Shown here in pieces: positions 1 to 64,000 of a stretch of DNA of 64,000 nucleotides; within the stretch, counting starts at the first letter, position 1, and the number at the start of each line of letters is the position of its first letter. A model generated the notes under the pieces. The model was not told the origin of the DNA and did not search any database. It saw only the letters and a list, made by a program, of their open reading frames with translations. This DNA comes from Candidatus Collinsella stercoripullorum (GTDB lineage Bacteria > Actinomycetota > Coriobacteriia > Coriobacteriales > Coriobacteriaceae). Location of the stretch: the NCBI GenBank assembly GCA_019117005.1, contig DXAO01000031.1, forward strand, positions 1 through 64,000. The letters run 5' to 3'. Position numbers and translations under genes: made by a program.

Positions 1-27
1 CTTAGCAATCATAGGCGGATGACGCGG

Positions 28-51
28 AAACGGCCCCTCCCGGGGCCGTTT
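28..51. terminator. Intrinsic-terminator-like hairpin
   Basis: A perfect 10-bp stem (AAACGGCCCC / GGGGCCGTTT) closes a 4-base loop, with A-tract and T-tract edges, so it could act in either direction. It lies at the window's left edge, about 220 bases beyond the stop of the minus-strand YfcE-like gene. It could terminate that operon or a gene outside the window. No gene is recognised between here and 271. Confidence 0.6.
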
Positions 52-271
52 CAGTTCCAGATCGTTGTTTTCGCCCGCTGAGCTGGGCCTATGCCGGAAT
101 CTCTCCCACAGAAACCACCGAAGAGCCTAAAAAAGCCTCCATAAGCGCAGCTCAGAGGAGGGACTGCAACTAAAAACAGTTATTGCGCACGGTGAGGAGA
201 ACGCTGTGGCCGCGGCTGCACGGAGAATGGCCGGCATGCTTCGAGGCGGACTGCCGGCTGCGCCCACAAAC

Positions 272-760
272 TTACTCCAGATCGATGATCTTAAGCGAAA
301 GGACCTCGCCCGCAGAAACCATCATGCGCGCCATCGTTGCCCCGCGGGACCCGCGCGGAAACGTTGCCGACCCCGGGTTCACCACCAAGCAACCGCCCAT
401 CTCGAGCACGCGCGAGCGGTGCGTGTGGCCGCACACGGCAATGTCCACATCGTCAACGGGAAGATCCTCGCGATAATGGGCCACGGCAAACCGAAGCCCC
501 TCATAGGTGAACAGGGCCAGCCGCTGCACCTCGGGGCCGTAGTCGCGGTAGTAATCGTTGTTGCCCAGCACGCCGCGAATCGGCGCAATGGTGCAGAGGT
601 GCTCCCAATCCATTTCGGACGTGATGTCCCCTGCGTGAATGATGAGGTCGGCACCTTCAAGCTGTTCGAGCAATGCGGGCGACAGGTGCCCGTGGGTATC
701 GGAGATGATATCGATCCGCTTTGCCTCGGGTTCCGCCCCAACACGCCCCGACTCGGTCAC
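272..760 (-). CDS. YfcE/MJ0936-type metallophosphoesterase
   Basis: Small cytoplasmic metal-dependent phosphodiesterase of the YfcE/MJ0936 calcineurin-like family, about 162 aa, the usual size. The metal-site motifs are in order: SDTHGH near the N-terminus, HAGDI, GNND, and the C-terminal CGHTHR followed by NPGSATFPRG. The physiological substrate of this family is generally unknown. The start is ambiguous: GTG at 760 has GGAGGGGG just upstream, while in-frame GTG codons at 775 and 781 are also possible and lie only a few bases after the stop of the LytTR regulator gene. It is the last gene of a minus-strand run with the two-component system, and co-transcription is inferred from the tight spacing. 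Family assignment is firm and biological role is not. Confidence 0.9.
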   Translation of the reverse strand: MTESGRVGAEPEAKRIDIISDTHGHLSPALLEQLEGADLIIHAGDITSEMDWEHLCTIAPIRGVLGNNDYYRDYGPEVQRLALFTYEGLRFAVAHYREDLPVDDVDIAVCGHTHRSRVLEMGGCLVVNPGSATFPRGSRGATMARMMVSAGEVLSLKIIDLE

Positions 761-784
761 CGTTGCCCCCTCCACAAGCACTCC

Positions 785-1501
785 CTACAGACTCAGCGCC
801 TTTTTAAGCGGCACCACACGACGACGAGAAACCGGTACGCGCTCCTCCATACCCGTAATGCCCAGCTGGATGGCACCCGAGGGCACCGCCTCGACGTCTT
901 CGACGCACGCAAGGTTCACGATATAGCGACGGTGCACGCGGAAGAACCCGAAGTCGCAGAGCTTCGCCTCAAACTGAGCGAGCGACGTCGTGGAGAGGAA
1001 CCGGTCGTCGTCGGTAAAGATGCAAGAGTAGTCGTCCTTCGCCATGATGTAGCGGATCTGGTCCACGGGGATGAGCACCTTGCGCCCGCCCTTTTCGACC
1101 GGGATGCGCTCGATGGAAACCTTGCTCTCGGTCTGCGGCTTCACACGCGTGAGGACCTTTTCGATGGCCTGGTCGAGCCGCGCCTCTTCGACGGGTTTCA
1201 GCAGGTAGTCGACCGCGTCGACATCGAACGCCTCCACCGCGTGGTCGCTGTACGCGGTCACGAACACGATCGCGGGAGGGTTCTTGAGCTTGTGGAGCGC
1301 CTCCGCCAGCTGCAGGCCCGATGCCCCGGGCATCGAAATATCGAGAAACACCACGTCGACGCGGCTCTCCATCAGCATCTCGATAGCAGACCGAACACTC
1401 GACGCCTCGGTAATCGAGCTGATCTTGCCCGTCTGCTCGAGCAGAAATTTAAGCTCAGAACGGGCAGGAGCCTCGTCATCGACGATCATCGCACGTAGCA
1501 T
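785..1501 (-). CDS. LytTR-family response regulator
   Basis: DNA-binding response regulator of the LytR/AlgR class, 238 aa. An N-terminal receiver domain (about residues 2-120) carries acidic residues at MIVDDE, the phospho-acceptor Asp in FLDISMPG near residue 54, and a conserved Lys in YLLKPV. A C-terminal LytTR domain (about 135-235) includes the DDYSCIF and FFRVHRRYIVN segments. Its gene follows the LytS-type kinase gene by about 75 bases, so the two form a cognate pair. Members of this class commonly control cell-envelope, carbohydrate or transport genes. The coupled glycosyltransferase suggests an envelope role here, by inference only. Confidence 0.95.
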   Translation of the reverse strand: MLRAMIVDDEAPARSELKFLLEQTGKISSITEASSVRSAIEMLMESRVDVVFLDISMPGASGLQLAEALHKLKNPPAIVFVTAYSDHAVEAFDVDAVDYLLKPVEEARLDQAIEKVLTRVKPQTESKVSIERIPVEKGGRKVLIPVDQIRYIMAKDDYSCIFTDDDRFLSTTSLAQFEAKLCDFGFFRVHRRYIVNLACVEDVEAVPSGAIQLGITGMEERVPVSRRRVVPLKKALSL

Positions 1502-1575
1502 ACGTTGTATTCCCTTCGTCCGCGCAAACCGCTAGGCATGAACCGTGCGCCCAAACGGAACCGGATGTTCTCATT

Positions 1576-2925
1576 CTACCCATCAACGAAGATACTCCCC
1601 AGCAAATCCAGATGCAAGGTAATCGTCGTCCCCTCCCCTGGGTGCGATTCAACGTGCGCAGAGGAGTTGGGGCCGTAGAATCGCTGAATTCTCTCGAAGA
1701 TGTTGTGCATGGCCACGCCAGCGCCGCCGCCTTGGGGAGCGTTTACATCGACCGGCCGCTCCGTTACCTCGAAAAGGTGCGCCGCGGTCTGCTCGCTCAT
1801 GCCCACGCCGTCGTCGGATACCTCGATTGAAATCGCCCCCTCGCCGCACGAGCGCACCGCGACGCGAATATGCAGCGTGCCCTCGTCCTTCATACCATGA
1901 CGCACGGCGTTTTCAACGAGCGGCTGAATGACGAAGGAGGGCACCGGCGACTCCTCGACGCCGTCTTCCACAATGAATTCGGCTGCGATGCGGTCGTCGC
2001 CAAACCGCGCGTACTCGAACATGAGATACCGCTTGGTCTGCGCGATCTCGCGCGATACGGGGATAAGCGAGCCGGAATTATCGAGCGTCGAGCGGTAGAA
2101 CGAAGAGAACTCGCGCAGCAGCTCGCGCGCGCGGGCCGGATCGGTGCGCGTGAAGGAAGCGATGGTGTTGAGCGTGTTGAAGAGAAAATGCGGGTTGATC
2201 TGCGCTTGGAGGGCGCGCACCTCGGCGCGTGCGGTGAGCTCCTCCTGGAGCTCGAGCTCGTGGATGGCGAGCTGCGTCGAAATGAGGTCGGCAAAGCCCG
2301 ACACAAGCGCGTACTGCGTGCGGTTGACCGCGTGCGGGCTGCGGAAATAGAACTTGAGCGCGCCCACGGTGTGATCGCTCACCTTGAGCGGAGCCACGAT
2401 GCCCGCGGGGATCAGCCGGGCTCGCCCGTTCTCGGCACGCACCTCCACCGCCTGGGTGAACGATTGGATGATGCCGTGCTCAATCACGTAATGCGTCGCA
2501 GGCGTATGGATGGCAGAGCCGGAAGGAAAATCCTCCGCCATGTCGCCCACGCAGGCGAGAACGCGGCTCTCGTCGGTCACAGCGATGGTGCTCGCGTGCG
2601 TCTCGGGCAGCAGGTGCCTGCAGATGGCCTCCGCGCTTTCGGGAGTGAGGCCGCCGCGCATGTCTTCGAGCATGTCCGAAGCGAGCGAGAGCGTCTCCTC
2701 GGTGTATTGGGAACGCAGGCGGTCCGGGTTGAGTAGGCGATAGGCGAAGACCACCAGGAAGATGGCGAGCAGCACGCACACGATGGTCACCGGCACCGAC
2801 TCCGCTCCCGCAATGACCAACCAGAGCAGGTAGAACGCCACCACGGACGCACCGATCACGGCAAGCATCCAGAGCAGCGAGAGGATATCGGTATGCCCTT
2901 CCGCCACACGGGCCCGAAGGTTCAT
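1576..2925 (-). CDS. LytS-type sensor histidine kinase
   Basis: Membrane sensor kinase of about 449 aa. Two N-terminal transmembrane segments (about residues 12-55) are followed by a GAF-like sensor region (about 75-200). Next is a His_kinase domain with the phospho-acceptor motif QINPHFLFNTLN, typical of LytS/YpdA kinases. The C-terminal HATPase domain shows LVENAVRHG (N box) and DDGVGM (G1 box). The start at 2925 is chosen because this ATG overlaps the stop of the upstream glycosyltransferase gene (ATGA) and the protein then begins directly before the membrane segments. Longer frames upstream are the glycosyltransferase gene read out of frame. It should phosphorylate the LytTR regulator encoded next; its signal is not evident. 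Confidence 0.93.
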   Translation of the reverse strand: MNLRARVAEGHTDILSLLWMLAVIGASVVAFYLLWLVIAGAESVPVTIVCVLLAIFLVVFAYRLLNPDRLRSQYTEETLSLASDMLEDMRGGLTPESAEAICRHLLPETHASTIAVTDESRVLACVGDMAEDFPSGSAIHTPATHYVIEHGIIQSFTQAVEVRAENGRARLIPAGIVAPLKVSDHTVGALKFYFRSPHAVNRTQYALVSGFADLISTQLAIHELELQEELTARAEVRALQAQINPHFLFNTLNTIASFTRTDPARARELLREFSSFYRSTLDNSGSLIPVSREIAQTKRYLMFEYARFGDDRIAAEFIVEDGVEESPVPSFVIQPLVENAVRHGMKDEGTLHIRVAVRSCGEGAISIEVSDDGVGMSEQTAAHLFEVTERPVDVNAPQGGGAGVAMHNIFERIQRFYGPNSSAHVESHPGEGTTITLHLDLLGSIFVDG

Positions 2926-4115
2926 CAAGCCTCCTTGAAGAGTTCCGCGAGCTGCGCGTCGCGCCACAAGCCCTCCATGATGGCGGGCCAGAAGCTTTGG
3001 AAGCGCAGGTACTTTCCAGTGTTCTCGCGTGCATACCGCAGCGCGTTGCTGCGTCCATGGCGCCAGATGCCCCAGTAGGCGCGGTGCTCCCGCGTGAAGA
3101 ACGTGCGCACGATGGCGGTCTTGCGCACGCGCGAGTCGAGTTCCGACGAGATCCACGGACCGGGATACGGCATGAGCGAGGCGGGCGTCACCGAGTTGAG
3201 GTCGTTCTGACGGTTCGCATCGGCGAGCTTCGCCCGTTCATAATACCAGCGGTACACGTCCTGCATAAAGCGCGGTGCGCGCTGTTCGACCGCAGGGGGA
3301 AGATGGCGTACCGACCACCGGTTGTCGAACCAGACATCGAGACCGTGCAGACGAAGATTGAAGAGGTAGTCGAGGTCCTCGCCGCGCGTGATGAACGGGT
3401 CGAACGCCACGCGCATGTACGCGCGGGCATGCACGGCAAAGCATCCGCCGCACACATAGTTGGAACGCGAGATGCGCGTCCCGCCGAGCGCCCGACGCAT
3501 CCACTGGTTGAATTCCACGCGCTTGGTCCACCAGCGGTTCGTGATGCCCGCTTTTGAGGTGTCGGCGAGTGGAGAGTTTTCCTCATTGAAGAAATATCCG
3601 CTCTTAGCAAGGATGGGAAGGCCCTGGCGCGTCTCGTGCCCAAGAGCGTATACCGCGCGCTTCATGAAATCCGCGGTGGTAACGACCTCGTCGTCGTCCA
3701 AGAACACCACGATGTCGTGGCCCAGCACCGCTGCGACCGCGAGCCCCATGTTCCGGATGGCCCCATAGCCGCGCAGCGATACGCATTCCCCCAGCCCGCG
3801 GGGGGCGAGCTCGCCCACGCGGTCGATGACCTGCATTGCCTCGACGTTGGTCACAACGGTAATGGCAAGCGATGGGTGGTCCTGGGCGATGCGCCGCACG
3901 CGCATGCTAACGTCGGAGGTGGCGGATAGCGGGCACACCACGAGCAGGACGATGGGCGCGACATCGTCCACATTCTCGAGCGATGCAAGGCAGCGATCGA
4001 GCTCGGTATCTTCGCGGTTAAGATAGGTCGAATGATCATAGGCGCCGGGGGCCTGCTGTTCGGCCCGCACATCTGCCCAGTACGTTGGGATCACGATAAC
4101 CGGCCCCACGTCCAT
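2925..4115 (-). CDS. Family 2-like glycosyltransferase
   Basis: Predicted nucleotide-sugar-dependent glycosyltransferase, GT-A fold, about 396 aa. An N-terminal strand-rich segment beginning VIVIPTYW is followed by FLDDDEVV (the metal/nucleotide DxD, about residue 145). A later SNYVCGGCFAVHARAY/RGEDLDY region matches the acceptor-side acidic motif of family 2 enzymes. No signal peptide or membrane span is visible, so it is probably cytoplasmic or peripheral. The start at 4115 has GAGAGG five bases upstream; a GTG at 4187 would add 24 residues. Its stop overlaps the start of the LytS-type kinase gene by four bases, so the enzyme is made together with the sensor kinase. Donor and acceptor sugars cannot be read from the sequence. 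Confidence 0.8.
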   Translation of the reverse strand: MDVGPVIVIPTYWADVRAEQQAPGAYDHSTYLNREDTELDRCLASLENVDDVAPIVLLVVCPLSATSDVSMRVRRIAQDHPSLAITVVTNVEAMQVIDRVGELAPRGLGECVSLRGYGAIRNMGLAVAAVLGHDIVVFLDDDEVVTTADFMKRAVYALGHETRQGLPILAKSGYFFNEENSPLADTSKAGITNRWWTKRVEFNQWMRRALGGTRISRSNYVCGGCFAVHARAYMRVAFDPFITRGEDLDYLFNLRLHGLDVWFDNRWSVRHLPPAVEQRAPRFMQDVYRWYYERAKLADANRQNDLNSVTPASLMPYPGPWISSELDSRVRKTAIVRTFFTREHRAYWGIWRHGRSNALRYARENTGKYLRFQSFWPAIMEGLWRDAQLAELFKEA

Positions 4116-4243
4116 CACGACCTCTCGTCTCTGGTCCTGCACCTGCCCCAGGTACAGAACCTCATCGAGCACGCCGGCTTTCCGCACGCGCGTGAGATAT
4201 CGCCGCGAGAAGCGATTGGCCGCCCCGAGCGATCCCCCAATCG

Positions 4244-4831
4244 CTAATGCGAGGCGCCCCGCGCTTCCGCAAAGGGCGAATCCGCCTTGAAGTACGGCGT
4301 GCGAGCAAGCGACTTACTCAACGGATATCCCAGCACATACATGATAACCGCTTCGCCAGCGCCCGTGGTCACCAGTCCAAAGAGATACATGAGAGGCCAG
4401 GCGCCATCGAGGGATATGGACGTGAAGGGAATCGTGTAGAAGCCGGTTGCTTGCAAAAGAATGGGCAGATAGGCAGGGACGATGAGGGCGTTGGCAATCA
4501 CCGGGCCGGCGAGCGCCACGAGAGGATGCTTCCTCATCTTCCAGGTAAAGCAGGCGCCCGCAAACGTGGCGAGCGAGCCGAAGACCACATCGAGCAGGCC
4601 GAGCATGCCCGTGCCGGAAAGCGCGATGTTGGCGACGTTGGCGATAGCGCACCCGAGCGTAAGCCCCGGAATGGCAGCCGGGGTGAAGAGCGCGAGCGCG
4701 CAGAGCGCCTCGGACACGCGGAATTGGATGGGACCCCAGGCCAGGCTGCCAAGGAAGAGCAGCGCGATGAGCGTGCATGCCGCGTACACGGCAGCGATGA
4801 CCCCTATACGGGCGACTTCATTCGATTTCAT
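4244..4831 (-). CDS. queT: QueT-family queuosine-precursor transporter (ECF S component)
   Basis: Integral membrane substrate-binding subunit of about 195 aa with five or six hydrophobic segments, resembling QueT/DUF988 proteins. Recognisable features are the N-terminal AxYAACTLI helix, the WGPIQFRVSEALCALALF segment typical of QueT, and a GxxxAN-containing helix. QueT is thought to capture a queuosine precursor for import with a shared ECF module; the dedicated ECF module at 38.7-41.3 kb probably serves tryptophan instead. The ATG at 4831 is preferred because AGAAGG lies 9 bases upstream; an in-frame ATG two codons earlier touches the ribosome site. The start codon sits inside an 11-bp inverted repeat and overlaps a 15-codon upstream frame. 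Confidence 0.85.
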   Translation of the reverse strand: MKSNEVARIGVIAAVYAACTLIALLFLGSLAWGPIQFRVSEALCALALFTPAAIPGLTLGCAIANVANIALSGTGMLGLLDVVFGSLATFAGACFTWKMRKHPLVALAGPVIANALIVPAYLPILLQATGFYTIPFTSISLDGAWPLMYLFGLVTTGAGEAVIMYVLGYPLSKSLARTPYFKADSPFAEARGASH

Positions 4832-4875
4832 GAGCATTCACCTTCTATGTTGGAGGGCTTTACTTGAATGCTCAT
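4828..4875 (-). CDS. Possible 15-codon upstream ORF coupled to queT
   Basis: An ATG at 4875 opens a frame of 15 codons (MSIQVKPSNIEGECS) whose TGA stop overlaps the ATG of queT in the ATGA arrangement. No strong ribosome-binding site precedes it, so translation is uncertain. Its first and last codons form the two arms of the inverted repeat at 4830-4875. A ribosome on this frame would therefore open the hairpin that holds the queT start. It may be a coincidence of the inverted repeat. Confidence 0.3.
   Translation of the reverse strand: MSIQVKPSNIEGECS
4830..4875 (-). promoter_or_regulatory. Inverted repeat sequestering the queT start
   Basis: A perfect 11-bp inverted repeat (ATGAGCATTCA at 4830-4840, TGAATGCTCAT at 4865-4875) with a 24-base loop. 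In the transcript the 3' arm contains two bases of the queT ATG, and the AGAAGG ribosome-binding site is the last part of the loop. This geometry could block initiation when folded. It does not match the preQ1 riboswitch consensus, although a queuosine-linked control would be sensible for this gene. Confidence 0.5.
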
Positions 4876-4890
4876 CAGACGCGCTGGCGG

Positions 4891-5005
4891 GTGGTCTCTT
4901 TTGGGACGGGTCTGTTTTGATCCATTTGGGCCACCTCGGCCGCGGTGGGTCAAAACGGACCCGTCCCAAAACGACTCAAACGGACCCGTCCCAAAAGAGA
5001 CCACC
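4891..5005. repeat. Composite inverted-repeat element
   Basis: Left arm 4891-4920 and right arm 4975-5003 are inverted copies: 22 bases match exactly at the outer end and most of the rest pair. A third, direct copy of the core (AAACGGACCCGTCCCAAAA) lies at about 4952-4971 inside the element. The centre holds a GGCCACC/GGTGGG dyad. No coding potential is seen. It fills the gap between the MFS gene stop and queT, so it may double as a terminator. It resembles a non-autonomous mobile repeat. Confidence 0.7.
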
Positions 5006-5024
5006 AGGGCCGTCGCGCCCGGCC

Positions 5025-6275
5025 CTACGCCAGGCCCTTGATTCGGGAGAGCCTGATGAGCATGACAAAGCCCACGACCAACAGGATCCCGATGGAAAGC
5101 ACTCCTAAAGAAGCATCCCCCGTGAGCGATGTCACGACAGATACTAGCAGAGTTCCCATGACGCTCGCATAGCGCCCGAAGATATCAAAGAAGCCGTAGT
5201 ACTCGTTCGAACGCTCCTTGGGGATGAGCTTGCCGAAATAGCTGCGCGAGAGCGCCTGGATACCACCCTGGAACATACCCACCACCACAGCGAGAATCCA
5301 GAACTCCACCTCGCTCTTGAGGAAGAACGCCGCGAAGAGCACGATGCCCACGTAGGCAGCCACCGCGATGAGAATCATGCGCAGGGTTCCATACTTCTTG
5401 GCAAACGATCCATACGCAATCGCGGAGGGGAACGCCACGAACTGCGTGACGAGCAGGGCCAGGATGAGCGCGGTCGAATCGAGGCCGAGCGACGTGCCGT
5501 AGGTTGTCGCCATCGAGATGACCGTATGCACGCCGTCGATGTAGAAGAAGAAGGCGATCATGTAGATGAGAATCGCCCGGTCCTGAGCGATGCGGCGCAT
5601 CGTGGTGCCGAGGCCGCGGACGGTCTTGACCACCTCTCCGCCGAACGTCTCGCCAGGTGCGAGCTCCTTGGCGTAGCGCTGCTTATACGTGCGCACGAGC
5701 GGCACGGTGAACGCAAGCCACCAAATGCCCGTGATGATAAACGAAACCTGCACGCAGAACAGCATGTCGAGGCCGAGGGCCGAGGGCCCAACCAAAATGA
5801 GCAGGATGCACACGATGAACGGCACGCACGACCCGATGTAGCCCCACGCGTACCCGGAGGAAGACACGGTGTCCATGCGATCGTCGGTGGTGATATCGGG
5901 GAGCATGGCGTCGTAGAACGTCATCGACGAGTTGAGCCCGATGGTGCACAACACGTACACCACGAGGAACGGCATGGCACCCATGGGGATAGCCTGCGCG
6001 AAGCAGAGCACGAGACCCGTGAGGAAGAAGCCGAGGAAGAACTTTATCTTGTTGCCCGCATAATCGGCGAGCGACCCCAACACAGGCATGAGCAGCGCCA
6101 CCACGAGCGACGCCACCGTCTGGGCGTTTGCCCATGCGGTCACGAGCTCCGCAGAGGAGGCCCCCGTGTTGATCGCGTCGAAGTAGATGGGCACGACCGA
6201 CGTGTTGAAGAGGACGAGGGCAGAATTGCCCACGTCGTACATGACCCAGTTGCGTTCCTGCTTGGTGTATTTCAT
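5025..6275 (-). CDS. MFS transporter, UMF1/Atg22-like
   Basis: Polytopic membrane protein of about 416 aa with twelve hydrophobic segments. The N-terminal NWVMYDVGNSAL and the late YFGKLIPKERSNEYYGF plus FDIFGRYAS motifs are those of the UMF1/Atg22-like branch of the major facilitator superfamily. Bacterial members are poorly characterised exporters or amino-acid transporters, so no substrate is assigned. The start at 6275 is chosen for GGAAGGAAG upstream; an upstream in-frame codon at 6299 is less well placed. Gaps on both sides are filled by inverted-repeat elements (4891-5005 and 6379-6452). Confidence 0.88.
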   Translation of the reverse strand: MKYTKQERNWVMYDVGNSALVLFNTSVVPIYFDAINTGASSAELVTAWANAQTVASLVVALLMPVLGSLADYAGNKIKFFLGFFLTGLVLCFAQAIPMGAMPFLVVYVLCTIGLNSSMTFYDAMLPDITTDDRMDTVSSSGYAWGYIGSCVPFIVCILLILVGPSALGLDMLFCVQVSFIITGIWWLAFTVPLVRTYKQRYAKELAPGETFGGEVVKTVRGLGTTMRRIAQDRAILIYMIAFFFYIDGVHTVISMATTYGTSLGLDSTALILALLVTQFVAFPSAIAYGSFAKKYGTLRMILIAVAAYVGIVLFAAFFLKSEVEFWILAVVVGMFQGGIQALSRSYFGKLIPKERSNEYYGFFDIFGRYASVMGTLLVSVVTSLTGDASLGVLSIGILLVVGFVMLIRLSRIKGLA

Positions 6276-6378
6276 GACTGCTTCCTTCCCCATGCGCACG
6301 CGCGAGGCGCATGCAAAACAGCCTTATATGGTACGGCACCAGCAGCGATCACGCGGTCAAGATTTGGTAAAGGAGAGA

Positions 6379-6452
6379 TTGCAAAAACAGGACAGAGGGA
6401 ATTTTGCATAGATGGCCATCTATGCAAAATTCCCTCTGTCCTGTTTTTGCAA
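6379..6452. repeat. 74-bp perfect palindrome
   Basis: Bases 6379-6452 are a perfect palindrome centred between 6415 and 6416 (GATGGCCATC at the centre); symmetry fails at the next base on each side. As RNA it would fold into a hairpin of more than 30 bp, with no spacer between the arms. It lies 17 bases past the stop of the phospholipase-C-like gene, with the MFS start on its other side. It is likely a mobile palindromic repeat that may also terminate transcription. Confidence 0.9.
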
Positions 6453-6469
6453 ACCAGCGCCTAACCGCC

Positions 6470-7414
6470 CTAATCGTCCTGGTCAAGCTCCTCGTCGTCG
6501 GCAAGGGGACGCCCGGAGTAGTTCACGCGGTTCGTGACCTCTTCCATGGGAACCCCGTCCACGAAGGCGCGCGCAGCACCTTCGTAATCGTCCAGCGCCC
6601 GGTCGAACACCTCGGGGAAGCTCTCGAACGAGACCGCCCTGGTGAACGGATTCTCCCACTCCAAGTGCCCCATGTTACCCGCACGAAGCGGAGGCTCGGT
6701 AGTCACCCGGTGCGCGAGCGAAGCCAGCAGCGAATGGCCGCGCACGGCTCCCTCGATGAGCCCGAGAACCTGCGAGATCGGTGCGTTCGCCGGCTCGACG
6801 AGCTGGTAGACGAGCTTCATGTCGGCCACGGCGCCGCCGTACTCGGGAGCTCCCACCGAAAGACCGAATACGCTGAGCGCTGTATGGCTCATAAGCGTTC
6901 CGGCAACCTTGTTGATACGATCGGTCGTCACGAGCTCGCATGCAGGCGGGCAGTCCTCCGTAGTTGCGCCCCCGCGCTTAATCTGGAGCATAAGGACGTC
7001 CAGGTCGCTTTCGATGATGGCATGCACCTGGCTCCCCGCATCTTCGAGCGTCTCATCGACCTCCTGCACGCCCCATTGCTGGGCGTAGACAAACGGATGG
7101 GCATTACGGTCGAGCACGTAATGAGAGAGCATGCCCAAAGCGAAGGCACGGCCAATCTGGGCATCGTGCTGGCGCAGATGCGACACCCCGTCGCGCAGCG
7201 CCGCGAACTGCTGGGAGATGCGGCAGCGATGCATGGCCTGGGCGAGCCCCATGCACTCAGCGATATGCGGCGTGCGCACGCGGAAGAAAAATGGATCAGG
7301 GCCTTGGTTTGCCAGCAGAAACGCCATGCGCTCATCATCGCTTCCGATGATTCCCGCCGGTAACCTATCGATGCTTTCCTCGCCAAAAAGGTGATGGGTG
7401 ATGAGTGCAGGCAT
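6470..7414 (-). CDS. Zinc-dependent phospholipase C-domain protein
   Basis: About 314 aa, matching the zinc-dependent phospholipase C/S1-P1 nuclease fold seen in many Firmicutes and Actinobacteria. Probable zinc ligands are the N-terminal ITHHLFGEE, NQGPDPFFF with its Asp, GMLSHYVLDRNAHPF, and the Glu-rich AIIESDLD region. No signal peptide is evident, so it may act on intracellular lipid or be a non-enzymatic family member. The start at 7414 has GGAAGGGG a few bases upstream. The frame stays open much further upstream, but that part lies opposite the divergent C39 gene and lacks family similarity. Substrate is unproven. Confidence 0.82.
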   Translation of the reverse strand: MPALITHHLFGEESIDRLPAGIIGSDDERMAFLLANQGPDPFFFRVRTPHIAECMGLAQAMHRCRISQQFAALRDGVSHLRQHDAQIGRAFALGMLSHYVLDRNAHPFVYAQQWGVQEVDETLEDAGSQVHAIIESDLDVLMLQIKRGGATTEDCPPACELVTTDRINKVAGTLMSHTALSVFGLSVGAPEYGGAVADMKLVYQLVEPANAPISQVLGLIEGAVRGHSLLASLAHRVTTEPPLRAGNMGHLEWENPFTRAVSFESFPEVFDRALDDYEGAARAFVDGVPMEEVTNRVNYSGRPLADDEELDQDD

Positions 7415-7714
7415 GTCGCCCCTTCCCGCGCACCGCGGCAGCGGGCGTATTCCCATGCTGCCATGCGCCTCCGAGTCGTTCTGTTCCATTATGCCCAACG
7501 CGAACCGCAAGATACCCGCCAATGCCCGGGGAAACATACCGCTCATACGATGCCCGCCGGAATTGTCGGGAAACCCTGCGACGATGCGATACCATGGTGC
7601 GTAAACATGCAGATGTTGGGAGGGAGGTGCGTCGCCGTGCCACAGGGACAACGCGACGAAGCGGATAGCCATCCACAGGGCCAGGCACCCCACGGCTCGG
7701 ATACGGGCGTTGGG
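7415..7714. other. Divergent intergenic region, start of C39 gene uncertain
   Basis: The region lies between the phospholipase-like gene (minus) and the chosen start of the C39-like peptidase gene (plus). Frames remain open on both strands because of base composition. I see no tRNA, strong hairpin or canonical promoter pair. It presumably carries the two divergent promoters, or part of a longer N-terminus of the C39 gene. Confidence 0.4.
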
Positions 7715-9130
7715 ATGCCCACGCCCCGATCGGCACGCCTCGCCTCCTATCGCCCGCCACACCAAAACGCGGCCTTCCCTCACGAACAGGAGCCGGCGGG
7801 GGCGCCCGCCCCTGGAGAGCGTCAAGCCGAACGCCAGCCCGGCGCTCCCGTCCAGCGCAGCGGGCGTAGTGCCATGCCGCACGGCCGCTCCACCAAAGGC
7901 AGCGGGGCTGCATCCCGCCACGAACGCAGAGGTCGTCCCTCCCCCAACGATGCCATGCCTCGCCGCATCCAGCGAGGCGAAACCGGAAGCCCGCGCCAGG
8001 AATCGCGCGGCGACGTCGGACCCCTCCGCCGCCGGGAGCAGCGCGACAATGCCGGAAGTCCTCGCAGCCCGGAATCGCGCGGCGGGCACATCCCGGTACG
8101 CGAAAGCAACCATGTTCCCGGGCGCAACGGGCACGCGCCCATGCGCAATGCCGGGCGGGCTGCTGAGCGGGCAGTAGACTCCCGAAGAGGCCCCACCGGG
8201 CCCTATCCCCCTACCGCCAACAGGGCCGTGCGCATCTTAGGCACCATCGCCATGGTCGCGGCCGCCCTCGTAGGCGCGCTGGGAAGCGCCGTGAGCAAGC
8301 TGTTCGACCGCTTGTTTGGCCGGCGAAACCCTCACGCTGCATTCTCCTCCCGCTCATCGCGCCGCCGCTGGTCGGGCGGTGCGCCGCGCTCTGGGCGCAG
8401 CACGTTCGCACGGGGCTCCTATCGGGGCAGCTCGTGGAGCAGACGGGGGCGCCGCCAACCCGTTCGGCTGCGCGCCGTGCTCGCGCCGTCCTGCATAGGC
8501 GCCCTGGTGCTCACGCTCGCCTCAACCGTTTTCTTCGTGCCTTCGGCTGGCGCGGACGCCACTGCCGAGGCGGGGCTTCTCGACCTCACCCCCATGAGCA
8601 TAGGGCAACTTCCCGCGTCCACGCAGCGCTCATCGTGGCAGCAGGGCAGCATGCCCTACCTTTTCCAGACCGACCCGCTCTGGGCCCAGAAGCCCTACGC
8701 AGGAGCCACCGTGGCGCTCAACGGCTGCGGCCCCACCTGCCTCACCATGGTCTACATTTACCTAACAGGCAACACCGACCTCACGCCCGCCGACATGTGC
8801 ACACGCGCCGACGCAGGCAGCTACGCGCCCACCGGCGCAACGGAGTGGCGCTTCATGACCGAGATGCCGAGCAAGCTTGGGTTCTCCAGCCGAGAACTTG
8901 AACTCACGCCAAACGCGATATCTACGGCGCTCGGGGCAGGGCAGCCGGTCATCTGCGCCGTGGCTCCTGGCGACTTCACCTCGGTGGGCCACTTCATCGT
9001 ACTTTCCGGCATCGACGATGCAGGCATGCTCACGGTCCACGACCCCAACAGCAGCCTGCGGAGCGCTCAGAAGTGGAGCGTCGACCGCATTTTGGGCCAG
9101 ACCACCGCATGCTGGGCCTTTACCGCATAG
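7715..9130 (+). CDS. Membrane-anchored C39-like cysteine peptidase
   Basis: About 471 aa from this start. The first 170 or so residues are rich in Arg, Pro, Gly and Ser and probably disordered. A hydrophobic stretch (GTIAMVAAALVGALGSA) is followed by more Arg/Ser-rich sequence, then a second membrane or signal-anchor segment around residue 262. The C-terminal 180 residues form a peptidase_C39_2 domain with catalytic Cys in NGCGPTCLTMV (about residue 336), His in VGHFIVLSGI and Asp/Asn in VHDPNSS. Topology suggests the peptidase acts outside the membrane, perhaps on envelope proteins or peptidoglycan, as inferred for related proteins. The start is uncertain: in-frame ATGs exist from 7391 to 8141 and none has a strong ribosome site. 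Confidence 0.75.
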   Translation: MPTPRSARLASYRPPHQNAAFPHEQEPAGAPAPGERQAERQPGAPVQRSGRSAMPHGRSTKGSGAASRHERRGRPSPNDAMPRRIQRGETGSPRQESRGDVGPLRRREQRDNAGSPRSPESRGGHIPVRESNHVPGRNGHAPMRNAGRAAERAVDSRRGPTGPYPPTANRAVRILGTIAMVAAALVGALGSAVSKLFDRLFGRRNPHAAFSSRSSRRRWSGGAPRSGRSTFARGSYRGSSWSRRGRRQPVRLRAVLAPSCIGALVLTLASTVFFVPSAGADATAEAGLLDLTPMSIGQLPASTQRSSWQQGSMPYLFQTDPLWAQKPYAGATVALNGCGPTCLTMVYIYLTGNTDLTPADMCTRADAGSYAPTGATEWRFMTEMPSKLGFSSRELELTPNAISTALGAGQPVICAVAPGDFTSVGHFIVLSGIDDAGMLTVHDPNSSLRSAQKWSVDRILGQTTACWAFTA

Positions 9131-9196
9131 CAAGCGGCCCCGAGATGCGCCGAGGCCGTTTTGAGGGGCTTTGCGGGGCTCGCGCTCACCAACGCA

Positions 9197-9234
9197 AGGC
9201 GGGCGGCCCCGATATGAACCGAGGCCGCCCGCCT
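9197..9234. terminator. Bidirectional terminator hairpin
   Basis: A perfect 12-bp GC-rich stem (AGGCGGGCGGCC / GGCCGCCCGCCT) lies between the convergent C39-like and zinc-ribbon genes. There is no long T-tract, so efficiency is uncertain. Confidence 0.65.
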
Positions 9235-9276
9235 AATCGTTATGTAGAACCAGCTCAGCAGCCGGTGCGCGGCGCG

Positions 9277-10170
9277 CTAGTACACGCCGGGCCAGAGGTA
9301 CCAGGAATTGCCGATCTTGATCGCGCACACGCCGATGTTCCCCATGTCCTCGCTCTCGGTTTCACCGGCGCTATAGCCTTCATAATCCTCGTTGAAGGTA
9401 ACGGAGACCTCGCCGGTAAGATAGTAGCCCTCGGTAACAACGCCGTCGCATCCGCTTGACGCAAGGGTGTCGTTGATGCTCTCTATGTCGTAGCTATCGA
9501 GCCTATCGCCCAGCTCCACATCGATCGAGATGGTGAACATGTCCGTATAGCTTGAAAGCGTTGACGCATAGTATTCCATGCTACCGCCAAGCGAGCTGCC
9601 CATGTACTGGGTCAGCTCTTCGCGCGTACGGCCGGTCTCCTCAAGCGCCGAGTCGATGAACTCGGGCGGAATAAGGTCGATGATGCCGCTGCCGAACTTC
9701 TCGAACGCAGCAGAATCGAAGTCGCTCTGCATAAGGTCGTCGAAGAGAGCGTCCGTCTGGTCGGCGATGCCCTGCGCGCTCTTGTGCGCCCCGCCGCCAA
9801 ATACGCCGGAGACCGCGAGCACGATGGCCACTACGGCAACCACGGCGACCGCCAAGATGCCGATGGTCATGCCACGGGTCACGCGGAACGGCTTTTTAGG
9901 CGGCTTGACATCGAAGGGGCTTTGGCCCGCTGGCGCCGGCGGAACACCCGGCGGGACGGAACCGGGAGCTGCGGCGAACGGAGGCGCAGATTGCTGCCCC
10001 GCAACTGGCGAGGGTGCCGGAGCAGGCTGGGGCGCGCTCGCGTTGGTCTGGGGCGCGGGGCCTGCGGGCGCGGCTGCACCCGCAACAGGCTGGGGCGCTA
10101 CCGGCTTGCCGCAATGCCCGCAAAATGCAGCGCCGTCTGGCAATTGAGAACCACAGTGAGGACAGTACAT
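9277..10170 (-). CDS. Zinc-ribbon, single-pass membrane protein
   Basis: About 297 aa. It opens with a double CxxC zinc ribbon (MYCPHCGS and FCGHCGKP). A Pro/Ala-rich linker (about residues 28-95) and one transmembrane segment (about 103-128) follow, then a C-terminal domain of some 165 residues that should lie outside the membrane. That domain resembles DUF4854-like stress-response lipoproteins only loosely. The start at 10170 follows AAGGGGAGG closely. The arrangement, a cytoplasmic zinc ribbon joined through one helix to an external domain, is common in Gram-positive anaerobes, but I do not recognise a specific function. Confidence 0.8.
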   Translation of the reverse strand: MYCPHCGSQLPDGAAFCGHCGKPVAPQPVAGAAAPAGPAPQTNASAPQPAPAPSPVAGQQSAPPFAAAPGSVPPGVPPAPAGQSPFDVKPPKKPFRVTRGMTIGILAVAVVAVVAIVLAVSGVFGGGAHKSAQGIADQTDALFDDLMQSDFDSAAFEKFGSGIIDLIPPEFIDSALEETGRTREELTQYMGSSLGGSMEYYASTLSSYTDMFTISIDVELGDRLDSYDIESINDTLASSGCDGVVTEGYYLTGEVSVTFNEDYEGYSAGETESEDMGNIGVCAIKIGNSWYLWPGVY

Positions 10171-10354
10171 GTCAACCTCCCCTTCCCGCGCTCGATAGAC
10201 CCCGTAGCCCCGAGGCGCATTGCGCGAATCCAAGGCGACGCGCCACCCAGGGCGCGCCGCTTTCTTGGACTAAAGTGTAGCCTCGCCAACGCCCCCATAG
10301 GAGCAGGCAATCGCCAAACAGCAGGTTTTCTGGCGCCCACCGGACGCCGCTCGC

Positions 10355-11836
10355 CTACACAATCGGGGCAATCCCCGAAAAATGCAGGTACAGCGAGATA
10401 AGAGCAACGATGACGACCACCAAGGCTATGACCTTGTCATGCGCAGCAGGAAGCACCGGCTTGCCGCGCCCCTTCTCTCCTGCCGCATACACCAAGATGC
10501 CCGGGGCAAACAGGATCGTCGTGATCATCACACCTTGAAGGCCCGTAGACCACACGAGGAAGATCGTATAGATGAAGCCGAGCGTGCCGAAGAACCGCGC
10601 AGTCGCGAGCTTGGGCGCACGAGGACCGTCCAGATGCTCGTTCTTCCAGCCGATCACCATGTAATAGGCTGCGGAGCACACATAGGGGATGAGGATGGTG
10701 TTGACTGCGCACGAATAGAAGAACTGATACGTACTTGCCGCAACCGCAGATAGCACGAGGAACAGCTGGGTGATGCTCGAGCTTACAAGCACCGTCACGA
10801 TCGGGGCGCCGCGATCGTTGGTCTTGGCGAACGACTTGGGGAACGAACCCTGCCGCGCAGCCTCGAAGGGCGTCTCGGAAGCGATGATCACATACCCGAG
10901 CATGGCGCCCACAAGCGAGAGAACCACGCCGAGATTTACGACCGCCGCCCCAACCGGGCCGATGGCATGCTCGAGAATGCCCGCCATGGAGGGCGTTGCG
11001 AGCTGAGCCATCTCTTCGCGCGGCATGATGCCGAGAGAGAGCAGCGAGATGATGAGGTAGAGCACGAAGACGGCGATGAAACCGAAAGCCGTCGCTCGTC
11101 CCACGTCTTTCACGTATTTTGCGCGGCCCGAGATAACGACGGCGCCCTCGATGCCCGTAAACACCCAGACGAGCGCGATCATGGTCGAGACGACCTGTTC
11201 ACCAAAACTCGGGCCTCCGGGCTCGCCCCAGAAGTTATCCATGAAGATGTCCGGATTGAATTTGCCCAGAAGCACGATGGACAACACGAACATGCCGAGC
11301 GGAACGAGTTTCGCCAGCGTAACGATTGTGTTGATGCCAGCGGCCTCCTTGACCCCGCGCGTCACCAAGAACGTGAGGAACCACAGGAACACGCTTGCGC
11401 AGATGATTGAAATCATGTTGTTGCCCTCGCCGAACACCGGGAAGAAATACCCCAGCGCGCTGAAGAGCAGCAATGCGAAGCTCACGTTCGAGAGGCATGC
11501 GCTGATCCAATAGCCCCAAGCGGAATTAAAGCCTACGTAATCGCCAAATCCTGCAGCGGCATACGCATAGATGCCGCCCGTAAGATCAGGGCGCGCTTGC
11601 GACAGGCCGTTGAACACCATCATGAGTGCGAACACGCCAATGAAACAGATGGCCCACGAGACGATGACGGCGCCGGAGTTCGCACCGCCAGCGGCCATAT
11701 CGCCCGCGAGCGAGAAGATTCCGCCGCAGATACTCGCGGTAATGACCATCATCGTGAGGCGGAAAAGATCGAGACCGTTAGGATCGATGATACCGTCGTC
11801 GCCAACGCGCTCGACGACCTCATGGTCCTGTGCCAT
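10355..11836 (-). CDS. APC-superfamily amino acid permease, probably arginine-pathway antiporter
   Basis: Polytopic membrane protein of 493 aa with about twelve to fourteen spans. The first helix carries the family signature TASICGGIFSLAGDMA, and later segments such as FTGIEGAVVISGRAKYV match basic amino acid/polyamine antiporters of the ArcD/YjdE type. A strong AAGGAG site precedes the ATG at 11836. It lies 72 bases downstream of the DDAH-like gene in the same orientation and near the arc genes. It probably exchanges arginine, citrulline or ornithine; the actual substrates are inferred from context. Confidence 0.85.
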   Translation of the reverse strand: MAQDHEVVERVGDDGIIDPNGLDLFRLTMMVITASICGGIFSLAGDMAAGGANSGAVIVSWAICFIGVFALMMVFNGLSQARPDLTGGIYAYAAAGFGDYVGFNSAWGYWISACLSNVSFALLLFSALGYFFPVFGEGNNMISIICASVFLWFLTFLVTRGVKEAAGINTIVTLAKLVPLGMFVLSIVLLGKFNPDIFMDNFWGEPGGPSFGEQVVSTMIALVWVFTGIEGAVVISGRAKYVKDVGRATAFGFIAVFVLYLIISLLSLGIMPREEMAQLATPSMAGILEHAIGPVGAAVVNLGVVLSLVGAMLGYVIIASETPFEAARQGSFPKSFAKTNDRGAPIVTVLVSSSITQLFLVLSAVAASTYQFFYSCAVNTILIPYVCSAAYYMVIGWKNEHLDGPRAPKLATARFFGTLGFIYTIFLVWSTGLQGVMITTILFAPGILVYAAGEKGRGKPVLPAAHDKVIALVVVIVALISLYLHFSGIAPIV

Positions 11837-11908
11837 ACGAGCTCCTTTCCCTACTTGCGTAGACGTAAAAAGGGGCCGACACGCAGGCCGGCCCCCGAAA
11901 AGAACACC

Positions 11909-12685
11909 TTAGAAACGCAGCGACAGGCAGGAAAGGCCACCGTCGACCTTGCGGTACTCGGAGGTATCGACCACGAGCGTCTTGTAGCCCAGGTCCTGGA
12001 CCGCCTTGAGCACGGTCGGGTAGCCCTCGGCAACGATGACGGTGTCGTTCACCCAGATGCAGTTGGCACCGTAGGCCTCTTCCTCGGGCACAACGATCTT
12101 GTTGTACTGGGCAAAGTCCGGCTTGTCGATGAACTCGCCCGAAACCAGCATGTTGTTGTTCTCGATGTAGTTCACACCGGTCTTGAGGTGCAGGACCTCC
12201 TCCAGCGGAACCTCGGAGCCCTCGAGCCCCCAGCCCTCGAGGATCTCGATGAACTGGCGGATGCCCTCCTCGTTGGTGCGCGCGGAGCGGCCCACGTAGA
12301 AGTGGTCGCCCACCATCATGACGTCGCCGCCATCGAGGGTGCCGGGGCTCACGATGTGCTTCACATGCTCGTCGTCGAAGAACCGACGAACGACCGGCTC
12401 AATCTCGTCCTTCTCGCCGTTGCGGGAGCCGGCACCCGGATTGGTGATGATGGCTCCGCAACGGGTGATGACCGCGGGATCCTCGACGAAGCAGCTGTCG
12501 GGGTACTGCTCGAGAGCGGGAAGCACCGTGACGTCAACGCCGCACTGCTCGAGAGCGTGCTCGTAGTCGTAGTGCTCCTCGATGGCGCGCTCGTAAATGG
12601 GCTGGCCGAGCTCCGGCGCGCTCGTGATGCCGTTGCTAAGCGACTTGCCGGGACGACGGATGATGACGTGGCTGAACTTGGTCAT
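11909..12685 (-). CDS. DDAH-like amidinotransferase-superfamily hydrolase
   Basis: About 258 aa, matching dimethylarginine dimethylaminohydrolase (DDAH) across its length. Visible features are LDGGDVMMVGDHFYVG with SARTNEEG, catalytic His in VLHLKTG, the YGANCIWVN segment, and the nucleophile Cys in DGGLSCLSLRF at the extreme C-terminus. DDAH converts methylated arginines to citrulline plus methylamines; some relatives accept other guanidino compounds. Start at 12685 has a full AAGGAGG at ideal spacing. It is the first gene of a unit with the APC permease and is divergent from a GntR regulator. Citrulline formed here could enter the adjacent ArgF/ArcC steps, a contextual inference. Confidence 0.85.
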   Translation of the reverse strand: MTKFSHVIIRRPGKSLSNGITSAPELGQPIYERAIEEHYDYEHALEQCGVDVTVLPALEQYPDSCFVEDPAVITRCGAIITNPGAGSRNGEKDEIEPVVRRFFDDEHVKHIVSPGTLDGGDVMMVGDHFYVGRSARTNEEGIRQFIEILEGWGLEGSEVPLEEVLHLKTGVNYIENNNMLVSGEFIDKPDFAQYNKIVVPEEEAYGANCIWVNDTVIVAEGYPTVLKAVQDLGYKTLVVDTSEYRKVDGGLSCLSLRF

Positions 12686-12771
12686 GATGAGGTCCTCCTT
12701 GAGAAGGTTTGCGGGGTTTCCTTCACCCCGTCTCGCTGGCTTCATTCTATGGGTGATTCTCCGTTTTGTAT

Positions 12772-12783
12772 ATTGTATACAAT
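12772..12783. promoter_or_regulatory. Palindromic operator for the GntR regulator
   Basis: ATTGTATACAAT is a perfect 12-bp palindrome in the divergent DDAH/GntR intergenic region, next to a half-copy TTGTATAT (12766-12773). FadR-type GntR proteins bind sites built on GTnnnnAC cores, so this is a likely operator controlling one or both directions. Another TGTATACA core lies at 13009-13016, inside the start of the regulator gene. Confidence 0.6.
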
Positions 12784-12976
12784 TATGAGTGGTATCTATT
12801 GTTCGGTGAACGGTTGATTCTGTTTACAGGCTTTTATATTTCTGTCTCTGTTGGTCGACAATATACATTTAAGAATGCTTGGCATGCTCACGCTATCCAT
12901 CCAGCAACGGTCTGTTGTATGCTGTTGCAGGCGCATCAACTTGCCGCAATCGCCCATCCACCGAAGGGAGGCGACC

Positions 12977-13627
12977 GTGGACACCCCACGCAGCTCGCTC
13001 AAGGATAATGTATACAGCTACATTGCCGGGCGCATCGACAGCGGGGAGCTCTCCGCCGGAGACCGTGTGAGCGAACAAGCCATCTGCGACGCGATGGGGG
13101 TTTCGCGCACGCCGGTTCGAGAAGCGCTCATCCAGCTCGCAAGCGATGGCTACCTCGACAACCAACCCAGGCGCGGCTTCCGCGTGCGCGGTTTCGATCG
13201 CCAACGAGCGCTCGAGGTGTTCGAGGTCATCGGGCCCCTCGACGGGCAGGCTGCCTTCTTGGCATGTCCCCAGCTCACCGAGCAAGACCTCGCACAGATG
13301 CAGTTCCTTGTGGGGTCCATGGACCTCGCCATATCGAGTGGCCTCATCCTCAAATACGACGACTTGCAGCGCGAATTCCATTACAGCTATGTCCAGAAAT
13401 GCGGGAACCAGCGCCTCATGGACCTCATGACGCAACTCGAGCGCTGCTTCATCAAGCGCGACTACAGCACTGTTGACCGAGAGATGACCACCAAGCTGCT
13501 GCTCAAGGCCAACGATGAGCATCGGCACATCCTCGACCTTCTCAAGGCCCGCGACGCCGCCGCCGTTCGAGACTACGTCCGCGACGTGCATTGGGATACC
13601 GATAACGCCGAGTTCACCGTGTGGTAG
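12977..13627 (+). CDS. GntR/FadR-family transcriptional regulator
   Basis: About 216 aa. A winged-helix domain (about residues 8-70) contains the GntR signature SGELSAGDRVSEQAICDAMGV and SRTPVREAL. A helical FCD ligand-binding domain (about 80-210) shows the Asp/His residues that bind metal or organic acid in this family (DLQREFHYSY, DEHRHILDLL). The start is a GTG at 12977 with GAAGGGAGG upstream; the frame runs further back but lacks a good site. Divergent position and the shared palindrome suggest it controls the DDAH-like/APC unit in response to an amino acid or related acid. Confidence 0.9.
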   Translation: MDTPRSSLKDNVYSYIAGRIDSGELSAGDRVSEQAICDAMGVSRTPVREALIQLASDGYLDNQPRRGFRVRGFDRQRALEVFEVIGPLDGQAAFLACPQLTEQDLAQMQFLVGSMDLAISSGLILKYDDLQREFHYSYVQKCGNQRLMDLMTQLERCFIKRDYSTVDREMTTKLLLKANDEHRHILDLLKARDAAAVRDYVRDVHWDTDNAEFTVW

Positions 13628-13781
13628 ACGCCAAGATCACGATAAAAAGTCTGCGTTGAACGCTTGCCCAACCCCATAGCACCTGCGAGAGCATCAGCTG
13701 GCGCAGGAATAAGACGGACCCCGCCGCCGTGGCCTAACGGGCGCAGCGCCCAATCATTGAAGAAGAGGGCCCTAAACAAAC

Positions 13782-13807
13782 GGAGGCCCCAACCAGGTTG
13801 GGGCCTC
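13782..13807. terminator. Bidirectional terminator between GntR gene and arcC
   Basis: A 12-bp perfect stem (GGAGGCCCCAAC / GTTGGGGCCTCC) with a 3-base loop. On the minus strand it is followed by a GT-rich GTTTGTTTAG run, suiting termination of arcC; it also lies after the plus-strand GntR gene. Confidence 0.75.
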
Positions 13808-13841
13808 CAAGAGACACACGATGTAGGGTAATCGCAGGCGC

Positions 13842-14804
13842 TTACGCGTAGATGCGGGTGCCGGAGAGGCCAGCCATGGTCTCGGCGGCCTTGTCGAGCG
13901 CGCCGATGATGCACACGCGGCCCTTGCGACTGCGGGCGAACTTAATCGCCGCGCGGACCTTCGGCTCCATGGAGCCCTTGCCGAACTGGCCCTCGTCGGC
14001 GAGCTTCTCGGCCTCGTCGGCGCTGATCTCGGTCAGGTCCTGCTGGTCGGGCTTGCCAAAGTTGATGGCCACGTGCTCGACGGCGGTGAGCAGGAAGAGC
14101 ACCTGGGCGTCGCAATCCTCGGCGAGGAGCTCGCCGCCCATGTCCTTGTCGATAACGGCGGCCACGCCCTTGTAGCAGCCCTTGTTGTTGTAATCGCGCA
14201 CCACGGGGATGCCGCCGCCACCGCAGGCGATGACGATGAACTCGTTGTCAAGAAGGTTGAGGATGGAATCGGCCTCGACGATCTTCTTGGGCTCGGGGCT
14301 CGCCACGACGCGGCGCCAACCGCGGCCGGAGTCCTCGACGAAGGTCATCTCGGGGTTCTCCTCCATGAGCGCCTTGGCCTGCTCCTCGGTGTAGAACGGG
14401 CCGATGGGCTTGGTGGGGTTCTGGAACGCCGGATCGTCCGGGTCGCACTCGATCTGGGTCACGACCGTGGCGGCGTGCCAGCGCTTGTAGCGGCGATGCA
14501 TCTCGCGGCCGATGCCCTGCTGCAGGTGGTAGCCGATGTAGCCCTGGCTCATGGCGCCGCACTCGGGCAGGTCCATGGAGGGGGTGCCGATGGCGTCGTG
14601 CGCGGCGGCGAAGGCGTTCTGGATCATGCCGACCTGCGGGCCGTTGCCGTGGGTGATGATGATCTCGTTGCCCTGCTCGATGAGGCCGAGCAGCGCGTGG
14701 GCGGCGTGGCCGACCTTCTCGATCTGCTCCTGGGGGGTGTCGCCGAGGGCGTTGCCGCCGAGCGCGACGACGATACGATCTGGCTTGCCGATGGGCTTGG
14801 ACAT
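13842..14804 (-). CDS. arcC: Carbamate kinase
   Basis: Carbamate kinase of about 320 aa, the ATP-yielding last step of the arginine deiminase pathway: carbamoyl phosphate plus ADP gives ATP, ammonia and CO2. Motifs are VVALGGNALG at the N-terminus, ITHGNGPQVGM, the IACGGGGIPVV loop and GSMEPKVRAAI near the end. Length is normal. The ATG at 14804 is favoured because the AAAGGA site abuts the other ATG two codons earlier. Order on this strand is arcA, argF, arcC, but a 695-base gap with its own TATAAT promoter separates arcC from argF, so it can be expressed independently. Confidence 0.96.
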   Translation of the reverse strand: MSKPIGKPDRIVVALGGNALGDTPQEQIEKVGHAAHALLGLIEQGNEIIITHGNGPQVGMIQNAFAAAHDAIGTPSMDLPECGAMSQGYIGYHLQQGIGREMHRRYKRWHAATVVTQIECDPDDPAFQNPTKPIGPFYTEEQAKALMEENPEMTFVEDSGRGWRRVVASPEPKKIVEADSILNLLDNEFIVIACGGGGIPVVRDYNNKGCYKGVAAVIDKDMGGELLAEDCDAQVLFLLTAVEHVAINFGKPDQQDLTEISADEAEKLADEGQFGKGSMEPKVRAAIKFARSRKGRVCIIGALDKAAETMAGLSGTRIYA

Positions 14805-14851
14805 GGTCATTCCTTTCCGCCGAAAGTTTGTAATAACGTTTATGCAATTCC

Positions 14852-14882
14852 ACCCAAGTCACTCGGGTAGGCTTGCATTATA
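14852..14882 (-). promoter_or_regulatory. arcC promoter and overlapping dyad
   Basis: A consensus -10 box (TATAAT on the minus strand, 14877-14882) lies about 73 bases upstream of the arcC ATG, without a clear -35 box. Just downstream is an imperfect palindrome (ACCCAAGT-C-ACTCGGGT, 14852-14868) around the expected transcription start. That position fits an operator or a 5'-end hairpin. The missing -35 suggests activator dependence. Confidence 0.45.
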
Positions 14883-15255
14883 TTCTCGAGATGCCCGTTT
14901 TTATTCATATTTAGAGTTTAGAGGGAATAGATAACGGATGAGCGGTAGGTATTTGCCGCTCAGCGTATCGCTGTGTCGTGGTTTCGTGATGCTCCACTTT
15001 TTCGAGGTAAAGCGACGGTAAAGAAGGACCTTGCGCATCAAACGAAGCGCTTTTCTCCCCTCCGCGCATCCCCTCATTGCTGAACGCGGTTTTATGCATA
15101 ACATGCGTTGTTTTATATTTGGTCCCACGGCACGCTGGGCCGCCTTCCGGCGCCCCCGCCGGCAGCCTGGATGCACCGCGACCCCCGCCCGGCCGGGAAA
15201 AGCGCCGACGGGCCCGAAAAAAGCCGCTCTGGGGGCGTTAGCGCGCGATGCCATG

Positions 15256-15400
15256 CAAAAGTCCCGCCAAAGGATCGGATTTTTGGGCGCGGGCGCGATA
15301 GCCGGCATGGGGGCAACGCCCTGACCTGCGGCTCCCCTGAGCCCGCGGCCCGGCCTATCCGGCCCATCGATGAAAATCCGATCCTTTGGCGGGACTTTTG
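15256..15400. repeat. MITE-like element with 28-bp perfect terminal inverted repeats
   Basis: Arms 15256-15283 and 15373-15400 are exact 28-base inverted copies that begin CAAAAGTCCCGCCAAAGG. They flank 89 bases of GC-rich sequence with no gene. The element lies in the 695-base arcC/argF gap. It looks like a miniature non-autonomous element or a palindromic intergenic repeat; a transposase is not present. The rest of this gap holds the arcC promoter and no further gene I can support. Confidence 0.75.
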
Positions 15401-15499
15401 CTCCGGGGCGGGCCGACCGCGGCACATCCCACGACAAAAGGCGAAGGCGGGCTAGCAACTAAACTGCCACCAGCCCACCATCGTCCTTTAACCCCGTCC

Positions 15500-16507
15500 C
15501 TATTTCAGCGTCGCGTACATCACGGCCTTAATGGTGTGCATACGATTCTCGGCTTCTTGGAAGACACGCGACTGCTTGGACTCGAAGACCTCGTCGGAAA
15601 CCTCCATCTCGGTAACGCCGAACTTCTCGGCAATCTCGGCACCGATGGTGGTATTGGTGTCATGGAAGCTCGGGAGGCAGTGCATGAAGATCGCATCGGG
15701 GTTGGCCTTTGCCATGACTTCGGGAGTCACGCGGTACGGCGAGAGCAGCTCGATGCGGCTCTTCCACAGGTCCTCGGATTGGCCCATGCCCACCCACACG
15801 TCGGTATAGATGACGTCGGCGTCACGCACGCCCTCGTCGATATCCTCGGTGAGCTGAATGGTGCAGCCGTTCTCGGCGGCGATGCGCTGGCACTCGGCGA
15901 GCACCTCGGGGTCGAAGTGGGTCGCGCCCTCCACGTCGCCCTTGGGACCGCACGAGCAGAAGTTGATGCCAAGCTTGGCGCAGATCACCATGAGCGAATC
16001 GCTCACGTTGCCCTGCTCCTTGCCCAGGTAGGTGATCTTCATGCCCTTGGTGTCGCCGAACTCCTCGCGCATAGTTAAGATGTCGGCAAGCGCTTGGGTG
16101 GGATGGAACTCGTTCGTGAGGCCGTTCCACACGGGAACGCCGGCCTTCTCGGCCAGCTCCTCGACGATCGCCTGGTCGGAGCCGCGATATTCGATGCCAT
16201 CGTACATGCGGCCGAGCACGCGGGCGGTGTCCTCGATGGACTCCTTCTTGCCCATCTGCGAGCTGCCCGGGTCGAGGTAGGTCACGCCCATGCCGAGGTC
16301 CATGGCGCCGACCTCGAAGGCGCAGCGGGTGCGCGTGGAGGTCTTCTGGAAGAGCAGGACGATGTTCTTGCCCTCGAGGTAGCGATGCGGGGTGCCCGTG
16401 CGCTTGAGGTCCTTGAAGTTGCGGGAGAGCTTGAGCAGGTATTCGATCTCCTCGGTGGAGAAGTCGAGCAGGCGCAGGAAGCTGCGGCCGGAGAGGTTGA
16501 CACCCAT
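15500..16507 (-). CDS. argF: Ornithine carbamoyltransferase
   Basis: 335 aa. It interconverts citrulline plus phosphate with ornithine plus carbamoyl phosphate, and in this setting runs catabolically (arcB role). The carbamoyl-phosphate site STRTRC is near residue 57, followed by the [10 protein letters not shown] motif and, near the C-terminus, MHCLPSFHD, the ornithine-binding HCLP signature. Start 16507 is preceded by AAAGGA. It lies 104 bases downstream of arcA on the same strand, with a stem-loop between them, consistent with one operon and differential mRNA processing. The symbol could equally be arcB. Confidence 0.96.
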
Positions 16508-16570
16508 GGATGAGTCCTTTCTCGTACGTGGGTCCGTGCGTTCGGGCGTATCGCGCCCATCGGAAAAGTA

Positions 16571-16601
16571 TGGCGGCGGACCGGAGGCCGGAGCGCCGCC
16601 A
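16571..16601 (-). other. Stem-loop between arcA and argF
   Basis: Arms TGGCGGCG and CGCCGCCA form an 8-bp stem around a GC-rich loop in the arcA-argF spacer. On the minus strand it is followed by TACTTTTCC, a weak T-rich run. It may be a partial terminator or an mRNA-stabilising structure that lowers argF relative to arcA. Confidence 0.45.
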
Positions 16602-16611
16602 ACATCAAGAT

Positions 16612-17853
16612 TTACAAATCCTCGCGCCAGAAGGGCATGCTCATGCAGCGCGGGCCGCCACGGCCGCGGGAGAGCTCGGCCGAGGGCACGACGAGCAGCT
16701 CCATGCCCTCCTTGTACAGCACGTCGTTGGTGACGGTGTTGCGCTGGTAGACGCAGATCTTGCCCGGGGCGACGGCCAGCGTGTTGGAGCCGTCGTTCCA
16801 CTGCTCGCGCGCAGCCGCGATCGGGTCGCCGCCGCCGCAGGGGATGAGCTTCACGGCGTCGATGCCGAGGGCGCCGGCCAGGATGTGCTCGAGCGTGTCG
16901 TTGATCTCGACGATCTCGACCTCGCCGGGGTTCTTGCCCGGGGTGAGCTTGTAAACGGTCAGCGTGCCCATGATGGCGGGATGGATGGTGAACTTGTCGA
17001 CGTCAATCTGGGTGAACACGGTGTCGAGGTGCATGAACGCGCGGGACACCGGGATGTCGAAGGCCAGGATGGTGTCGATCTTGGAGTCGGAGTTCCAGAA
17101 CATGTTCTGGGCCATGACGTCGATCGCGGCGGCCTGGGTGCGCTGCGAGATGCCGACGGCGATGGTGTGCTCGTTGATGTTCAGGACGTCGCCGCCCTCG
17201 GTGTGGAAGGTGCTGTCGCGGCGGTAGTACAGCGACACGTCCTTGTAGTCGGGGTGGTACTTGAAGATGTACTTGCCGTAGATGGTCTCGCGGTTGCGCG
17301 TCACGGAGTACATGCGGTTCAGGTTCACGCCGGTGCCGACGACCGCGAACGGGTCGCGGGTGAAGTAGAGGTTCGGCATCGGGTCGACGAGCAGGTCGCT
17401 CTCGGACTCGGTGTTCACCAGGGAGTCGAGCGTGACGGAGCTCGTGAGCGGCAGCTCGACCTCGGCCTTGGTGATGCCGGCCATGGTCTTCTTGACGAAC
17501 TCGAGGTTATCGGTGATGGAGTTCAGCTTCTCGCGCACGGCGGCCGGGGCGATCTTGCCCTTGATGCCCGCCTCGGCGAGCCACTGGTCGAGGAACTCCT
17601 CGCGCACGCCGGGGACGGCGTCGAGCGCCTCGGCCATGAGCTGCTCGAGGTACAGCACCTCGACGCCCTGGTCGCGCAGGATCTGGGCGAAGGTGTCGTG
17701 CTCCTCCTGGGCGACCTCGAGGAACGGGACGTCGTCGAACAGTAGGCGCTCCAGCTCGTCGGGGGGCAGGTTCAGGAGCTCGTCTCCGGGACGATGCAGG
17801 CAGACCTTCTTGAGCTGCCCGATCTCGCTCGTGACATGCAGTCCTTTCGTCAT
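16612..17853 (-). CDS. arcA: Arginine deiminase
   Basis: 413 aa, first step of the arginine deiminase pathway: arginine plus water gives citrulline and ammonia. The usual catalytic set is visible: FTRDPF near residue 165, the [10 protein letters not shown] region with the catalytic acidic residue, HLDTVFT with the catalytic His, and the nucleophile Cys in [10 protein letters not shown] at the C-terminus. The start follows TAGGAGG at good spacing. It heads the minus-strand arcA-argF unit, with an AT-rich upstream region and two hairpins in the likely 5' leader. Ammonia from this step also supports acid tolerance in many bacteria. Confidence 0.97.
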
Positions 17854-17928
17854 AGCCTCCTACCTTTCTATCCGGGCCGCTTCCGCGGCCCCGTCGTCGG
17901 GGCCTCTCGTGCCTGGGCCCCGTGTGCG

Positions 17929-17978
17929 GACATTGATAGTTTTATCCAATGTCGCCCCTCTCTTGCACGAGGGGGGCG
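17929..17978 (-). promoter_or_regulatory. Two adjacent hairpins in the arcA leader
   Basis: GACATT...AATGTC (17929-17953) and CGCCCCTCT...AGGGGGGCG (17953-17978) form consecutive stem-loops roughly 75-125 bases upstream of arcA. Neither has a T-tract. They could be operators for a dimeric regulator or structured leader RNA. No ArgR box consensus is obvious. Confidence 0.35.
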
Positions 17979-18447
17979 AACGGTATCAAAGTTCGCCTAA
18001 ACGGTATATGACCAAAGTATCAGCACGATGCACTCTAACTAGTTAAAGCGCATTTACCTGCGTTGACGGCAAAATGCCTAGTATTTCTATCTGAAAGAAA
18101 CCGATTACCATACTCCCGTTTCTGCATATTTCTATCCCTGTTTTGTATATTTCGCGAGAATACGGGCGATTGCGCAACGCCCGGGGTTAGATTCAGAAAT
18201 TATTTCGGTCTATTCATTTTTTCTTCCGAACGACCGCTTGCGGGCGTACGGGTACCGCTCGCGGCGGCATCGCGCCCGCGACGCGCGCGCCGCCCGTGTA
18301 AGCATTGGATAAGGAATCCCGACGCCGACCTGAAACGACCCCCCGTGCCCTATATTAGAAAGATGCGCCTGCCCGCCGCCGCGGGTCGGGCGCATCCTAT
18401 ACTTGGATGCAGATCGGAACCGACGACCGGATTGGGGCGGATGCGCG
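17979..18447. other. AT-rich arcA/ppk1 divergent regulatory region
   Basis: The roughly 470 bases between the arcA leader and ppk1 include a distinctly AT-rich core (about 18000-18235) in an otherwise GC-rich window. No gene with a plausible ribosome site is seen. It probably carries promoters for both genes. A short dyad (GATGCGC at 18362-18368, GCGCATC at 18390-18396) and a TATACT -10-like box (18398-18403) precede ppk1, but no matching -35 box was found. Confidence 0.4.
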
Positions 18448-21018
18448 ATGGCTGTGAAGGACAAGGACCGCAAGAAGGGCGAGAGGAAGAAGGGCGCGGA
18501 AGCCGGGCGGATCGCCAAGGCGGAGCGGCACGACTTCTCCTACACCCAGAACCGCGAGCTCTCCTGGCTGCGCTTCGACGACCGCGTGCTCGCCGAGGCC
18601 TTCGACGAGACCGTCCCCTTGTTCGAGCGGCTGAAGTTCGTCGCCATCTTCGAGAGCAACCTCGACGAGTTCTTCATGGTCCGCATCGGCGGCCTGTCGG
18701 ACCTCGCCACCCTGAAGCACCAGCCGCGCGACAACAAGAGCAACCTCACGCCCGCCGAGCAGATCGACCGCGTCTTCGGGGCGCTCCCCCCGCTCTACGA
18801 GCGAGCCCGGACCGCTTTCCACGGGCTCGAGGACGCGCTGGCCGGGCACGGGCTGATCCGCCTCGAGCCCTCCACCCTCGTGGGGGACGAGCGCACCTTC
18901 GTGGAGAGCTTCTTCAAGTCCTACATCTCCCCCATCATCTCCCCGCTCGTCATCGACCCGCGCCACCCCTTCCCCAACCTGCGCAACGGCGCGCTCTACC
19001 TCGTCTGCGGGCTCGAGGGGGCGGCGGGCACCGAGGAGACGGGGCTGCTCGGCCTCATCGAGATCCCGCCCTCGCTCCCGCGCGTCGTCGAGATCCCGAG
19101 CGCCGGAGACGAGTACCACTACATCCTCGTCGAGGACATCATCATGGCCTGCGTCGAGGGGTGCTTCGGCTCCTACGCGCCGCAGGACCGCGCCATCATC
19201 CGCGTCATCCGCAACGCCGACATCGACCCGGACGGCGAGGGCGTCGAGGAGGAGGAGGACTACCGGCAGCACATGAAGCGCATCCTGAAGAAGCGCCTGC
19301 GGCTGCAGCCGGTCTACCTCTACATCCGCGGCGCGCTCGAGCGCCCCACGTCCAAGCGCATCCGCCAGGCCCTCGAGCTGTCCGGCCGCGCGTGCGCGGT
19401 CACGGACATCCCGCTCGACCTCGGGTTCGTGTACTCGCTCGAGTCGCGCATCCCGGCGCCTGAGCGCGGGGGCCTGCTGTTCGACCCGTTCACGCCCCAG
19501 GCGAACCCCGACATCGACTCCTCCCGCTCCATGCGCGAGCAGGTGCTCGAGGGCGACAAGCTGCTGTTCTACCCCTACGAGTCGATGTCGCCGTTCCTCG
19601 ACCTCGTCCACGAGGCCGCCTACGACGAGGACTGCATCTCCATCCGCATCACGCTCTACCGCGTGGCCAAGCAGTCGCGCCTGTGCGAGTCGCTGATCTC
19701 CGCGTCGGAGAACGGCAAGGAGGTCACCGTCCTCATGGAGCTCCGCGCGCGCTTCGACGAGGAGAACAACATCGAGTGGGCCGAGCGCCTCGAGGAGGCC
19801 GGCTGCACGGTCATCTACGGCTCCGAGGGCTTCAAGTGCCACTCCAAGATCTGCCAGATCACCTACCGCGAGGGCATGGCGCTCACGCGCATCACGCTGC
19901 TCGGCACCGGCAACTTCAACGAGAAGACCGCCAAGCTCTACTCCGACTTCATGCTCATGACCGCGCACCCCGGCATCGGCGAGGACGCGAACCTGTTCTT
20001 CCGCAACCTCTCGCTCGGCAACCTGCGCGGCGACTACCGCTTCCTCGGCGTCGCCCCCGCGGGCCTGAAGCCCCTGATCATGACCGGACTGAACCGCGAG
20101 ATCGACCGTGCCCAGGCCGGGTTGCCCGCGCGGGTCTTCTTCAAGCTGAACTCGCTCACCGACCGCGAGGTGATCGACAAGATCTCCGAGGCGAGCCGCG
20201 CCGGCGTCGAGGTCGAGATGATCATCCGCGGCATCTCCTGCCTGCTGCCCGGCATCCCCGGCAAGACGGAGAACGTGCACATCCGCTCGATCGTGGGGCG
20301 CTTCCTCGAGCACGCGCGCGTCTACGCCTTCGGCGAGGACGCGGACACGGTCTACCTGTCGAGCGCGGACATGATGACCCGCAACACCGAGCACCGCGTG
20401 GAGATCGCCTTCCCGGTGCTCGATGCCGAGCTGCGCGCGCAGGTCATCGAGTTCATGCGCATCCAGCTGCGCGACAACGTGAAGGCCCGCGAGCTCACGA
20501 GCGAGGGCGCCTGGGCGCCCGTGCCGCACGAGGAGGGCGCGGAGCCCTTCGTCGCGCAGGAGTACCTGATGCAGCTCGCCTGCGCGCAGGGCCGCCGGGC
20601 GGAGCGCGCCGAGTCCCGGCGCGCCGTGGCCCGTCCGAGCGTTCCCATGGGGACGCCCCCGGCGACGGCCGTGGAGAAGGACGGCGACGGGGTCCTCGAG
20701 CACGAGCCCCAGCCCGCGCCCGCACCTGCGCCCGGGACCGAGGCGGCGCCGACGGCACCCGAGCCCTCCGGACGGGCGTCGGGCGGCCCCGCCCCATCCG
20801 AGCCGACACCAGAGCCGGAGCCGGAGCCGACGGCGGTCGAGGCGGAGCTCATCGACCCGGAGCCCGAGCCGGCGGACGGCGGACGGGTCCGCGCCCGCCG
20901 CGGGGACGGGACCATCGTGGTGCGGCGCCACGGCCGCGTGACCACCGGCCTCGCCCTGGTCGGCCTCGGCATCAAGACGCTGCTGTTCGGCAGCGGGGAT
21001 GAGCGCCGCCGCGGCTGA
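18448..21018 (+). CDS. ppk1: Polyphosphate kinase 1 with long C-terminal tail
   Basis: About 856 aa; reversibly transfers the ATP gamma-phosphate to polyphosphate. The N-terminal domain starts with YTQNRELSWLRFDDRVL and FESNLDEFFMVRI, the ATP/PPK1 signatures. The two phospholipase-D-like C-terminal domains carry a catalytic His in KCHSKICQI (about residue 465) with LLGTGNFNEKTA, and a second His in MMTRNTEHRVE (about residue 649). After about residue 725 comes a tail of roughly 130 residues rich in Pro, Glu and Ala ending in a short hydrophobic segment (TTGLALVGLGIKTLLFG). E. coli-type enzymes lack this. Start 18448 follows GGGGCGG; an upstream ATG at 18403 has no better site. Confidence 0.93.
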   Translation: MAVKDKDRKKGERKKGAEAGRIAKAERHDFSYTQNRELSWLRFDDRVLAEAFDETVPLFERLKFVAIFESNLDEFFMVRIGGLSDLATLKHQPRDNKSNLTPAEQIDRVFGALPPLYERARTAFHGLEDALAGHGLIRLEPSTLVGDERTFVESFFKSYISPIISPLVIDPRHPFPNLRNGALYLVCGLEGAAGTEETGLLGLIEIPPSLPRVVEIPSAGDEYHYILVEDIIMACVEGCFGSYAPQDRAIIRVIRNADIDPDGEGVEEEEDYRQHMKRILKKRLRLQPVYLYIRGALERPTSKRIRQALELSGRACAVTDIPLDLGFVYSLESRIPAPERGGLLFDPFTPQANPDIDSSRSMREQVLEGDKLLFYPYESMSPFLDLVHEAAYDEDCISIRITLYRVAKQSRLCESLISASENGKEVTVLMELRARFDEENNIEWAERLEEAGCTVIYGSEGFKCHSKICQITYREGMALTRITLLGTGNFNEKTAKLYSDFMLMTAHPGIGEDANLFFRNLSLGNLRGDYRFLGVAPAGLKPLIMTGLNREIDRAQAGLPARVFFKLNSLTDREVIDKISEASRAGVEVEMIIRGISCLLPGIPGKTENVHIRSIVGRFLEHARVYAFGEDADTVYLSSADMMTRNTEHRVEIAFPVLDAELRAQVIEFMRIQLRDNVKARELTSEGAWAPVPHEEGAEPFVAQEYLMQLACAQGRRAERAESRRAVARPSVPMGTPPATAVEKDGDGVLEHEPQPAPAPAPGTEAAPTAPEPSGRASGGPAPSEPTPEPEPEPTAVEAELIDPEPEPADGGRVRARRGDGTIVVRRHGRVTTGLALVGLGIKTLLFGSGDERRRG

Positions 21019-21179
21019 GCCGCGAGCGGTCCGAGACCCCCTTCGCGCGCCGCCCGTCAGCTGCGACGGGCGGCGCGTTCGCGTTGCGGACCTCTTGCGG
21101 GCACCGGCTCCGGGCGCTCCGCCCGGCCCCCGTTCGCGATACACTGTCCGCAGCATCCGCCACGGCAAGGAGACCCCGC

Positions 21180-22499
21180 ATGAAGCTCACCATCGAACGC
21201 ATGACCTACGGCCCGGACGGCTTCGCCCGCACCCCGGACGGCAAGGCCGTCTTCGTCTCGGGCGGGCTGGCCGGCGACGTCGTCGAGGCCGAGGTCGTGA
21301 GCAGCGGGGCCTCGTTCGACCGCGCCGTCGTGCGCGAGGTCCTCGAGCCGTCGCCCGACCGCGTGCAGCCCCCCTGCCCCTTCGCGGGGGTCTGCGGGGG
21401 CTGCCCGTGGGGCGGCCTCGCCGTGGGCGCCCAGCGCGCCGCGAAGGAGGAGAACCTCCGCTCGGCGCTCGAGCGCATCGGGGGCCTTCCCGCAGAGGAG
21501 GTGGAGCGCGTCGTGCGCCCCATCCGCCACGCGAAGGACGCATGGGGCTACCGCAACAAGGTCGAGCTCGCGCCCGTCGTCGACGGCGGCAGGCTGCGCC
21601 TGGGGATGCACGGGCGCGACCCCGAGCAGGTGATCCGGGTCGATGCGTGCCCCCTGTTCGAGAAGGCGTTCCCCCGCGCCATCAAGTCGGTCGTCGGCGC
21701 CCTCTCCTACCTCGGCAACTCCCGCGACCTCTCCCTCGAGCGCGTCGGCATCCGCGCGAGCAGGCGCACCCGCGCCCTCGAGGTCGCGCTCTGGACCCCG
21801 ACCGGCGCCTTCCCCCGCGCCCAGGTCGCGCGCGTGCTCGGCGACGCGCTCAAGCCCACCAGCGTGGTGCGCGTGATGTCGCGCGGGGACCGGCGCGCCC
21901 GCAAGGTCGCCGGCGTCGAGCTGCTCTCGGGGAAGAGCTCGTGGACCGAGAGCATCGCGGGCGAGTCGATGCGCCTGTCGGCGCCCTCGTTCTTCCAGGT
22001 GAACACCGCCGCCGCCGAGATCCTCGTCGAGCTGGTGCTCGACGCCCTGCGCCCGGGCGAGGAGGAGGTCGCCGTGGACCTGTACAGCGGCGCGGGGACC
22101 TTCACCCTCCCGCTCGCCCGCCGCAGCGCCTACGTGGCCGCCGTCGAAGCCTACGGCCCCGCCGTCCGCGACCTGCGGAACAACCTCGAGTACGCCCACC
22201 TCGACAACGTCGACGTCATCGGCGGCGACGCGGCGCGCGAGTTCCCCGACGAGGACGCCGACGTGCTCGTGGTGGACCCGCCGCGCGCCGGCCTCGCCGA
22301 GCAGGTCGTGGGGCTCATCGCCTCCACCCCGGCGCGCGACGTCGCCTACGTCTCCTGCGACCCCGCCACGCTCGCGCGCGACCTGCGCCGCTTCCGCGAG
22401 GAAGGGACCTTCGAGCTCGTGAGCGCCACCCCGGTCGACCTGTTCCCCCAGACCTACCACTGCGAGACCGTGGCGCACCTCACGCGCCGTCGTCCGTGA
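21180..22499 (+). CDS. 23S rRNA (uracil-C5)-methyltransferase, RlmD/RlmCD type
   Basis: About 439 aa, SAM-dependent RNA m5U methyltransferase. Domain order is an N-terminal TRAM-like RNA-binding region and a [4Fe-4S] site (PPCPFAGVCGGCPWGG with a further Cys in VDACPLF). Then comes the methyltransferase domain with VDLYSGAGTFTLPLA, VDPPRAGL, and the nucleophile motif YVSCDPATLARDL. Start 21180 follows AAGGAG. It may form an operon with the genes after it, although a gap of about 190 bases precedes the DJ-1 gene. RlmC, RlmD, RlmCD and TrmA homologues are hard to separate by sequence alone. Confidence 0.9.
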   Translation: MKLTIERMTYGPDGFARTPDGKAVFVSGGLAGDVVEAEVVSSGASFDRAVVREVLEPSPDRVQPPCPFAGVCGGCPWGGLAVGAQRAAKEENLRSALERIGGLPAEEVERVVRPIRHAKDAWGYRNKVELAPVVDGGRLRLGMHGRDPEQVIRVDACPLFEKAFPRAIKSVVGALSYLGNSRDLSLERVGIRASRRTRALEVALWTPTGAFPRAQVARVLGDALKPTSVVRVMSRGDRRARKVAGVELLSGKSSWTESIAGESMRLSAPSFFQVNTAAAEILVELVLDALRPGEEEVAVDLYSGAGTFTLPLARRSAYVAAVEAYGPAVRDLRNNLEYAHLDNVDVIGGDAAREFPDEDADVLVVDPPRAGLAEQVVGLIASTPARDVAYVSCDPATLARDLRRFREEGTFELVSATPVDLFPQTYHCETVAHLTRRRP

Positions 22500-22691
22500 T
22501 CCCCGGCTCCCGCCCCACCCCCGGGCGCGGCGGCGCCGACCGGACGGGACGAGGCCCCGTCCCGGTGGCGCCCGCGCGCCCCCGGGGCACGCGGGCGCCC
22601 CAGCCGCGGGAAATCCGCGGGCAAGCCGCACGCGGCCGCCCCCGCTGGGTATAAGCCCCGTGAACGCCACCCCCTGTCGAAAGGAACAGCC

Positions 22692-23252
22692 ATGCCGTCT
22701 GCCGTCGTCCTCGCCGCCGATGGATTCGAGACCATCGAGTGTTTGACCGTCGTCGACGTCCTGAGGAGGGGCGGTGTGCGCACCCTGCTCGTCTCCGTGA
22801 TGTCCACCCGCGACGTCGTGAGCGCCCAGCAGGTGTCCGTCACCTGCGACTGCACCCTGGACGAGATCGACATGGACGACTTCGACTACCTCGTCCTGCC
22901 GGGCGGGATGCCGGGCACCACGCACCTGCGCGCCGACGAGCGCGTCTGCGAGCTCGTGCGCGCGTTCGCCGCCACGCGCCACGTCGCCGCCATCTGCGCC
23001 GCCCCGTCCATCCTGGGCGAGCTCGGCGTGCTCGACGGGCGCCGCGCGACCTGTTTCCCCGGGTTCGAGAAGACCTTCCCCGCCGGCGTGTTCGCCGGGC
23101 CGAAGACCGTCGTGGTCGACGGCAACATCATCACCGCGTCGGCCATGGGCCAGGCGCTCCCCTTCGCGCTCGCCGTCCTCGGCGACATCGCCGGGGAGGT
23201 CGCGGTGGAGAAGGTCCGCGAGGGCATCCAGCTGGACGGGCCGGTCGCATGA
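22692..23252 (+). CDS. DJ-1/PfpI-family protein
   Basis: 186 aa, DJ-1/ThiJ/YajL type. The nucleophile-elbow motif AAICAAPSILGELG holds the conserved Cys near residue 100, with the partner acidic residue in the N-terminal DGFETIEC segment and the YLVLPGGMPG loop. Family members act as glyoxalases/deglycases or redox chaperones; which applies cannot be told here. An AAAGGA site precedes the ATG. The stop overlaps the maf start (ATGA), so the pair is translationally coupled. Confidence 0.92.
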   Translation: MPSAVVLAADGFETIECLTVVDVLRRGGVRTLLVSVMSTRDVVSAQQVSVTCDCTLDEIDMDDFDYLVLPGGMPGTTHLRADERVCELVRAFAATRHVAAICAAPSILGELGVLDGRRATCFPGFEKTFPAGVFAGPKTVVVDGNIITASAMGQALPFALAVLGDIAGEVAVEKVREGIQLDGPVA

Positions 23253-23833
23253 TCCTGGCCTCGCAGTCCCCGCGCCGCATCGAGCTCATGCGCGAGGCGG
23301 GGTACGACTTCCGCGTGGTCCCGGCGGACATCGATGAGACGCCGCTAGAGAACGAGGGGCCCATCGAGCTGGTGGGCAGGCTCGCGCGCGACAAGGCGCT
23401 CGCCGTCGCGCGCGGTGCCGCCGAACCGGGCGAGCTCGTGGTGGCCGCCGACACGGTCGTCGCCGTGGGCGACGAGGTGCTCGGCAAGCCCGCCGACGAC
23501 GCCGATGCACGCCGCATGCTGCGCGACCTCTCCGGCGGCACCCACCAGGTCGCCACCGGCGTATGCCTCGCCGCCGCAGGGTGCGCCGCGGAGCCGGTTT
23601 CGTTCGTCGACGTCACCGACGTCACGTTCTACCCGCTGACCGACGCGGAGATCGACGCCTACGTGGCGAGCGGCGAGCCGCTCGACAAGGCCGGCGCCTA
23701 CGGCATCCAGGGCGCCGGCGGCCGCATGCTCGTGAGAAAGATCGACGGCGACTTCTACACCGTCGTGGGCCTGCCGATCGCGCGCGTGGCGCGCGCCATC
23801 GCCGAGCTCGAACCGAACCGCGCCGCCCGCTGA
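23249..23833 (+). CDS. maf: Maf-family nucleoside triphosphate pyrophosphatase
   Basis: 194 aa; Maf/YceF/YhdE proteins hydrolyse non-canonical or canonical nucleoside triphosphates (dTTP, UTP or m7GTP depending on subgroup). Motifs are LASQSPRRIELM at the N-terminus, VVAADTVV with the catalytic Asp, LGKPADDADARRML, and GAYGIQGAGG near the end. The first pattern and the Gln of GIQG fit the YhdE (dTTP/UTP) subgroup more than YceF, a tentative call. It overlaps the DJ-1 gene by four bases. Confidence 0.93.
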   Translation: MILASQSPRRIELMREAGYDFRVVPADIDETPLENEGPIELVGRLARDKALAVARGAAEPGELVVAADTVVAVGDEVLGKPADDADARRMLRDLSGGTHQVATGVCLAAAGCAAEPVSFVDVTDVTFYPLTDAEIDAYVASGEPLDKAGAYGIQGAGGRMLVRKIDGDFYTVVGLPIARVARAIAELEPNRAAR

Positions 23834-23868
23834 CGCTCCCCCGCGCGCTTCCATCCGAAGGGATTCCC

Positions 23869-24867
23869 ATGACCTTGCACCTCACCCCCATCCCCACGAC
23901 CGAGCTCGTCGACTTCCGCTTCGGGCACTGGACCGACCGCACGGGCGCGACCGGCTGCACGGTCGTCGTCGCGCCCGCGGGGGCCGCCGCCGGCGTCGAC
24001 GTGCGCGGCGGCGCGCCCGCATCGCGCGAGACCGACCTGCTGCGCCCCGAGAACACCGTCGACGCCGTCCACGCCGTCTGCCTCTCAGGCGGCTCCGCCT
24101 TCGGCCTCGAGGCGGCCTCGGGCGTCGCCCGCGAGCTCGAGGCGCGCGGCATCGGCCTCGACGTGGGCCCCGCCGTCGTGCCGATCGTGTGCTCCAGCTG
24201 CCTGTTCGACCTCGCCTTCGGCGATGCGCATGCGCGCCCCGGCGTGGACGCGGGCATCGCGGCGACCCGCGTCGCCCTCGACGACGAGCCCGCGCCGCTC
24301 GCGGAGGGCACCGTGGGCGCCGGCACCGGTGCCACCGTGGGCAAGCTGAACGGGGCCGAATGCGCCATGAAGGGCGGCCTCGGGGCGCGCGCCCTCGCGC
24401 TCGGCGGGCTCAAGGTGGCCGCGCTCAGCGCCGTGAACGCCTGCGGCAACGTCGTCGACCCGAAGACGGGCGCGCCGATCGCCGGCATGCGCGCCGACGC
24501 CGGCTCCGCGGACATCGTGAGCATGGAGGACGCCATGATCGCCGCTGCCGACACCATGGCCATGCCGCTCGACCGCACGAACACGACCATCTCGTGCATC
24601 GTCACCAACGCGCGGCTGACCAAGGCGCAGTGCACCAAGGTCGCCCAGATGGCCGCCGACGCCTACGCGCACACCATCCGGCCGACCCATACCACCAACG
24701 ACGGCGACACCATCTACGTCATGGCCTCCGGAACGGCCAAGGAGGACTATCCGCTCGACCTCATCGGGCTCGTGGCGACCCGTGCGCTCGAGGATGCCAT
24801 CTGCGGGGGCTGTCGCGCCGCAGACGGAATTCTGGGACTTCCCGCATACGCGGACATAGCACGCTAG
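23869..24867 (+). CDS. P1-family (DmpA-like) aminopeptidase
   Basis: 332 aa, DmpA/BapA-type N-terminal-nucleophile hydrolase that self-cleaves between two subunits and removes N-terminal or beta-amino acids from peptides. Family marks include the N-terminal GHWTDRTGATGCTVV, CLSGGSAFGLEAASGV, and the putative cleavage/nucleophile region RTNTTISCIVTNA near residues 236-246. No signal peptide. A GAAGGGA site lies upstream. It stands 35 bases after maf, so co-transcription with DJ-1/maf is likely, and a terminator follows directly. Confidence 0.88.
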   Translation: MTLHLTPIPTTELVDFRFGHWTDRTGATGCTVVVAPAGAAAGVDVRGGAPASRETDLLRPENTVDAVHAVCLSGGSAFGLEAASGVARELEARGIGLDVGPAVVPIVCSSCLFDLAFGDAHARPGVDAGIAATRVALDDEPAPLAEGTVGAGTGATVGKLNGAECAMKGGLGARALALGGLKVAALSAVNACGNVVDPKTGAPIAGMRADAGSADIVSMEDAMIAAADTMAMPLDRTNTTISCIVTNARLTKAQCTKVAQMAADAYAHTIRPTHTTNDGDTIYVMASGTAKEDYPLDLIGLVATRALEDAICGGCRAADGILGLPAYADIAR

Positions 24868-24893
24868 GATACCATCCAACGAGGTACCAGCAG

Positions 24894-24929
24894 CCCGCCG
24901 GCATCGCGGTATGCGAGCCGGCGGGTTTT
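24894..24929 (+). terminator. Intrinsic terminator after P1 peptidase gene
   Basis: Perfect 9-bp stem CCCGCCGGC / GCCGGCGGG followed by TTTTC. It separates the peptidase gene from the downstream permease gene. Confidence 0.85.
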
Positions 24930-24959
24930 CTATTCACTCCCGTCTTCCAAGGAGCCCCC

Positions 24960-26417
24960 ATGGATCCCGAGCCCGCATCCACCGAGGAGCCGCCCGCCAA
25001 GCGCGGCATCGGGCTGTTCGGCCTCATCGCGCTCGTCGTGAGCTCATCGATCGGCTCGGGGGTCTTCGCGCTCTCGACCGATATCTCCGCCGCCGCGGCG
25101 CCCGGCCCCGCCCTCATCGCCTGGGCGATCTCGGGCATCGGCTTCATGGCGCTCGCGACCTCCTTCGGCAAGCTGTCGATCCTGCGGCCCGACCTGAACG
25201 GCATCGTCGCCTACGCCAAGGAGGGGTTCGGCCCGTTCACCGGGTTCGTCTCGGGATGGGGGTACTGGCTGTCCATCTGGATCGGCAACGTGGCGTTCGG
25301 CGTCATGCTCGCCACCGCGATCGGGTACTTCTTCCCGCCGTTCGCCGACGGCCTCACGGTGGGGGCGGTCGCGTTCATCTCGCTGCTCAACTGGATCATC
25401 GTCGCCGTCGTCAACCGCGGCGTCGAGGAGGCGTCCGTCCTGAACGCCATCGTCATGACCTGCAAGCTCGTGCCCATCTTCGTCTTCATCGCCACGATGC
25501 TGCTCGTGTTCGACTTCGGCGTGTTCACGGCGGACTTCTGGGGCACCGTCGCCGACAACCTCGGCGGCGAGGGGGCGCCGGGCAGCGCGGGCACCCAGAT
25601 CGTCAACTGCTACATGGTCATGATGTGGGTGTTCGTGGGCATGGAGGGCGCGAGCGTGCTCGGCCACCGCGCCCGCGACAAGCGCGACGTCAGCCGCGCG
25701 ACGATCCTCGGATGCACGGCGCTCCTCGTCATCTACGTCGCCGCGTCGGTGCTCCCCTACGGCTACCTCACGCGCGAGGAGCTCATGGCGGTCGGGACGC
25801 CGTCCATGCCCTACATCTTCCAGCGCGTGGTGGGCCCCTGGGGCGGCGCCTTCATCTCGGGCGGCCTCATCATCTCGATCTTCGGCGCGTGGCTCTCCTA
25901 CACCATCCTCGCCTCGGAGGCCATGCACGAGATGGCCCGCATGGAGCTCCTGCCGCGCGCCTTCGCGAAGCTGAACGCCTACGGCGCACCGACGTCGTGC
26001 CTGGTCGTCACCGGCGCGATGATCCAGCTGCTCTCCATCGTGATGCTCCTGTCCGAGGAGGCCTATCGGTTCGCCTACTCCCTGTGCACGGCGTCGATCG
26101 TCATCTCGTGGGGTCTCGCGGCCGCGTACATGGCGAAGCTCGCCTGGCCGCGGCGTCGTGAGGGGATGATGGGGTCCTTCGCGCTGGGGGCGTTCGCCAC
26201 GGCATTTCTCGTCGCGGCCATCACGCTGTCCGGCCTACATCAGCTCATGCTCTGCTGCATCGCCTACGTACCCGGCATCCTGTTCTTCATCCGTGCACGG
26301 CGCGAATACGGCGAGGGGACCGCGCTCACCGGACGGGAGAGGGTCCTGGCGTGCATCATACTCGCCGCCGCCGTCGCCGCCGTCGCCATGCTCGCCTGCG
26401 GCGCCATCGCGATCTGA
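24960..26417 (+). CDS. APC-superfamily amino acid permease (second copy)
   Basis: 485 aa, about twelve to fourteen transmembrane spans. Helix 1 shows SSSIGSGVFALSTDIS and a later loop FVGMEGASVLGHRARDKRDV, clearly paralogous to the permease at 10355-11836. Likely a basic amino acid/polyamine antiporter of the YjdE/ArcD type. It begins 31 bases after a terminator, with an AAGGAG site before the ATG, and stands alone. The substrate could be arginine, ornithine or lysine; there is no pathway neighbour to decide. Confidence 0.85.
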   Translation: MDPEPASTEEPPAKRGIGLFGLIALVVSSSIGSGVFALSTDISAAAAPGPALIAWAISGIGFMALATSFGKLSILRPDLNGIVAYAKEGFGPFTGFVSGWGYWLSIWIGNVAFGVMLATAIGYFFPPFADGLTVGAVAFISLLNWIIVAVVNRGVEEASVLNAIVMTCKLVPIFVFIATMLLVFDFGVFTADFWGTVADNLGGEGAPGSAGTQIVNCYMVMMWVFVGMEGASVLGHRARDKRDVSRATILGCTALLVIYVAASVLPYGYLTREELMAVGTPSMPYIFQRVVGPWGGAFISGGLIISIFGAWLSYTILASEAMHEMARMELLPRAFAKLNAYGAPTSCLVVTGAMIQLLSIVMLLSEEAYRFAYSLCTASIVISWGLAAAYMAKLAWPRRREGMMGSFALGAFATAFLVAAITLSGLHQLMLCCIAYVPGILFFIRARREYGEGTALTGRERVLACIILAAAVAAVAMLACGAIAI

Positions 26418-26450
26418 GCGCGCGGGCCCGGGGACGCCCCGAGAGGCAGC

Positions 26451-26547
26451 ATGGGTTGACTTGGGTTGAAACGAACCCGTCCCCCACCAACCCATGGGTA
26501 AAAATGACCCCGTCCCCAATCAGCCCATCCCCAATCAGCCCATCCTG
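26451..26547. repeat. Intergenic repeat cluster
   Basis: Contains ATGGGTTGACTTGGGTTGAA, the motif GAACCCGTCCCC and a variant GACCCCGTCCCC, and a 14-base unit (CCAATCAGCCCATC) repeated in tandem at about 26516-26543. The GACCCGTCCC core recalls the element at 4891-5005. No gene is seen. It fills the gap between the convergent permease and glycosyltransferase genes. Confidence 0.55.
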
Positions 26548-26570
26548 ATCGGAGCGCGGGGGCCGGGCAT

Positions 26571-27617
26571 CTAGTTGAACTTGAAGATCCTGCTCGCCAG
26601 GTGGTACAGGCCGATGGTGGTCTTCTCCCCCGCGCGCGTCGGCAGGTTCGTGCCCATGCCCAGAAGGCCGTAGCGCGCATGGCGGTACATCCGCTCATCG
26701 TAGACCTTGAGGTCGCGCCACAGGTCGCGCAGCCAGACGCGGGCCTGCGGGTCGTCGGAGAGCTTGGAGAACACCGAGCAGATGGTCATCATCATGGTGA
26801 AATAGCCCATCATGTAGGAGCGCAGGCGCGCGGAGCGCACGTCGTCGTACAGGTGGTAGGACTCCATCATGATGCGCGTGATGCGGAACTGCTGGTCGAG
26901 ACGGCGCACCATAGTGGCCTCGTTGACGCTTTGCCCCTCGCGCCCGATGAAGTAGCGGTAGAGGTCGATATCCGCGTAGTAGAGCGTCTCGCAGCGCGGC
27001 AGCGGCACGTAGGCGTAGATGTTGTCGACGTAGAAGGTATGCGCGGGCAGCGGGAGGTCCGCGGCGCGCAGGACGTCGGTCCGGTAGCACAGGCTGTGCA
27101 TGAGCAGGTTCTGATCGGGGCGGAACCTGCCGATCTGGTCCCAGCCGAAGACCTTCTTGCGCGGCAGGGCGGTGCGGTAGCTGATGGCGGTCCGCTTGCC
27201 CTCGTGGACCTTCTCGTAGACGTAGTTGGAGATGAACAGGTCGACCCGGCAGCCGCGCTCCTCGAACCCGCGCAGGATGGAGAGCATGGTGGAGAGCGCC
27301 TCGGCATCGAGCCAGTCGTCCGAGTCCACGACCTTGTAGTAGGTTCCCGAGGCCTCGCGCAGGCCCGAGAGGACGGCGATCCCGTGGCCGCCGTTCTCCT
27401 GGTGCACGGCGCGCACGATCCCCGGGTAGCGGGCGGCCCACTCGTCCGCCTTGCGCGGGGTCTCGTCGGTCGAGCCGTCGTCGACGATGATGACCTCGAC
27501 ATCCGGGGCGTACCCCGACCCCTCGAGGATCGAGGAGATGCAGCGGTCCATGTCCGCCGCGGCGTTGTAGGACGGGATGCCGAAGGTCACCACCTTGTGG
27601 TGCGCGGTGCTAGGCAT
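26571..27617 (-). CDS. Family 2 glycosyltransferase
   Basis: 348 aa, GT-A family 2. The first 110 residues carry VTFGIPSYNAAADM, VEVIIVDDGSTDETP, NGGHGIAVLSGL and VVDSDDWLD, the nucleotide-sugar and DxD metal motifs. The C-terminal half lacks clear motifs or membrane spans. Its start overlaps the end of glf by 8 bases, so it is co-translated with UDP-galactopyranose mutase. It may therefore transfer galactofuranose, an inference from pairing rather than sequence. Confidence 0.9.
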   Translation of the reverse strand: MPSTAHHKVVTFGIPSYNAAADMDRCISSILEGSGYAPDVEVIIVDDGSTDETPRKADEWAARYPGIVRAVHQENGGHGIAVLSGLREASGTYYKVVDSDDWLDAEALSTMLSILRGFEERGCRVDLFISNYVYEKVHEGKRTAISYRTALPRKKVFGWDQIGRFRPDQNLLMHSLCYRTDVLRAADLPLPAHTFYVDNIYAYVPLPRCETLYYADIDLYRYFIGREGQSVNEATMVRRLDQQFRITRIMMESYHLYDDVRSARLRSYMMGYFTMMMTICSVFSKLSDDPQARVWLRDLWRDLKVYDERMYRHARYGLLGMGTNLPTRAGEKTTIGLYHLASRIFKFN

Positions 27618-28812
27618 GATAGGCGATGATCTCGTCGGAGAGGTTCAGGGCGGAGTCGGTCACGGCGTCCATGTCGTAGTAGCGGTACTCCGCCAGGCGC
27701 CCGACCGGATGGAAGTTGGTGAGGTTCACCACGCGGTCGAGGTAGCGCTCGTACAGGGCGCGGTTCTCGGGGTCGAGGATGGCGTAGTACGGCGTCTGGC
27801 CGCTGCCCGGCTCGTAGGCGTGGCTGTACTCCTTCATGATGACCGTCTTGCCCGGGACCACCTGGCCGGTCATGTTCTTGAACTCGGTGATGCGCGTGAA
27901 GTCCTCGCTCGTGGTGTAGTTCACGGTGCCCACGGGCTGGAAGCGGTCCATCTCGAGCGTCTCGAACCTCATGTCGAGGGTGCGGTACGGCAGGGCGCCC
28001 AGGTCGAGCCCGAACAGCTCGTCGAGCGGGCCGGTGTAGACGATCTCGCCGCCGTAGCACTTGCCGCACACGTGCACGTTGGTCTCGCCGATCTGGAAGA
28101 CGTCGCGCGCGTCAACGCCGCAGAACACGTCGATGAGATCGTGGTCGAGCATGCGCTCGAACAGGGCGGTGTAGCCCTCGGCGGGCATGCCCTGGTAGGG
28201 CGCCTGGGGGAAGTAGCGGTCGTCGTCGCCGATGAAGATGGGCACGCGCCCGGTGACGGACGGGTCGATCTGGTCGGGCGTCTGCCCCCACTGCTTCATC
28301 GTGTAGTGGAGGAAGACGTTCTCGTAGACGTAGTCCGCGACCTCGACGAGCTCGGGGTCGTTCTTGGCGCGGAGCTCCATGATGGGGACCTTGCGGCCCT
28401 CGCCGAAGGTCTCGACGAGCTTGCGGTAGAGCTGCTCCCCGCGCTGCTCGCCGAAGGCGAGCTTCAGGCTGGTGTGGTTGAAGGGGACCGGCATGAGCGT
28501 GCCGTGGATGTTGGCGAGCACCTTGTGCTGGTAGTCGGTCCACTCGGTGAAGCGGGACAGGAAGTTGTGCACGCGCTCGTTGAAGGTGTGGTAGATATGC
28601 GGGCCGTACTCGTGGACCAAGATGCCGTTCCCGTCATAGCGGTCGTAGGCGTTGCCCGCGATGTGGTCGCGCCGCTCGAGCACGGCGACACGGAACCCGG
28701 AGGTCTCCGCCAGGCGACGGGCGCACACCGCGCCCGCGAACCCGGCCCCCACGACGATCATGTCGTATAAGTCGGGGTTGAACGTCTCAGGTAGACCAGA
28801 CGTGATCTGCAT
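27610..28812 (-). CDS. glf: UDP-galactopyranose mutase
   Basis: About 400 aa FAD enzyme that converts UDP-galactopyranose to UDP-galactofuranose for surface glycans. The N-terminal dinucleotide motif VVGAGFAGAVCARRLAE is followed by the hallmark HEYGPHIYHT, and later by GTVNYT and the C-terminal GRLAEYRYYDMD FAD-contact region. Start 28812 has CGAGGAG upstream. It heads a two-gene unit with the overlapping glycosyltransferase gene, pointing to a galactofuranose-containing polymer. Confidence 0.96.
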   Translation of the reverse strand: MQITSGLPETFNPDLYDMIVVGAGFAGAVCARRLAETSGFRVAVLERRDHIAGNAYDRYDGNGILVHEYGPHIYHTFNERVHNFLSRFTEWTDYQHKVLANIHGTLMPVPFNHTSLKLAFGEQRGEQLYRKLVETFGEGRKVPIMELRAKNDPELVEVADYVYENVFLHYTMKQWGQTPDQIDPSVTGRVPIFIGDDDRYFPQAPYQGMPAEGYTALFERMLDHDLIDVFCGVDARDVFQIGETNVHVCGKCYGGEIVYTGPLDELFGLDLGALPYRTLDMRFETLEMDRFQPVGTVNYTTSEDFTRITEFKNMTGQVVPGKTVIMKEYSHAYEPGSGQTPYYAILDPENRALYERYLDRVVNLTNFHPVGRLAEYRYYDMDAVTDSALNLSDEIIAYHA

Positions 28813-28881
28813 CGAAGCTCCTCGGTAGGTTCCGGTACTAAAAAACACCCACGGCGCACCTCGCCGCAAAATGTTTTCAGG

Positions 28882-28906
28882 ATTATAGCGCTCATGCTCC
28901 TATAAT
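28882..28906. promoter_or_regulatory. Face-to-face promoters of glf and pta
   Basis: Two consensus -10 boxes lie 13 bases apart on opposite strands: TATAAT on minus at 28882-28887 (for glf) and on plus at 28901-28906 (for pta). Each lies where the upstream spacer of the other must be bound. Neither has a recognisable -35 box. Polymerase binding in one direction should exclude the other. Confidence 0.55.
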
Positions 28907-28979
28907 GAACCTTGCCACACAAGGAAAGCTCAAGAGAGGGTGCAGACTGCCCTTGCGAGCTTGCGTTTTGAGGAGAGAC

Positions 28980-29966
28980 ATGAGCGATTTCCTGAGCCGT
29001 ATGAAGGCCGCCGCCAAGGCGGACAAGAAGACGATCGTGCTGCCCGAGGGCGAGGACCCGCGCACCATCGAGGCCGCCAAGAAGATCGTCGAGGAGGACC
29101 TGGCGAACCTCGTCATCCTGGGCAACCCCGACGAGATCGTCATCGAGGGCGTCACCGTCATCGACCCCTCGAGCGCCGACGCCCCCAACCATGAGGCCTA
29201 CGCCCAGAAGTTCGCCGAGCTCCGCGCCAAGAAGGGCGTCACCATCGAGCAGGCCCGCGCCCAGGTCATGGACGCCACCTACTACGGAACCATGATGGTC
29301 AAGATGGGCGACGCCGACGGCCTGGTCTCCGGCGCCTGCCACTCCACCGCCAACACCCTGCGCCCCGCGCTGCAGATCCTGAAGACCGCCCCGGGCACCA
29401 AGCTCGTCTCCGCCTTCATGGTCATGTGCACCAAGACGCCCGAGTTCGGCGTCGACGGCACGCTCGTGTTCGCGGACTGCGGCCTGAACATCGACCCGAC
29501 CTCCGACGAGCTCTCCGAGATCGCCATCGCCTCCGCCAACTCCTTCAAGACCTTCATGGGCGACGTCGAGCCCAAGGTCGCCATGCTCTCCTACTCCACC
29601 ATGGGCTCCGCCGGCGGCGACACCGCCAAGAAGGTCCAGGAGGCCACGGCGTTCGCCAAGGAGAAGGCGCCCGAGCTCGCCGTCGACGGCGACCTGCAGC
29701 TCGACGCCGCCATCGTGCCCGCCGTCGCGGAGCTCAAGGCCCCCGAGTCCGCCGTCGCCGGCCACGCCAACGTGCTCGTGTTCCCCAACCTCGAGTGCGG
29801 CAACATCGGCTACAAGCTCGTGCAGCGCTTCGGCCAGGCCGAGGCCTACGGCCCGATCCTGCAGGGTATCGCCAAGCCGGTGAACGACCTGTCCCGCGGC
29901 TGCTCCGCCGACGACATCGTGGGCGTCGTGGCCATCACCGCCGTCCAGGCCCAGATGGCCGAGTAG
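28980..29966 (+). CDS. pta: Phosphate acetyltransferase
   Basis: 328 aa, the normal length of the short (single-domain) enzyme: acetyl-CoA plus phosphate gives acetyl phosphate. Motifs include VLPEGEDPRTIEAA at the N-terminus, DADGLVSGACHSTANTL, and FPNLECGNIGYKLVQR with GPILQGIAKPVNDLSRGC at the C-terminus, the Pta signature. AGGAGA precedes the ATG. Its usual partner ackA lies just downstream but faces the other way. Confidence 0.96.
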   Translation: MSDFLSRMKAAAKADKKTIVLPEGEDPRTIEAAKKIVEEDLANLVILGNPDEIVIEGVTVIDPSSADAPNHEAYAQKFAELRAKKGVTIEQARAQVMDATYYGTMMVKMGDADGLVSGACHSTANTLRPALQILKTAPGTKLVSAFMVMCTKTPEFGVDGTLVFADCGLNIDPTSDELSEIAIASANSFKTFMGDVEPKVAMLSYSTMGSAGGDTAKKVQEATAFAKEKAPELAVDGDLQLDAAIVPAVAELKAPESAVAGHANVLVFPNLECGNIGYKLVQRFGQAEAYGPILQGIAKPVNDLSRGCSADDIVGVVAITAVQAQMAE

Positions 29967-29982
29967 CCAGGCTGATCCCACC

Positions 29983-30065
29983 GGAAGCCCCCGCACGTTT
30001 CTTCCTCGCTGGTCCTCGCGCTTCGCGCTGCGGAATCGCTCGGAAGAATACGTGCGGGGGCTTCC
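29983..30065 (+). terminator. Long hairpin after pta
   Basis: A perfect 16-bp outer stem (GGAAGCCCCCGCACGT at 29983-29998, its complement at 30050-30065) encloses a further TTCTTCC/GGAAGAA pairing and a GC-rich inner hairpin. There is no clean T-tract after it. It starts 16 bases after the pta stop and may be a terminator or a captured repeat element. Confidence 0.55.
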
Positions 30066-30142
30066 TGCGTTCTCGGGGGCCGCTCGGCCAGCTTACCTAG
30101 AAAGCCCCCTCCTGCCGGGCGGAACCCACAAGTGGTTACGAA

Positions 30143-30167
30143 GAAGGGCCGGATAAACCGGCCCTTC
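30143..30167. terminator. Terminator hairpin between ackA and pta
   Basis: Perfect 10-bp stem GAAGGGCCGG / CCGGCCCTTC with loop ATAAA, 55 bases past the minus-strand ackA stop. It probably ends ackA transcripts and blocks collision with pta transcription. Confidence 0.7.
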
Positions 30168-30222
30168 GAACATGCTTGAGCATGACGGGGCGCAAGGATC
30201 TTGCGCAGCCCGCTTGGGATGT

Positions 30223-31389
30223 TTAGCCCAGCAGCTCCTCGACGTCGAGGGCGATCATGAGCTCCTCGTTGGTGGGGACCACGAGGACGGTGATCGCGGA
30301 GTCCGGCGTGGAGATGACGCGCGGGTCGTCGGAGCGGATCTTGTTGAGCTCGGGGTCGATCTCGACGCCCATCCACTTGAGGCGCTCGGCCACGCCGGCG
30401 CGCATGGTGACGGAGTTCTCGCCGATGCCCGCGGTGAACGCCATGGTGTCGACGCCCTCCATGGAGGCGGCCATCTCGGCGAACAGCTGGGAGGTGCGGT
30501 AGTAGAACATCTCCATGGCCATCTTGCAGTTCTCGTCGCCCGCGTTCATGCCCTCCTCGATGTCGCGCGAGTCGGAGGACTTGGCGGACACGGCGAGCAG
30601 GCCGGACTGCTTGTTCATCATGGTGTCGATGTCATCGATGCTCATGCCCGCGACGCGGTTGAGGTAGAACACGGTGGCCGGGTCGACGGTGCCGCAGCGG
30701 GTGCCCATGATCAGGCCGTCGAGCGGGGTGAGGCCCATGGTGGTGTCCATGCACTTGCCGTCCTCGATGGCGCACAGGGAGGCGCCGGAGCCCAGGTGGC
30801 AGGAGACGAGCTTGTGGGCCTTGCCCTCCATGAACTCGTTGACGGTGCGCCAGATGAAGCGGTGGCTCGTGCCGTGGGCGCCGTACTTGCGGACATGGTA
30901 CTTGTCCACGATGTCGCGCGGGATGGCGTAGCGCCAGGCGTGCTCGGGCATGTTGTAGTGGAAGGCGGTGTCCGGCACGATCACGTTGCCGAGCTCGGGG
31001 AACATGTCGCGGCAGATCTCGATGACGTCGGCCTCGGCGTAGTTGTGCAGCGGCGCGAGCGGGGCGACCTCGCGGACCCAGCCCAGGGTCTCGTCGGTCA
31101 CGACGGCGGACTCGGGGAAGTACCAGCCGCCCTGGACGACGCGGTGGCCGATGCCCTCGATGGGCTGGTCCACGGTCTTCAGGATGTCGAAGACGTGCTG
31201 GATGGCGGTCTTGTGATCGGGCAGCGCGACCTCGAGCTTGTCCTTGATGCCGTTCTCCTCGTGGCCGATGAAGGAGCCGTCGATGCCGATGCGCTCGCAG
31301 TTGCCCTTTGCGAACACCTCGCGCGTCTGGGTGTTGAGCAGCTGGTACTTCAGGCTGGAGCTGCCCGCGTTGACAACGAGAACGTTCAT
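30223..31389 (-). CDS. ackA: Acetate kinase
   Basis: 388 aa, slightly shorter than the common 395-400. Converts acetyl phosphate plus ADP to acetate plus ATP. ASKHA-fold motifs are VVNAGSSSLKYQLL at the N-terminus, HRVVQGG, the catalytic VPDTAFH segment, YGAHGTSHRFI, HLGSGASLCAI and FTAGIGENS. It is convergent with pta rather than in the usual pta-ackA operon, so the two are expressed from separate promoters. Confidence 0.97.
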   Translation of the reverse strand: MNVLVVNAGSSSLKYQLLNTQTREVFAKGNCERIGIDGSFIGHEENGIKDKLEVALPDHKTAIQHVFDILKTVDQPIEGIGHRVVQGGWYFPESAVVTDETLGWVREVAPLAPLHNYAEADVIEICRDMFPELGNVIVPDTAFHYNMPEHAWRYAIPRDIVDKYHVRKYGAHGTSHRFIWRTVNEFMEGKAHKLVSCHLGSGASLCAIEDGKCMDTTMGLTPLDGLIMGTRCGTVDPATVFYLNRVAGMSIDDIDTMMNKQSGLLAVSAKSSDSRDIEEGMNAGDENCKMAMEMFYYRTSQLFAEMAASMEGVDTMAFTAGIGENSVTMRAGVAERLKWMGVEIDPELNKIRSDDPRVISTPDSAITVLVVPTNEELMIALDVEELLG

Positions 31390-31599
31390 GTGTCTCCCAT
31401 CTCAAGGTCTAGCTATCCCCGCCGGCGAGCTGTTCGCCCGGCAGGCATCACAACGGGTTCTATCATACGCCCAAACACCCCCTCAACGGGGCGAGGATGC
31501 CCCATGCGGACAATAACGGGACACGCACCATCGCCCGCGGCCGGAACCGCGGGAACGGGCGCGCGCGAGGGGCGCGGGCTATGACGGGCGACAGGCGTC

Positions 31600-31935
31600 C
31601 TACAGAAGGTTCTCCCCCAGGTCGGTTCCGCCGAGCACGTGCATGTGGAAGTGCATGACGGTCTGACCGGCCGCCGCGCCCGTGTTGGAGATGACGCGGA
31701 AGCCGTCGGAAAGGCCCTTGATGCGCGCCACCTCGGACACCGCGTGCGCCATGGCGGCGAGCACCTCGCCCGGGACGCCGTCGACGATGTCGGCGTAATG
31801 GCCCTTGGGGATCACGAGGGTGTGCACCGGCGCCTGGGGGTTCAGGTCGTCGAAGGCGATGACGAGGTCGTCCTCGTACACGACGGTCGAGGGGATCTCG
31901 TGCGCGGCGATCTTGCAGAAGATGCAGTCTTCCAT
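31600..31935 (-). CDS. HIT-family (HINT-like) nucleotide hydrolase
   Basis: 111 aa, the histidine-triad HINT type. The CIFCKIAAHEIPS start and the active-site HFHMHVLGG triad near the C-terminus are diagnostic. Such enzymes hydrolyse purine nucleoside phosphoramidates or adenylates. Start 31935 follows AAAGGAG. Stands alone between ackA and xseB. Confidence 0.95.
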   Translation of the reverse strand: MEDCIFCKIAAHEIPSTVVYEDDLVIAFDDLNPQAPVHTLVIPKGHYADIVDGVPGEVLAAMAHAVSEVARIKGLSDGFRVISNTGAAAGQTVMHFHMHVLGGTDLGENLL

Positions 31936-32090
31936 GAGCGCTCCTTTCGTTTCGGGTGCGAGGGGCGGGTCGCCTTCGGAGAGGCGGCACGCACCCATTG
32001 TCGTACAGCCGCGGCGGACGGGGCAAGCCCGCCGGCGCTGCGGCGCGCGGGCCCCGTCCGGGTCGTCATGCCGTCCCGGGTGCCGCAGCC

Positions 32091-32357
32091 CTAGAAGGAG
32101 AGCGCGTCCGAGGTGTCCGCGGGCTCGCCCTCCTCGAGGACGTCGTTGCCGTCGACGTCCTTCATGAGCACGCTCACCTTCTGCTCGGCGTCCTCGAGGC
32201 GCGCGCGCAGGCTGCGCAGCAGCTCGACGCCGCGCGTGTAGCTCGCGAGCGACTCCTCGAGCTCCATGTCGCCGGACTCGAGGTTGCGGATGATGAGCTC
32301 CAGCTCCGTGGAGGCCTCCTTGTACGTGAGATCCTCGACCTTCTTCTCGTCTGCCAT
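32091..32357 (-). CDS. xseB: Exodeoxyribonuclease VII small subunit
   Basis: 88 aa, typical of XseB. The LTYKEASTELELIIRNLESGDMELEES coiled region matches the family signature. Partner of XseA, encoded 64 bases upstream on the same strand; together they degrade single-stranded DNA. The C-terminal 20 residues are acidic and variable. Confidence 0.95.
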   Translation of the reverse strand: MADEKKVEDLTYKEASTELELIIRNLESGDMELEESLASYTRGVELLRSLRARLEDAEQKVSVLMKDVDGNDVLEEGEPADTSDALSF

Positions 32358-32421
32358 CGTCTTCCTTCCTGTTCGGGCCGCGGCGCGGCTCCGTCGTTCC
32401 CTCTTCACGGCGCGCCCGCGC

Positions 32422-33855
32422 TCAGGGGCGCAAGGCGCCCTCCCGCGCTCCCCCGTCCGGCCCGGTGGCGCAGGCGACCTCCTCCACACGCGCCCGGACG
32501 TCCCCGTCGGCGAGCCTCACGCGCAGGTCGTCCCCGCAGGCCACCTGGCCCGCGCTCGTGACGACGCCGGAGGGCCCGTACGCGATCGCATAGCCGCGGG
32601 CGAGCACCTTGAGCGGGGAGAGCGCGTCGAGCGCGGCCGCGCGCGAGGCGAGCGCGGAGCGCCTGCCGGCGACGAGCGCCTGCCCGGCGCGCACGAGGCG
32701 CGGGGACACCCCGTCGAGCTCGCGGGCGAAGCGCTCCTGGGAGCGCTCGACCGCCGACGCGAGGCGCTCGGAGGTCTGCATGAGGTCCGTGCGGCGCCGG
32801 TCTATGATCGCCGCGGGCCCTTGGAGGGAGGGCCGCGCCGCGAGCGCGTCGAGGGCGACGGACAGCCGGTCGAGGCGCGCGGACATCGCCCGGCGCGCGC
32901 GGTCGCGCCGGGCGTCGAGCTCGGCGGAGGCGGTGCGTACGCGGGCGGACGCGGCGGATGCGAGGCGGCGCTCGCGCGCGGCGAGCACCTCGGCGAGGTC
33001 CGCCATCGCCGGCGCGACGGACTCCGCGGCGGCCGTGGGCGTCGAGCAGCGCCGGTCGCTCACCATGTCGCAGATGGAGGTGTCCGGCTCGTGCCCGATC
33101 CCCGTGACCACGGGGACGGGGCATGCCGCGACGGCCCGTGCGAGCGCCTCGTCGTTGAAGGTCATCAGGTCCTCGAAGGAGCCGCCGCCGCGCACGAGCA
33201 GGATGCAGTCGGGCGCGGGATCGAGCGCCGCGGCGCGGCCCAGGGCCTCGACGAGCTCCTCGGCCGCCCCCTCGCCCTGGACGCGCGCGCCGACGCAGAC
33301 GAGCTCCACGAGCGGGTTGCGGCGGCGCAGCGTGCGCTTCACGTCGTCGATCACCGCGCCGGACAGCGAGGTCACCACGGCGACGCGCGTGCAGAACACC
33401 GGGATCCGGCGCCGGCGCGCCTCGTCCATGAGCCCCTCGCGGCGCAGCTTCTCGGCGAGCGCCGCGACCTGCTGGCGCAGAAGGCCCTCCCCCGCCAGCG
33501 AGAAGGAGCGGGCGACGAAGCTCATGCGCCCCGTCGCCTTGTAGAGGTTGAACGACCCCGTGAACTGGACCTGTATGCCGTCGCGCAGGTCGAAGGTGCG
33601 CTTGGCGTAGCTCCCGCGCCACACGATGCAGTCAACCGCGCAGGAATCGTCCTTGATCTGGAAGTAGCAGTGGCCGCTGCGGGCATGGGGCCCGCGGAAG
33701 CCCGTGACCTCTCCGATCACCGTGAGCTGCGGGATGGCCTCGAGCGCGCTCGCGGCGAGCTCGACCGCCCGCGAGACGGACAGCGCGCCGCCGTCCCGCT
33801 CGCCACCATCATCCCGCGCGCGGGGCACGGTCCCCGTGAGGTTCCATGCGGACAC
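32422..33855 (-). CDS. xseA: Exodeoxyribonuclease VII large subunit
   Basis: About 477 aa. An N-terminal OB-fold (LTVIGEVTGFRGPHARSGHCYFQIKD) is followed by the catalytic domain with RIPVFCTRVAVVTSLSGAVIDD, LLVRGGGSFEDLMTFND and VVTGIGHEPDTSICD. A long Arg/Ala-rich coiled-coil follows. The start is most likely the GTG at 33855, preceded by AAAGGGGG; longer frames lack a site. It is the first gene of the xseA-xseB unit. Confidence 0.95.
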   Translation of the reverse strand: MSAWNLTGTVPRARDDGGERDGGALSVSRAVELAASALEAIPQLTVIGEVTGFRGPHARSGHCYFQIKDDSCAVDCIVWRGSYAKRTFDLRDGIQVQFTGSFNLYKATGRMSFVARSFSLAGEGLLRQQVAALAEKLRREGLMDEARRRRIPVFCTRVAVVTSLSGAVIDDVKRTLRRRNPLVELVCVGARVQGEGAAEELVEALGRAAALDPAPDCILLVRGGGSFEDLMTFNDEALARAVAACPVPVVTGIGHEPDTSICDMVSDRRCSTPTAAAESVAPAMADLAEVLAARERRLASAASARVRTASAELDARRDRARRAMSARLDRLSVALDALAARPSLQGPAAIIDRRRTDLMQTSERLASAVERSQERFARELDGVSPRLVRAGQALVAGRRSALASRAAALDALSPLKVLARGYAIAYGPSGVVTSAGQVACGDDLRVRLADGDVRARVEEVACATGPDGGAREGALRP

Positions 33856-33952
33856 GGCTCCCCCTTTCACATCGACCCTCCCGCGCGCGGGGCGCGCGGT
33901 CCGTGCTGAACCCAGTCTAGCGCGCCGCGCGGACACGGCGGCGCCCGCAACC

Positions 33953-34657
33953 TCAGTCGCGGCTGCGGTTCGTGCGCCCGAGCAGGTAGACCAGCTGCAG
34001 GATGGAGGTGAGCGCCGCGGCGACGTAGGTCAGGGCGGCCGCCGTGAGCACCTTGCGCGCGCCGCGGACGTTCAGCTCGCTCATGCCCGAGGCGCGGATG
34101 TAGTCCACCGCGCGGCGGCTCGCGTCGAGCTCGACGGGCAGGGTCACGATCTGGAACAGCACCGAGAAGGCGAACAGGACGATGGCGAGCGTGGTCAGCC
34201 CGGCGATGTTCAGGGCGACCCCCATGATGAAGACGAGCATCCACATGCTCTGGGACAGGTTGACCACCGGGACGAGCGCGCTGCGCACGCGCATCATGAA
34301 GTAGCCGCTCTGGCGCTGGACCGCGTGCCCCGCCTCGTGGCAGGCGACCGCGATGCTCGCCACCGAGCCGCCGGAGAGGTTCTCCCCCGACAGGTAGAGG
34401 CTGTTGTCGCGCGGGTCGTAGTGGTCGGTGAGGTGCCCCGCCGTGCTCTTGATGCCCACGCGGCCGCAGCCGTTCGCATCGAGCATGCGGCGCGCCACGT
34501 CGGCGCCGGACGCCCCGTCGCCTTTGACCTTTGACCAGGTGCGGTACGTGGAGTTGATGTAGCCCTGCGTGGCCATCCCCAAGACGAGGGAGACGACGAC
34601 CAGGAGCAGGTAGGCGGGATCGATCCCGAACCCGTAACCGAAACCGTAATATGGCAT
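33953..34657 (-). CDS. YugP-like zinc metallopeptidase, membrane-bound
   Basis: 234 aa of the zinc metallopeptidase YugP/Zn_peptidase_2 family. N-terminal membrane span (about residues 14-30), then the zincin motif HEAGHA at the CHEAGHAVQ segment (about residue 109). Two or three further hydrophobic segments follow (SMWMLVFIMGVALNIAGL and a C-terminal pair), and PVELDASRRA provides a third acidic residue. Function in bacteria is not established. Start 34657 places a Gly/Tyr-rich segment before the first helix. Confidence 0.9.
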   Translation of the reverse strand: MPYYGFGYGFGIDPAYLLLVVVSLVLGMATQGYINSTYRTWSKVKGDGASGADVARRMLDANGCGRVGIKSTAGHLTDHYDPRDNSLYLSGENLSGGSVASIAVACHEAGHAVQRQSGYFMMRVRSALVPVVNLSQSMWMLVFIMGVALNIAGLTTLAIVLFAFSVLFQIVTLPVELDASRRAVDYIRASGMSELNVRGARKVLTAAALTYVAAALTSILQLVYLLGRTNRSRD

Positions 34658-34777
34658 GAGGCACCCCTTCGCGGATCTGCGTTCGTGTTGCATGTGCTTG
34701 TACCCCGACGGCGGCCCGGCAAACGCCGGCGCGGGGCGCGGACGGGAGACCCGCCCGTCGGGCGGGGCGGGCGCGGG

Positions 34778-35911
34778 CTACAGGATCTCGACGGCCCCGT
34801 CCTTCACGGTCAGCCCGATATCCCCCGCGAGCAGGTCGTCCAGCAGCGAGCCCACGAGCTCGAAGCGCCACCCCTCGCGCAGCGGGCTGCGTTCGGGATG
34901 GTCGATGTAGCCCAGCAGCTCGTCGCGGCCGGCGATGAGCGCGGTGGCGACGCCGGAGCGCTCCGACACGAGCCGCAGCAGGGCGTACATGAGGTCGCAC
35001 ACGCTCTCCGTCTCCGGGCTGGGGGCGCGCCGGGCGTGCCCCGCCGCGGGAAGGCGGTCGGCCGGGCAGCTGCGTCCGCGGTCGATGGCGAGCATGGCCG
35101 CCTCGACGTCGCGGTCGGAGAGCTGCTCGGTGCCCCGGATGCGGCGGAAGTCCCCGGCGTCGCGCGGGGTGCGCTTGATGAGGGCGATGAGCACCTCGTC
35201 GGACATGACCCATTTGCGCGGCACGTCCTGGCGCTCGGCGCGGCGCTCGCGCCACGCCGCGAGCTCGCGCGCGATGCCCAGCTGGCGGCGCGTGCACGAG
35301 TTGATGCGCTTGATGCGCCGGTACGCGAGGCGCGGGTCGGGCGCGTAATGGGACAGCTCGGTGAGCGGGCGCATCTCGTCGGCCACCCACGAGACCCGGC
35401 CGAGCTCGGCCAGGCGACGCTCGATCACGGCGTAGGCGTCGATGAGGTAGCGGACGTCGTCGACGGCGTACTCGACCTGGCTGTCGGTGAGCGGGCGGCG
35501 CGACCAGTCCGTGAGCGACTCGCTCTTGGGCAGGCTCACCCCGCAGAAGGCGTGCACGAGCGCATTATACGAGATCTGCATGCGCTCGCCCAGGAAGGCG
35601 GCGGCGATCTGCGTGTCGAAGATCGGGGCGGGAAGCACCCCGAGGGCGTGGCAGAGGACCTCCATGTCCTGCGAGCAGGCGTGGAAGACCTTGATGACCG
35701 ACGGGTCGGTGAGAAGCCCCGCCAGCGGGGAGAGGTCGTCGATGGCGAGCGGGTCGATGACCGCGCACTCGTCGGGCGTGGCCGCCTGCACCAGGCACAG
35801 GCGCGGATGATAGGTCCGCTCGCGCAGGAACTCGGTATCGATGGCGACCGCGGGAAACGCGGCGGCGCGCTCGCAGAACCCCTTCAGCTCCAGATGTGTG
35901 GAGATATACAT
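34778..35911 (-). CDS. rnd: Ribonuclease D
   Basis: 377 aa 3'-5' exoribonuclease used in tRNA maturation. DEDD-family residues are visible in VAIDTEFLRE (ExoI), VFHACSQDMEVL (ExoII) and YAVDDVRYL (ExoIII). One or two HRDC domains follow in the C-terminal half (LAAWRERRAERQDVPRKWV). Residues are complete, so it should be active. The ribosome-binding site is weak. It lies between the YugP-like gene and a divergent lipid-kinase gene. Confidence 0.94.
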   Translation of the reverse strand: MYISTHLELKGFCERAAAFPAVAIDTEFLRERTYHPRLCLVQAATPDECAVIDPLAIDDLSPLAGLLTDPSVIKVFHACSQDMEVLCHALGVLPAPIFDTQIAAAFLGERMQISYNALVHAFCGVSLPKSESLTDWSRRPLTDSQVEYAVDDVRYLIDAYAVIERRLAELGRVSWVADEMRPLTELSHYAPDPRLAYRRIKRINSCTRRQLGIARELAAWRERRAERQDVPRKWVMSDEVLIALIKRTPRDAGDFRRIRGTEQLSDRDVEAAMLAIDRGRSCPADRLPAAGHARRAPSPETESVCDLMYALLRLVSERSGVATALIAGRDELLGYIDHPERSPLREGWRFELVGSLLDDLLAGDIGLTVKDGAVEIL

Positions 35912-36000
35912 GCATCACCCGTGCTTTGGCTCAACCCCCGCGCGGAGGGTAGGATTAACGACATCGTAACTATACCCGGCTTCGCGAGATGAGGGAACTC

Positions 36001-36915
36001 ATGCGGTATCTGATCGTCCACAACCCCGCATCGGGGCCCAGCTCGGATGAGATCTACGCCTTCGCCCACGCGCTCGCGACCCCGGGCGACGAGATCTGCT
36101 TCAGGCTCATCGGCGAGGGGATGGAGCCCGAGGAGGCCTGCGCCGACGTGCGCGCCTTCGACCGCGTCGTGGTCTCCGGCGGCGACGGGACGGTCTCCAA
36201 CGTCCTCGACTGCCTGCGCGGCACCCACGTGCCCATCCTCGTGTTCCCCTCGGGCACCGCGAACCTGTTCTTCAACAACATCGGCAACGCCCCCGAGGCC
36301 GCGGCGCTCGCCGCCGCCTGCCGTCGCGGGCGCTGCGCGAGCGTGGACATGGGCGAGCTGTACTGGCGCGACGAGGCGGGCGACATCCAGCGCCACGGGT
36401 TCATCATCATCGCGGGGTCCGGGTTCGACGCCGCGATCATGGAGAAGGCCGCGCCCAGCAAGAACGAGATCGGGGAGATCGCCTACGCGCTCGCCGCCCT
36501 CTCCACGCCCGAGCCGCAGGTCGCGCACTTCACCATCGAGCACGACGGGGTCGTCGACGAGCTGGACGGCATCGGGTGCATGGTGGGCAACACCGCCGTC
36601 ATCCAGAACGACATCAACCTCTTCCCCGACTGCCGCATGGACGACGGCATGATCGACATCGCCGTCATCGAGCCCGCCCGGACCGTCGAGCTGCTGCCCA
36701 CGCTGCTCGCCGGGGTGTTCGACCCCGCGGGCAAGGGCCTCGGCCGCCCGCAGTTCACGACCTTCCAGGCCAAGGAGGCCAAGATCACCTGCACGCCCTC
36801 GCTCGGCATGCAGTTCGACGGGGAGGTCATCCCCAACAACGGCGGGATGTTCGGCGCGCGCGTGCTGCCGAGCTGCCTCGACATCATCATCGACGACTTC
36901 TCCAAGCTGGCGTAG
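36001..36915 (+). CDS. Diacylglycerol kinase-family lipid kinase
   Basis: About 304 aa, DagK/YegS/sphingosine-kinase-like catalytic fold. The nucleotide-binding motif VVVSGGDGTVSNVLD and FPSGTANLFF appear in the N-terminal half, and DDGMIDIAVIE plus the FDGEVIP segment in the C-terminal half. Likely phosphorylates diacylglycerol or a related lipid. An ATG at 36001 sits after GAGGGAA and is preferred to the ATG four codons earlier. Divergent from rnd. Confidence 0.93.
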   Translation: MRYLIVHNPASGPSSDEIYAFAHALATPGDEICFRLIGEGMEPEEACADVRAFDRVVVSGGDGTVSNVLDCLRGTHVPILVFPSGTANLFFNNIGNAPEAAALAAACRRGRCASVDMGELYWRDEAGDIQRHGFIIIAGSGFDAAIMEKAAPSKNEIGEIAYALAALSTPEPQVAHFTIEHDGVVDELDGIGCMVGNTAVIQNDINLFPDCRMDDGMIDIAVIEPARTVELLPTLLAGVFDPAGKGLGRPQFTTFQAKEAKITCTPSLGMQFDGEVIPNNGGMFGARVLPSCLDIIIDDFSKLA

Positions 36916-36955
36916 GCCCCGCCCGGCATCTCCCGGCGCCTCCCGTGCGCCCCTC

Positions 36956-36996
36956 CCCGCAGGCGGACCGCCCGGGCGGCGGGGCCCGCCTGCGGG
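36956..36996 (+). terminator. Hairpin after the lipid kinase gene
   Basis: Arms CCCGCAGGCGG and CCGCCTGCGGG form a perfect 11-bp stem with a GC-rich inner hairpin, 40 bases past the stop. There is no T-tract, so it may be Rho-assisted or weak. Confidence 0.5.
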
Positions 36997-37070
36997 TGCC
37001 GTCCGAGGCGACGGGGCGTAACGCCGCGGAAACAATCTCCGCCCCCGTCTTCCCAGACGCCGCTTCGCTG

Positions 37071-37079
37071 TGCTATAGT
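37071..37079 (+). promoter_or_regulatory. Extended -10 promoter of the Trp leader
   Basis: TGCTATAGT combines a TGn extension with a near-consensus -10 box (TATAGT, 37074-37079). No -35 box fits at 17 bases. Transcription would start near 37086, about 50 bases before the leader ATG. The same TGnTAnAGT pattern occurs before fsa and argS. Confidence 0.6.
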
Positions 37080-37136
37080 GCGCCTCAACGCAGCGCCCGC
37101 TGCGCATCCTCGAAGAACCAGAAAGGAGCCACCAGC

Positions 37137-37205
37137 ATGAAGCAGCTCACCTCCGCTCTCAACAACTGGTGGTGGCGTGATGCGAATCCGGTCGGTCGAC
37201 GGTGA
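37137..37205 (+). CDS. Tryptophan leader peptide (WWW)
   Basis: A 22-codon ORF with an excellent AAAGGAG site 8 bases upstream of its ATG. It encodes a peptide beginning MKQLTSALNN, followed by three consecutive TGG codons (Trp 11-13, 37167-37175), then a basic tail and TGA. Trp is rare and three in a row in a short, strongly initiated ORF just ahead of an intrinsic terminator is the mark of a ribosome-stalling attenuator leader. Downstream genes encode TrpP-like tryptophan transporter subunits. Too short to appear in most gene calls. Confidence 0.9.
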   Translation: MKQLTSALNNWWWRDANPVGRR

Positions 37206-37270
37206 GTCCCTCACGCCTATCCTCATAGCGCGCGCAAGGCCTCCGGTTTGACCGGGGGCCTTTTTCTTTG
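37188..37270 (+). terminator. Trp attenuator with possible antiterminator
   Basis: The terminator stem is GGCCTCCGGT / ACCGGGGGCC (37238-37260, ten pairs with one G-U, 3-base loop) followed by TTTTTCTTTG. The leader-peptide tail contains CCGGTC (37188-37193), complementary to GACCGG (37250-37255) in the terminator's descending arm. Pairing of these two would break the terminator. The known trp logic predicts that a ribosome stalled at the Trp codons favours the antiterminator and one that runs on favours termination. Confidence 0.8.
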
Positions 37271-37344
37271 CGCCCGCCGCCGACCCCCGCATCACGCGCC
37301 CCCGCCCCCTCCGGACCCACCCCTCCCCTGAAAGGACCTCCGCC

Positions 37345-37917
37345 ATGTCCCAGAACCCCCGCACCACCTCCGCCCGCACCGTCACCTCCATCGACCGCGG
37401 CAAGCTCGACATCAAGGCGCTCGTGCTGCTCGCCATCCTGCTCGCCGCCGGGTTCATCCTCAACATGACGCTCGGCAAGGCCATCGGCGCCATGTCCGCC
37501 GGCATGATCAACCCCGAGTTCATCATCTCCGCCTTCTGCCTCACCATCCTCGTCGTGCGCCCCAACCCGGGCCAGGCGCTCGTCATCGGCCTCGTGTCGG
37601 CAGCCGTCATCCAGCTCACCACCAGCCTGCCCGGCGCCGACTTCGTCGCCGAGGGCGTCGCCGCCGTGCTGATGGCCCTCATCGTCAACGCCGGCATGCG
37701 GACCGGGGCGCGCGCCGCCATCCCCGCCGTGGGCACCTTCGCGACCACCTTCGTCTCCGGCTTCATCTTCATGCTCATCCGCATGGCGCTCATGCAGTTC
37801 GACATGGCCATCGCCGCCGCCATGCTGCCGGTCGTCGCGCTCACCGCGGTGTTCAACGCCGTGCTCGTCGGCGCGCTGTACCTTCCCATCAAGAAGGCCC
37901 TGAAGCTCAACGACTAG
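37345..37917 (+). CDS. TrpP-like tryptophan transporter, ECF S component 1
   Basis: 190 aa membrane protein with about five or six spans. The LVIGLVSAAVIQLTTSLPG segment closely recalls the corresponding helix of Bacillus TrpP/YhaG-type tryptophan transporters. Its size and helix layout fit an ECF S component, and an ECF ATPase and T component follow in the same direction. AAAGGA precedes the ATG. It is the first structural gene after the Trp attenuator, 75 bases from its T-tract. Specificity for tryptophan is inferred from family resemblance plus the leader. Confidence 0.85.
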   Translation: MSQNPRTTSARTVTSIDRGKLDIKALVLLAILLAAGFILNMTLGKAIGAMSAGMINPEFIISAFCLTILVVRPNPGQALVIGLVSAAVIQLTTSLPGADFVAEGVAAVLMALIVNAGMRTGARAAIPAVGTFATTFVSGFIFMLIRMALMQFDMAIAAAMLPVVALTAVFNAVLVGALYLPIKKALKLND

Positions 37918-38047
37918 CCCGCTCGGGCCGAGCGCCCCGCCGTCCCCTCTCCATACCCGCATCGTGAACCCGAACGATCCCGCGGCCGCCCGCCGCGGGG
38001 CGGCCGCCGCATGCCGCGCCGCCGCACCCGAACGAAAGGATCCCGCC

Positions 38048-38596
38048 ATGTCCCAGAGCACCGCCGCCCGCACCGCCCCCGCCGCCCGCTCCGGCGTGCG
38101 CGACCTGTCCGCCCTCGTCCTGCTCGCCGTCCTTCTGGCCGCCGGCCTCATCCTCAACATGACGCTCGGCAACGCGCTGGCCATGACCGGCATCAAACCG
38201 CAGTTCATCATCGCCGCCTACGCCCTCGCCATCCTGCTCGTCCGCGGCACCTTCGCCCAGGCGGCGGTCTTCGGCCTCGTCTCGGCGGCCGTCATCCAGA
38301 TCAGCACCTCCATCCCCGGCCTCAACTTCGCCACCGAGGTCGCCGGCGCCCTCACCATGGCCGCCCTCACCCGCCTCGATCTGCGCGTCGCGGGACGCGA
38401 CGTGACGCCGCTTCTCGCCGCCTTCGCCGCCACCCTCGTCTCCGGCGCGCTGTTCGCCGCCGCGGGCACCGTCATCCAGGGGTTCGCGCTCGAGACCGCC
38501 GTGGTCAAGGTCCCGCTCGTGGCGGGCACCGCGGTCTTCAACGCCATCGTGGTGCAGGCCCTCTACCCCGCGCTGCGCGCGGCGCTCAAGCGGTAG
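38048..38596 (+). CDS. TrpP-like tryptophan transporter, ECF S component 2
   Basis: 182 aa paralogue of the preceding protein: the VFGLVSAAVIQISTSIPG helix and LVLLAVLLAAGLILNMTLGNAL near the N-terminus align directly with it. This indicates a tandem duplication that has since diverged. Start 38048 follows GAAAGGA. The pair could provide different affinities or ligands (for example tryptophan and an indole derivative), which sequence alone cannot show. Confidence 0.85.
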   Translation: MSQSTAARTAPAARSGVRDLSALVLLAVLLAAGLILNMTLGNALAMTGIKPQFIIAAYALAILLVRGTFAQAAVFGLVSAAVIQISTSIPGLNFATEVAGALTMAALTRLDLRVAGRDVTPLLAAFAATLVSGALFAAAGTVIQGFALETAVVKVPLVAGTAVFNAIVVQALYPALRAALKR

Positions 38597-38707
38597 CGCT
38601 CGGGTATGATGGAGGGGCCGCCCGCCGGCGGCCCGCCTGCGCCGCGCGCATCCGGACGACGCCGCCCGTCGCGCCGCCGTCCCCGGCGAGGCATCTGTTG
38701 GATTCGA

Positions 38708-38734
38708 GCGGGCGCCCCGCATCGGGGCGCCCGC
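38708..38734 (+). other. Perfect 11-bp hairpin before the ECF ATPase gene
   Basis: Arms GCGGGCGCCCC and GGGGCGCCCGC with a 5-base loop lie just ahead of the ribosome site of the ATPase gene. No T-tract follows. It may stabilise the upstream S-component mRNA or attenuate expression of the ATPase/T-component pair. Confidence 0.5.
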
Positions 38735-38748
38735 ACTGAGAGGTTCGC

Positions 38749-40512
38749 ATGGCTACGATCATCGAGATGGACGAGGTCTCGTTCAGCTACGGCTCCGACG
38801 CGGCCCACGCACTCGACGGGATCAGCCTGACCGTCGAGGAGGGCGCGTTCGTCGGGGTCATCGGCCCGTCGGGCGCCGGCAAGTCGACGCTGGCCGCATG
38901 CCTGTCCGGGGCGATCCCCCACCACTACACCGGGGAGCTGTTCGGCTCCACCGTCGTGGCGGGGCGCGACACCTGCGACGTCACGCTCACCGACATCTCG
39001 CGCACCGTGGGGTCGGTCGCCCAGGACATCGACGCGCAGATGGTCGCCTCGGTGGTCGAGGACGAGCTGCTGTTCGGCCTCGAGAACTTCGGCGTGCCGC
39101 ACGACCGCATCGAGGAGCGCATCGACCGCGCCCTGTCCACGGTGGGCATCCGCGAGCTGCGCCACCGCGAGATCGCGACGCTCTCCGGCGGCCAGAAGCA
39201 GAAGGTCGCCATCGCGGCCATCCTGGCGCTCGAACCCCGCGTGCTCGTGCTCGACGAGCCCACCGCCGCGCTCGACCCCGTCAGCTCCCGCACGGTCTTC
39301 GAGACCCTCGCCGACGTCAACCGGCGCCTCGGGGTGACCGTCGTGGTGATCGAGCAGAAGGTCGCCCTGCTGTCGGCCTTCTGCGACCGCGTGCTCGTCA
39401 TGGACCGCGGGCGCATCGCGCTGTCGGGGACGCCGCACGAGGTCTTCGGGAACGGCGAGCGGCTGCGGGCGATCGGCGTGGACAGCCCGCGCACGGCGCG
39501 TATCTCCAACAGCCTCGCCCGCGCGGGGCTCACCGCGCGGACCGAGCCCTGCCTGGACGTCGACGAGGCGTACGGGCTCATCGCGGAGATCCTCTCGGGC
39601 GCGCGGGGCGCGGGGGTGCGGACGGCGTCGGGCCCTCGGCGCGCGGGCTCCCCCCACGCCCCGGCGCGGCCCCATGCCGAGGGCGCGCAGCCGGTCCTCA
39701 CCTTCCGCGACGTCGGCTACACCTACCCCGGCGGCGGGGCGAGCGTGACGGACCTCTCGCTGACCGTGTACCCCGGCGAGCTCGTGGGCGTCGTCGGCCA
39801 GAACGGAGCCGGCAAGACGACGCTCACCAAGCTTCTGAACGGCCTGCTGAAGCCCGCGGCGGGCGAGGTCCGCATCGCGGGGCTGGACACGCGCGAGACA
39901 CCGGTCTCGCGCATCGCCGCGCACGTGGCGACCCTCTTCCAGAACCCCGACCGCCAGATCTGCAAGAACACGGTGCTCGACGAGGTCGCCTTCGGGCTGG
40001 AGCTCACCGGGGTCGATCCCGCCGACGCGCGCGAGCGCGCGCGCAGGGTCATCGCGCGGTTCGGCCTGCCGGCGACCGAGGCTCCCTTCGCCCTGTCGCG
40101 CGGGCAGCGGCAGATGGTGGCGCTCGCCGGCGTGGTGGTCATGGAACCCGAGGTCGTGGTGCTCGACGAGCCCACGAGCGGGCTCGATTACCGCGAGTGC
40201 ATGACGGTCATGGAGACCGTGCGCGACATGGCCGACCACGGGTGCGCCGTTGTGATGGTCTGCCACGACATGGAGGTCGTCTCCGATTTCGCCGAGCGGA
40301 TCGTCGTCATGGCGGACGGGCGCATCCTGGGCCGCGGGCCGGCCGGCGAGCTGTTCGCCGACGACGCCCTCATGGCGCGGGCGAGCGTCACACCGCCGCA
40401 GGTCGTCGACCTCGCAGGGCGCCTCGCACGCGGCGTCTCCCCCGCCTTCGCGGGCATCACCGAGGTCAGCGATATCGTATCCACCGTGAAGGAGCTGATG
40501 GGCCGTGCTTAA
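38749..40512 (+). CDS. ECF transporter, fused double ATPase
   Basis: 587 aa with two complete ABC ATPase domains on one chain. Domain 1 shows Walker A GPSGAGKST (about residue 43), LSGGQKQK signature and LVLDEPTAALDP. Domain 2 (from about residue 318) shows GQNGAGKTT (about residue 350), a modified signature LSRGQRQM and VVLDEPTSGLD. They are joined by a Pro/Ala/Arg-rich linker of some 35 residues. This corresponds to the EcfA-EcfA' pair. The gene lies downstream of two TrpP-like S genes and overlaps the T-component gene by 8 bases, making a dedicated (group I) ECF module. Confidence 0.95.
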   Translation: MATIIEMDEVSFSYGSDAAHALDGISLTVEEGAFVGVIGPSGAGKSTLAACLSGAIPHHYTGELFGSTVVAGRDTCDVTLTDISRTVGSVAQDIDAQMVASVVEDELLFGLENFGVPHDRIEERIDRALSTVGIRELRHREIATLSGGQKQKVAIAAILALEPRVLVLDEPTAALDPVSSRTVFETLADVNRRLGVTVVVIEQKVALLSAFCDRVLVMDRGRIALSGTPHEVFGNGERLRAIGVDSPRTARISNSLARAGLTARTEPCLDVDEAYGLIAEILSGARGAGVRTASGPRRAGSPHAPARPHAEGAQPVLTFRDVGYTYPGGGASVTDLSLTVYPGELVGVVGQNGAGKTTLTKLLNGLLKPAAGEVRIAGLDTRETPVSRIAAHVATLFQNPDRQICKNTVLDEVAFGLELTGVDPADARERARRVIARFGLPATEAPFALSRGQRQMVALAGVVVMEPEVVVLDEPTSGLDYRECMTVMETVRDMADHGCAVVMVCHDMEVVSDFAERIVVMADGRILGRGPAGELFADDALMARASVTPPQVVDLAGRLARGVSPAFAGITEVSDIVSTVKELMGRA

Positions 40513-41251
40513 CGTCATCGACTACGTCCCCGGCGACACCCTGCTGCACCGCCTGAACCCCGTCTCCAAGCTGGCGCTCGCCGCCGCCATCATCGCCGCG
40601 ACGTTCCTGTCCGACGGCTTCGCCCCGCTCGCGGGCCTGCTCGCGCTCACCCTGGCGCTCGCCGCCTACGCCGGCGTCTTCGGGCGGCTCGCGCGCCTGC
40701 TGAAGCTGCTCGTCCCCATCGCGCTCATCATGTTCGCGCTGCAGCTCGTCTTCGTGCGCGGCGGGCGGCCCGTCGCGGGCTTCGCGACCGACGAGGGGCT
40801 CGTCACCGGCGGCAAGGCGTGCCTGCGCCTTCTGGGCGTGGCGCTGCCGCTCGTGCTCATGCTCATGGTGACCAAGCTCACCGACCTCGCCAACGCCTGC
40901 GTGGAGAAGCTGCACATCCCCTACAAGTACGCGTTCACCTTCACCACGGCGCTGCGCTTCGTGCCGGTGTTCAGCCAGGAGATGAACGCCATCATGGAGG
41001 CGCAGACCGCCCGCGGCGTGGAGTACGACACGAACAACCCCTTCAGGAAGATGCGGCTCATGCTCCCGCTGTGCATCCCGCTGCTCATCTCGAGCGTGGG
41101 CAAGACCGACGCCACCGCGCTCGCCGCCGAGCAGCGCGGCTTCTACCTCCGCACGCGGGAGAGCTCCTACCGGCGCTACCCCTTCGGCGCGCTCGACGCC
41201 GCGGCCTTCGCGCTGTGCGCGGCCCTCGTGGCGGCGGGCATCCTGCTGTAG
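40505..41251 (+). CDS. ECF transporter T component
   Basis: 248 aa transmembrane coupling subunit, with five or six spans. It begins with GTG inside the ATPase gene's last codons. A C-terminal coupling region contains TARGVEYDTNNPFRKMR, in which the A-R-G motif (ARGVEY) that contacts the ATPase is visible; a second such motif (AAEQRGFYLR) follows. Completes the module that energises the two S components. Confidence 0.94.
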   Translation: MLNVIDYVPGDTLLHRLNPVSKLALAAAIIAATFLSDGFAPLAGLLALTLALAAYAGVFGRLARLLKLLVPIALIMFALQLVFVRGGRPVAGFATDEGLVTGGKACLRLLGVALPLVLMLMVTKLTDLANACVEKLHIPYKYAFTFTTALRFVPVFSQEMNAIMEAQTARGVEYDTNNPFRKMRLMLPLCIPLLISSVGKTDATALAAEQRGFYLRTRESSYRRYPFGALDAAAFALCAALVAAGILL

Positions 41252-41414
41252 CCGCGGATCCCGTCGGCGGCGCACCCGGCCCGCGCGCGGCCCCGCGGCA
41301 GCACCGCGCGAGGCCCGCGCCCGGCCGCCGCGCGCTCGACGCCGGGGGCCGGGTGCGGCACAATGGGTGCGCGGGCGCGCCCCGCACGTACCGGACCAGT
41401 CCGAAAGGCATCCC

Positions 41415-42371
41415 ATGACCGATACCGCCCCGCTCCCCGCCTTCCTCGAGGAACAGATCTCGGCCGCCTATCCCGGCGAGGTCGCCGACCGCATCCTGGC
41501 GGGCCTCGACGCCGCGCGGGAGCGCCCCGTGACCCTGCGCGCCAACGCGCTCAAGACCGATGCGGGCACGGTCGCCGGCGAGCTCGAGCGGGCGGGCATC
41601 GGCTTTGCGCGCGCGCCCTGGTACCCGGACGCCTTCGCGCTCGCCGACGGCGTCCGCGAGCGCGACGTCTGGGAGCTCGACATCTACGGGGACGGCCTCG
41701 TCTACCTGCAGAGCCTCTCCTCCATGCTGCCGCCGCTCGCCCTCGCCCCGCGCGCCGGGGCCGACATCCTGGACATGTGCGCCGCCCCCGGCGGCAAGAC
41801 GAGCCAGATCGCGGCGCTGACCGGCGGGGCGGCGCACCTCACCGCCTGCGAGATGAGCGTCCCGCGCGCCGAGCGGCTCGAGCACAACCTCGCCAAGCTC
41901 GGCTGCCGCAACGTGCAGGTCATGCGCACCGACGCGCGCAGGCTCGACGAGTTCTTCTCCTTCGACCAGATCCTGCTCGACGCCCCCTGCACCGGCTCGG
42001 GCACCGTCCGCGCCGGCGACCCCCGCGCCGCCGAGCGCATCACCCCCAAGCTGCTCGACCGCGTCACCCGATCCCAGCGTGCCCTGCTCGACCGCGCGCT
42101 GTCCGCCCTCAAGCCCGGCGGCTCGCTCGTGTACTCCACCTGCTCGGTGCTGCCCGCGGAGAACGAGGACCAGGTCGAGCGGGCGCTCAGGCGCCATCGC
42201 GACTGCGAGGTCAAGCCCATCGCCCTCGCGGGCGCCGACGAGGGCGAGCTCGGCCTGCCGCTTCTGCCCGGGCGGGTCGCCGGGGCACTGACGGTCTGCC
42301 CGACCCGCGCCTTCGAGGGCTTCTTCATGGTGCGGATCGAGAAGGGGGCCGCGGCGCGGCGGCGGTCCTGA
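41415..42371 (+). CDS. RsmB/RsmF/NOP2-type RNA m5C methyltransferase
   Basis: 318 aa SAM-dependent cytosine-C5 RNA methyltransferase. Motifs are MCAAPGGKTSQIA (SAM site), MRTDARRLDE, LLDAPCTGSG with the first catalytic Cys, and YSTCSVLPAEN with the second. It is short: it lacks the C-terminal RNA-binding extension of RsmF. Start 41415 is preceded by GAAAGG. Target (16S rRNA C1407-like or other) is not determined. Confidence 0.92.
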   Translation: MTDTAPLPAFLEEQISAAYPGEVADRILAGLDAARERPVTLRANALKTDAGTVAGELERAGIGFARAPWYPDAFALADGVRERDVWELDIYGDGLVYLQSLSSMLPPLALAPRAGADILDMCAAPGGKTSQIAALTGGAAHLTACEMSVPRAERLEHNLAKLGCRNVQVMRTDARRLDEFFSFDQILLDAPCTGSGTVRAGDPRAAERITPKLLDRVTRSQRALLDRALSALKPGGSLVYSTCSVLPAENEDQVERALRRHRDCEVKPIALAGADEGELGLPLLPGRVAGALTVCPTRAFEGFFMVRIEKGAAARRRS

Positions 42372-42411
42372 CCCCGCGCGCGATGCGGGGCGCGGCGCGC
42401 CCCGGGATAGC

Positions 42412-42459
42412 GGAACGGGCCCTCCCTCCCCGATGCCGTGGGGAGGGAGGGCCCGTTCC
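42412..42459. terminator. Bidirectional terminator, 20-bp stem
   Basis: Arms at 42412-42431 and 42440-42459 are exact 20-base complements beginning GGAACGGGCC, with an 8-base loop. It lies between the plus-strand methyltransferase gene and the minus-strand small membrane protein gene. Confidence 0.85.
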
Positions 42460-42487
42460 CGAGGGTCCCTGAACCGGGCGCCGTGCG

Positions 42488-42613
42488 TCACCGGGTGCGG
42501 CGCTCGCGCTCCGAGCGGCTCTTCACGGCGACGACGATGCAGTAGACCGCCGCGGCGAACGCGATAGCGGCGATGCAGATGCCCACCGGGACCACGATAT
42601 CCATGACGCTCAT
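42488..42613 (-). CDS. Small single-pass membrane protein
   Basis: 41 aa: a short start (MSVMD), one hydrophobic helix (IVVPVGICIAAIAFAAAVYCIVVAV) and a basic tail. GGGAGG lies 8 bases upstream of the ATG. It is one of those small proteins easily missed by gene callers. No function recognised; positive-inside rule puts the C-terminus in the cytoplasm. Confidence 0.65.
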   Translation of the reverse strand: MSVMDIVVPVGICIAAIAFAAAVYCIVVAVKSRSERERRTR

Positions 42614-42765
42614 GCGTCCGACCTCCCATCTGCGCTGCAGGCGTCCCCCTAGGGTACCAGAGGTCCCGCGCCCCTCGGGGCGCGCCCGCACGGGCACCGA
42701 GAAAGAACAGAGGCTCCCCCGGCGGACCGGACGGGGACGGCGGGGACGGGCGCTCCGGGGCGCCG

Positions 42766-43653
42766 CTAGTCGACCCGCTCGTCCCCCATGAAGAACAGGG
42801 CGACGGTGCCCGGGCCGGTATGGGAGCCGATGACCGTGCCGATATCGCAGATCTCGACCTTCCCGGCGAGCGCCGGGATCTGCTCGCCGACCAGGCGGGC
42901 GACCTCCTGCGCGTCGGCCAGGCAGTTCGAGTGCGAGATCGCGCAGCGCCCCGTGTAGGCGGCGCCGTCGCGGACATGCTCCATCATGTTGCGGACGAGC
43001 TCGGTGATGGCCTTCCTCTTGGTGCGAATCTTCTCGCGCGGGATGAGGCGGCCCTGGCTGTCGACGTTCATGACCGGGCAGATCTTGAGGGCGGTCGCGA
43101 TCAGGGCGCTCGTGGCGGAGACGCGTCCGCCGCGCTTCAGGCAGTCGAGGTCGGAGACGAAGAACCAGTGGTTGACCTCGAGCTTGTGCCCCTCCGCCCA
43201 GGTGGCCAGCTCATCGAAGCCCATCCCTTCGTCGCGCTTGTCGGCCAGGTACTCCATCAGCAGGCCGTACCCGGCGGAGGCGGCCAGTGAGTCGATGACG
43301 CGCACCGTGCGCTCGGGGTAGCGCGCGGCGAGCGTCTCGGCGGCGAGGCACGCCGAGTTGTAGGTACCCGAGATGCCGCTCGAGAGGCAGACGTGCAGCA
43401 CGTCCCTGCCCTCCTTGAGCCAGGGCTCCCAGAAGTCGACGTACTCTCCGGTCCCCACCTGCGAGGTCTTCGCCTGCGCCCCGGCCTTCAGGCTGCCGAA
43501 GAACTCGGCCGGGGTCGTCGAGGCGTACAGGTCGTCGATGTAGGTCCGCCCGCCCATCTCGTAATGGAAGCAGACGTAGCCCACCTCGCGCCGCTCGAAG
43601 AACTCCCGCGGGAGGTCCGCGGTCGACTCGCAGCTGATGATGTAATCCGCCAT
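42766..43653 (-). CDS. DegV-family fatty-acid-binding protein
   Basis: 295 aa DegV/FakB-type protein. The N-terminal YIISCESTADLPREFF, TSQVGTGEYVDFW and LSSGISGTYNSA segments form the fatty-acid pocket, and GTVIGSHTGPGTVALFFMG closes the C-terminal domain. FakB proteins deliver fatty acids to FakA kinase, but no fakA lies nearby. Start 43653 follows GAGAGGAG; a GTG two codons earlier is also possible. Confidence 0.92.
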   Translation of the reverse strand: MADYIISCESTADLPREFFERREVGYVCFHYEMGGRTYIDDLYASTTPAEFFGSLKAGAQAKTSQVGTGEYVDFWEPWLKEGRDVLHVCLSSGISGTYNSACLAAETLAARYPERTVRVIDSLAASAGYGLLMEYLADKRDEGMGFDELATWAEGHKLEVNHWFFVSDLDCLKRGGRVSATSALIATALKICPVMNVDSQGRLIPREKIRTKRKAITELVRNMMEHVRDGAAYTGRCAISHSNCLADAQEVARLVGEQIPALAGKVEICDIGTVIGSHTGPGTVALFFMGDERVD

Positions 43654-43802
43654 GCGCACGCTCCTCTCCCCGAGACGCCCGCGGCGCTCCGGGACTCGTT
43701 ACAGTGGTGCGTACAGTGTATCGCAGGCGCGGCGAAGGTCACCGCGTCGATCGGAAATGCGGCATACGCCGGTCGGCCGGCCGCGGCGGCGGGGGGAGCC
43801 GC

Positions 43803-44279
43803 TCAGCGCGCGGGGTCGTCCGGCCGCCCCGCGGGAAGCGAGGAGAGGTCGACCTCCAGCCTGATCTCGGGCACGCGGGCGAGCTCGGCCAGCGTGACGC
43901 CGTCCACGTACTCGTCGATGGCGGCCTCGAGCCCGGCCCAGAAGCGGACGGTCGAGCAGAGGTCCGAGCGGCCGCAGGCGCCCTCGAGCCCGTCGCAGGC
44001 GACCGGGGCGGTGTCCCCCTCCGCGGCGCGCAGGATGTCGCCGGCGCGCACCTCGTCCGCGGGGCGGGCGAGCATGTAGCCGCCCCCCTTGCCGCGCACG
44101 CTGCGCAGCAGCCCCGCGGCCATGAGCGGGCGCACGAGCTGCTCCAGGTACTTGAGGGAGATGCCCTCGCGCTCGGCGACCTCGCGCAGGGCGATCTTGC
44201 CCTCCTCGTCCCCGAAGGCGGCGATGTAGATCATCAGGCGCAGCGCGTAGCGCCCCTTGGAAGATATGAGCACGGGCAT
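43803..44279 (-). CDS. Rrf2-family Fe-S regulator of the suf operon
   Basis: 158 aa Rrf2/IscR-type regulator. The winged-helix domain contains SSKGRYALRLMIYIA and REGISLKYLEQLVRPLMAAGLLRSVRGKGGGY, the canonical recognition region. Three Cys (CDGLEGACGRSDLC, spaced x6 and x5) around residues 100-115 match the IscR cluster-binding site. Start 44279 has a full AAGGAGG. It is divergent from sufC, so it probably senses Fe-S status and represses the suf genes. Confidence 0.93.
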   Translation of the reverse strand: MPVLISSKGRYALRLMIYIAAFGDEEGKIALREVAEREGISLKYLEQLVRPLMAAGLLRSVRGKGGGYMLARPADEVRAGDILRAAEGDTAPVACDGLEGACGRSDLCSTVRFWAGLEAAIDEYVDGVTLAELARVPEIRLEVDLSSLPAGRPDDPAR

Positions 44280-44429
44280 GCCTCCTTGCGATACACGGCG
44301 GACCGGGACGGGCCGTCCGGTGCGCGGGCGACGCCGCGGGGCGGCCGTCGCGTCGAACGGCCCTCCCCGGCGCGGGAGCCGCGGGCGCGGACCGGGGCGC
44401 CGGGAAGCAAGCCAAATCTTAGTGGATTG

Positions 44430-44489
44430 CTCGGGATTACGCGGTTTCTCCCTTGACTCGCGTCCGCTACATCTTATCCTTATCCCGAG
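44430..44489 (+). promoter_or_regulatory. suf promoter and flanking operator dyad
   Basis: TTGACT (44453-44458), 16 bases, then TATCCT (44475-44480) form a recognisable promoter. CTCGGGAT (44430-44437) and its inverted copy ATCCCGAG (44482-44489) flank it symmetrically. This suggests a regulator dimer pair, most likely the adjacent Rrf2 protein. Confidence 0.6.
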
Positions 44490-44534
44490 AGAATTCCTAG
44501 GGTTTAACCCGATAGCTGCGAGGAAGGACATCCG

Positions 44535-45314
44535 ATGTCAACAGATGCACTGCTCAACGTCGCGGACCTCACCGCCTCGGTCGACGAGAAGACCATCCTC
44601 CACCAGGTGAGCCTCTCGGTCGCCGCGGGCGAGACGCACGTGCTCATGGGCCCCAACGGCGCGGGCAAGTCGACCATGGGCCATGTCATCATGGGCGACC
44701 CCGCCTACACCGTGGACAGCGGCTCCATCGCCTTCGACGGCGCCGACATCACCGAGCTTACCTGCGACAAGCGCAGCCGCGCCGGCCTGTTCCTGTCGTT
44801 CCAGGCCCCCGTCGAGATCCCCGGCGTCCCGCTGTCGAGCTTCCTGCGCGCCACCATCGCCGGGCGCCCCGGCCTCGAGATGCGCGGCAAGGAGTTCCGC
44901 CGCCGCATGAAGGAGCTCTGCGCCGAGCTCGACATGGACCCCGCCTACCTCAACCGCGAGCTCGGCGTGGGCTTCTCGGGCGGCGAGAAGAAGAAGGTCG
45001 AGATGCTCCAGCTGCTGTTGCTCCAGCCCAAGCTCGCCATCCTCGACGAGACCGACTCCGGGCTCGACGTCGACGCGCTGTCCGTGGTCTCGCGCGGCAT
45101 GGAGGCCTACCGCGCCAGCTGCGACGGCTCCCTCATCGTGATCACCCACAACACGCGCATCCTCGAGCACCTCGACGTCGACCGCGTCCACGTGATGGTG
45201 GGCGGCCGCATCGTCCGCGAGGACGACGCCTCGCTCATCCCCTGGATCGACGAGCACGGCTTCGAGAGCTTCGAGCGCGAGGCGGACGCAGGCTCCGCCG
45301 CCGGCGCGCGCTAG
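44535..45314 (+). CDS. sufC: Fe-S assembly ATPase SufC
   Basis: 259 aa ABC-type soluble ATPase. Walker A GPNGAGKSTMGH, the SufC-specific LFLSFQAPVEIPGV, signature LGVGFSGGEKKK and Walker B LAILDETDSGLD are all present. Works with SufB and SufD in the cluster scaffold complex. Begins the suf operon in the order C-B-D-S-U; AGGAAGGA lies upstream. sufB follows after 9 bases. Confidence 0.97.
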   Translation: MSTDALLNVADLTASVDEKTILHQVSLSVAAGETHVLMGPNGAGKSTMGHVIMGDPAYTVDSGSIAFDGADITELTCDKRSRAGLFLSFQAPVEIPGVPLSSFLRATIAGRPGLEMRGKEFRRRMKELCAELDMDPAYLNRELGVGFSGGEKKKVEMLQLLLLQPKLAILDETDSGLDVDALSVVSRGMEAYRASCDGSLIVITHNTRILEHLDVDRVHVMVGGRIVREDDASLIPWIDEHGFESFEREADAGSAAGAR

Positions 45315-45323
45315 GGGGACGCC

Positions 45324-46736
45324 ATGGCGAAGCAGCGCACCGAGGTCGCAGACATCGACCGCAGCCTCTACGACTTCCGAGACTCCGAGGAGGGCTTCGA
45401 GCGCCTGGACGCCGGCCTCACGCCCGAGATCGTCACCGAGATCTCCGAGCGCAAGGACGAGCCGGCCTGGATGCTCGAGTTCCGCCTGAAGTCCCTCGAG
45501 ATCTACAACTCCATGCCCAACCCCACCTGGGGGCCCTCCATCGCCGGGCTCGACATGGACCACATCGTCACCTACGTGAAGCCCAACACCGACCAGAAGG
45601 CCGACTGGGAATCCGTGCCCGACGACATCAAGAACACCTTCGAGCGCCTCGGCATCCCCGAGGCCGAGCGCTCCTACCTCGCCGGCGTGGGCGCCCAGTA
45701 CGACAGCGAGCTCGTGTACCACAACATGCAGGACACGGCCTCCAAGATGGGCATCGTCTACTCCGGGATCGAGGAGGCCCTGCACGACGAGCGCTGGGAG
45801 CCCCTGATCCGCGAGAGGTTCATGACCCTCATCCCGCCCACCGACCATAAGTTCGCGGCGCTGCACGGCGCCGTGTGGAGCGGCGGCTCGTTCGTCTACG
45901 TGCCCGCCGGCGTGAAGCTCGACTTCCCCCTGCAGAGCTACTTCCGCCTGAACGCCGCGGGGGCCGGGCAGTTCGAGCACACGCTCATCATCGTCGAGGA
46001 CGACGCCGACCTGCACTTCATCGAGGGCTGCTCGGCGCCCAAGTACTACGAGGCAAACCTCCACGCCGGCGCCGTCGAGCTCTTCGTGAAGGACGGCGCG
46101 CGCCTGCGCTACTCCACGATCGAGAACTGGTCCAAGAACATGTACAACCTGAACACCAAGCGCGCCCGCTGCGAGGAGGAGGGCGAGATCGAGTGGATCT
46201 CGGGCTCCTTCGGCAGCCACGTGGGCTACCTCTACCCCATGAGCGTGCTGGCCGGCCGCCGCGCCAAGTCCAGCTTCACCGGCATCACCTTCGCCGGCGC
46301 GGGGCAGAACCTCGACACGGGCTGCAAGGTGGTCCTCGCCGCGCCCGAGACGACGGCCACCGTCGAGACCAAGGGCATCTCGAAGGGCGGCGGCATCCAG
46401 ACCTTCCGCAGCTCCATCGTGGCCACGCCGGCCGCCGAGGGCTCGGCGGCGACGGTCAGCTGCCAGTCGCTCATGCTCGACGACGAGAGCCGCAGCGACA
46501 CCATCCCGGCCATGGACATCCGCGCGAAGAACGTGGACATCGGCCACGAGGCCACCATCGGGCGCATCGGCGACGACAAGGTGTTCTACCTCATGAGCCG
46601 CGGCATCTCCGAGGAGGAGGCCCGCACCATGATCGTGAACGGCTTCGCCGAGCCCATCTCGAAGGAGCTGCCGCTCGAGTACGCCGTCGAGATGAACAAT
46701 CTGATCAAGCTGGAGATGGAAGGGGCGATCGGCTGA
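45324..46736 (+). CDS. sufB: Fe-S assembly scaffold SufB
   Basis: 470 aa SufB. The PNPTWGPSIAGLDMDHIVTYVKP N-terminal region and the core beta-helix with ARLRYSTIENWSKNMYNLNTKRARCEE are characteristic; the Cys within RARCEEEG matches the acceptor Cys of SufB. YLMSRGISEEEARTMIVNGF marks the C-terminus. Its stop overlaps the sufD start (TGATG). Confidence 0.97.
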   Translation: MAKQRTEVADIDRSLYDFRDSEEGFERLDAGLTPEIVTEISERKDEPAWMLEFRLKSLEIYNSMPNPTWGPSIAGLDMDHIVTYVKPNTDQKADWESVPDDIKNTFERLGIPEAERSYLAGVGAQYDSELVYHNMQDTASKMGIVYSGIEEALHDERWEPLIRERFMTLIPPTDHKFAALHGAVWSGGSFVYVPAGVKLDFPLQSYFRLNAAGAGQFEHTLIIVEDDADLHFIEGCSAPKYYEANLHAGAVELFVKDGARLRYSTIENWSKNMYNLNTKRARCEEEGEIEWISGSFGSHVGYLYPMSVLAGRRAKSSFTGITFAGAGQNLDTGCKVVLAAPETTATVETKGISKGGGIQTFRSSIVATPAAEGSAATVSCQSLMLDDESRSDTIPAMDIRAKNVDIGHEATIGRIGDDKVFYLMSRGISEEEARTMIVNGFAEPISKELPLEYAVEMNNLIKLEMEGAIG

Positions 46737-48022
46737 TGGAGGCCCTGAAGATACGCAACGCGAGCGCCATGCCGGCCCCCACGTGGAGCTGGCTGCGCAT
46801 GAACGCAGCGACCCTGGAGGTCCCGGAGGGGCTCGAGCGCGTGCGCGCGGTGACGGTCGAGGCCGACTCCGACCTCACCGAGACCCATGCGAGCTTCGAG
46901 GGCGCGCTCGCCGCGCTCCAGGAGCGCCTGGACGCCGCGCGCGGGGACGAGGGTGACGGCCGCGCCTGCGTGCGCGCCGCGACCGCCGAGGCCGAGTCCC
47001 TGGAAGACCTGGACACCCCGGCCCTGTCCGCCTACCAGCTGCGGGCGACCCGCGAGGAGGTCGCCGGCGACGTGGCGGCCGCCTTCGAGACCGGCATCGG
47101 CGTGGACGCCCGCTCCTACCTGAACTTCCTCGCCGGGGGCACCGTCGTGCTCGCCACCGAGCCTGGCGCCGACGAGGCCGCCTGCGTGCGCGTGGCGGGC
47201 GAGGCCGGCGGCGCGGCGGCGGCGAGCGTCGACGTCGTGGCGGCCGAGGACTCGACGCTCTCCCTCACCGTGTCGCTCGACGGCGCGGGCTCCGAGGGCG
47301 CCGCGGGCCTCGTCGGGTCCGAGCTCCGCGTCTTCGCCGGCGCGCGCTCGCATGTGGACGTGTGCGTCTACGTGACCGCCGAGGAGGGCTTCACGGTCCT
47401 CGACGACTCCGGGTACGTGCTGGACGAGGGCGCCCGCGTGAGCGTCCGCCACGTCGTCCTCGGCGGCGGGCGCACCGCGACCGGCCTCGCGGCCGACCTG
47501 CGCGGCGACACCGCCCGCATGGACGTCGCCACGAGCTACCTCGCGTCCGGCGAGGAGCAGCGCGACTTCACCTACACGATCCGCCACCGCGGCCGTAGGA
47601 CCGTCTCGAACATGGACGCCAACGGCGTCCTCACGGGCACCGCGAAGAAGGTCCTGCGCGGCACCATCGACCTCGTCCACGGCTGCAAGGGGTCGGAGGG
47701 CTCGGAGCGCGAGACCGTGCTGCTCGCCAGCCAGGGCGTCGACAACAAGACCGTCCCGACCATCCTGTGCGACGAGGACGACGTCGCGGGCAACCACGGC
47801 GCGACCATCGGCCACGTCCGCCCCGAGCAGCTGTTCTACCTCGGCTGCCGCGGCCTCTCCCCCGAGGCCGCCGAGGCGCTGTTCGTGACCGCCAAGCTCG
47901 AGGACGCCGCCAACGGAGCCCCGGACGCCCAGGTCCGCGCGAACGTCGAGCGCCTGGCCGCCCGCGTCGACCCGCGCTTCGACGCCGACGACCGAGACGA
48001 GACCGAGGAGGAGCGCGCATGA
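46736..48022 (+). CDS. sufD: Fe-S assembly protein SufD
   Basis: 428 aa SufB/SufD paralogue forming the SufBCD complex. C-terminal LGCRGLSPEAAEALFVTAKL and NHGATIGHVRPEQLFYL show the SufBD signature with the conserved His. The N-terminal half is poorly conserved, as usual for SufD. Overlaps sufB by one base and sufS by four (ATGA), so all are translationally coupled. Confidence 0.92.
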   Translation: MEALKIRNASAMPAPTWSWLRMNAATLEVPEGLERVRAVTVEADSDLTETHASFEGALAALQERLDAARGDEGDGRACVRAATAEAESLEDLDTPALSAYQLRATREEVAGDVAAAFETGIGVDARSYLNFLAGGTVVLATEPGADEAACVRVAGEAGGAAAASVDVVAAEDSTLSLTVSLDGAGSEGAAGLVGSELRVFAGARSHVDVCVYVTAEEGFTVLDDSGYVLDEGARVSVRHVVLGGGRTATGLAADLRGDTARMDVATSYLASGEEQRDFTYTIRHRGRRTVSNMDANGVLTGTAKKVLRGTIDLVHGCKGSEGSERETVLLASQGVDNKTVPTILCDEDDVAGNHGATIGHVRPEQLFYLGCRGLSPEAAEALFVTAKLEDAANGAPDAQVRANVERLAARVDPRFDADDRDETEEERA

Positions 48023-49296
48023 GCGACACCCTGACGGCGCCCGCTGCGGCGGACATCGACCGAAACCCCTACAAGGCGGACTTCCCGCTGCTCGCGGGCA
48101 ACCCGAACCTCGCCTTCCTCGACAGCGGCGCCACCGCCCAGCGCCCCGCCTGCGCGCTCGACGCGCAGCGCAGGTTCTACGAGACCATGAACGCGAACCC
48201 CCTGCGCGGCCTGTACTCGCTGTCCGTCGAGGCGACCGAGGCCATCGCGGCCGTGCGCGCGCAGATCGCGCGCCTGCTCGGCGCGGTCGACGAGCGCGGC
48301 CGCGCATGCGCGCGCGACATCGTGTTCACGCGCAACGCGAGCGAGTCGCTGAACCTCGTGGCGAAATCCTTCGCCCCGCTCGTGCTCGGACCGGGCGACG
48401 AGGTCGCGATCACCATCATGGAGCACCACTCCAACCTCATCCCCTGGCAGCAGGCGGCCGCGGCCGCCGGCGCGAAGCTCGTCTACCTCTACCCCGCCCC
48501 CGACGGGACGCTCCCGGCCGACGAGATCGCCGCCAAGATCGGCCCGCGCACCAAGATCGCCGCGGTGGGACACGTCTCGAACGTGATGGGCGTCGAGAAC
48601 CCCGTCGAGCAGATCGGCCGCGCGGTGCACGCGCACGGGGGCTACCTGGTGGTCGACGGCGCCCAGTCCGTGCCCCACATGGCGGTCGACGTCGCGGCGC
48701 TCGGCGCGGACTTCTACGCGTTCTCGGCGCACAAGGCCCTCGGGCCCATGGGCATCGGCGTGCTGTGGGGCCGCCACGAGCTGCTGGAGCGCATGCCGCC
48801 GATGCTCACCGGCGGCGAGATGATCGACTCGGTGACCGAGACCGGCGCCGTCTGGGCCCCGGTCCCCGAGAAGTTCGAGGCGGGCACCCAGGACGCGGCC
48901 GGCATCTACGCCACGGGCGCCGCCCTCTCCTACCTCGTCGACCAGGTAGGATACGAGGCCGTCGCCTCCCGCGAGCGGGCGCTCGTCCGCTACGCGATGG
49001 ACGAGCTCGCGGGCCTCGGCTTCGTCGACCTGATCGGGCCCGCCGAAGCCGACCGCCATCACGGCGTGATCAGCTTCAACGTGCGCGGCGTCCACCCGCA
49101 CGACGTGGCGAGCATCCTCGACATGGACGGCGTGTGCATCCGCGCGGGCCATCACTGCGCCCAGCCGCTGCTCGCCTGGCTCAAGGTCGAGAACCTCGCC
49201 TGCTGCCGCGCGAGCCTCGCCTTCTACAACGACCGCGCCGACATCGACGCGCTCGTCGCCGGCCTCAAAACCGTCTGGTCCACCTTCCACGCCTGA
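48019..49296 (+). CDS. sufS: Cysteine desulfurase SufS
   Basis: 425 aa PLP enzyme that mobilises sulfur from cysteine. LDSGATAQRP, the EHHSNLIPWQ loop, PLP-Lys in AFSAHKALGPMG (about residue 236) and active-site Cys in IRAGHHCAQPLL (about residue 379) are present. Group II desulfurase that needs SufU, encoded next. The sufS-sufU gap is almost entirely a short repeat element. Confidence 0.97.
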   Translation: MSDTLTAPAAADIDRNPYKADFPLLAGNPNLAFLDSGATAQRPACALDAQRRFYETMNANPLRGLYSLSVEATEAIAAVRAQIARLLGAVDERGRACARDIVFTRNASESLNLVAKSFAPLVLGPGDEVAITIMEHHSNLIPWQQAAAAAGAKLVYLYPAPDGTLPADEIAAKIGPRTKIAAVGHVSNVMGVENPVEQIGRAVHAHGGYLVVDGAQSVPHMAVDVAALGADFYAFSAHKALGPMGIGVLWGRHELLERMPPMLTGGEMIDSVTETGAVWAPVPEKFEAGTQDAAGIYATGAALSYLVDQVGYEAVASRERALVRYAMDELAGLGFVDLIGPAEADRHHGVISFNVRGVHPHDVASILDMDGVCIRAGHHCAQPLLAWLKVENLACCRASLAFYNDRADIDALVAGLKTVWSTFHA

Positions 49297-49297
49297 T

Positions 49298-49326
49298 GGG
49301 AAAATAGGGACAGGCACTTTTTTCTC
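49298..49326. repeat. GGGACAGGCAC palindromic repeat, copy 1
   Basis: A 29-base motif (GGGAAAATAG then GGACAGGCAC and a T-run) lies directly between sufS and sufU. It is a close variant of the two exact copies at 51254 and 52454. Such GGACAGGCAC/T-rich motifs are known from REP-like repeats linked to Y1 (RAYT) transposases; no transposase lies in this window. Confidence 0.7.
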
Positions 49327-49343
49327 ACGAAGGAGCGATCCCC

Positions 49344-49772
49344 ATGGGCAACCTCTACACCTCGACAACCTTCATGGAGCACAACTCCCATCCCGACTAC
49401 AAGTACGAGATGGACTCCCCCACCCACGAGCACGACGGCATCAACCCCAGCTGCGGCGACGAGCTCACCTTGCAGCTCCGCGTCGAGGACGGCGTGATCG
49501 AGGAGGCGAGCTTCACCGGGCACGGCTGCGCCATCTCCCAGGCCTCCGCCGACATCATGGCCGAGCTCATCACCGGTGAGACCGTCGACGAGGCGCGTCG
49601 CCTGTCCGCGCTGTTCCTGGCGATGATCCGCGGCGAGGAGCTCACCGAGGAGGACTTCGAGGATCTGGACGAGGCCGCCCAGCTGCGCGACATCTCGCAT
49701 ATGCCGGCGCGCGTGAAGTGCGCCGAGCTCGCCTGGCGGACCCTCGACGGCATCCTCGACGACAAGCGGTGA
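49344..49772 (+). CDS. sufU: SufU zinc-dependent sulfurtransferase
   Basis: 142 aa SufU. The three Cys ligands appear in NPSCGDELTL, GHGCAISQAS and VKCAELAW, with the conserved Asp after the first. Accepts sulfur from SufS and passes it to SufBCD. GAAGGAG lies before the ATG. Last gene of the suf operon. Confidence 0.96.
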   Translation: MGNLYTSTTFMEHNSHPDYKYEMDSPTHEHDGINPSCGDELTLQLRVEDGVIEEASFTGHGCAISQASADIMAELITGETVDEARRLSALFLAMIRGEELTEEDFEDLDEAAQLRDISHMPARVKCAELAWRTLDGILDDKR

Positions 49773-49949
49773 CACGTAGGACGTCCCCGCTGCCACCACC
49801 GCCATGACGCGCCGCGCGGCGGCCCGCTTCCGCTGCGGGCGCCGCGCGGCGCGCTTCGGTTCATTCTGTAGCCTCGCCGTACCGCATGGCACCGAGTCCC
49901 GTTTGCAGGTACACTGCTCAACAGGTATCTGATTCGAACGGGAGGGCGC

Positions 49950-51263
49950 ATGGCGCGAGAGCACACGGGCGACACCGACGCCGCACGTCCCGGCGATAGC
50001 GCCGGCAAGCGCTCCGAGCAGCAGCGGCGCGGCGGCGCGCCCAAGCTGCACGTCGGCAGCGCGACCACGGTCCGCGACCGCGACGCCGACCGCTCCTCCA
50101 TGAAGCAGGTCAGGATCACCTTCGTCTTCCTCGGCGTCGTCGCCCTCGTCTACGTGGCGTACCTCTTCTTCAGCGGGCAGATCGACGACTTCTTCCGCGC
50201 GCTCGTGGGCGTCGACCTCGGCTGGATCGTCTCGGGCATCGCCTGCTTCCTGTGCTACTACGTCTTCGGCGTCCTCGCCTACGCCGTGCTCGCCTCGACC
50301 GACCACGACTCCCCCGTCGGGTTCCGCGACCTCATGAGCGTCGAGGCCTCCGGCGTCTTCTTCATGCGCCTCACGCCCGGCGGGGCGGGCGTCATCCCCT
50401 CGCAGATCTACCGCCTTACGCGCGCCGGCCTCTCCCTGACCGACGCCTCGGCGCTGCAGTTCGTCCGCTTCACGCTCTACGAGGCGGGCGAGGGCATCTT
50501 CGCCGCACTCATGCTCCTCATCTGCGGCGGGTACTTCCTCGAGACCTTCGCCGACGTCACGATCCTCGGCCTCGACGTGACCTTCATCGGCATCTTCATG
50601 TTCGCCTACAAGTTCGTGCAGGTGGGCGGCGTACTGCTGCTCTGCCTGCTCCCCGGCCCCATCCAGAAGGTCGGGGGCGTCGCGCTCAGGGTCGGGCGCG
50701 CGCTGCACATCCTGAGCGCCGAGCGCCACGAGCGCTTCCAGACCATGCTCGACACGCAGGTGACCACGTTCTCGAGCGCCTTCCGGTCCGCGGCCCGGCA
50801 TGGCCGCGTGCTCATCGCCGTCGAGATCATCACCCTGCTGCAGCTCGGATGCATGTACGCCCTCCCCTATTTCGTCCTGCGCTCCTTCGGCCTCGAGGCG
50901 AACCCGGTCGTATGCCTGGCGTCCGGGTCGATGGTCGAGCTGCTCGTGAACGCCATCCCCCTGCCCGGAGGCGCGGGCGGGGCCGAGGTCGGGTTCTCCT
51001 ACCTGTTCGGCGGCATGTTCGGGTGGCACCTCTCCGCCGGCCTCGTGATCTGGCGCAGCGTCGAGTACCTGCTCCCGGTGCTCATCGCCGCGCCCTGCAT
51101 GGGCATGCGCTCGACTTCGGGCGAGAGCATCTACCGGCGCTGGACACGGCGCTTCAGGAACATCGAGCGCGTCGCGCGCGGCCAGCGCGGTTCGCTCGAG
51201 CGCCCCGCCGGCATCGCCTACCGCCCCAAGCGGAAGCGACCAACCGACAAGCCGGGAAAATAG
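49950..51263 (+). CDS. Lysylphosphatidylglycerol-synthase-TM/UPF0104 membrane protein
   Basis: 437 aa. A charged N-terminal tail (about 50 residues) is followed by about eight transmembrane spans of the YbhN/flippase-like (UPF0104/MprF N-terminal) family: FFMRLTPGGAGVIPSQIYRL and NAIPLPGGAGGAEVGFSYL are signature loops. The catalytic domain of MprF is absent, so it is a flippase-like protein rather than a full lysyl-PG synthase. Its final Gly-Lys and TAG stop are provided by repeat copy 2, which starts at 51254. Confidence 0.88.
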   Translation: MAREHTGDTDAARPGDSAGKRSEQQRRGGAPKLHVGSATTVRDRDADRSSMKQVRITFVFLGVVALVYVAYLFFSGQIDDFFRALVGVDLGWIVSGIACFLCYYVFGVLAYAVLASTDHDSPVGFRDLMSVEASGVFFMRLTPGGAGVIPSQIYRLTRAGLSLTDASALQFVRFTLYEAGEGIFAALMLLICGGYFLETFADVTILGLDVTFIGIFMFAYKFVQVGGVLLLCLLPGPIQKVGGVALRVGRALHILSAERHERFQTMLDTQVTTFSSAFRSAARHGRVLIAVEIITLLQLGCMYALPYFVLRSFGLEANPVVCLASGSMVELLVNAIPLPGGAGGAEVGFSYLFGGMFGWHLSAGLVIWRSVEYLLPVLIAAPCMGMRSTSGESIYRRWTRRFRNIERVARGQRGSLERPAGIAYRPKRKRPTDKPGK

Positions 51264-51282
51264 TGCCTGTCACTTTTTTCCC
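51254..51282. repeat. 29-bp inverted repeat, copy 2
   Basis: Starts GGGAAAATAGTGCCTGTCAC and ends TTTTTTCCC. It is the exact reverse complement of 52454-52482. It overlaps the end of the flippase-like gene and lies next to the stop of the XRE-membrane gene. Confidence 0.9.
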
Positions 51283-51284
51283 AC

Positions 51285-52325
51285 TCACCGTGCAACCGGC
51301 ATGTAGACCCAGATGAGGACCGCCGCCGTGATGCCGACCGCGAGCGGAATGAACCAGATCGGCCATCCCAGCAACGCGAACACACCGGCGAGCAACCCGA
51401 ACCCGGCGAGCGCGGTCGCGGCGGCGATTGCCGTCTGGCGCTTCACCCACACCTTCGCCAGGCGGGGCACCTCGGGATTCGCTTGCACCAGCGCACGCGT
51501 CGCCGGCAGCTCCGCGACGGCGCGCGCGGCCTCGCGCTGCTCGATCGACGCAGCGTTGCGCCGGTTGTACCGCTCTACGTCGAGCCTGCGGACCATGAGC
51601 TGCGCGTACAGGCATGACCACGCCGCGACGCCGCCCCAGGCGAACAGGGAGCAGAGCCCGCCGCTCACATGGCAGAGCGGACCCGATTTGACCAAGCAGG
51701 CCCCGATGGCGATCGCACCCGCAACCGCAGCGACGATGCGCGCTCGACGTGCGAGCGCCGTCGTCTGCTCGCGCTGCCCCTCCGTATAGAAGTCCTCCAC
51801 GTACGGGAACCGACCCGTGAATCCCAGATACCGATTGGCGGCGAGTGCCGCAAGCGAAAGCGCCGCAACCAGCCCGACCACGAGTGCCGGCAGACCGAAC
51901 GGGCTGGTGCACAGCAACGGGACCAGCGGCGCGAAGACCAACCCGGAGCCGCCGTCGTACGCGAACGTTCCCGCCGTTCCGAACAGCACCGCGATTCCGA
52001 GCAGGGCCGATGCGGCAGACGACGCGAGCATGAGCGCGATGCCGCGCATGCAGCTGTCGTAACCGCTGATGTCGGTCGGCTCGGCATCGACGGGGACGCG
52101 CCGGTCGGGATATGCCGCGCCGGTCGGAATGTCCCCGCGCACCAGCTCGTCAAGATAGCATCCGAAGACGTCGCACAGCCTCACGAGCTTGTCCATCTCC
52201 GGGTACGCGCGCGCGGACTCCCATTTCGAGATCGCCTGCCTGCTTACCCCCATGAGCATCGCGAGCTGCTCCTGCGTCATGTTCCTCTCCGCCCGCAGTC
52301 GATAGAGGTTGTCCGAAAAGCTCAT
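51285..52325 (-). CDS. XRE-family HTH/multi-pass membrane protein
   Basis: 346 aa. N-terminal Cro/C1-type helix-turn-helix (about residues 5-60: LYRLRAERNMTQEQLAMLMGVSRQAISKWE), then a linker and about seven hydrophobic segments. Such fusions are typical of small membrane regulators in Firmicutes-like anaerobes. Start 52325 follows GGAAAGGAG. It is the only gene between the exact inverted repeats at 51254 and 52454, and it looks less GC-rich than its neighbours, which suggests separate ancestry. Target unknown. Confidence 0.88.
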   Translation of the reverse strand: MSFSDNLYRLRAERNMTQEQLAMLMGVSRQAISKWESARAYPEMDKLVRLCDVFGCYLDELVRGDIPTGAAYPDRRVPVDAEPTDISGYDSCMRGIALMLASSAASALLGIAVLFGTAGTFAYDGGSGLVFAPLVPLLCTSPFGLPALVVGLVAALSLAALAANRYLGFTGRFPYVEDFYTEGQREQTTALARRARIVAAVAGAIAIGACLVKSGPLCHVSGGLCSLFAWGGVAAWSCLYAQLMVRRLDVERYNRRNAASIEQREAARAVAELPATRALVQANPEVPRLAKVWVKRQTAIAAATALAGFGLLAGVFALLGWPIWFIPLAVGITAAVLIWVYMPVAR

Positions 52326-52427
52326 GGCGCGCTCCTTTCCGATCGTCCTAACCTGCCCCCATCCTGGATGCGCCGCCGCGGTTGCGCCACCACCTTCCGG
52401 TTGCGATTCGGTTGCGCGAAGGAATTG

Positions 52428-52507
52428 CATGGCACGGAGGGCTGTCCGCACTTGGGAAAAAAGTGACAGGCACTATTTTCCCAAGTGCGGGCAGCCCCCG
52501 TGCCATG
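52428..52507. repeat. Repeat copy 3 inside a longer hairpin
   Basis: The 29-base motif at 52454-52482 is the inverted copy of 51254-51282. It is extended by near-perfect outer arms (CATGGCACGG... at 52428 and ...CCGTGCCATG ending 52507, one insertion and one mismatch) into a hairpin of about 33 bp per side. It follows the minus-strand GGGtGRT gene by about 70 bases and may serve as its terminator. Confidence 0.85.
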
Positions 52508-52578
52508 AAAAACCGCCCGGGCGGCGGCGTGCCGGCCCGGGCGGAGCGGTGTGACAGCGGAACCTGTCCTACGAGTCG

Positions 52579-53583
52579 CTAAGCGTTCAGCGCGGCGTTG
52601 ACGGCGACGGCGCAGGCGACGGTGGCACCGACCATGGGGTTGTTGCCCATGCCGATGAGGCCCATCATGTCGACGTGCGCGGGCACCGAGGAGGAGCCGG
52701 CGAACTGGGCGTCGGAGTGCATGCGGCCCATGGTGTCGGTCATGCCGTAGGAGGCGGGACCGGCGGCCATGTTGTCCGGATGCAGGGTACGGCCGGTGCC
52801 GCCACCGGAGGCCACGGAGAAGTACTTCTTGCCGGCCTCGATGCGCTCCTTCTTGTAGGTGCCCGCGACGGGGTGCTGGAAGCGCGTGGGGTTGGTGGAG
52901 TTACCGGTGATGGAGATGTCGACGTTCTCGTGCCACATGATGGCGACGCCCTCGCGGACATCGTCGGCACCGTAGCAGTTGACCTCGGCGCGCGGACCGT
53001 CGGAGTACGGGATGGTCTCCACGATCTTGAGCTCGCCGGTGTAGTAGTCGAACTGGGTCTTCACGTAGGTGAAGCCGTTGATGCGGGCGATGATCTGGGC
53101 GGCGTCCTTGCCGAGGCCGTTCAGGATGACGCGCAGCGGCTTCTTGCGGGCCTTGTTGGCGTTCATCGCGATGCCGATGGCGCCCTCGGCGGCAGCGAAG
53201 GACTCGTGGCCGGCCAGGAACGCGAAGCACTCGGTGTCGTCACCGAGCAGCATGGCGCCCAGGTTGCCGTGGCCCAGACCGACCTTGCGGTCCTCGGCGA
53301 CGGAGCCCGGGACGGTGAAGGCCTGGATGCCCTCGCCGATCATGGAAGCGGCCTCGGACGCGGTCTTGGCGCCCTTCTTGATGGCGATGGCGCAGCCGAG
53401 CGTGTAGGCCCACTTGGCGTTCTCGAACGCGATGGACTGGACGTCCGCCACGATCTCACGCGGGTCGACGCCCTTGTCCTGGCAGATCTGCAGGGCCTCC
53501 TCGAGGGAGGAGATGCCGTTCTCGGCGAGGCACGCGTTGATCTTGTCGATGCGGCGCTCGTAACCTTCGAAGCTAACAGCCAT
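52579..53583 (-). CDS. GGGtGRT protein
   Basis: 334 aa protein of the family named for its GGGTGRT motif, visible here as ASGGGTGRTLHPDNMAAGP near residue 260. The rest of the chain is soluble, alpha/beta in character, with TLGCAIAIKKGAKTA, GHGNLGAMLLGDDTECFAFLAGHES and GLIGMGNNPMVGATVACAVAVNAAL conserved-looking blocks. The biochemical function of this family is not known to me. An AAAGGGAGG site precedes the ATG. It follows the scaffold-like gene by 21 bases on the same strand, an arrangement known for this family, so they probably work together. Confidence 0.88.
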   Translation of the reverse strand: MAVSFEGYERRIDKINACLAENGISSLEEALQICQDKGVDPREIVADVQSIAFENAKWAYTLGCAIAIKKGAKTASEAASMIGEGIQAFTVPGSVAEDRKVGLGHGNLGAMLLGDDTECFAFLAGHESFAAAEGAIGIAMNANKARKKPLRVILNGLGKDAAQIIARINGFTYVKTQFDYYTGELKIVETIPYSDGPRAEVNCYGADDVREGVAIMWHENVDISITGNSTNPTRFQHPVAGTYKKERIEAGKKYFSVASGGGTGRTLHPDNMAAGPASYGMTDTMGRMHSDAQFAGSSSVPAHVDMMGLIGMGNNPMVGATVACAVAVNAALNA

Positions 53584-53604
53584 TGTTCTATTCCCTCCCT
53601 TTCT

Positions 53605-54339
53605 CTACTCGTGCACCGGGAACACGTTGTCCACGGTGTGGGTTTCCTCGTCGGTGCGCGGATCGATGTACTTGGCCGCGGCATCCCACTGACCGTAGCG
53701 GCCCATGGCGCCGGCGATGGCCTCCTCCGGCGTCTTGCCGTTCTTGAGGGCGTCGGTGAACTTGCCGAGGTTCAGGAACTCGAACGCGATGATCTCGTTG
53801 TTGTCGTTCAGGGCCATGCGGGTGACGTAGCCCTGGGAGAGCTCGAGGTAGCGGGCGCCCTTGGCCTTGGTGCCGAACATGGTGCCGACCTGGGAGCGCA
53901 GACCCTTGCCGAGGTCGTCGAGGGAGGCGCCCACGGGCAGACCGCCCTCGGAGAACGCGGTCTGGCTGCGGCCGTACACGATCTGCAGGAAGATCTCGCG
54001 CATGGCGACGTTGATGGCGTCGCAGACGAGGTCGGTGTTCAGGGCCTCGAGGATGGTCTTACCGGGGAGGATCTCGGAGGCCATGGCCGCGGAGTGGGTC
54101 ATGCCGGAGCAGCCGAGGGTCTCGACGAGGCACTCCTCGATCACGCCGTCCTTGACGTTGAGGGTGAGCTTGCACGCACCCTGCTGCGGGGCGCACCAGC
54201 CCACACCGTGCGTGAGGCCGGAGATGTCGGAGATCTCCTTGGCCTGAACCCACTTGCCCTCCTCCGGGATGGGCGCGGGACCGTGGTATGCACCCTTGGT
54301 GACAGGGCACATGTTCTCCACTTCTGCTGTGTACTGCAT
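53605..54339 (-). CDS. NifU/SufU-like Fe-S scaffold-type protein, GGGtGRT partner
   Basis: 244 aa. The first 150 residues resemble the NifU N-terminal/SufU fold: GACKLTLNVKDGVIEECLVETLGCSGMTHSAAM, with a Cys in ETLGCSGM where SufU has GHGC. A further Cys occurs in NTDLVCDAINV, but the usual NPxCGD first motif is replaced by WCAPQQGACK. The C-terminal 90 residues are outside the NifU fold and end with a conserved-looking ETHTVDNVFPVHE. Strong ribosome site. Paired with GGGtGRT; distinct from the genuine sufU at 49344. Role as scaffold, sulfur carrier or regulator is unproven. Confidence 0.83.
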   Translation of the reverse strand: MQYTAEVENMCPVTKGAYHGPAPIPEEGKWVQAKEISDISGLTHGVGWCAPQQGACKLTLNVKDGVIEECLVETLGCSGMTHSAAMASEILPGKTILEALNTDLVCDAINVAMREIFLQIVYGRSQTAFSEGGLPVGASLDDLGKGLRSQVGTMFGTKAKGARYLELSQGYVTRMALNDNNEIIAFEFLNLGKFTDALKNGKTPEEAIAGAMGRYGQWDAAAKYIDPRTDEETHTVDNVFPVHE

Positions 54340-54482
54340 GCCTCTCCTCTCTTTCGTGTTCAACCCCGATGCCCCGCGGCGAGACGGTGGCATCGGGCAC
54401 TGACATGCAGGGTCTATTTTAGCGCGAATCGCCAGCGCGAAATCGGCGAACGGCCGTGAATTTGAACACCCCGGGAACATCG

Positions 54483-54594
54483 CGCGTTCGCGCGGCCTCG
54501 CGACCTCATCGGTTCGAATCCATGCGGGGGGACCGGTATGAAAAAAGCCCCTGTGCCGGGGCCTGTGTGCGGATGGTGGACCGTCAGGGATTCG
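54483..54594. repeat. 112-bp direct repeat, left copy (with tRNA-Lys 3' fragment)
   Basis: Matches 54665-54776 at most positions. Contains a terminator copy (54541-54562) and the last 20 or so bases of tRNA-Lys (CGGTCCACCA with CAATCCCTGA-like T-arm on the minus strand). This is a duplicated tRNA-Lys 3' end separated from the intact gene by 70 bases, as left by an integration/excision event or local duplication. Confidence 0.8.
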
Positions 54595-54664
54595 CGTCCG
54601 CCTGCGGCGTCCGCCTGCTCCGGGCGGCTCGCGCCGCCCTCGAGCGCTCGCCGGCGAACGCTCA

Positions 54665-54776
54665 CGCGTTCGCTCGGCCTCGCGACCTCATCGGTTCGAA
54701 TCCATGCGGGGACGACCGGTATGAAAAAGCCCCTGTGCCGGGGCCTGTGTGCAGATGGTGGACCGTCAGGGATTCG
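54665..54776. repeat. 112-bp direct repeat, right copy
   Basis: The right copy of the duplication, running into the intact tRNA-Lys gene to about its T-arm. Offset from the left copy is 182 bases. Confidence 0.8.
54724..54744 (-). terminator. Terminator of the tRNA transcript
   Basis: On the minus strand GCCCC-GGCACA-GGGGC is followed by TTTTT, 12 bases after the tRNA-Lys CCA end. A second copy lies in the duplication at 54541-54562 with a TTTTTT run. Confidence 0.85.
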
Positions 54777-54832
54777 AACCCTGGACCTTGGGATTAAGAG
54801 TCCCCTGCTCTAGCCAGCTGAGCTAACGGTCC
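54756..54832 (-). tRNA. tRNA-Lys (CTT)
   Basis: Acceptor stem GGACCGT/ACGGTCC, D-arm AGCTCAGCTGGCTAGAGC, anticodon loop CTCTTAA with anticodon CTT, T-arm CAGGG-TTCGAAT-CCCTG, and an encoded CCA tail. All arms pair. Transcribed after tRNA-His on the minus strand. Its 3' end is duplicated about 180 bases downstream. Confidence 0.95.
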
Positions 54833-54854
54833 ATTCAACGTGCGCAAGAGAGGA

Positions 54855-54932
54855 TGGGGTGGGTAAAGGGACTCGAACCCTCGACCTACGGGACCACAAC
54901 CCGTCGCTCTAGCCAACTGAGCTACACCCACC
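54855..54932 (-). tRNA. tRNA-His (GTG)
   Basis: Anticodon loop TTGTGGT with anticodon GTG. The acceptor stem GTGGGTG pairs with TACCCAC, and an extra 5' G (position 54932) faces discriminator C, the hallmark of tRNA-His. T-arm GAGGG-TTCGAGT-CCCTT and encoded CCA are present. First in the pair, 22 bases before tRNA-Lys. Confidence 0.95.
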
Positions 54933-55062
54933 ATGTGCCCTCTTGCAAAGCGCGTTGTATATTATGCACGGCGCACCCCTGCGGCGCAAGCACTTTTTTG
55001 AAAATCTTCGAGAAGGCCGGAGTGCGGCACCCGGGCGCATCGGAACGGGCTGAACGCCGGCC

Positions 55063-55551
55063 CTACCCGTCCCCCCTCCGGCGCGCACCCGCCCGCCCCC
55101 GGCGGAGCACGGCATAGCGCAGCGCGGACCCGAACGCCGCCCCGCAGCAATCCAGCAGGACGTCCGCGACCTGGCCGGAGCGGCCGGCGACCGACAGCTG
55201 GATGGCCTCGTCGACGGAGGGGACCAGGACGAGCACGCCCGCGATGAGCACGATGCGCTCGACGCGCGCGGAGGCCCCGGGGTCGAGCGCCTGGGACACG
55301 AGTACGCCGAGCACGGCGTACTCGGTGAAATGGGCGGTCTTGCGGACGAGGAAGTTCGTCACCCACCCGCTCGGCAGGCTGAGCGCGTCCAGCAGCCCGC
55401 GGGCCGCGTCCACGACCGCCATGCTGATCGACGAGCTCCCCTCCCCCGGAACGAGGGAGTTGCCCCAAATCAGGGCGATCATGGCGACCGCCGCGAGAAG
55501 CCACGGCAGCGAGACCGCCGCCCTACCGGTATCGGGTTCGCGATGCGTCAA
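55063..55551 (-). CDS. VanZ-family membrane protein
   Basis: 162 aa with four hydrophobic segments. The VanZ-like pattern IWGNSLVPGEGSS, KTAHFTEYAVLGVLV and PSVDEAIQLSVAGRSGQVADVLLDCCGA is clear. VanZ proteins are linked to glycopeptide tolerance or envelope homeostasis. The apparent start is TTG, 8 bases after the stop of the gene upstream, with only a weak ribosome site, so translational coupling is likely. Confidence 0.87.
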   Translation of the reverse strand: MTHREPDTGRAAVSLPWLLAAVAMIALIWGNSLVPGEGSSSISMAVVDAARGLLDALSLPSGWVTNFLVRKTAHFTEYAVLGVLVSQALDPGASARVERIVLIAGVLVLVPSVDEAIQLSVAGRSGQVADVLLDCCGAAFGSALRYAVLRRGRAGARRRGDG

Positions 55552-55561
55552 GGCGACCAGC

Positions 55562-56860
55562 TCACGCCTGGGCGGACAGCCGCGGCAGCGCCATCGTGCC
55601 GCCCTGGATGACCCGCAGGTACTCGCGGCTCGTATGGCGCATGCTCTGCGAGGGCACCCGGTCGAACTCCTCCTCGAGGATCTCGTTCACGCGGGTGTGC
55701 ATCCCCGTGGCGCTGGCGCCCTCCGCGACGGCCTCCATCCGGTCGGGGTCGACGGCGTCGGTGCTCCCCAGGTCCGCGGAGCCGAGGACCGGCGAGGACG
55801 GCGCGCCGTCCTCCGCCAGGATCGCGAGCGCCGCTGCCCACATGTCCTCATGGCCGGAGTAGTCGGCCATGGGAACCTCCATGACCGGCGCGGCGGGCTC
55901 GGGCTCGGCGGGATGCATGGCGGGGGCATCGGCCCCCTCCTGCGAGATGTAGCCCGCCGAGGACAGGAACGCGTCCACATCCTGGGGGGCGAAGGGGTCG
56001 AACTCGGCCGCGGGCGCCTGCTGGGGCGCCTGCACGGGGTACGCAGGGGCCTGCGCGGCGTACGCCGGCGCCTGCTGCTGCGGCCACGACACGGCGGGCG
56101 CCTGCCAGCCGCCCTGCTGCGCGGGGGCGACCATCTGGACCCAGGTGTCCGACGGGTTCGCCTGGCGGGGCGCCGCCTCGGGAGCGGCTGCCGCCCAAGC
56201 GCCGGTCCCGGCCGCGGCCTGGGACGCGAAGCCGGACGCCGCCCAGGCGCCGGTCCCTGCCGCGGTCTGGGCAGCCCAGGCACCGGTCCCGGCCGCGGTC
56301 TGGGCCGCCCAGGCACCGGTCTGCGCACCCGGCTGGGACGCCGCCCAGGCACCCGCCCGGATCGCCGCCGGGTCCGCCGCGGGAGCCTGCGCGGCGGCAC
56401 GGGTCCCGCGGGCCATCTCCTCGAGCGCGATCTCGTAGATGTCCTTGGAGCGCGCCGGGTCGCAGCTCACCGGCGAGTCCGCGCTCAGCAGCTCGTCGAT
56501 GTCCGCCCAGGCCTCCTCCTCGGACAGGGCGTCCTGGGCGCGCGCGATCACCGGAACGCCCTTGGGCGCGGCCTGGCGGGCGCGGCGGTAGGCGGCGGCG
56601 TCGGCGTTGGCGGCGCGGACGGCCTCGTCGTAGTCGCGCTCGACGCGCTCCTCCCGTGCCTCCGCGATGCGCAGGCCGGCGGCGAACAGCCCGACGCCGG
56701 CGACCGTCCCCACGGCGAAGGGCACCGCGGACGCGCCGACGACGGCGTGCGCGCCGTCGAACGGTATGGTGGCGGCGAACGCGGCGGCGCCGAGCGCGAC
56801 GCCCGCCCCCGCCGACAGGCCGGCCGTCAGTGCGAGATGCGTGCGCGTGGGTTTGTCCAT
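55562..56860 (-). CDS. Repeat-bearing membrane protein of unknown function
   Basis: 432 aa. Two N-terminal hydrophobic segments (about residues 10-32 and 38-62) are followed by a charged Arg/Glu/Ala helix. Next is a low-complexity middle (about 160-290) with tandem TGAWAAQTAAG units (three to four copies, the last diverged) and Pro/Gln/Ala-rich stretches. The C-terminal part ends with a block that looks conserved (NEILEEEFDRVPSQSMRHTS, then REYLRVIQGG). GGAGGAG precedes the ATG. I recognise no family. It lies upstream of the VanZ-like gene and could share an envelope role. Confidence 0.75.
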   Translation of the reverse strand: MDKPTRTHLALTAGLSAGAGVALGAAAFAATIPFDGAHAVVGASAVPFAVGTVAGVGLFAAGLRIAEAREERVERDYDEAVRAANADAAAYRRARQAAPKGVPVIARAQDALSEEEAWADIDELLSADSPVSCDPARSKDIYEIALEEMARGTRAAAQAPAADPAAIRAGAWAASQPGAQTGAWAAQTAAGTGAWAAQTAAGTGAWAASGFASQAAAGTGAWAAAAPEAAPRQANPSDTWVQMVAPAQQGGWQAPAVSWPQQQAPAYAAQAPAYPVQAPQQAPAAEFDPFAPQDVDAFLSSAGYISQEGADAPAMHPAEPEPAAPVMEVPMADYSGHEDMWAAALAILAEDGAPSSPVLGSADLGSTDAVDPDRMEAVAEGASATGMHTRVNEILEEEFDRVPSQSMRHTSREYLRVIQGGTMALPRLSAQA

Positions 56861-57223
56861 AGCCGTCTCCTCCGGTTCCTCGAATCGACCGCATGCCGGG
56901 CACAGGGCCCGGGCATCCTGCCTGCGCTCGCGGGAAACGTCGATTATGAAGCCGGGAGTCCGTGAAATCGGTTCCGAGCAACGGATGTGGTTCGTTTCAT
57001 CTGCGTTTTCCGTCGCGATCGTCTGGTGCCATTATGCGAGAACCACTGCCCGAATGCAAGGTCGCCACCTTTCGGGCCGTATGCCTCAACCGCTCGCGCA
57101 GTTCGGCGCGCGCTCGCCGGTTCCCCGCCGCACGAAGGCCGGCGCATGCGCATGGCGCACCCCCCTTTCGGGAACAAGGTCCGGTAAGCGTGCCGCATGC
57201 CATGTCGCAGGAAGGGAGCGTCC
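56861..57223. other. Intergenic region, divergent
   Basis: The 363 bases separate the repeat-bearing membrane protein gene (minus) from the SDR gene (plus). No gene with a plausible ribosome site, no tRNA and no long dyad found. It must hold the two divergent promoters; no consensus box pair stands out. Confidence 0.4.
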
Positions 57224-58000
57224 ATGCCATCCATCGCCATCGTAACCGGAGCGTCCTCCGGCCTCGGACGGGAGCTCGTCCGCCGCATCGACAGCGGGGC
57301 GGCGGGCCCCGTCGACGAGATCTGGGTCGTCGCGCGCCGCGCGGAGCGCCTCGACGCCCTCGTGCGCACCTGCACCCTGACCGTGAGGCCCTTCTGCCTC
57401 GACCTGACCGACCCCGTGTCCTTCGACCTGCTCGAGTCCGCCCTCCGGGAGACCCCTGCGGCGCGCGTGGCGCTGCTCGTCAACAACGCGGGGGCCGGCT
57501 CGTTCGGGGACTTCGCCGGCATCGCGCGGGAGGAGGCCTCCCGCATGCTCTCGCTGCTCGTTCGGGCACCGGTCGAGCTCATCTACCGCACGCTCCCCTT
57601 CATGCGCCCCGGATCGCGCATCCTGAACGTCTCGAGCGTGGCGGCCTTCATCCCCCAGCCGCGCCTGGCCCTCTACTCCGCCGCGAAGCGCTTCGTGCTC
57701 GACCTGTCGCGCTCGCTCGATGCCGAGCTCGGGGGCGCCGGCATCCATGTCACCGCCCTGTGCCCCAAGTTCATGCGGACCGAGTTCCTGGACGACCCGG
57801 GTGACGGGCGCGCCGCCGCGCGCATGACCGCGATCGGGTTCGAACGGGTCGACCGCGTGGCGGACGCCGCCCTGCGCGCCGTCCGCGCCGGACGCGCGCT
57901 GTGCATCCCCTCGCCCGACATGAAGGCGCTCTACGCCGTCTCGCACGTCGCCCCCTACCGGGCCGCGCTCGCCGCGGAGCGCCTGCTCGGCATCCTCTAG
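57224..58000 (+). CDS. Short-chain dehydrogenase/reductase
   Basis: 258 aa classical SDR. TGASSGLGREL cofactor motif, NNAGAGSFGDF, catalytic Ser in NVSSVAAF and YSAAKRF (Y-x-x-x-K). The DxxR/DVDD segment after the Gly-rich turn suggests NADP rather than NAD, tentatively. Substrate not inferable. Start 57224 follows GAAGGGAG. Stands alone, convergent with rho, with a terminator between. Confidence 0.92.
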   Translation: MPSIAIVTGASSGLGRELVRRIDSGAAGPVDEIWVVARRAERLDALVRTCTLTVRPFCLDLTDPVSFDLLESALRETPAARVALLVNNAGAGSFGDFAGIAREEASRMLSLLVRAPVELIYRTLPFMRPGSRILNVSSVAAFIPQPRLALYSAAKRFVLDLSRSLDAELGGAGIHVTALCPKFMRTEFLDDPGDGRAAARMTAIGFERVDRVADAALRAVRAGRALCIPSPDMKALYAVSHVAPYRAALAAERLLGIL

Positions 58001-58064
58001 GGCCCGGCGGGCCGCCCGCCCGCGCGGCGCGGCCGCACCCGTGTGAAGCCGGCCGAGACGACGA

Positions 58065-58099
58065 GGGCGGCGCGCCCCTCGATCGGAAGCGCGCCGCCC
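58065..58099. terminator. Terminator between SDR gene and rho
   Basis: Perfect 10-bp stem GGGCGGCGCG / CGCGCCGCCC with a 15-base loop, between two convergent genes. No T-tract. Confidence 0.6.
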
Positions 58100-58141
58100 G
58101 GATAGCCGATTCCCTCCGCGGACGCGGGCGGGACCGTGCGC

Positions 58142-60394
58142 CTAGAGCGCCTCGGGATGGTCGGCCGCCTTCTTGGCGGTCCTGATGAGGAACTCCTCGT
58201 TGGAGTTCGTGCCCTTGAGCCCCTTGATGAAGGAGGCCGCGGCGCGCTCGGTGTTGCTCATGTTGGCGAGGATGCGGCGGATGCCCCAGACGAAGGGGCG
58301 CATGTTCTCGTCCACCAGCAGGTCCTCGTTGCGCGTACCGGAGGCGACCGGGTCGATCGCCGGGAAGATGCGACGGTCCGCGAGGTCGCGGTCGAGCTTG
58401 AGCTCCATGTTGCCGGTGCCCTTGAACTCCTCGAAGATGACCTCGTCCATCTTGGAGCCCGTGTCGACGAGCGCCGAGGCGAGGATCGTGAGGGAGCCGC
58501 CGTTCTCGATGTTGCGCGCGGCGCCCAGGAAGCGCTTGGGCGGGTAGAGGGCCGCGGAGTCGACGCCGCCCGACAGGATGCGGCCGGACGCGGGCGCGGC
58601 GAGGTTGTAAGCGCGGGCGAGGCGGGTGATGGAGTCGAGGACCACCACCACGTCGCCGCCCATCTCCACGATGCGCTTGGCGCGCTCGATCACGAGTTCG
58701 GAGACGCGCGTGTGGTTGTCGGCGGGCATGTCGAAGGTCGAGGCCACCACGTCGCCCTTGATGGAGCGCTCCATGTCCGTGACCTCCTCGGGGCGCTCGT
58801 CCACCAGCAGGCAGATGAGGTGCACCTCGGGGTTGTTGATGGCGATGGACTGGCAGATGTGCTTGAGCACGGTGGTCTTGCCGGCCTTGGGAGGGCTGAC
58901 GATGAGGCCGCGCTGACCCTTGCCGATGGGGCTCACGATGTCGATGGCGCGGCCCGTGATGGACTCGCGCCCGTGCTCCATCTTGAGCGGCTCGTTCGGG
59001 TAGATGGGCGTGAGCTCGGAGAACTTGGGCCGGTGCCGGATCTGCTCGGGGTCGAGGCCGTTCACCGTGTGGATCTTGGCGAGACCCGGGTACTTGTCGT
59101 TGGCGCGCGACGGCCTCAGCGTGCCCGAGATCAGGTCGCCGGAGCGAAGGCGCGCCGCGCGGATCAGGTTGGCGGGCACGAAGGCGTCGTCGCGGGTCGG
59201 CATGTAGCCGTGGGCGCGGATGTACCCGAAGCCCTCGTTGGCGATCTCCAGGATGCCCTCGATGTCGCGGAAGCCCTCGGCGCGCGCCGCCGCGGTGTAG
59301 ATCTCCTCGACGAGCTCCGCCTTCTTCTTGCCCGTCACGTCGAGGTCGAGCTCGCGCGCCTTCTCGCGCAGCTCGGCGACCTTGCAGGCGGCGAGCTCCT
59401 CGCGGGTGAGGGTCGGCTCGTTGGGGACGTTGTAGCGGTTGCCGCGCTTGCCGTTGCGGTTGCGCTCCGCCCGGTCGGCCCGCTGCCGGCCGCCGTTGCG
59501 CTCCTGGTTGCGGGAGGCGCGGTCGTGGCGGCGGCGCCCCTCGCGCGAGCCGCCCTCGGCGGCCTCGGCGTGCTGGTCGGCGCCCTTGCCGCCGTCCTTG
59601 GCGTCCTTGGGCTCCTTGCCCTCCTTCGCGTCGCGACCGGGCTGGGGGGCCTTCTCGCGCGCCTCCGCACGGGAGGCCTTCGACGGCTTCGCGCCGTCCT
59701 CGGCCGCCTTGCCCGCATCGGCGGGGCGCTCCTCGGCGGGCGCGCCCTTCGCGCGGCGCCCGCGCCCGGGCCTCACGTCCTTCTCGGGTGCGGGGGCGGG
59801 CTGCGCGGAGGGCTCCTCCGCGGCCTGCTGCTGCGCGAGCGCCGCCGCCGCGGCGGCTGCGGCCCGCTCCGCCTCGACGTACGCCTTGGGCTTGCGCCCG
59901 CGGCGGTGGGGGCGCAGCGCCGGGTCGACCGCGGGGATCTCGATCGGCGCGGCCGCGGCCTGGGTGTCGGCTGCCGCCTGCTCCGCGGGCTCCGCCTTCT
60001 TCCGCGAGCGGGTGCGCGCGGGCTTCGCGGGGGCCTCCGCCCCCTCGCCCGGCGAGGCGATCAGCTCGGCGGCCGCCTGCTCCTCGCGGCGCTGGCGGCG
60101 GACGACCTGGGCCTGGGAGATCTGCGCGAGGGCGCGCGCCTGGGCGACCTCGGGGCTGACCTCGGCGGGTTCGGCCTTCTTGCGCGAGCGCGACCGCGCG
60201 GGCGCGTCATCGGTCGGGGCGTCCCCGCCCGCCGGGGAGGCGGGCGCCTCGACGGCGTCCGCCTCCTTCTTCGTCCTGCGGGTACGGCGGCGCGGGGCGG
60301 CGGCCTCGGGTGCCGCGGGCTCGGCAGGGGCGGCCGGAGCCGGGGCGGCCGCGGTCTGCTCGCCGTTCATCGAATCGTTGCGTTCGTCTGCCAC
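58142..60394 (-). CDS. rho: Transcription termination factor Rho with long N-terminal extension
   Basis: 750 aa, against about 420 in E. coli. The first roughly 315 residues are low-complexity Ala/Glu/Arg/Lys-rich with repeated RSRKKAEPAE motifs and a basic Arg/Asn patch (HDRASRNQERNGGRQ). Then comes the Rho_N helix-loop-helix domain, the cold-shock-like OB fold (EGFGYIRAHGYMPTRDD) and the ATPase with GLIVSPPKAGKTTVLKH Walker A (about residue 485) and LVDERPEEVTDM. Start appears to be GTG at 60394, overlapping the stop of fsa (TAGTG), so translation is coupled; the ATG at 60370 has no site. Confidence 0.94.
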   Translation of the reverse strand: MADERNDSMNGEQTAAAPAPAAPAEPAAPEAAAPRRRTRRTKKEADAVEAPASPAGGDAPTDDAPARSRSRKKAEPAEVSPEVAQARALAQISQAQVVRRQRREEQAAAELIASPGEGAEAPAKPARTRSRKKAEPAEQAAADTQAAAAPIEIPAVDPALRPHRRGRKPKAYVEAERAAAAAAAALAQQQAAEEPSAQPAPAPEKDVRPGRGRRAKGAPAEERPADAGKAAEDGAKPSKASRAEAREKAPQPGRDAKEGKEPKDAKDGGKGADQHAEAAEGGSREGRRRHDRASRNQERNGGRQRADRAERNRNGKRGNRYNVPNEPTLTREELAACKVAELREKARELDLDVTGKKKAELVEEIYTAAARAEGFRDIEGILEIANEGFGYIRAHGYMPTRDDAFVPANLIRAARLRSGDLISGTLRPSRANDKYPGLAKIHTVNGLDPEQIRHRPKFSELTPIYPNEPLKMEHGRESITGRAIDIVSPIGKGQRGLIVSPPKAGKTTVLKHICQSIAINNPEVHLICLLVDERPEEVTDMERSIKGDVVASTFDMPADNHTRVSELVIERAKRIVEMGGDVVVVLDSITRLARAYNLAAPASGRILSGGVDSAALYPPKRFLGAARNIENGGSLTILASALVDTGSKMDEVIFEEFKGTGNMELKLDRDLADRRIFPAIDPVASGTRNEDLLVDENMRPFVWGIRRILANMSNTERAAASFIKGLKGTNSNEEFLIRTAKKAADHPEAL

Positions 60395-61077
60395 TATGCC
60401 TGCTCAACTACTTTCTTCCAGTCGGCCTCGAAGGAGGCGAGGCCCTGATCGGTCAGCGGGTGCTTGAGGCACTTCTTCAGCGCGCCGAACGGCACGGTGG
60501 CGATGTCGGCGCCGAGAAGCGCGGCCTGGGTCACGTGGTTGGGGGTGCGCACGGAGGCGGTGATGATCTCGACCGTGTCGTCCACGTTCTTGCCCGTCCA
60601 GTCGTAGTTCTTGATGCAGGCCACGACGTCGGCGAGCTGGGAGATGCCGTCCTCGCCGATGTCATCGAAACGGCCGACGAACGGGGAGATGTAGCGGGCG
60701 CCGGCGTTCGCGGCGAGCAGCGCCTGCGGGGCGGAGAACACGAGGGTCATGTTGATGCGGACCCCCTCGTCGGCCAGGGCGCGGCAGGCGGCGAGGCCGG
60801 CCTCGCACACGGGGAGCTTGACGCAGATGTTCGGCGCGAGCGCGGCCAGGCGGCGGCCCTCCTCGATCATGCCCTCGGCCGTGGTCGCCGTGGACTCGGC
60901 GGAGACGGGAAGGCCCTCGCACAGCTCGGCGATCTTGAGCATATGCGGCTCGAAATCGGCGAGCTTGCCGCCGGTGCGCGCGTACAGCGAGGGGTTGGTG
61001 GTGACGCCGGCGAGGCATCCCCAGCTCTTGGCCTCGGCGATCTCGTCGAGGTCGGCGGTGTCGATGAAGAACTTCAT
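60394..61077 (-). CDS. fsa: Fructose-6-phosphate aldolase / TalC-type transaldolase
   Basis: 227 aa, short transaldolase-like class. FIDTADLDEIAEAKSWGCLAGVTTNPSL at the N-terminus and the Schiff-base Lys in NICVKLPV (about residue 87) are diagnostic, as is the C-terminal TVPFGALKKCLKHPLTDQGL. Enzymes of this length may be F6P aldolase or true transaldolase; sequence does not settle which. AAGGAGG at ideal spacing precedes the ATG. First gene of the fsa-rho unit. Confidence 0.93.
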   Translation of the reverse strand: MKFFIDTADLDEIAEAKSWGCLAGVTTNPSLYARTGGKLADFEPHMLKIAELCEGLPVSAESTATTAEGMIEEGRRLAALAPNICVKLPVCEAGLAACRALADEGVRINMTLVFSAPQALLAANAGARYISPFVGRFDDIGEDGISQLADVVACIKNYDWTGKNVDDTVEIITASVRTPNHVTQAALLGADIATVPFGALKKCLKHPLTDQGLASFEADWKKVVEQA

Positions 61078-61244
61078 GGCAGTACCTCCTTATATGCAGC
61101 CGCGCGGTCGCGGCCCGTACCCTTGGGGAGATGAGATGGCGCGGACTGCCCGCGCAGGAAAACGGCACGATGCGCCGCCGGGAACAGGCGCCGCGGCGGT
61201 TCGCATGGGGGTTGTAGACAGGATATGCTGCAAACAGCAACGCA

Positions 61245-61253
61245 ACTATAGCA
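61245..61253 (-). promoter_or_regulatory. Extended -10 promoter of fsa-rho
   Basis: TGCTATAGT on the minus strand, identical to the box before the Trp leader (37071-37079). No -35 box at 17 bases. Leader about 165 bases. The rest of the 352-base region between fsa and argS is GC-rich, with the argS terminator at its end. Confidence 0.5.
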
Positions 61254-61381
61254 CAATTCGCCCGACGCGCCCATCCGGGCGGTGAGATGCCGCAGCTCGG
61301 CGCGGGGGCGGCGCCGGCGGGAAGGATGCGGGGCGCGGCGAGCGCCCGCGCCGTGCCCGGGCCTCCCGGGCGGCGCGAAAG

Positions 61382-61419
61382 AAAAAAGGCGGCCGCCCGG
61401 AACGCATCCGGACGGCCGC
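61382..61419 (-). terminator. Intrinsic terminator after argS
   Basis: Stem GCGGCCGTCCGG / CCGGGCGGCCGC on the minus strand (12 pairs including one G-U, 7-base loop) followed by CTTTTTTC, just after the argS stop. Confidence 0.9.
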
Positions 61420-61429
61420 GCGAAGGTCG

Positions 61430-63274
61430 CTACATCTGCTGCGGCGCGGAGACGCCGATCAGCGACAGGACGAGGGCGAGCACCGAGCGCACGGCGTCGC
61501 ACGCGGCGAGGCGGGCGCGGGTGAGCTCGGGGTCGACCGGATGGCCCTCGCTCGGCAGGACCTGGCAGGCGGCGTAGAAGCTGTGGAAGCCGGCGGCCAG
61601 CTCCTCCAGATAGTGCGTGAGGCGGAACGGCGCGCGGTCGCGGGCGCACCCGGCGATGAGGTCCTGCAGCTCGGAGAGCTTGCGGGAGAGCGCGAGCTCG
61701 GTGGGGTCGGTGAGCAGCGAGTAGTCCACGTCGCTGCCGATGGCCTTCACGGCGACGGCCTCCATGCCCATGAGCTCGGCCTGCTCCGGCGTGACGCCGG
61801 CGGCGCGACGCAGGATGGAGCAGATGCGGGCGTGCGCGTACTGCACGTAGTAGACGGGGTTGGACTGGCTCTTCTCCTTGACCGCGTCGATGTCGAAGTC
61901 GATGGTCTGGTTCGAGGAGCGCGAGACGAGCGTGTAGCGGGTGGCGTCCGCGCCGACCTCGTCGATGAGCTCGCGGAAGGTGATCATCGTGCCCTTGCGC
62001 TTGGACATGCGGACCGGCTTGCCGGAGCGCAGCAGGTTGACGAACTGGCCCAGCGGCACCTCGAACTGCCCGGGGTAGCCGAGCGCGTCGCACACGGCGC
62101 GCACGCGCGCGATGTAGCCGTGGTGGTCGGCGCCCCAGATGTCGATGACGTGGTCGACGCGCTGGAACTTGTTCCAGTGATAGGCGATGTCGGAGGAGAA
62201 GTAGGTGTAGTCGCCGTTGGACTTCTTGATGACGCGGTCCTTGTCGTCGCCGAAGGCGGTCGACTTGAACCACAGCGCGCCGTCGTCGGTGGTGTAGAGG
62301 TAGCCCATCTCGTCGAGCTTGGCGTAGGCGCGCTCGACCGGGGAGGTGCCGGTCCAGTCCTTCTGGTACATGGTGCGCTCGCTCATCCACACGTCGAAGT
62401 CGCAGCGCACGTCATGGCAGGTGTCGTGCATGTCCTTGAGCATCTTCTGGTAGCCGCGCTCGCGGAACGAGAGCATGCGCTCGGAGGGGTCGGCGTCGAC
62501 CCACTTGTCGCCGTCGGACTTCCAGAAGGCGGCCGCCTCGTCGATGATGTAGGTGCCGCCGTAGGAGTCATGCCCCAGGTCGGCGGTGAACTCATCCATG
62601 TAGGGATGGCTATCAGGATGCTCGTCGGCCTCGTCCTGAACGTAGTTGTCGCGATCCTTGGCGAGGAAGTCGCGGGCGGCGTCGATATCGCAGCCCTGCT
62701 TGTCCATGATGTCGGCAAGCTGCATATAGCGCTTGGAAATGGAGTTGCCGAACGTGTTCATCTGGTTGCCGTAGTCGTTGATCCAGAACTCGCGCTCGAT
62801 GTCGTAGCCGGCGTGCTCCATGACGCGGCACATGGAGTCGCCCAGCGCCGCCCAGCGGCCGTGGCCCACGTGCATGGGGCCGACGGGGTTCGCGGAGACG
62901 AACTCGACCTGGGTCTTGAGGCCGCCGCCGACGTTGGAGCGGGCGAAGCCCATCCCCTGCTCGCGCGCCTCGGCGAACACCGCGTTCTTGGCGGCGACGG
63001 AGAGGTGGAAGTTGATGAAGCCGGGGCCGGCGACCTCGACCTTCTCGATGCTCGGGTCAGCGGGCATATGCGCGATGAGCGCGTCGGCGATCTTGCGGGG
63101 CGCGCAGTGGGCGAGCTTGGCCGAGCGCATCGCCATGGTGGACGTCCACTCGCCGTGAGAAGTGTCCGCCGGACGCTCGACACCGCAGTCCTCCAGCTCG
63201 AACGCGGGCAGGTCGCCCGCCTCCTGGGCGGCCGCGAGCGCGGCGCGAACCAGCTCTTCGATCTTCTCGGGCAT
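61430..63274 (-). CDS. argS: Arginyl-tRNA synthetase
   Basis: About 614 aa class I synthetase. Arg-specific N-terminal Add-1 domain, then the HIGH motif as PVGPMHVGHGRWAALGD (about residue 125), the KMSKS motif as PVRMSKRKGTMI (about residue 420), and an anticodon-binding C-terminal domain. Start 63274 follows CGGAGGAGG closely; the longer frame lacks a site. Monocistronic, with its own terminator. Confidence 0.97.
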   Translation of the reverse strand: MPEKIEELVRAALAAAQEAGDLPAFELEDCGVERPADTSHGEWTSTMAMRSAKLAHCAPRKIADALIAHMPADPSIEKVEVAGPGFINFHLSVAAKNAVFAEAREQGMGFARSNVGGGLKTQVEFVSANPVGPMHVGHGRWAALGDSMCRVMEHAGYDIEREFWINDYGNQMNTFGNSISKRYMQLADIMDKQGCDIDAARDFLAKDRDNYVQDEADEHPDSHPYMDEFTADLGHDSYGGTYIIDEAAAFWKSDGDKWVDADPSERMLSFRERGYQKMLKDMHDTCHDVRCDFDVWMSERTMYQKDWTGTSPVERAYAKLDEMGYLYTTDDGALWFKSTAFGDDKDRVIKKSNGDYTYFSSDIAYHWNKFQRVDHVIDIWGADHHGYIARVRAVCDALGYPGQFEVPLGQFVNLLRSGKPVRMSKRKGTMITFRELIDEVGADATRYTLVSRSSNQTIDFDIDAVKEKSQSNPVYYVQYAHARICSILRRAAGVTPEQAELMGMEAVAVKAIGSDVDYSLLTDPTELALSRKLSELQDLIAGCARDRAPFRLTHYLEELAAGFHSFYAACQVLPSEGHPVDPELTRARLAACDAVRSVLALVLSLIGVSAPQQM

Positions 63275-63587
63275 GTGTCCTCCTCCGAATGTGCCCGCCG
63301 CACCGCACCGGCGACGGGATCTGTGCTGCAACGTGCCCCTACTCTAGCACAGGGCGCCTGCACGCCCCCGTGCGCTCCCCCAATATGCAAAAGTTATGGG
63401 CGCCCGATTCGCCCTGCGAGCTGGCCGTCTTGCGCCTTCCGGGCAGATGCGGGCAGCTCCGTCCGGCTTGGCCGCCTTGCAGGGGGTCGGAACGCCAAAT
63501 GTGCCGTTTATGTGGCTGTTTTTAGAAAAACCGCACGTAAACATGGTATTCTTATACAAGTGTCACAGCTCATCAGTTGGAGGAAGC
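63275..63587. other. Divergent argS/carD upstream region
   Basis: About 310 bases. On the minus strand TGCTAGAGT (63341-63349) is an extended -10 box for argS. The right part (about 63490-63570) is AT-rich and should hold the promoter of the carD-like gene; TATTCT and TATACA at 63548-63560 are -10-like but no clear -35 matches. No further gene seen. Confidence 0.45.
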
Positions 63588-64000
63588 ATGTTCAGTATCG
63601 GAGAGCACGTCATCCATCCCGGGCAAGGGGTCTGCACCGTCATGGACTTCGAGGACGGGCCCGCGCCCATGATCGTCCTGGAAGCCAGATCCGGCCACGC
63701 GCGCACCCGCCTGCTCTACCCCGTGGCGCAGGCCGCCCGCCTGCACGCCTGCATCTCGAAGGAGGAGGCCGAGGCGCTCATCGACGGCTACGCCTCCCTC
63801 GAATGCGACCCCTTCACCGAGCGCAACAGCTCGCTCGAGGAGAGCTACTTCAAAGGCCAGCTCAAGCTCGGGGCGCCCGAGACCCTGCGCGTCGCCAAGA
63901 CGATGCGCAGCCGCATCCGCGACGCCGAGGAGCACGCCCGCAAGCCGAGCAGCTACTACATGCGCGTCTACAAGGAGGCGCGCCGCCGCTCCGTCGAGGA
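63588..64000 (+). CDS. CarD/CdnL-family transcription regulator (partial, cut by window end)
   Basis: The first 137 codons are in the window. MFSIGEHVIHPGQGVCTV is the CarD/Rtt/TRCF RNA-polymerase-interaction domain; the following helical region (ETLRVAKTMRSRIRDAEE) matches the DNA-binding C-terminal part. CarD-type proteins stabilise open complexes at rRNA and other promoters. TTGGAGGAAGC precedes the ATG. The C-terminus lies outside the window. Confidence 0.92.
   Translation, partial: MFSIGEHVIHPGQGVCTVMDFEDGPAPMIVLEARSGHARTRLLYPVAQAARLHACISKEEAEALIDGYASLECDPFTERNSSLEESYFKGQLKLGAPETLRVAKTMRSRIRDAEEHARKPSSYYMRVYKEARRRSVE

Follow-up and report, generated by a model that had tools for sequence, protein, structure and literature searches.

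In Candidatus Collinsella stercoripullorum, the operon of a predicted tryptophan ECF importer is very probably controlled by a ribosome-mediated transcription attenuator that reads the supply of charged tRNA-Trp, and the importer would probably be turned on when tryptophan is short. TGG is the sole Trp codon, and ribosome-mediated attenuation of trp biosynthesis is classical. An initial annotation had proposed attenuation of this kind in front of TrpP-like genes; the anatomy of the leader, its conservation, the TrpP-like family of the transporter and a UGG T-box on orthologous genes all support this reading, which proved largely right. The window is the whole stretch of DNA analyzed (64,000 nucleotides of contig DXAO01000031.1), and features lie on its plus strand unless stated otherwise.

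The Importer Operon and Its Predicted Substrate

The operon that the leader is predicted to control encodes a TrpP-like ECF S component (S1, 37345-37917), a second S component of the TrpP family (S2, 38048-38596), a fused ECF ATPase EcfA-EcfA' (38749-40512; TIGR04520 and TIGR04521 both above cut-off) and the transmembrane component EcfT (40505-41251; Pfam CbiQ, 96 bits), with tryptophan as the substrate suggested by homology and context. The initial annotation had these genes resemble TrpP, which holds narrowly for S2 and falls short for S1: against the TrpP profile (Pfam PF17099, curated cut-off 27.2 bits), S2 just passes with 27.3 bits and S1 stays below with 20.5 bits, and an Eggerthellaceae homologue scores 33.1. 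S1 and S2 share 48% identity and stand in tandem with one common ECF module (37345-38596); many relatives have the first only. The AlphaFold model of S1 (pLDDT 79.6) gave ThiT, RibU, FolT and BioY as top Foldseek matches, ThiT and RibU being the best, all at a moderate level (probability at most 0.99, TM 0.53-0.59, E about 0.1 and above). Judged by this modeled fold and the adjoining EcfAA' and EcfT, S1 is an ECF S component. Comparison of the S2 sequence with solved structures yielded no match. The proposal of a TrpP-like importer thus gained from the S-component fold of S1, as well as from the UGG-specifier T-boxes that accompany its orthologues in Eggerthellaceae.

TrpC had no match in 66 of 67 Coriobacteriaceae genomes, with a control match in 14 of 14 reference genomes. 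Members of this family appear unable to make tryptophan, and the missing TrpC implies that import of tryptophan should be vital to them.

Anatomy of the Leader

An extended -10 promoter element of the TG type (TGCTATAGT, 37071-37079) precedes the leader; such elements were detected 5' of 60 of 115 leaders, compared with 1 of 115 when the upstream sequence was shuffled. The 22-codon open reading frame, strong ribosome site and three consecutive Trp codons of the initial annotation are all present (37123-37205). The Shine-Dalgarno sequence AAGGAG (37123-37128) is spaced 8 nt from the ATG of a frame of 22 codons plus TGA encoding MKQLTSALNNWWWRDANPVGRR (37137-37205), and GAAAGGAGCCACC is kept in nearly all Coriobacteriaceae leaders. 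The proposed sensing site consists of three tandem Trp codons (TGGTGGTGG, 37167-37175), conserved as TGG TGG TGG in 117 of 118 aligned leaders and as TGG GCC TGG in the remaining one.

Region 1, comprising the end of the Trp codons and the Arg-Asp-Ala codons (37174-37185), can pair with 37211-37217 and also with 37287-37297. The former segment, UCACGCC directly 3' of the stop codon, is complementary to GGCGUGA of region 1, and a pause-type 1:2 hairpin is predicted in the fold of the window leader. Region 2 (GGUCGACGG, 37194-37202), which covers the last three sense codons Gly-Arg-Arg, would be the antiterminator strand and faces the near-invariant GACC (37250-37253) at the apex of an intrinsic terminator (regions 3 and 4 plus T-tract, 37236-37268). 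The terminator was described at the outset with ten pairs and a T-tract, and the hairpin (37236-37262) indeed has 10-12 pairs and a 3-nt loop followed by TTTTTCTTT. The complementary segment proposed with it as antiterminator is also present, its place now being refined mainly to the end of the reading frame. Mean terminator energy over 85 leaders was -22.9 kcal/mol, and the fold of the 201-nt leader was better than 200 of 200 dinucleotide shuffles (z -2.7).

Searches by pattern and by RNA model found the full leader once in the C. stercoripullorum genome. Against Rfam, neither an attenuator nor a T-box was recognized in the window at the gathering threshold or in 37000-37400 at a relaxed threshold, and the stem I specifier plus AGGUGGNACCGC antiterminator of a T-box were not found in the window leader.

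Conservation across Coriobacteriales

An S1 orthologue was detected in 64 of 67 genomes of the family; across the order, 193 of 274 genomes had one. Upstream regions were compared for 64 Coriobacteriaceae loci and 58 Atopobiaceae-type loci (family f2: Olsenella, Atopobium), the family names being assigned partly from member organisms. Loss of the Trp codons or the terminator in relatives had been named in advance as evidence against attenuation, and the opposite was found: 62 of the 64 Coriobacteriaceae loci and 54 of the 58 from Atopobiaceae (116/122 together) combine a tandem-Trp leader with GGUC and a GACC terminator, and the promoter and ribosome site are kept along with WWW and GGUC/GACC in more than 110 species. 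The guess from the letters that the genome is Coriobacteriia-like was correct, since it belongs to the Collinsella family of the class Coriobacteriia. Among the exceptions, loci L058 and L152 have WW only. At locus L215 the S1 contig is cut and the leader sits at the end of another contig. At L153, a Trp leader frame was not found and a GGGUUGACCGGGAGCC-type terminator is retained, possibly a decayed attenuator. When 296 Actinomycetota genomes were searched with covariance model R1, only weak matches (E 2e-6 and worse) were obtained outside Coriobacteriales; three of these were inspected and turned out to be plain terminators without Trp codons.

In Slackia isoflavoniconvertens (L111/L093, family f4), a full attenuator with the post-terminator region 5 accompanies an S1 of the Coriobacteriaceae type, which is 71% identical to that of the window, compared with approximately 40% in other genomes of f4. 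It is probable that regulator and operon were horizontally transferred together.

T-Boxes and Other Relatives

The more distant loci comprised 28 from Eggerthellaceae and two from other families. In 27 of these 30, a T-box sequence precedes the S1-orthologous gene; its specifier is UGG at nearly all of these loci, an independent sign of tryptophan. Seven of the T-boxes were tested against Rfam RF00230; they scored 56-77 bits, below the curated 93, and covered the whole model. The UGG T-boxes before TrpP-like genes in this set (L162-L191) lie under the Rfam cut-off and are candidates for extending the model. In a T-box-free lineage (L177, genus g37), a WWW leader encoding AWWWNKPE* is followed by a different terminator sequence and apparently arose independently.

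A WWW/GGUC/GACC attenuator was also found at four loci of the Eggerthellaceae genus g71 (L208-L211), where it precedes an NSS/SNF symporter (PF00209) unrelated to S1. The best PDB match of this symporter was 4us3, which is MhsT, for which a tryptophan-bound structure exists. One of these genomes (G246) has a TrpP-family gene further downstream of the symporter.

T-box-like elements below the cut-off (54.5 and 34.7 bits) are present at two loci of the C. stercoripullorum genome (L216 and L217), ahead of apparent ileS and pheS genes. In addition, two adjacent tRNA genes are located on the minus strand of the window (54759-54931).

The Predicted Antiterminator and the Proposed Switch

Leaders end in G-R/Q-x-stop. 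Of 85 unique leaders, 84 use GGU for the Gly of this tail and 84 have C as the following base, while none of the 144 Gly codons in the genes around the window is GGU. The GACC at the terminator apex is nearly invariant as well, including loop bases that the terminator itself does not need. In genus g71, the reading frame stops shortly after WWW and the GGUCGA segment (GGUCGAUCG) lies 3' of the stop codon, implying that it is the RNA rather than the peptide that is conserved. The GGU bias and the g71 arrangement suggest that what looks like a conserved peptide tail reflects a constraint on the RNA, and on these two grounds the tail was rejected as an arrest motif. GGUC, standing opposite the GACC of the terminator apex, is likely the antiterminator. 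The letters differ in three divergent leaders (L160, L177 and L190), which nonetheless keep a segment complementary to the terminator apex, shuffles being as good in 1.7%, 9% and 3.3% of cases, respectively; among main-type leaders, only 49 of 85 reached the 5% level in the same kind of test.

Masked folding predicted that the helix between regions 2 and 3 forms before region 4 is made when a ribosome sits on the first, second or third Trp codon, and that it does not form by that time when the ribosome is at the stop codon. Without any ribosome the same helix is likewise predicted at this stage, ahead of region 4, and folding by itself is therefore no proof of the switch. Covariation, proposed earlier as a check, was unconvincing for this helix (91.0% paired vs 89.2% in shuffles) because it is mostly invariant and hardly varies; the case for the antiterminator is therefore built on invariance, on codon bias and on the divergent leaders. 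The helix between region 1 and region 5, described below, does covary.

The reading frame, ribosome site, Trp codons, terminator, complementary segments, gene context and absence of TrpC are seen in the sequence and its comparison with relatives; the direction of the switch, the order of folding and tryptophan as the substrate are what we infer. With ample charged tRNA-Trp, the leading ribosome would move past WWW to the stop codon and cover region 2, the terminator would form, and RNA polymerase would stop near 37265. When charged tRNA-Trp is scarce, a ribosome stalled on WWW would mask region 1 and leave region 2 free. Region 2 could then base-pair with the apex of the terminator (..UUUGACC) ahead of synthesis of the 3' arm, so that termination would fail and S1-S2-EcfAA'-EcfT would be transcribed.

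A Helix beyond the Terminator in Coriobacteriaceae

Region 5, a post-terminator block in the window (CCGCAUCACGC, 37287-37297), is complementary to region 1. Most Coriobacteriaceae have the block (U)CGCAUCACGCGCC between terminator and gene, where the surrounding sequence is hardly alignable, and this block is complementary to the Trp-Arg-Asp-Ala codons. Codons and block change jointly: GCGUGGUUCUC occurs with GAGGGCCACGC, GCGCGAUG with CAUCGCGC, and GCAUGACGCG with CGCGUCAUGC. At least 9 of 11 pairs can form in 58 of 63 loci. Parsimony on the S gene tree (one reconstruction) counted 11 compensatory double changes compared with 0-2 in slid registers, and double-change cells numbered 24 compared with 7.1 +/- 2.3 in shuffles (0/500). 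The helix is also part of the minimum-energy fold predicted for the complete 5' UTR. Region 5 is not a general feature of both families, its mean z being -0.4 in Atopobiaceae vs -2.2 in Coriobacteriaceae. A role of region 5 as DNA operator for a larger regulon was rejected: there are only two exact copies in the genome, and the one-mismatch count was 33 vs 25 for a reversed-pattern control.

Region 5 is made only after the terminator and so can have no part in the first decision. A second tier of control in Coriobacteriaceae is tentatively proposed, as a possibility that falls somewhat short of an even chance. Once the terminator has been passed, region 5 would form 11-12 bp with the Trp-Arg-Asp codons if these are free of ribosomes, and the helix might then close the leader frame in finished mRNAs, affect how stable the importer mRNA is or how it is processed, or offer the released leader a target. 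The leader RNA of the E. coli trp operon folds back and limits re-translation of its leader, and for this reason a lock on the leader frame is our first guess; RNA processing and a trans target of the released leader are the alternatives. Should this second tier exist, the Trp codons would be put to use twice, and the leader would represent a novel form of leader-peptide attenuation.

Alternative Explanations

The same helix bears on whether the terminated leader has a role besides attenuation, as a small RNA that targets the importer mRNA in trans via region 5, as in the rnTrpL/trpDC case of Sinorhizobium (PMC7298713). Region 1 of the released leader is matched by region 5 in the full-length mRNA, the two covary strongly, and rnTrpL offers a precedent; however, the identical pairing is possible in cis and is seen in the predicted fold of the 5' UTR, and action in trans is considered unlikely. 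Somewhat less probable still is an attenuator that reads tryptophan in front of a transporter for a related compound, such as indole or a tryptophan precursor or derivative. The sub-threshold TrpP score of S1 would fit such a cargo, as would the sharing of one module by two different S components, but the genomes are Trp-auxotrophic as judged by TrpC absence, the family is that of TrpP, and two independent devices sensing Trp-tRNA are found on the same gene.

A different sensor would be an arrest peptide that responds to free tryptophan in the manner of TnaC, high tryptophan stalling the ribosome and changing expression. A short Trp-containing leader with a conserved peptide tail would fit it; yet RNA pairing accounts for the tail, which in g71 falls outside the frame, the residues after WWW drift among leaders (RDA, RGS, HDA, RNF), three tandem Trp codons fit codon starvation, and sister lineages use a T-box, which switches genes on with uncharged tRNA-Trp. 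We regard this reading as very improbable. Least credible is a hairpin that merely terminates the upstream lipid-kinase gene next to a WWW frame arising by chance: a terminator is expected downstream of 35989-36915, but the joint conservation of the leader elements across species refutes it, leaving this reading a negligible chance. Attenuation by Trp-tRNA supply remains the preferred explanation.

Relation to Known Systems and Biological Significance

The trpP gene of Bacillus is regulated by TRAP through protein-mediated translational repression. It likewise encodes a TrpP-family tryptophan transporter under tryptophan control, for which leader-peptide attenuation would be used here instead. 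In 2005, Seliverstov et al. described classical Trp attenuators ahead of trp operons and trpS in Corynebacterium and Streptomyces, and transporters are unmentioned among these actinobacterial attenuators (PMC1262725); tandem-Trp leaders are established for trp of C. glutamicum (PMC1262725, PMC11995493). Like those leaders and E. coli trpL, the present one has a short frame with two or three tandem UGG codons, a GC-rich terminator and a predicted competing antiterminator (PMC1262725). Unlike the leaders of Corynebacterium and Streptomyces, it would control an ECF importer operon rather than trp biosynthesis or trpS, it carries a GGUC...GACC signature, in which the predicted antiterminator extends into the terminator apex, instead of gGCC-rGCy-GGCC (PMC1262725), and in Coriobacteriaceae it has an extra covarying helix to a post-terminator segment. 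The T-box (RF00230) also responds to the charging state of tRNA-Trp and is found in front of the orthologous S-component gene in Eggerthellaceae, but it is a different RNA without a leader peptide and is absent from the window. The BmrCD attenuator of B. subtilis is similar in being ribosome-mediated and placed on an ABC transporter operon, but it serves a multidrug exporter and responds to antibiotics (PMC4191407), whereas the present one would serve an amino-acid importer and respond to an amino acid. Sinorhizobium meliloti rnTrpL is also a Trp attenuator leader whose RNA is able to act on another mRNA segment; its action in trans on trpDC has been shown, whereas the pairing here is known by complementarity within one transcript (PMC7298713).

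Searches of the open-access literature for Coriobacteriia leader peptides or Trp transporter attenuators turned up no description of this system. Within the papers covered, the earlier description of the case as little-described holds: the Trp attenuators reported for Actinobacteria lie upstream of trp operons and of trpS, and not of transporters (PMC1262725). The attenuator belongs to a known class, of which the helix between regions 1 and 5 may make it a variant. Leader frames of this kind are short enough to be missed by annotation, and Rfam has no matching family.

Two unrelated RNA devices appear to read the same tRNA for one importer, a T-box in Eggerthellaceae and a leader peptide in Coriobacteriaceae and Atopobiaceae, which is, as judged from sequence comparison, a clean natural case of regulatory replacement. 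A textbook mechanism would have been moved from synthesis to uptake in gut bacteria that are apparently unable to make tryptophan, and the switch would set how strongly they compete for tryptophan, a nutrient common to host and microbes.
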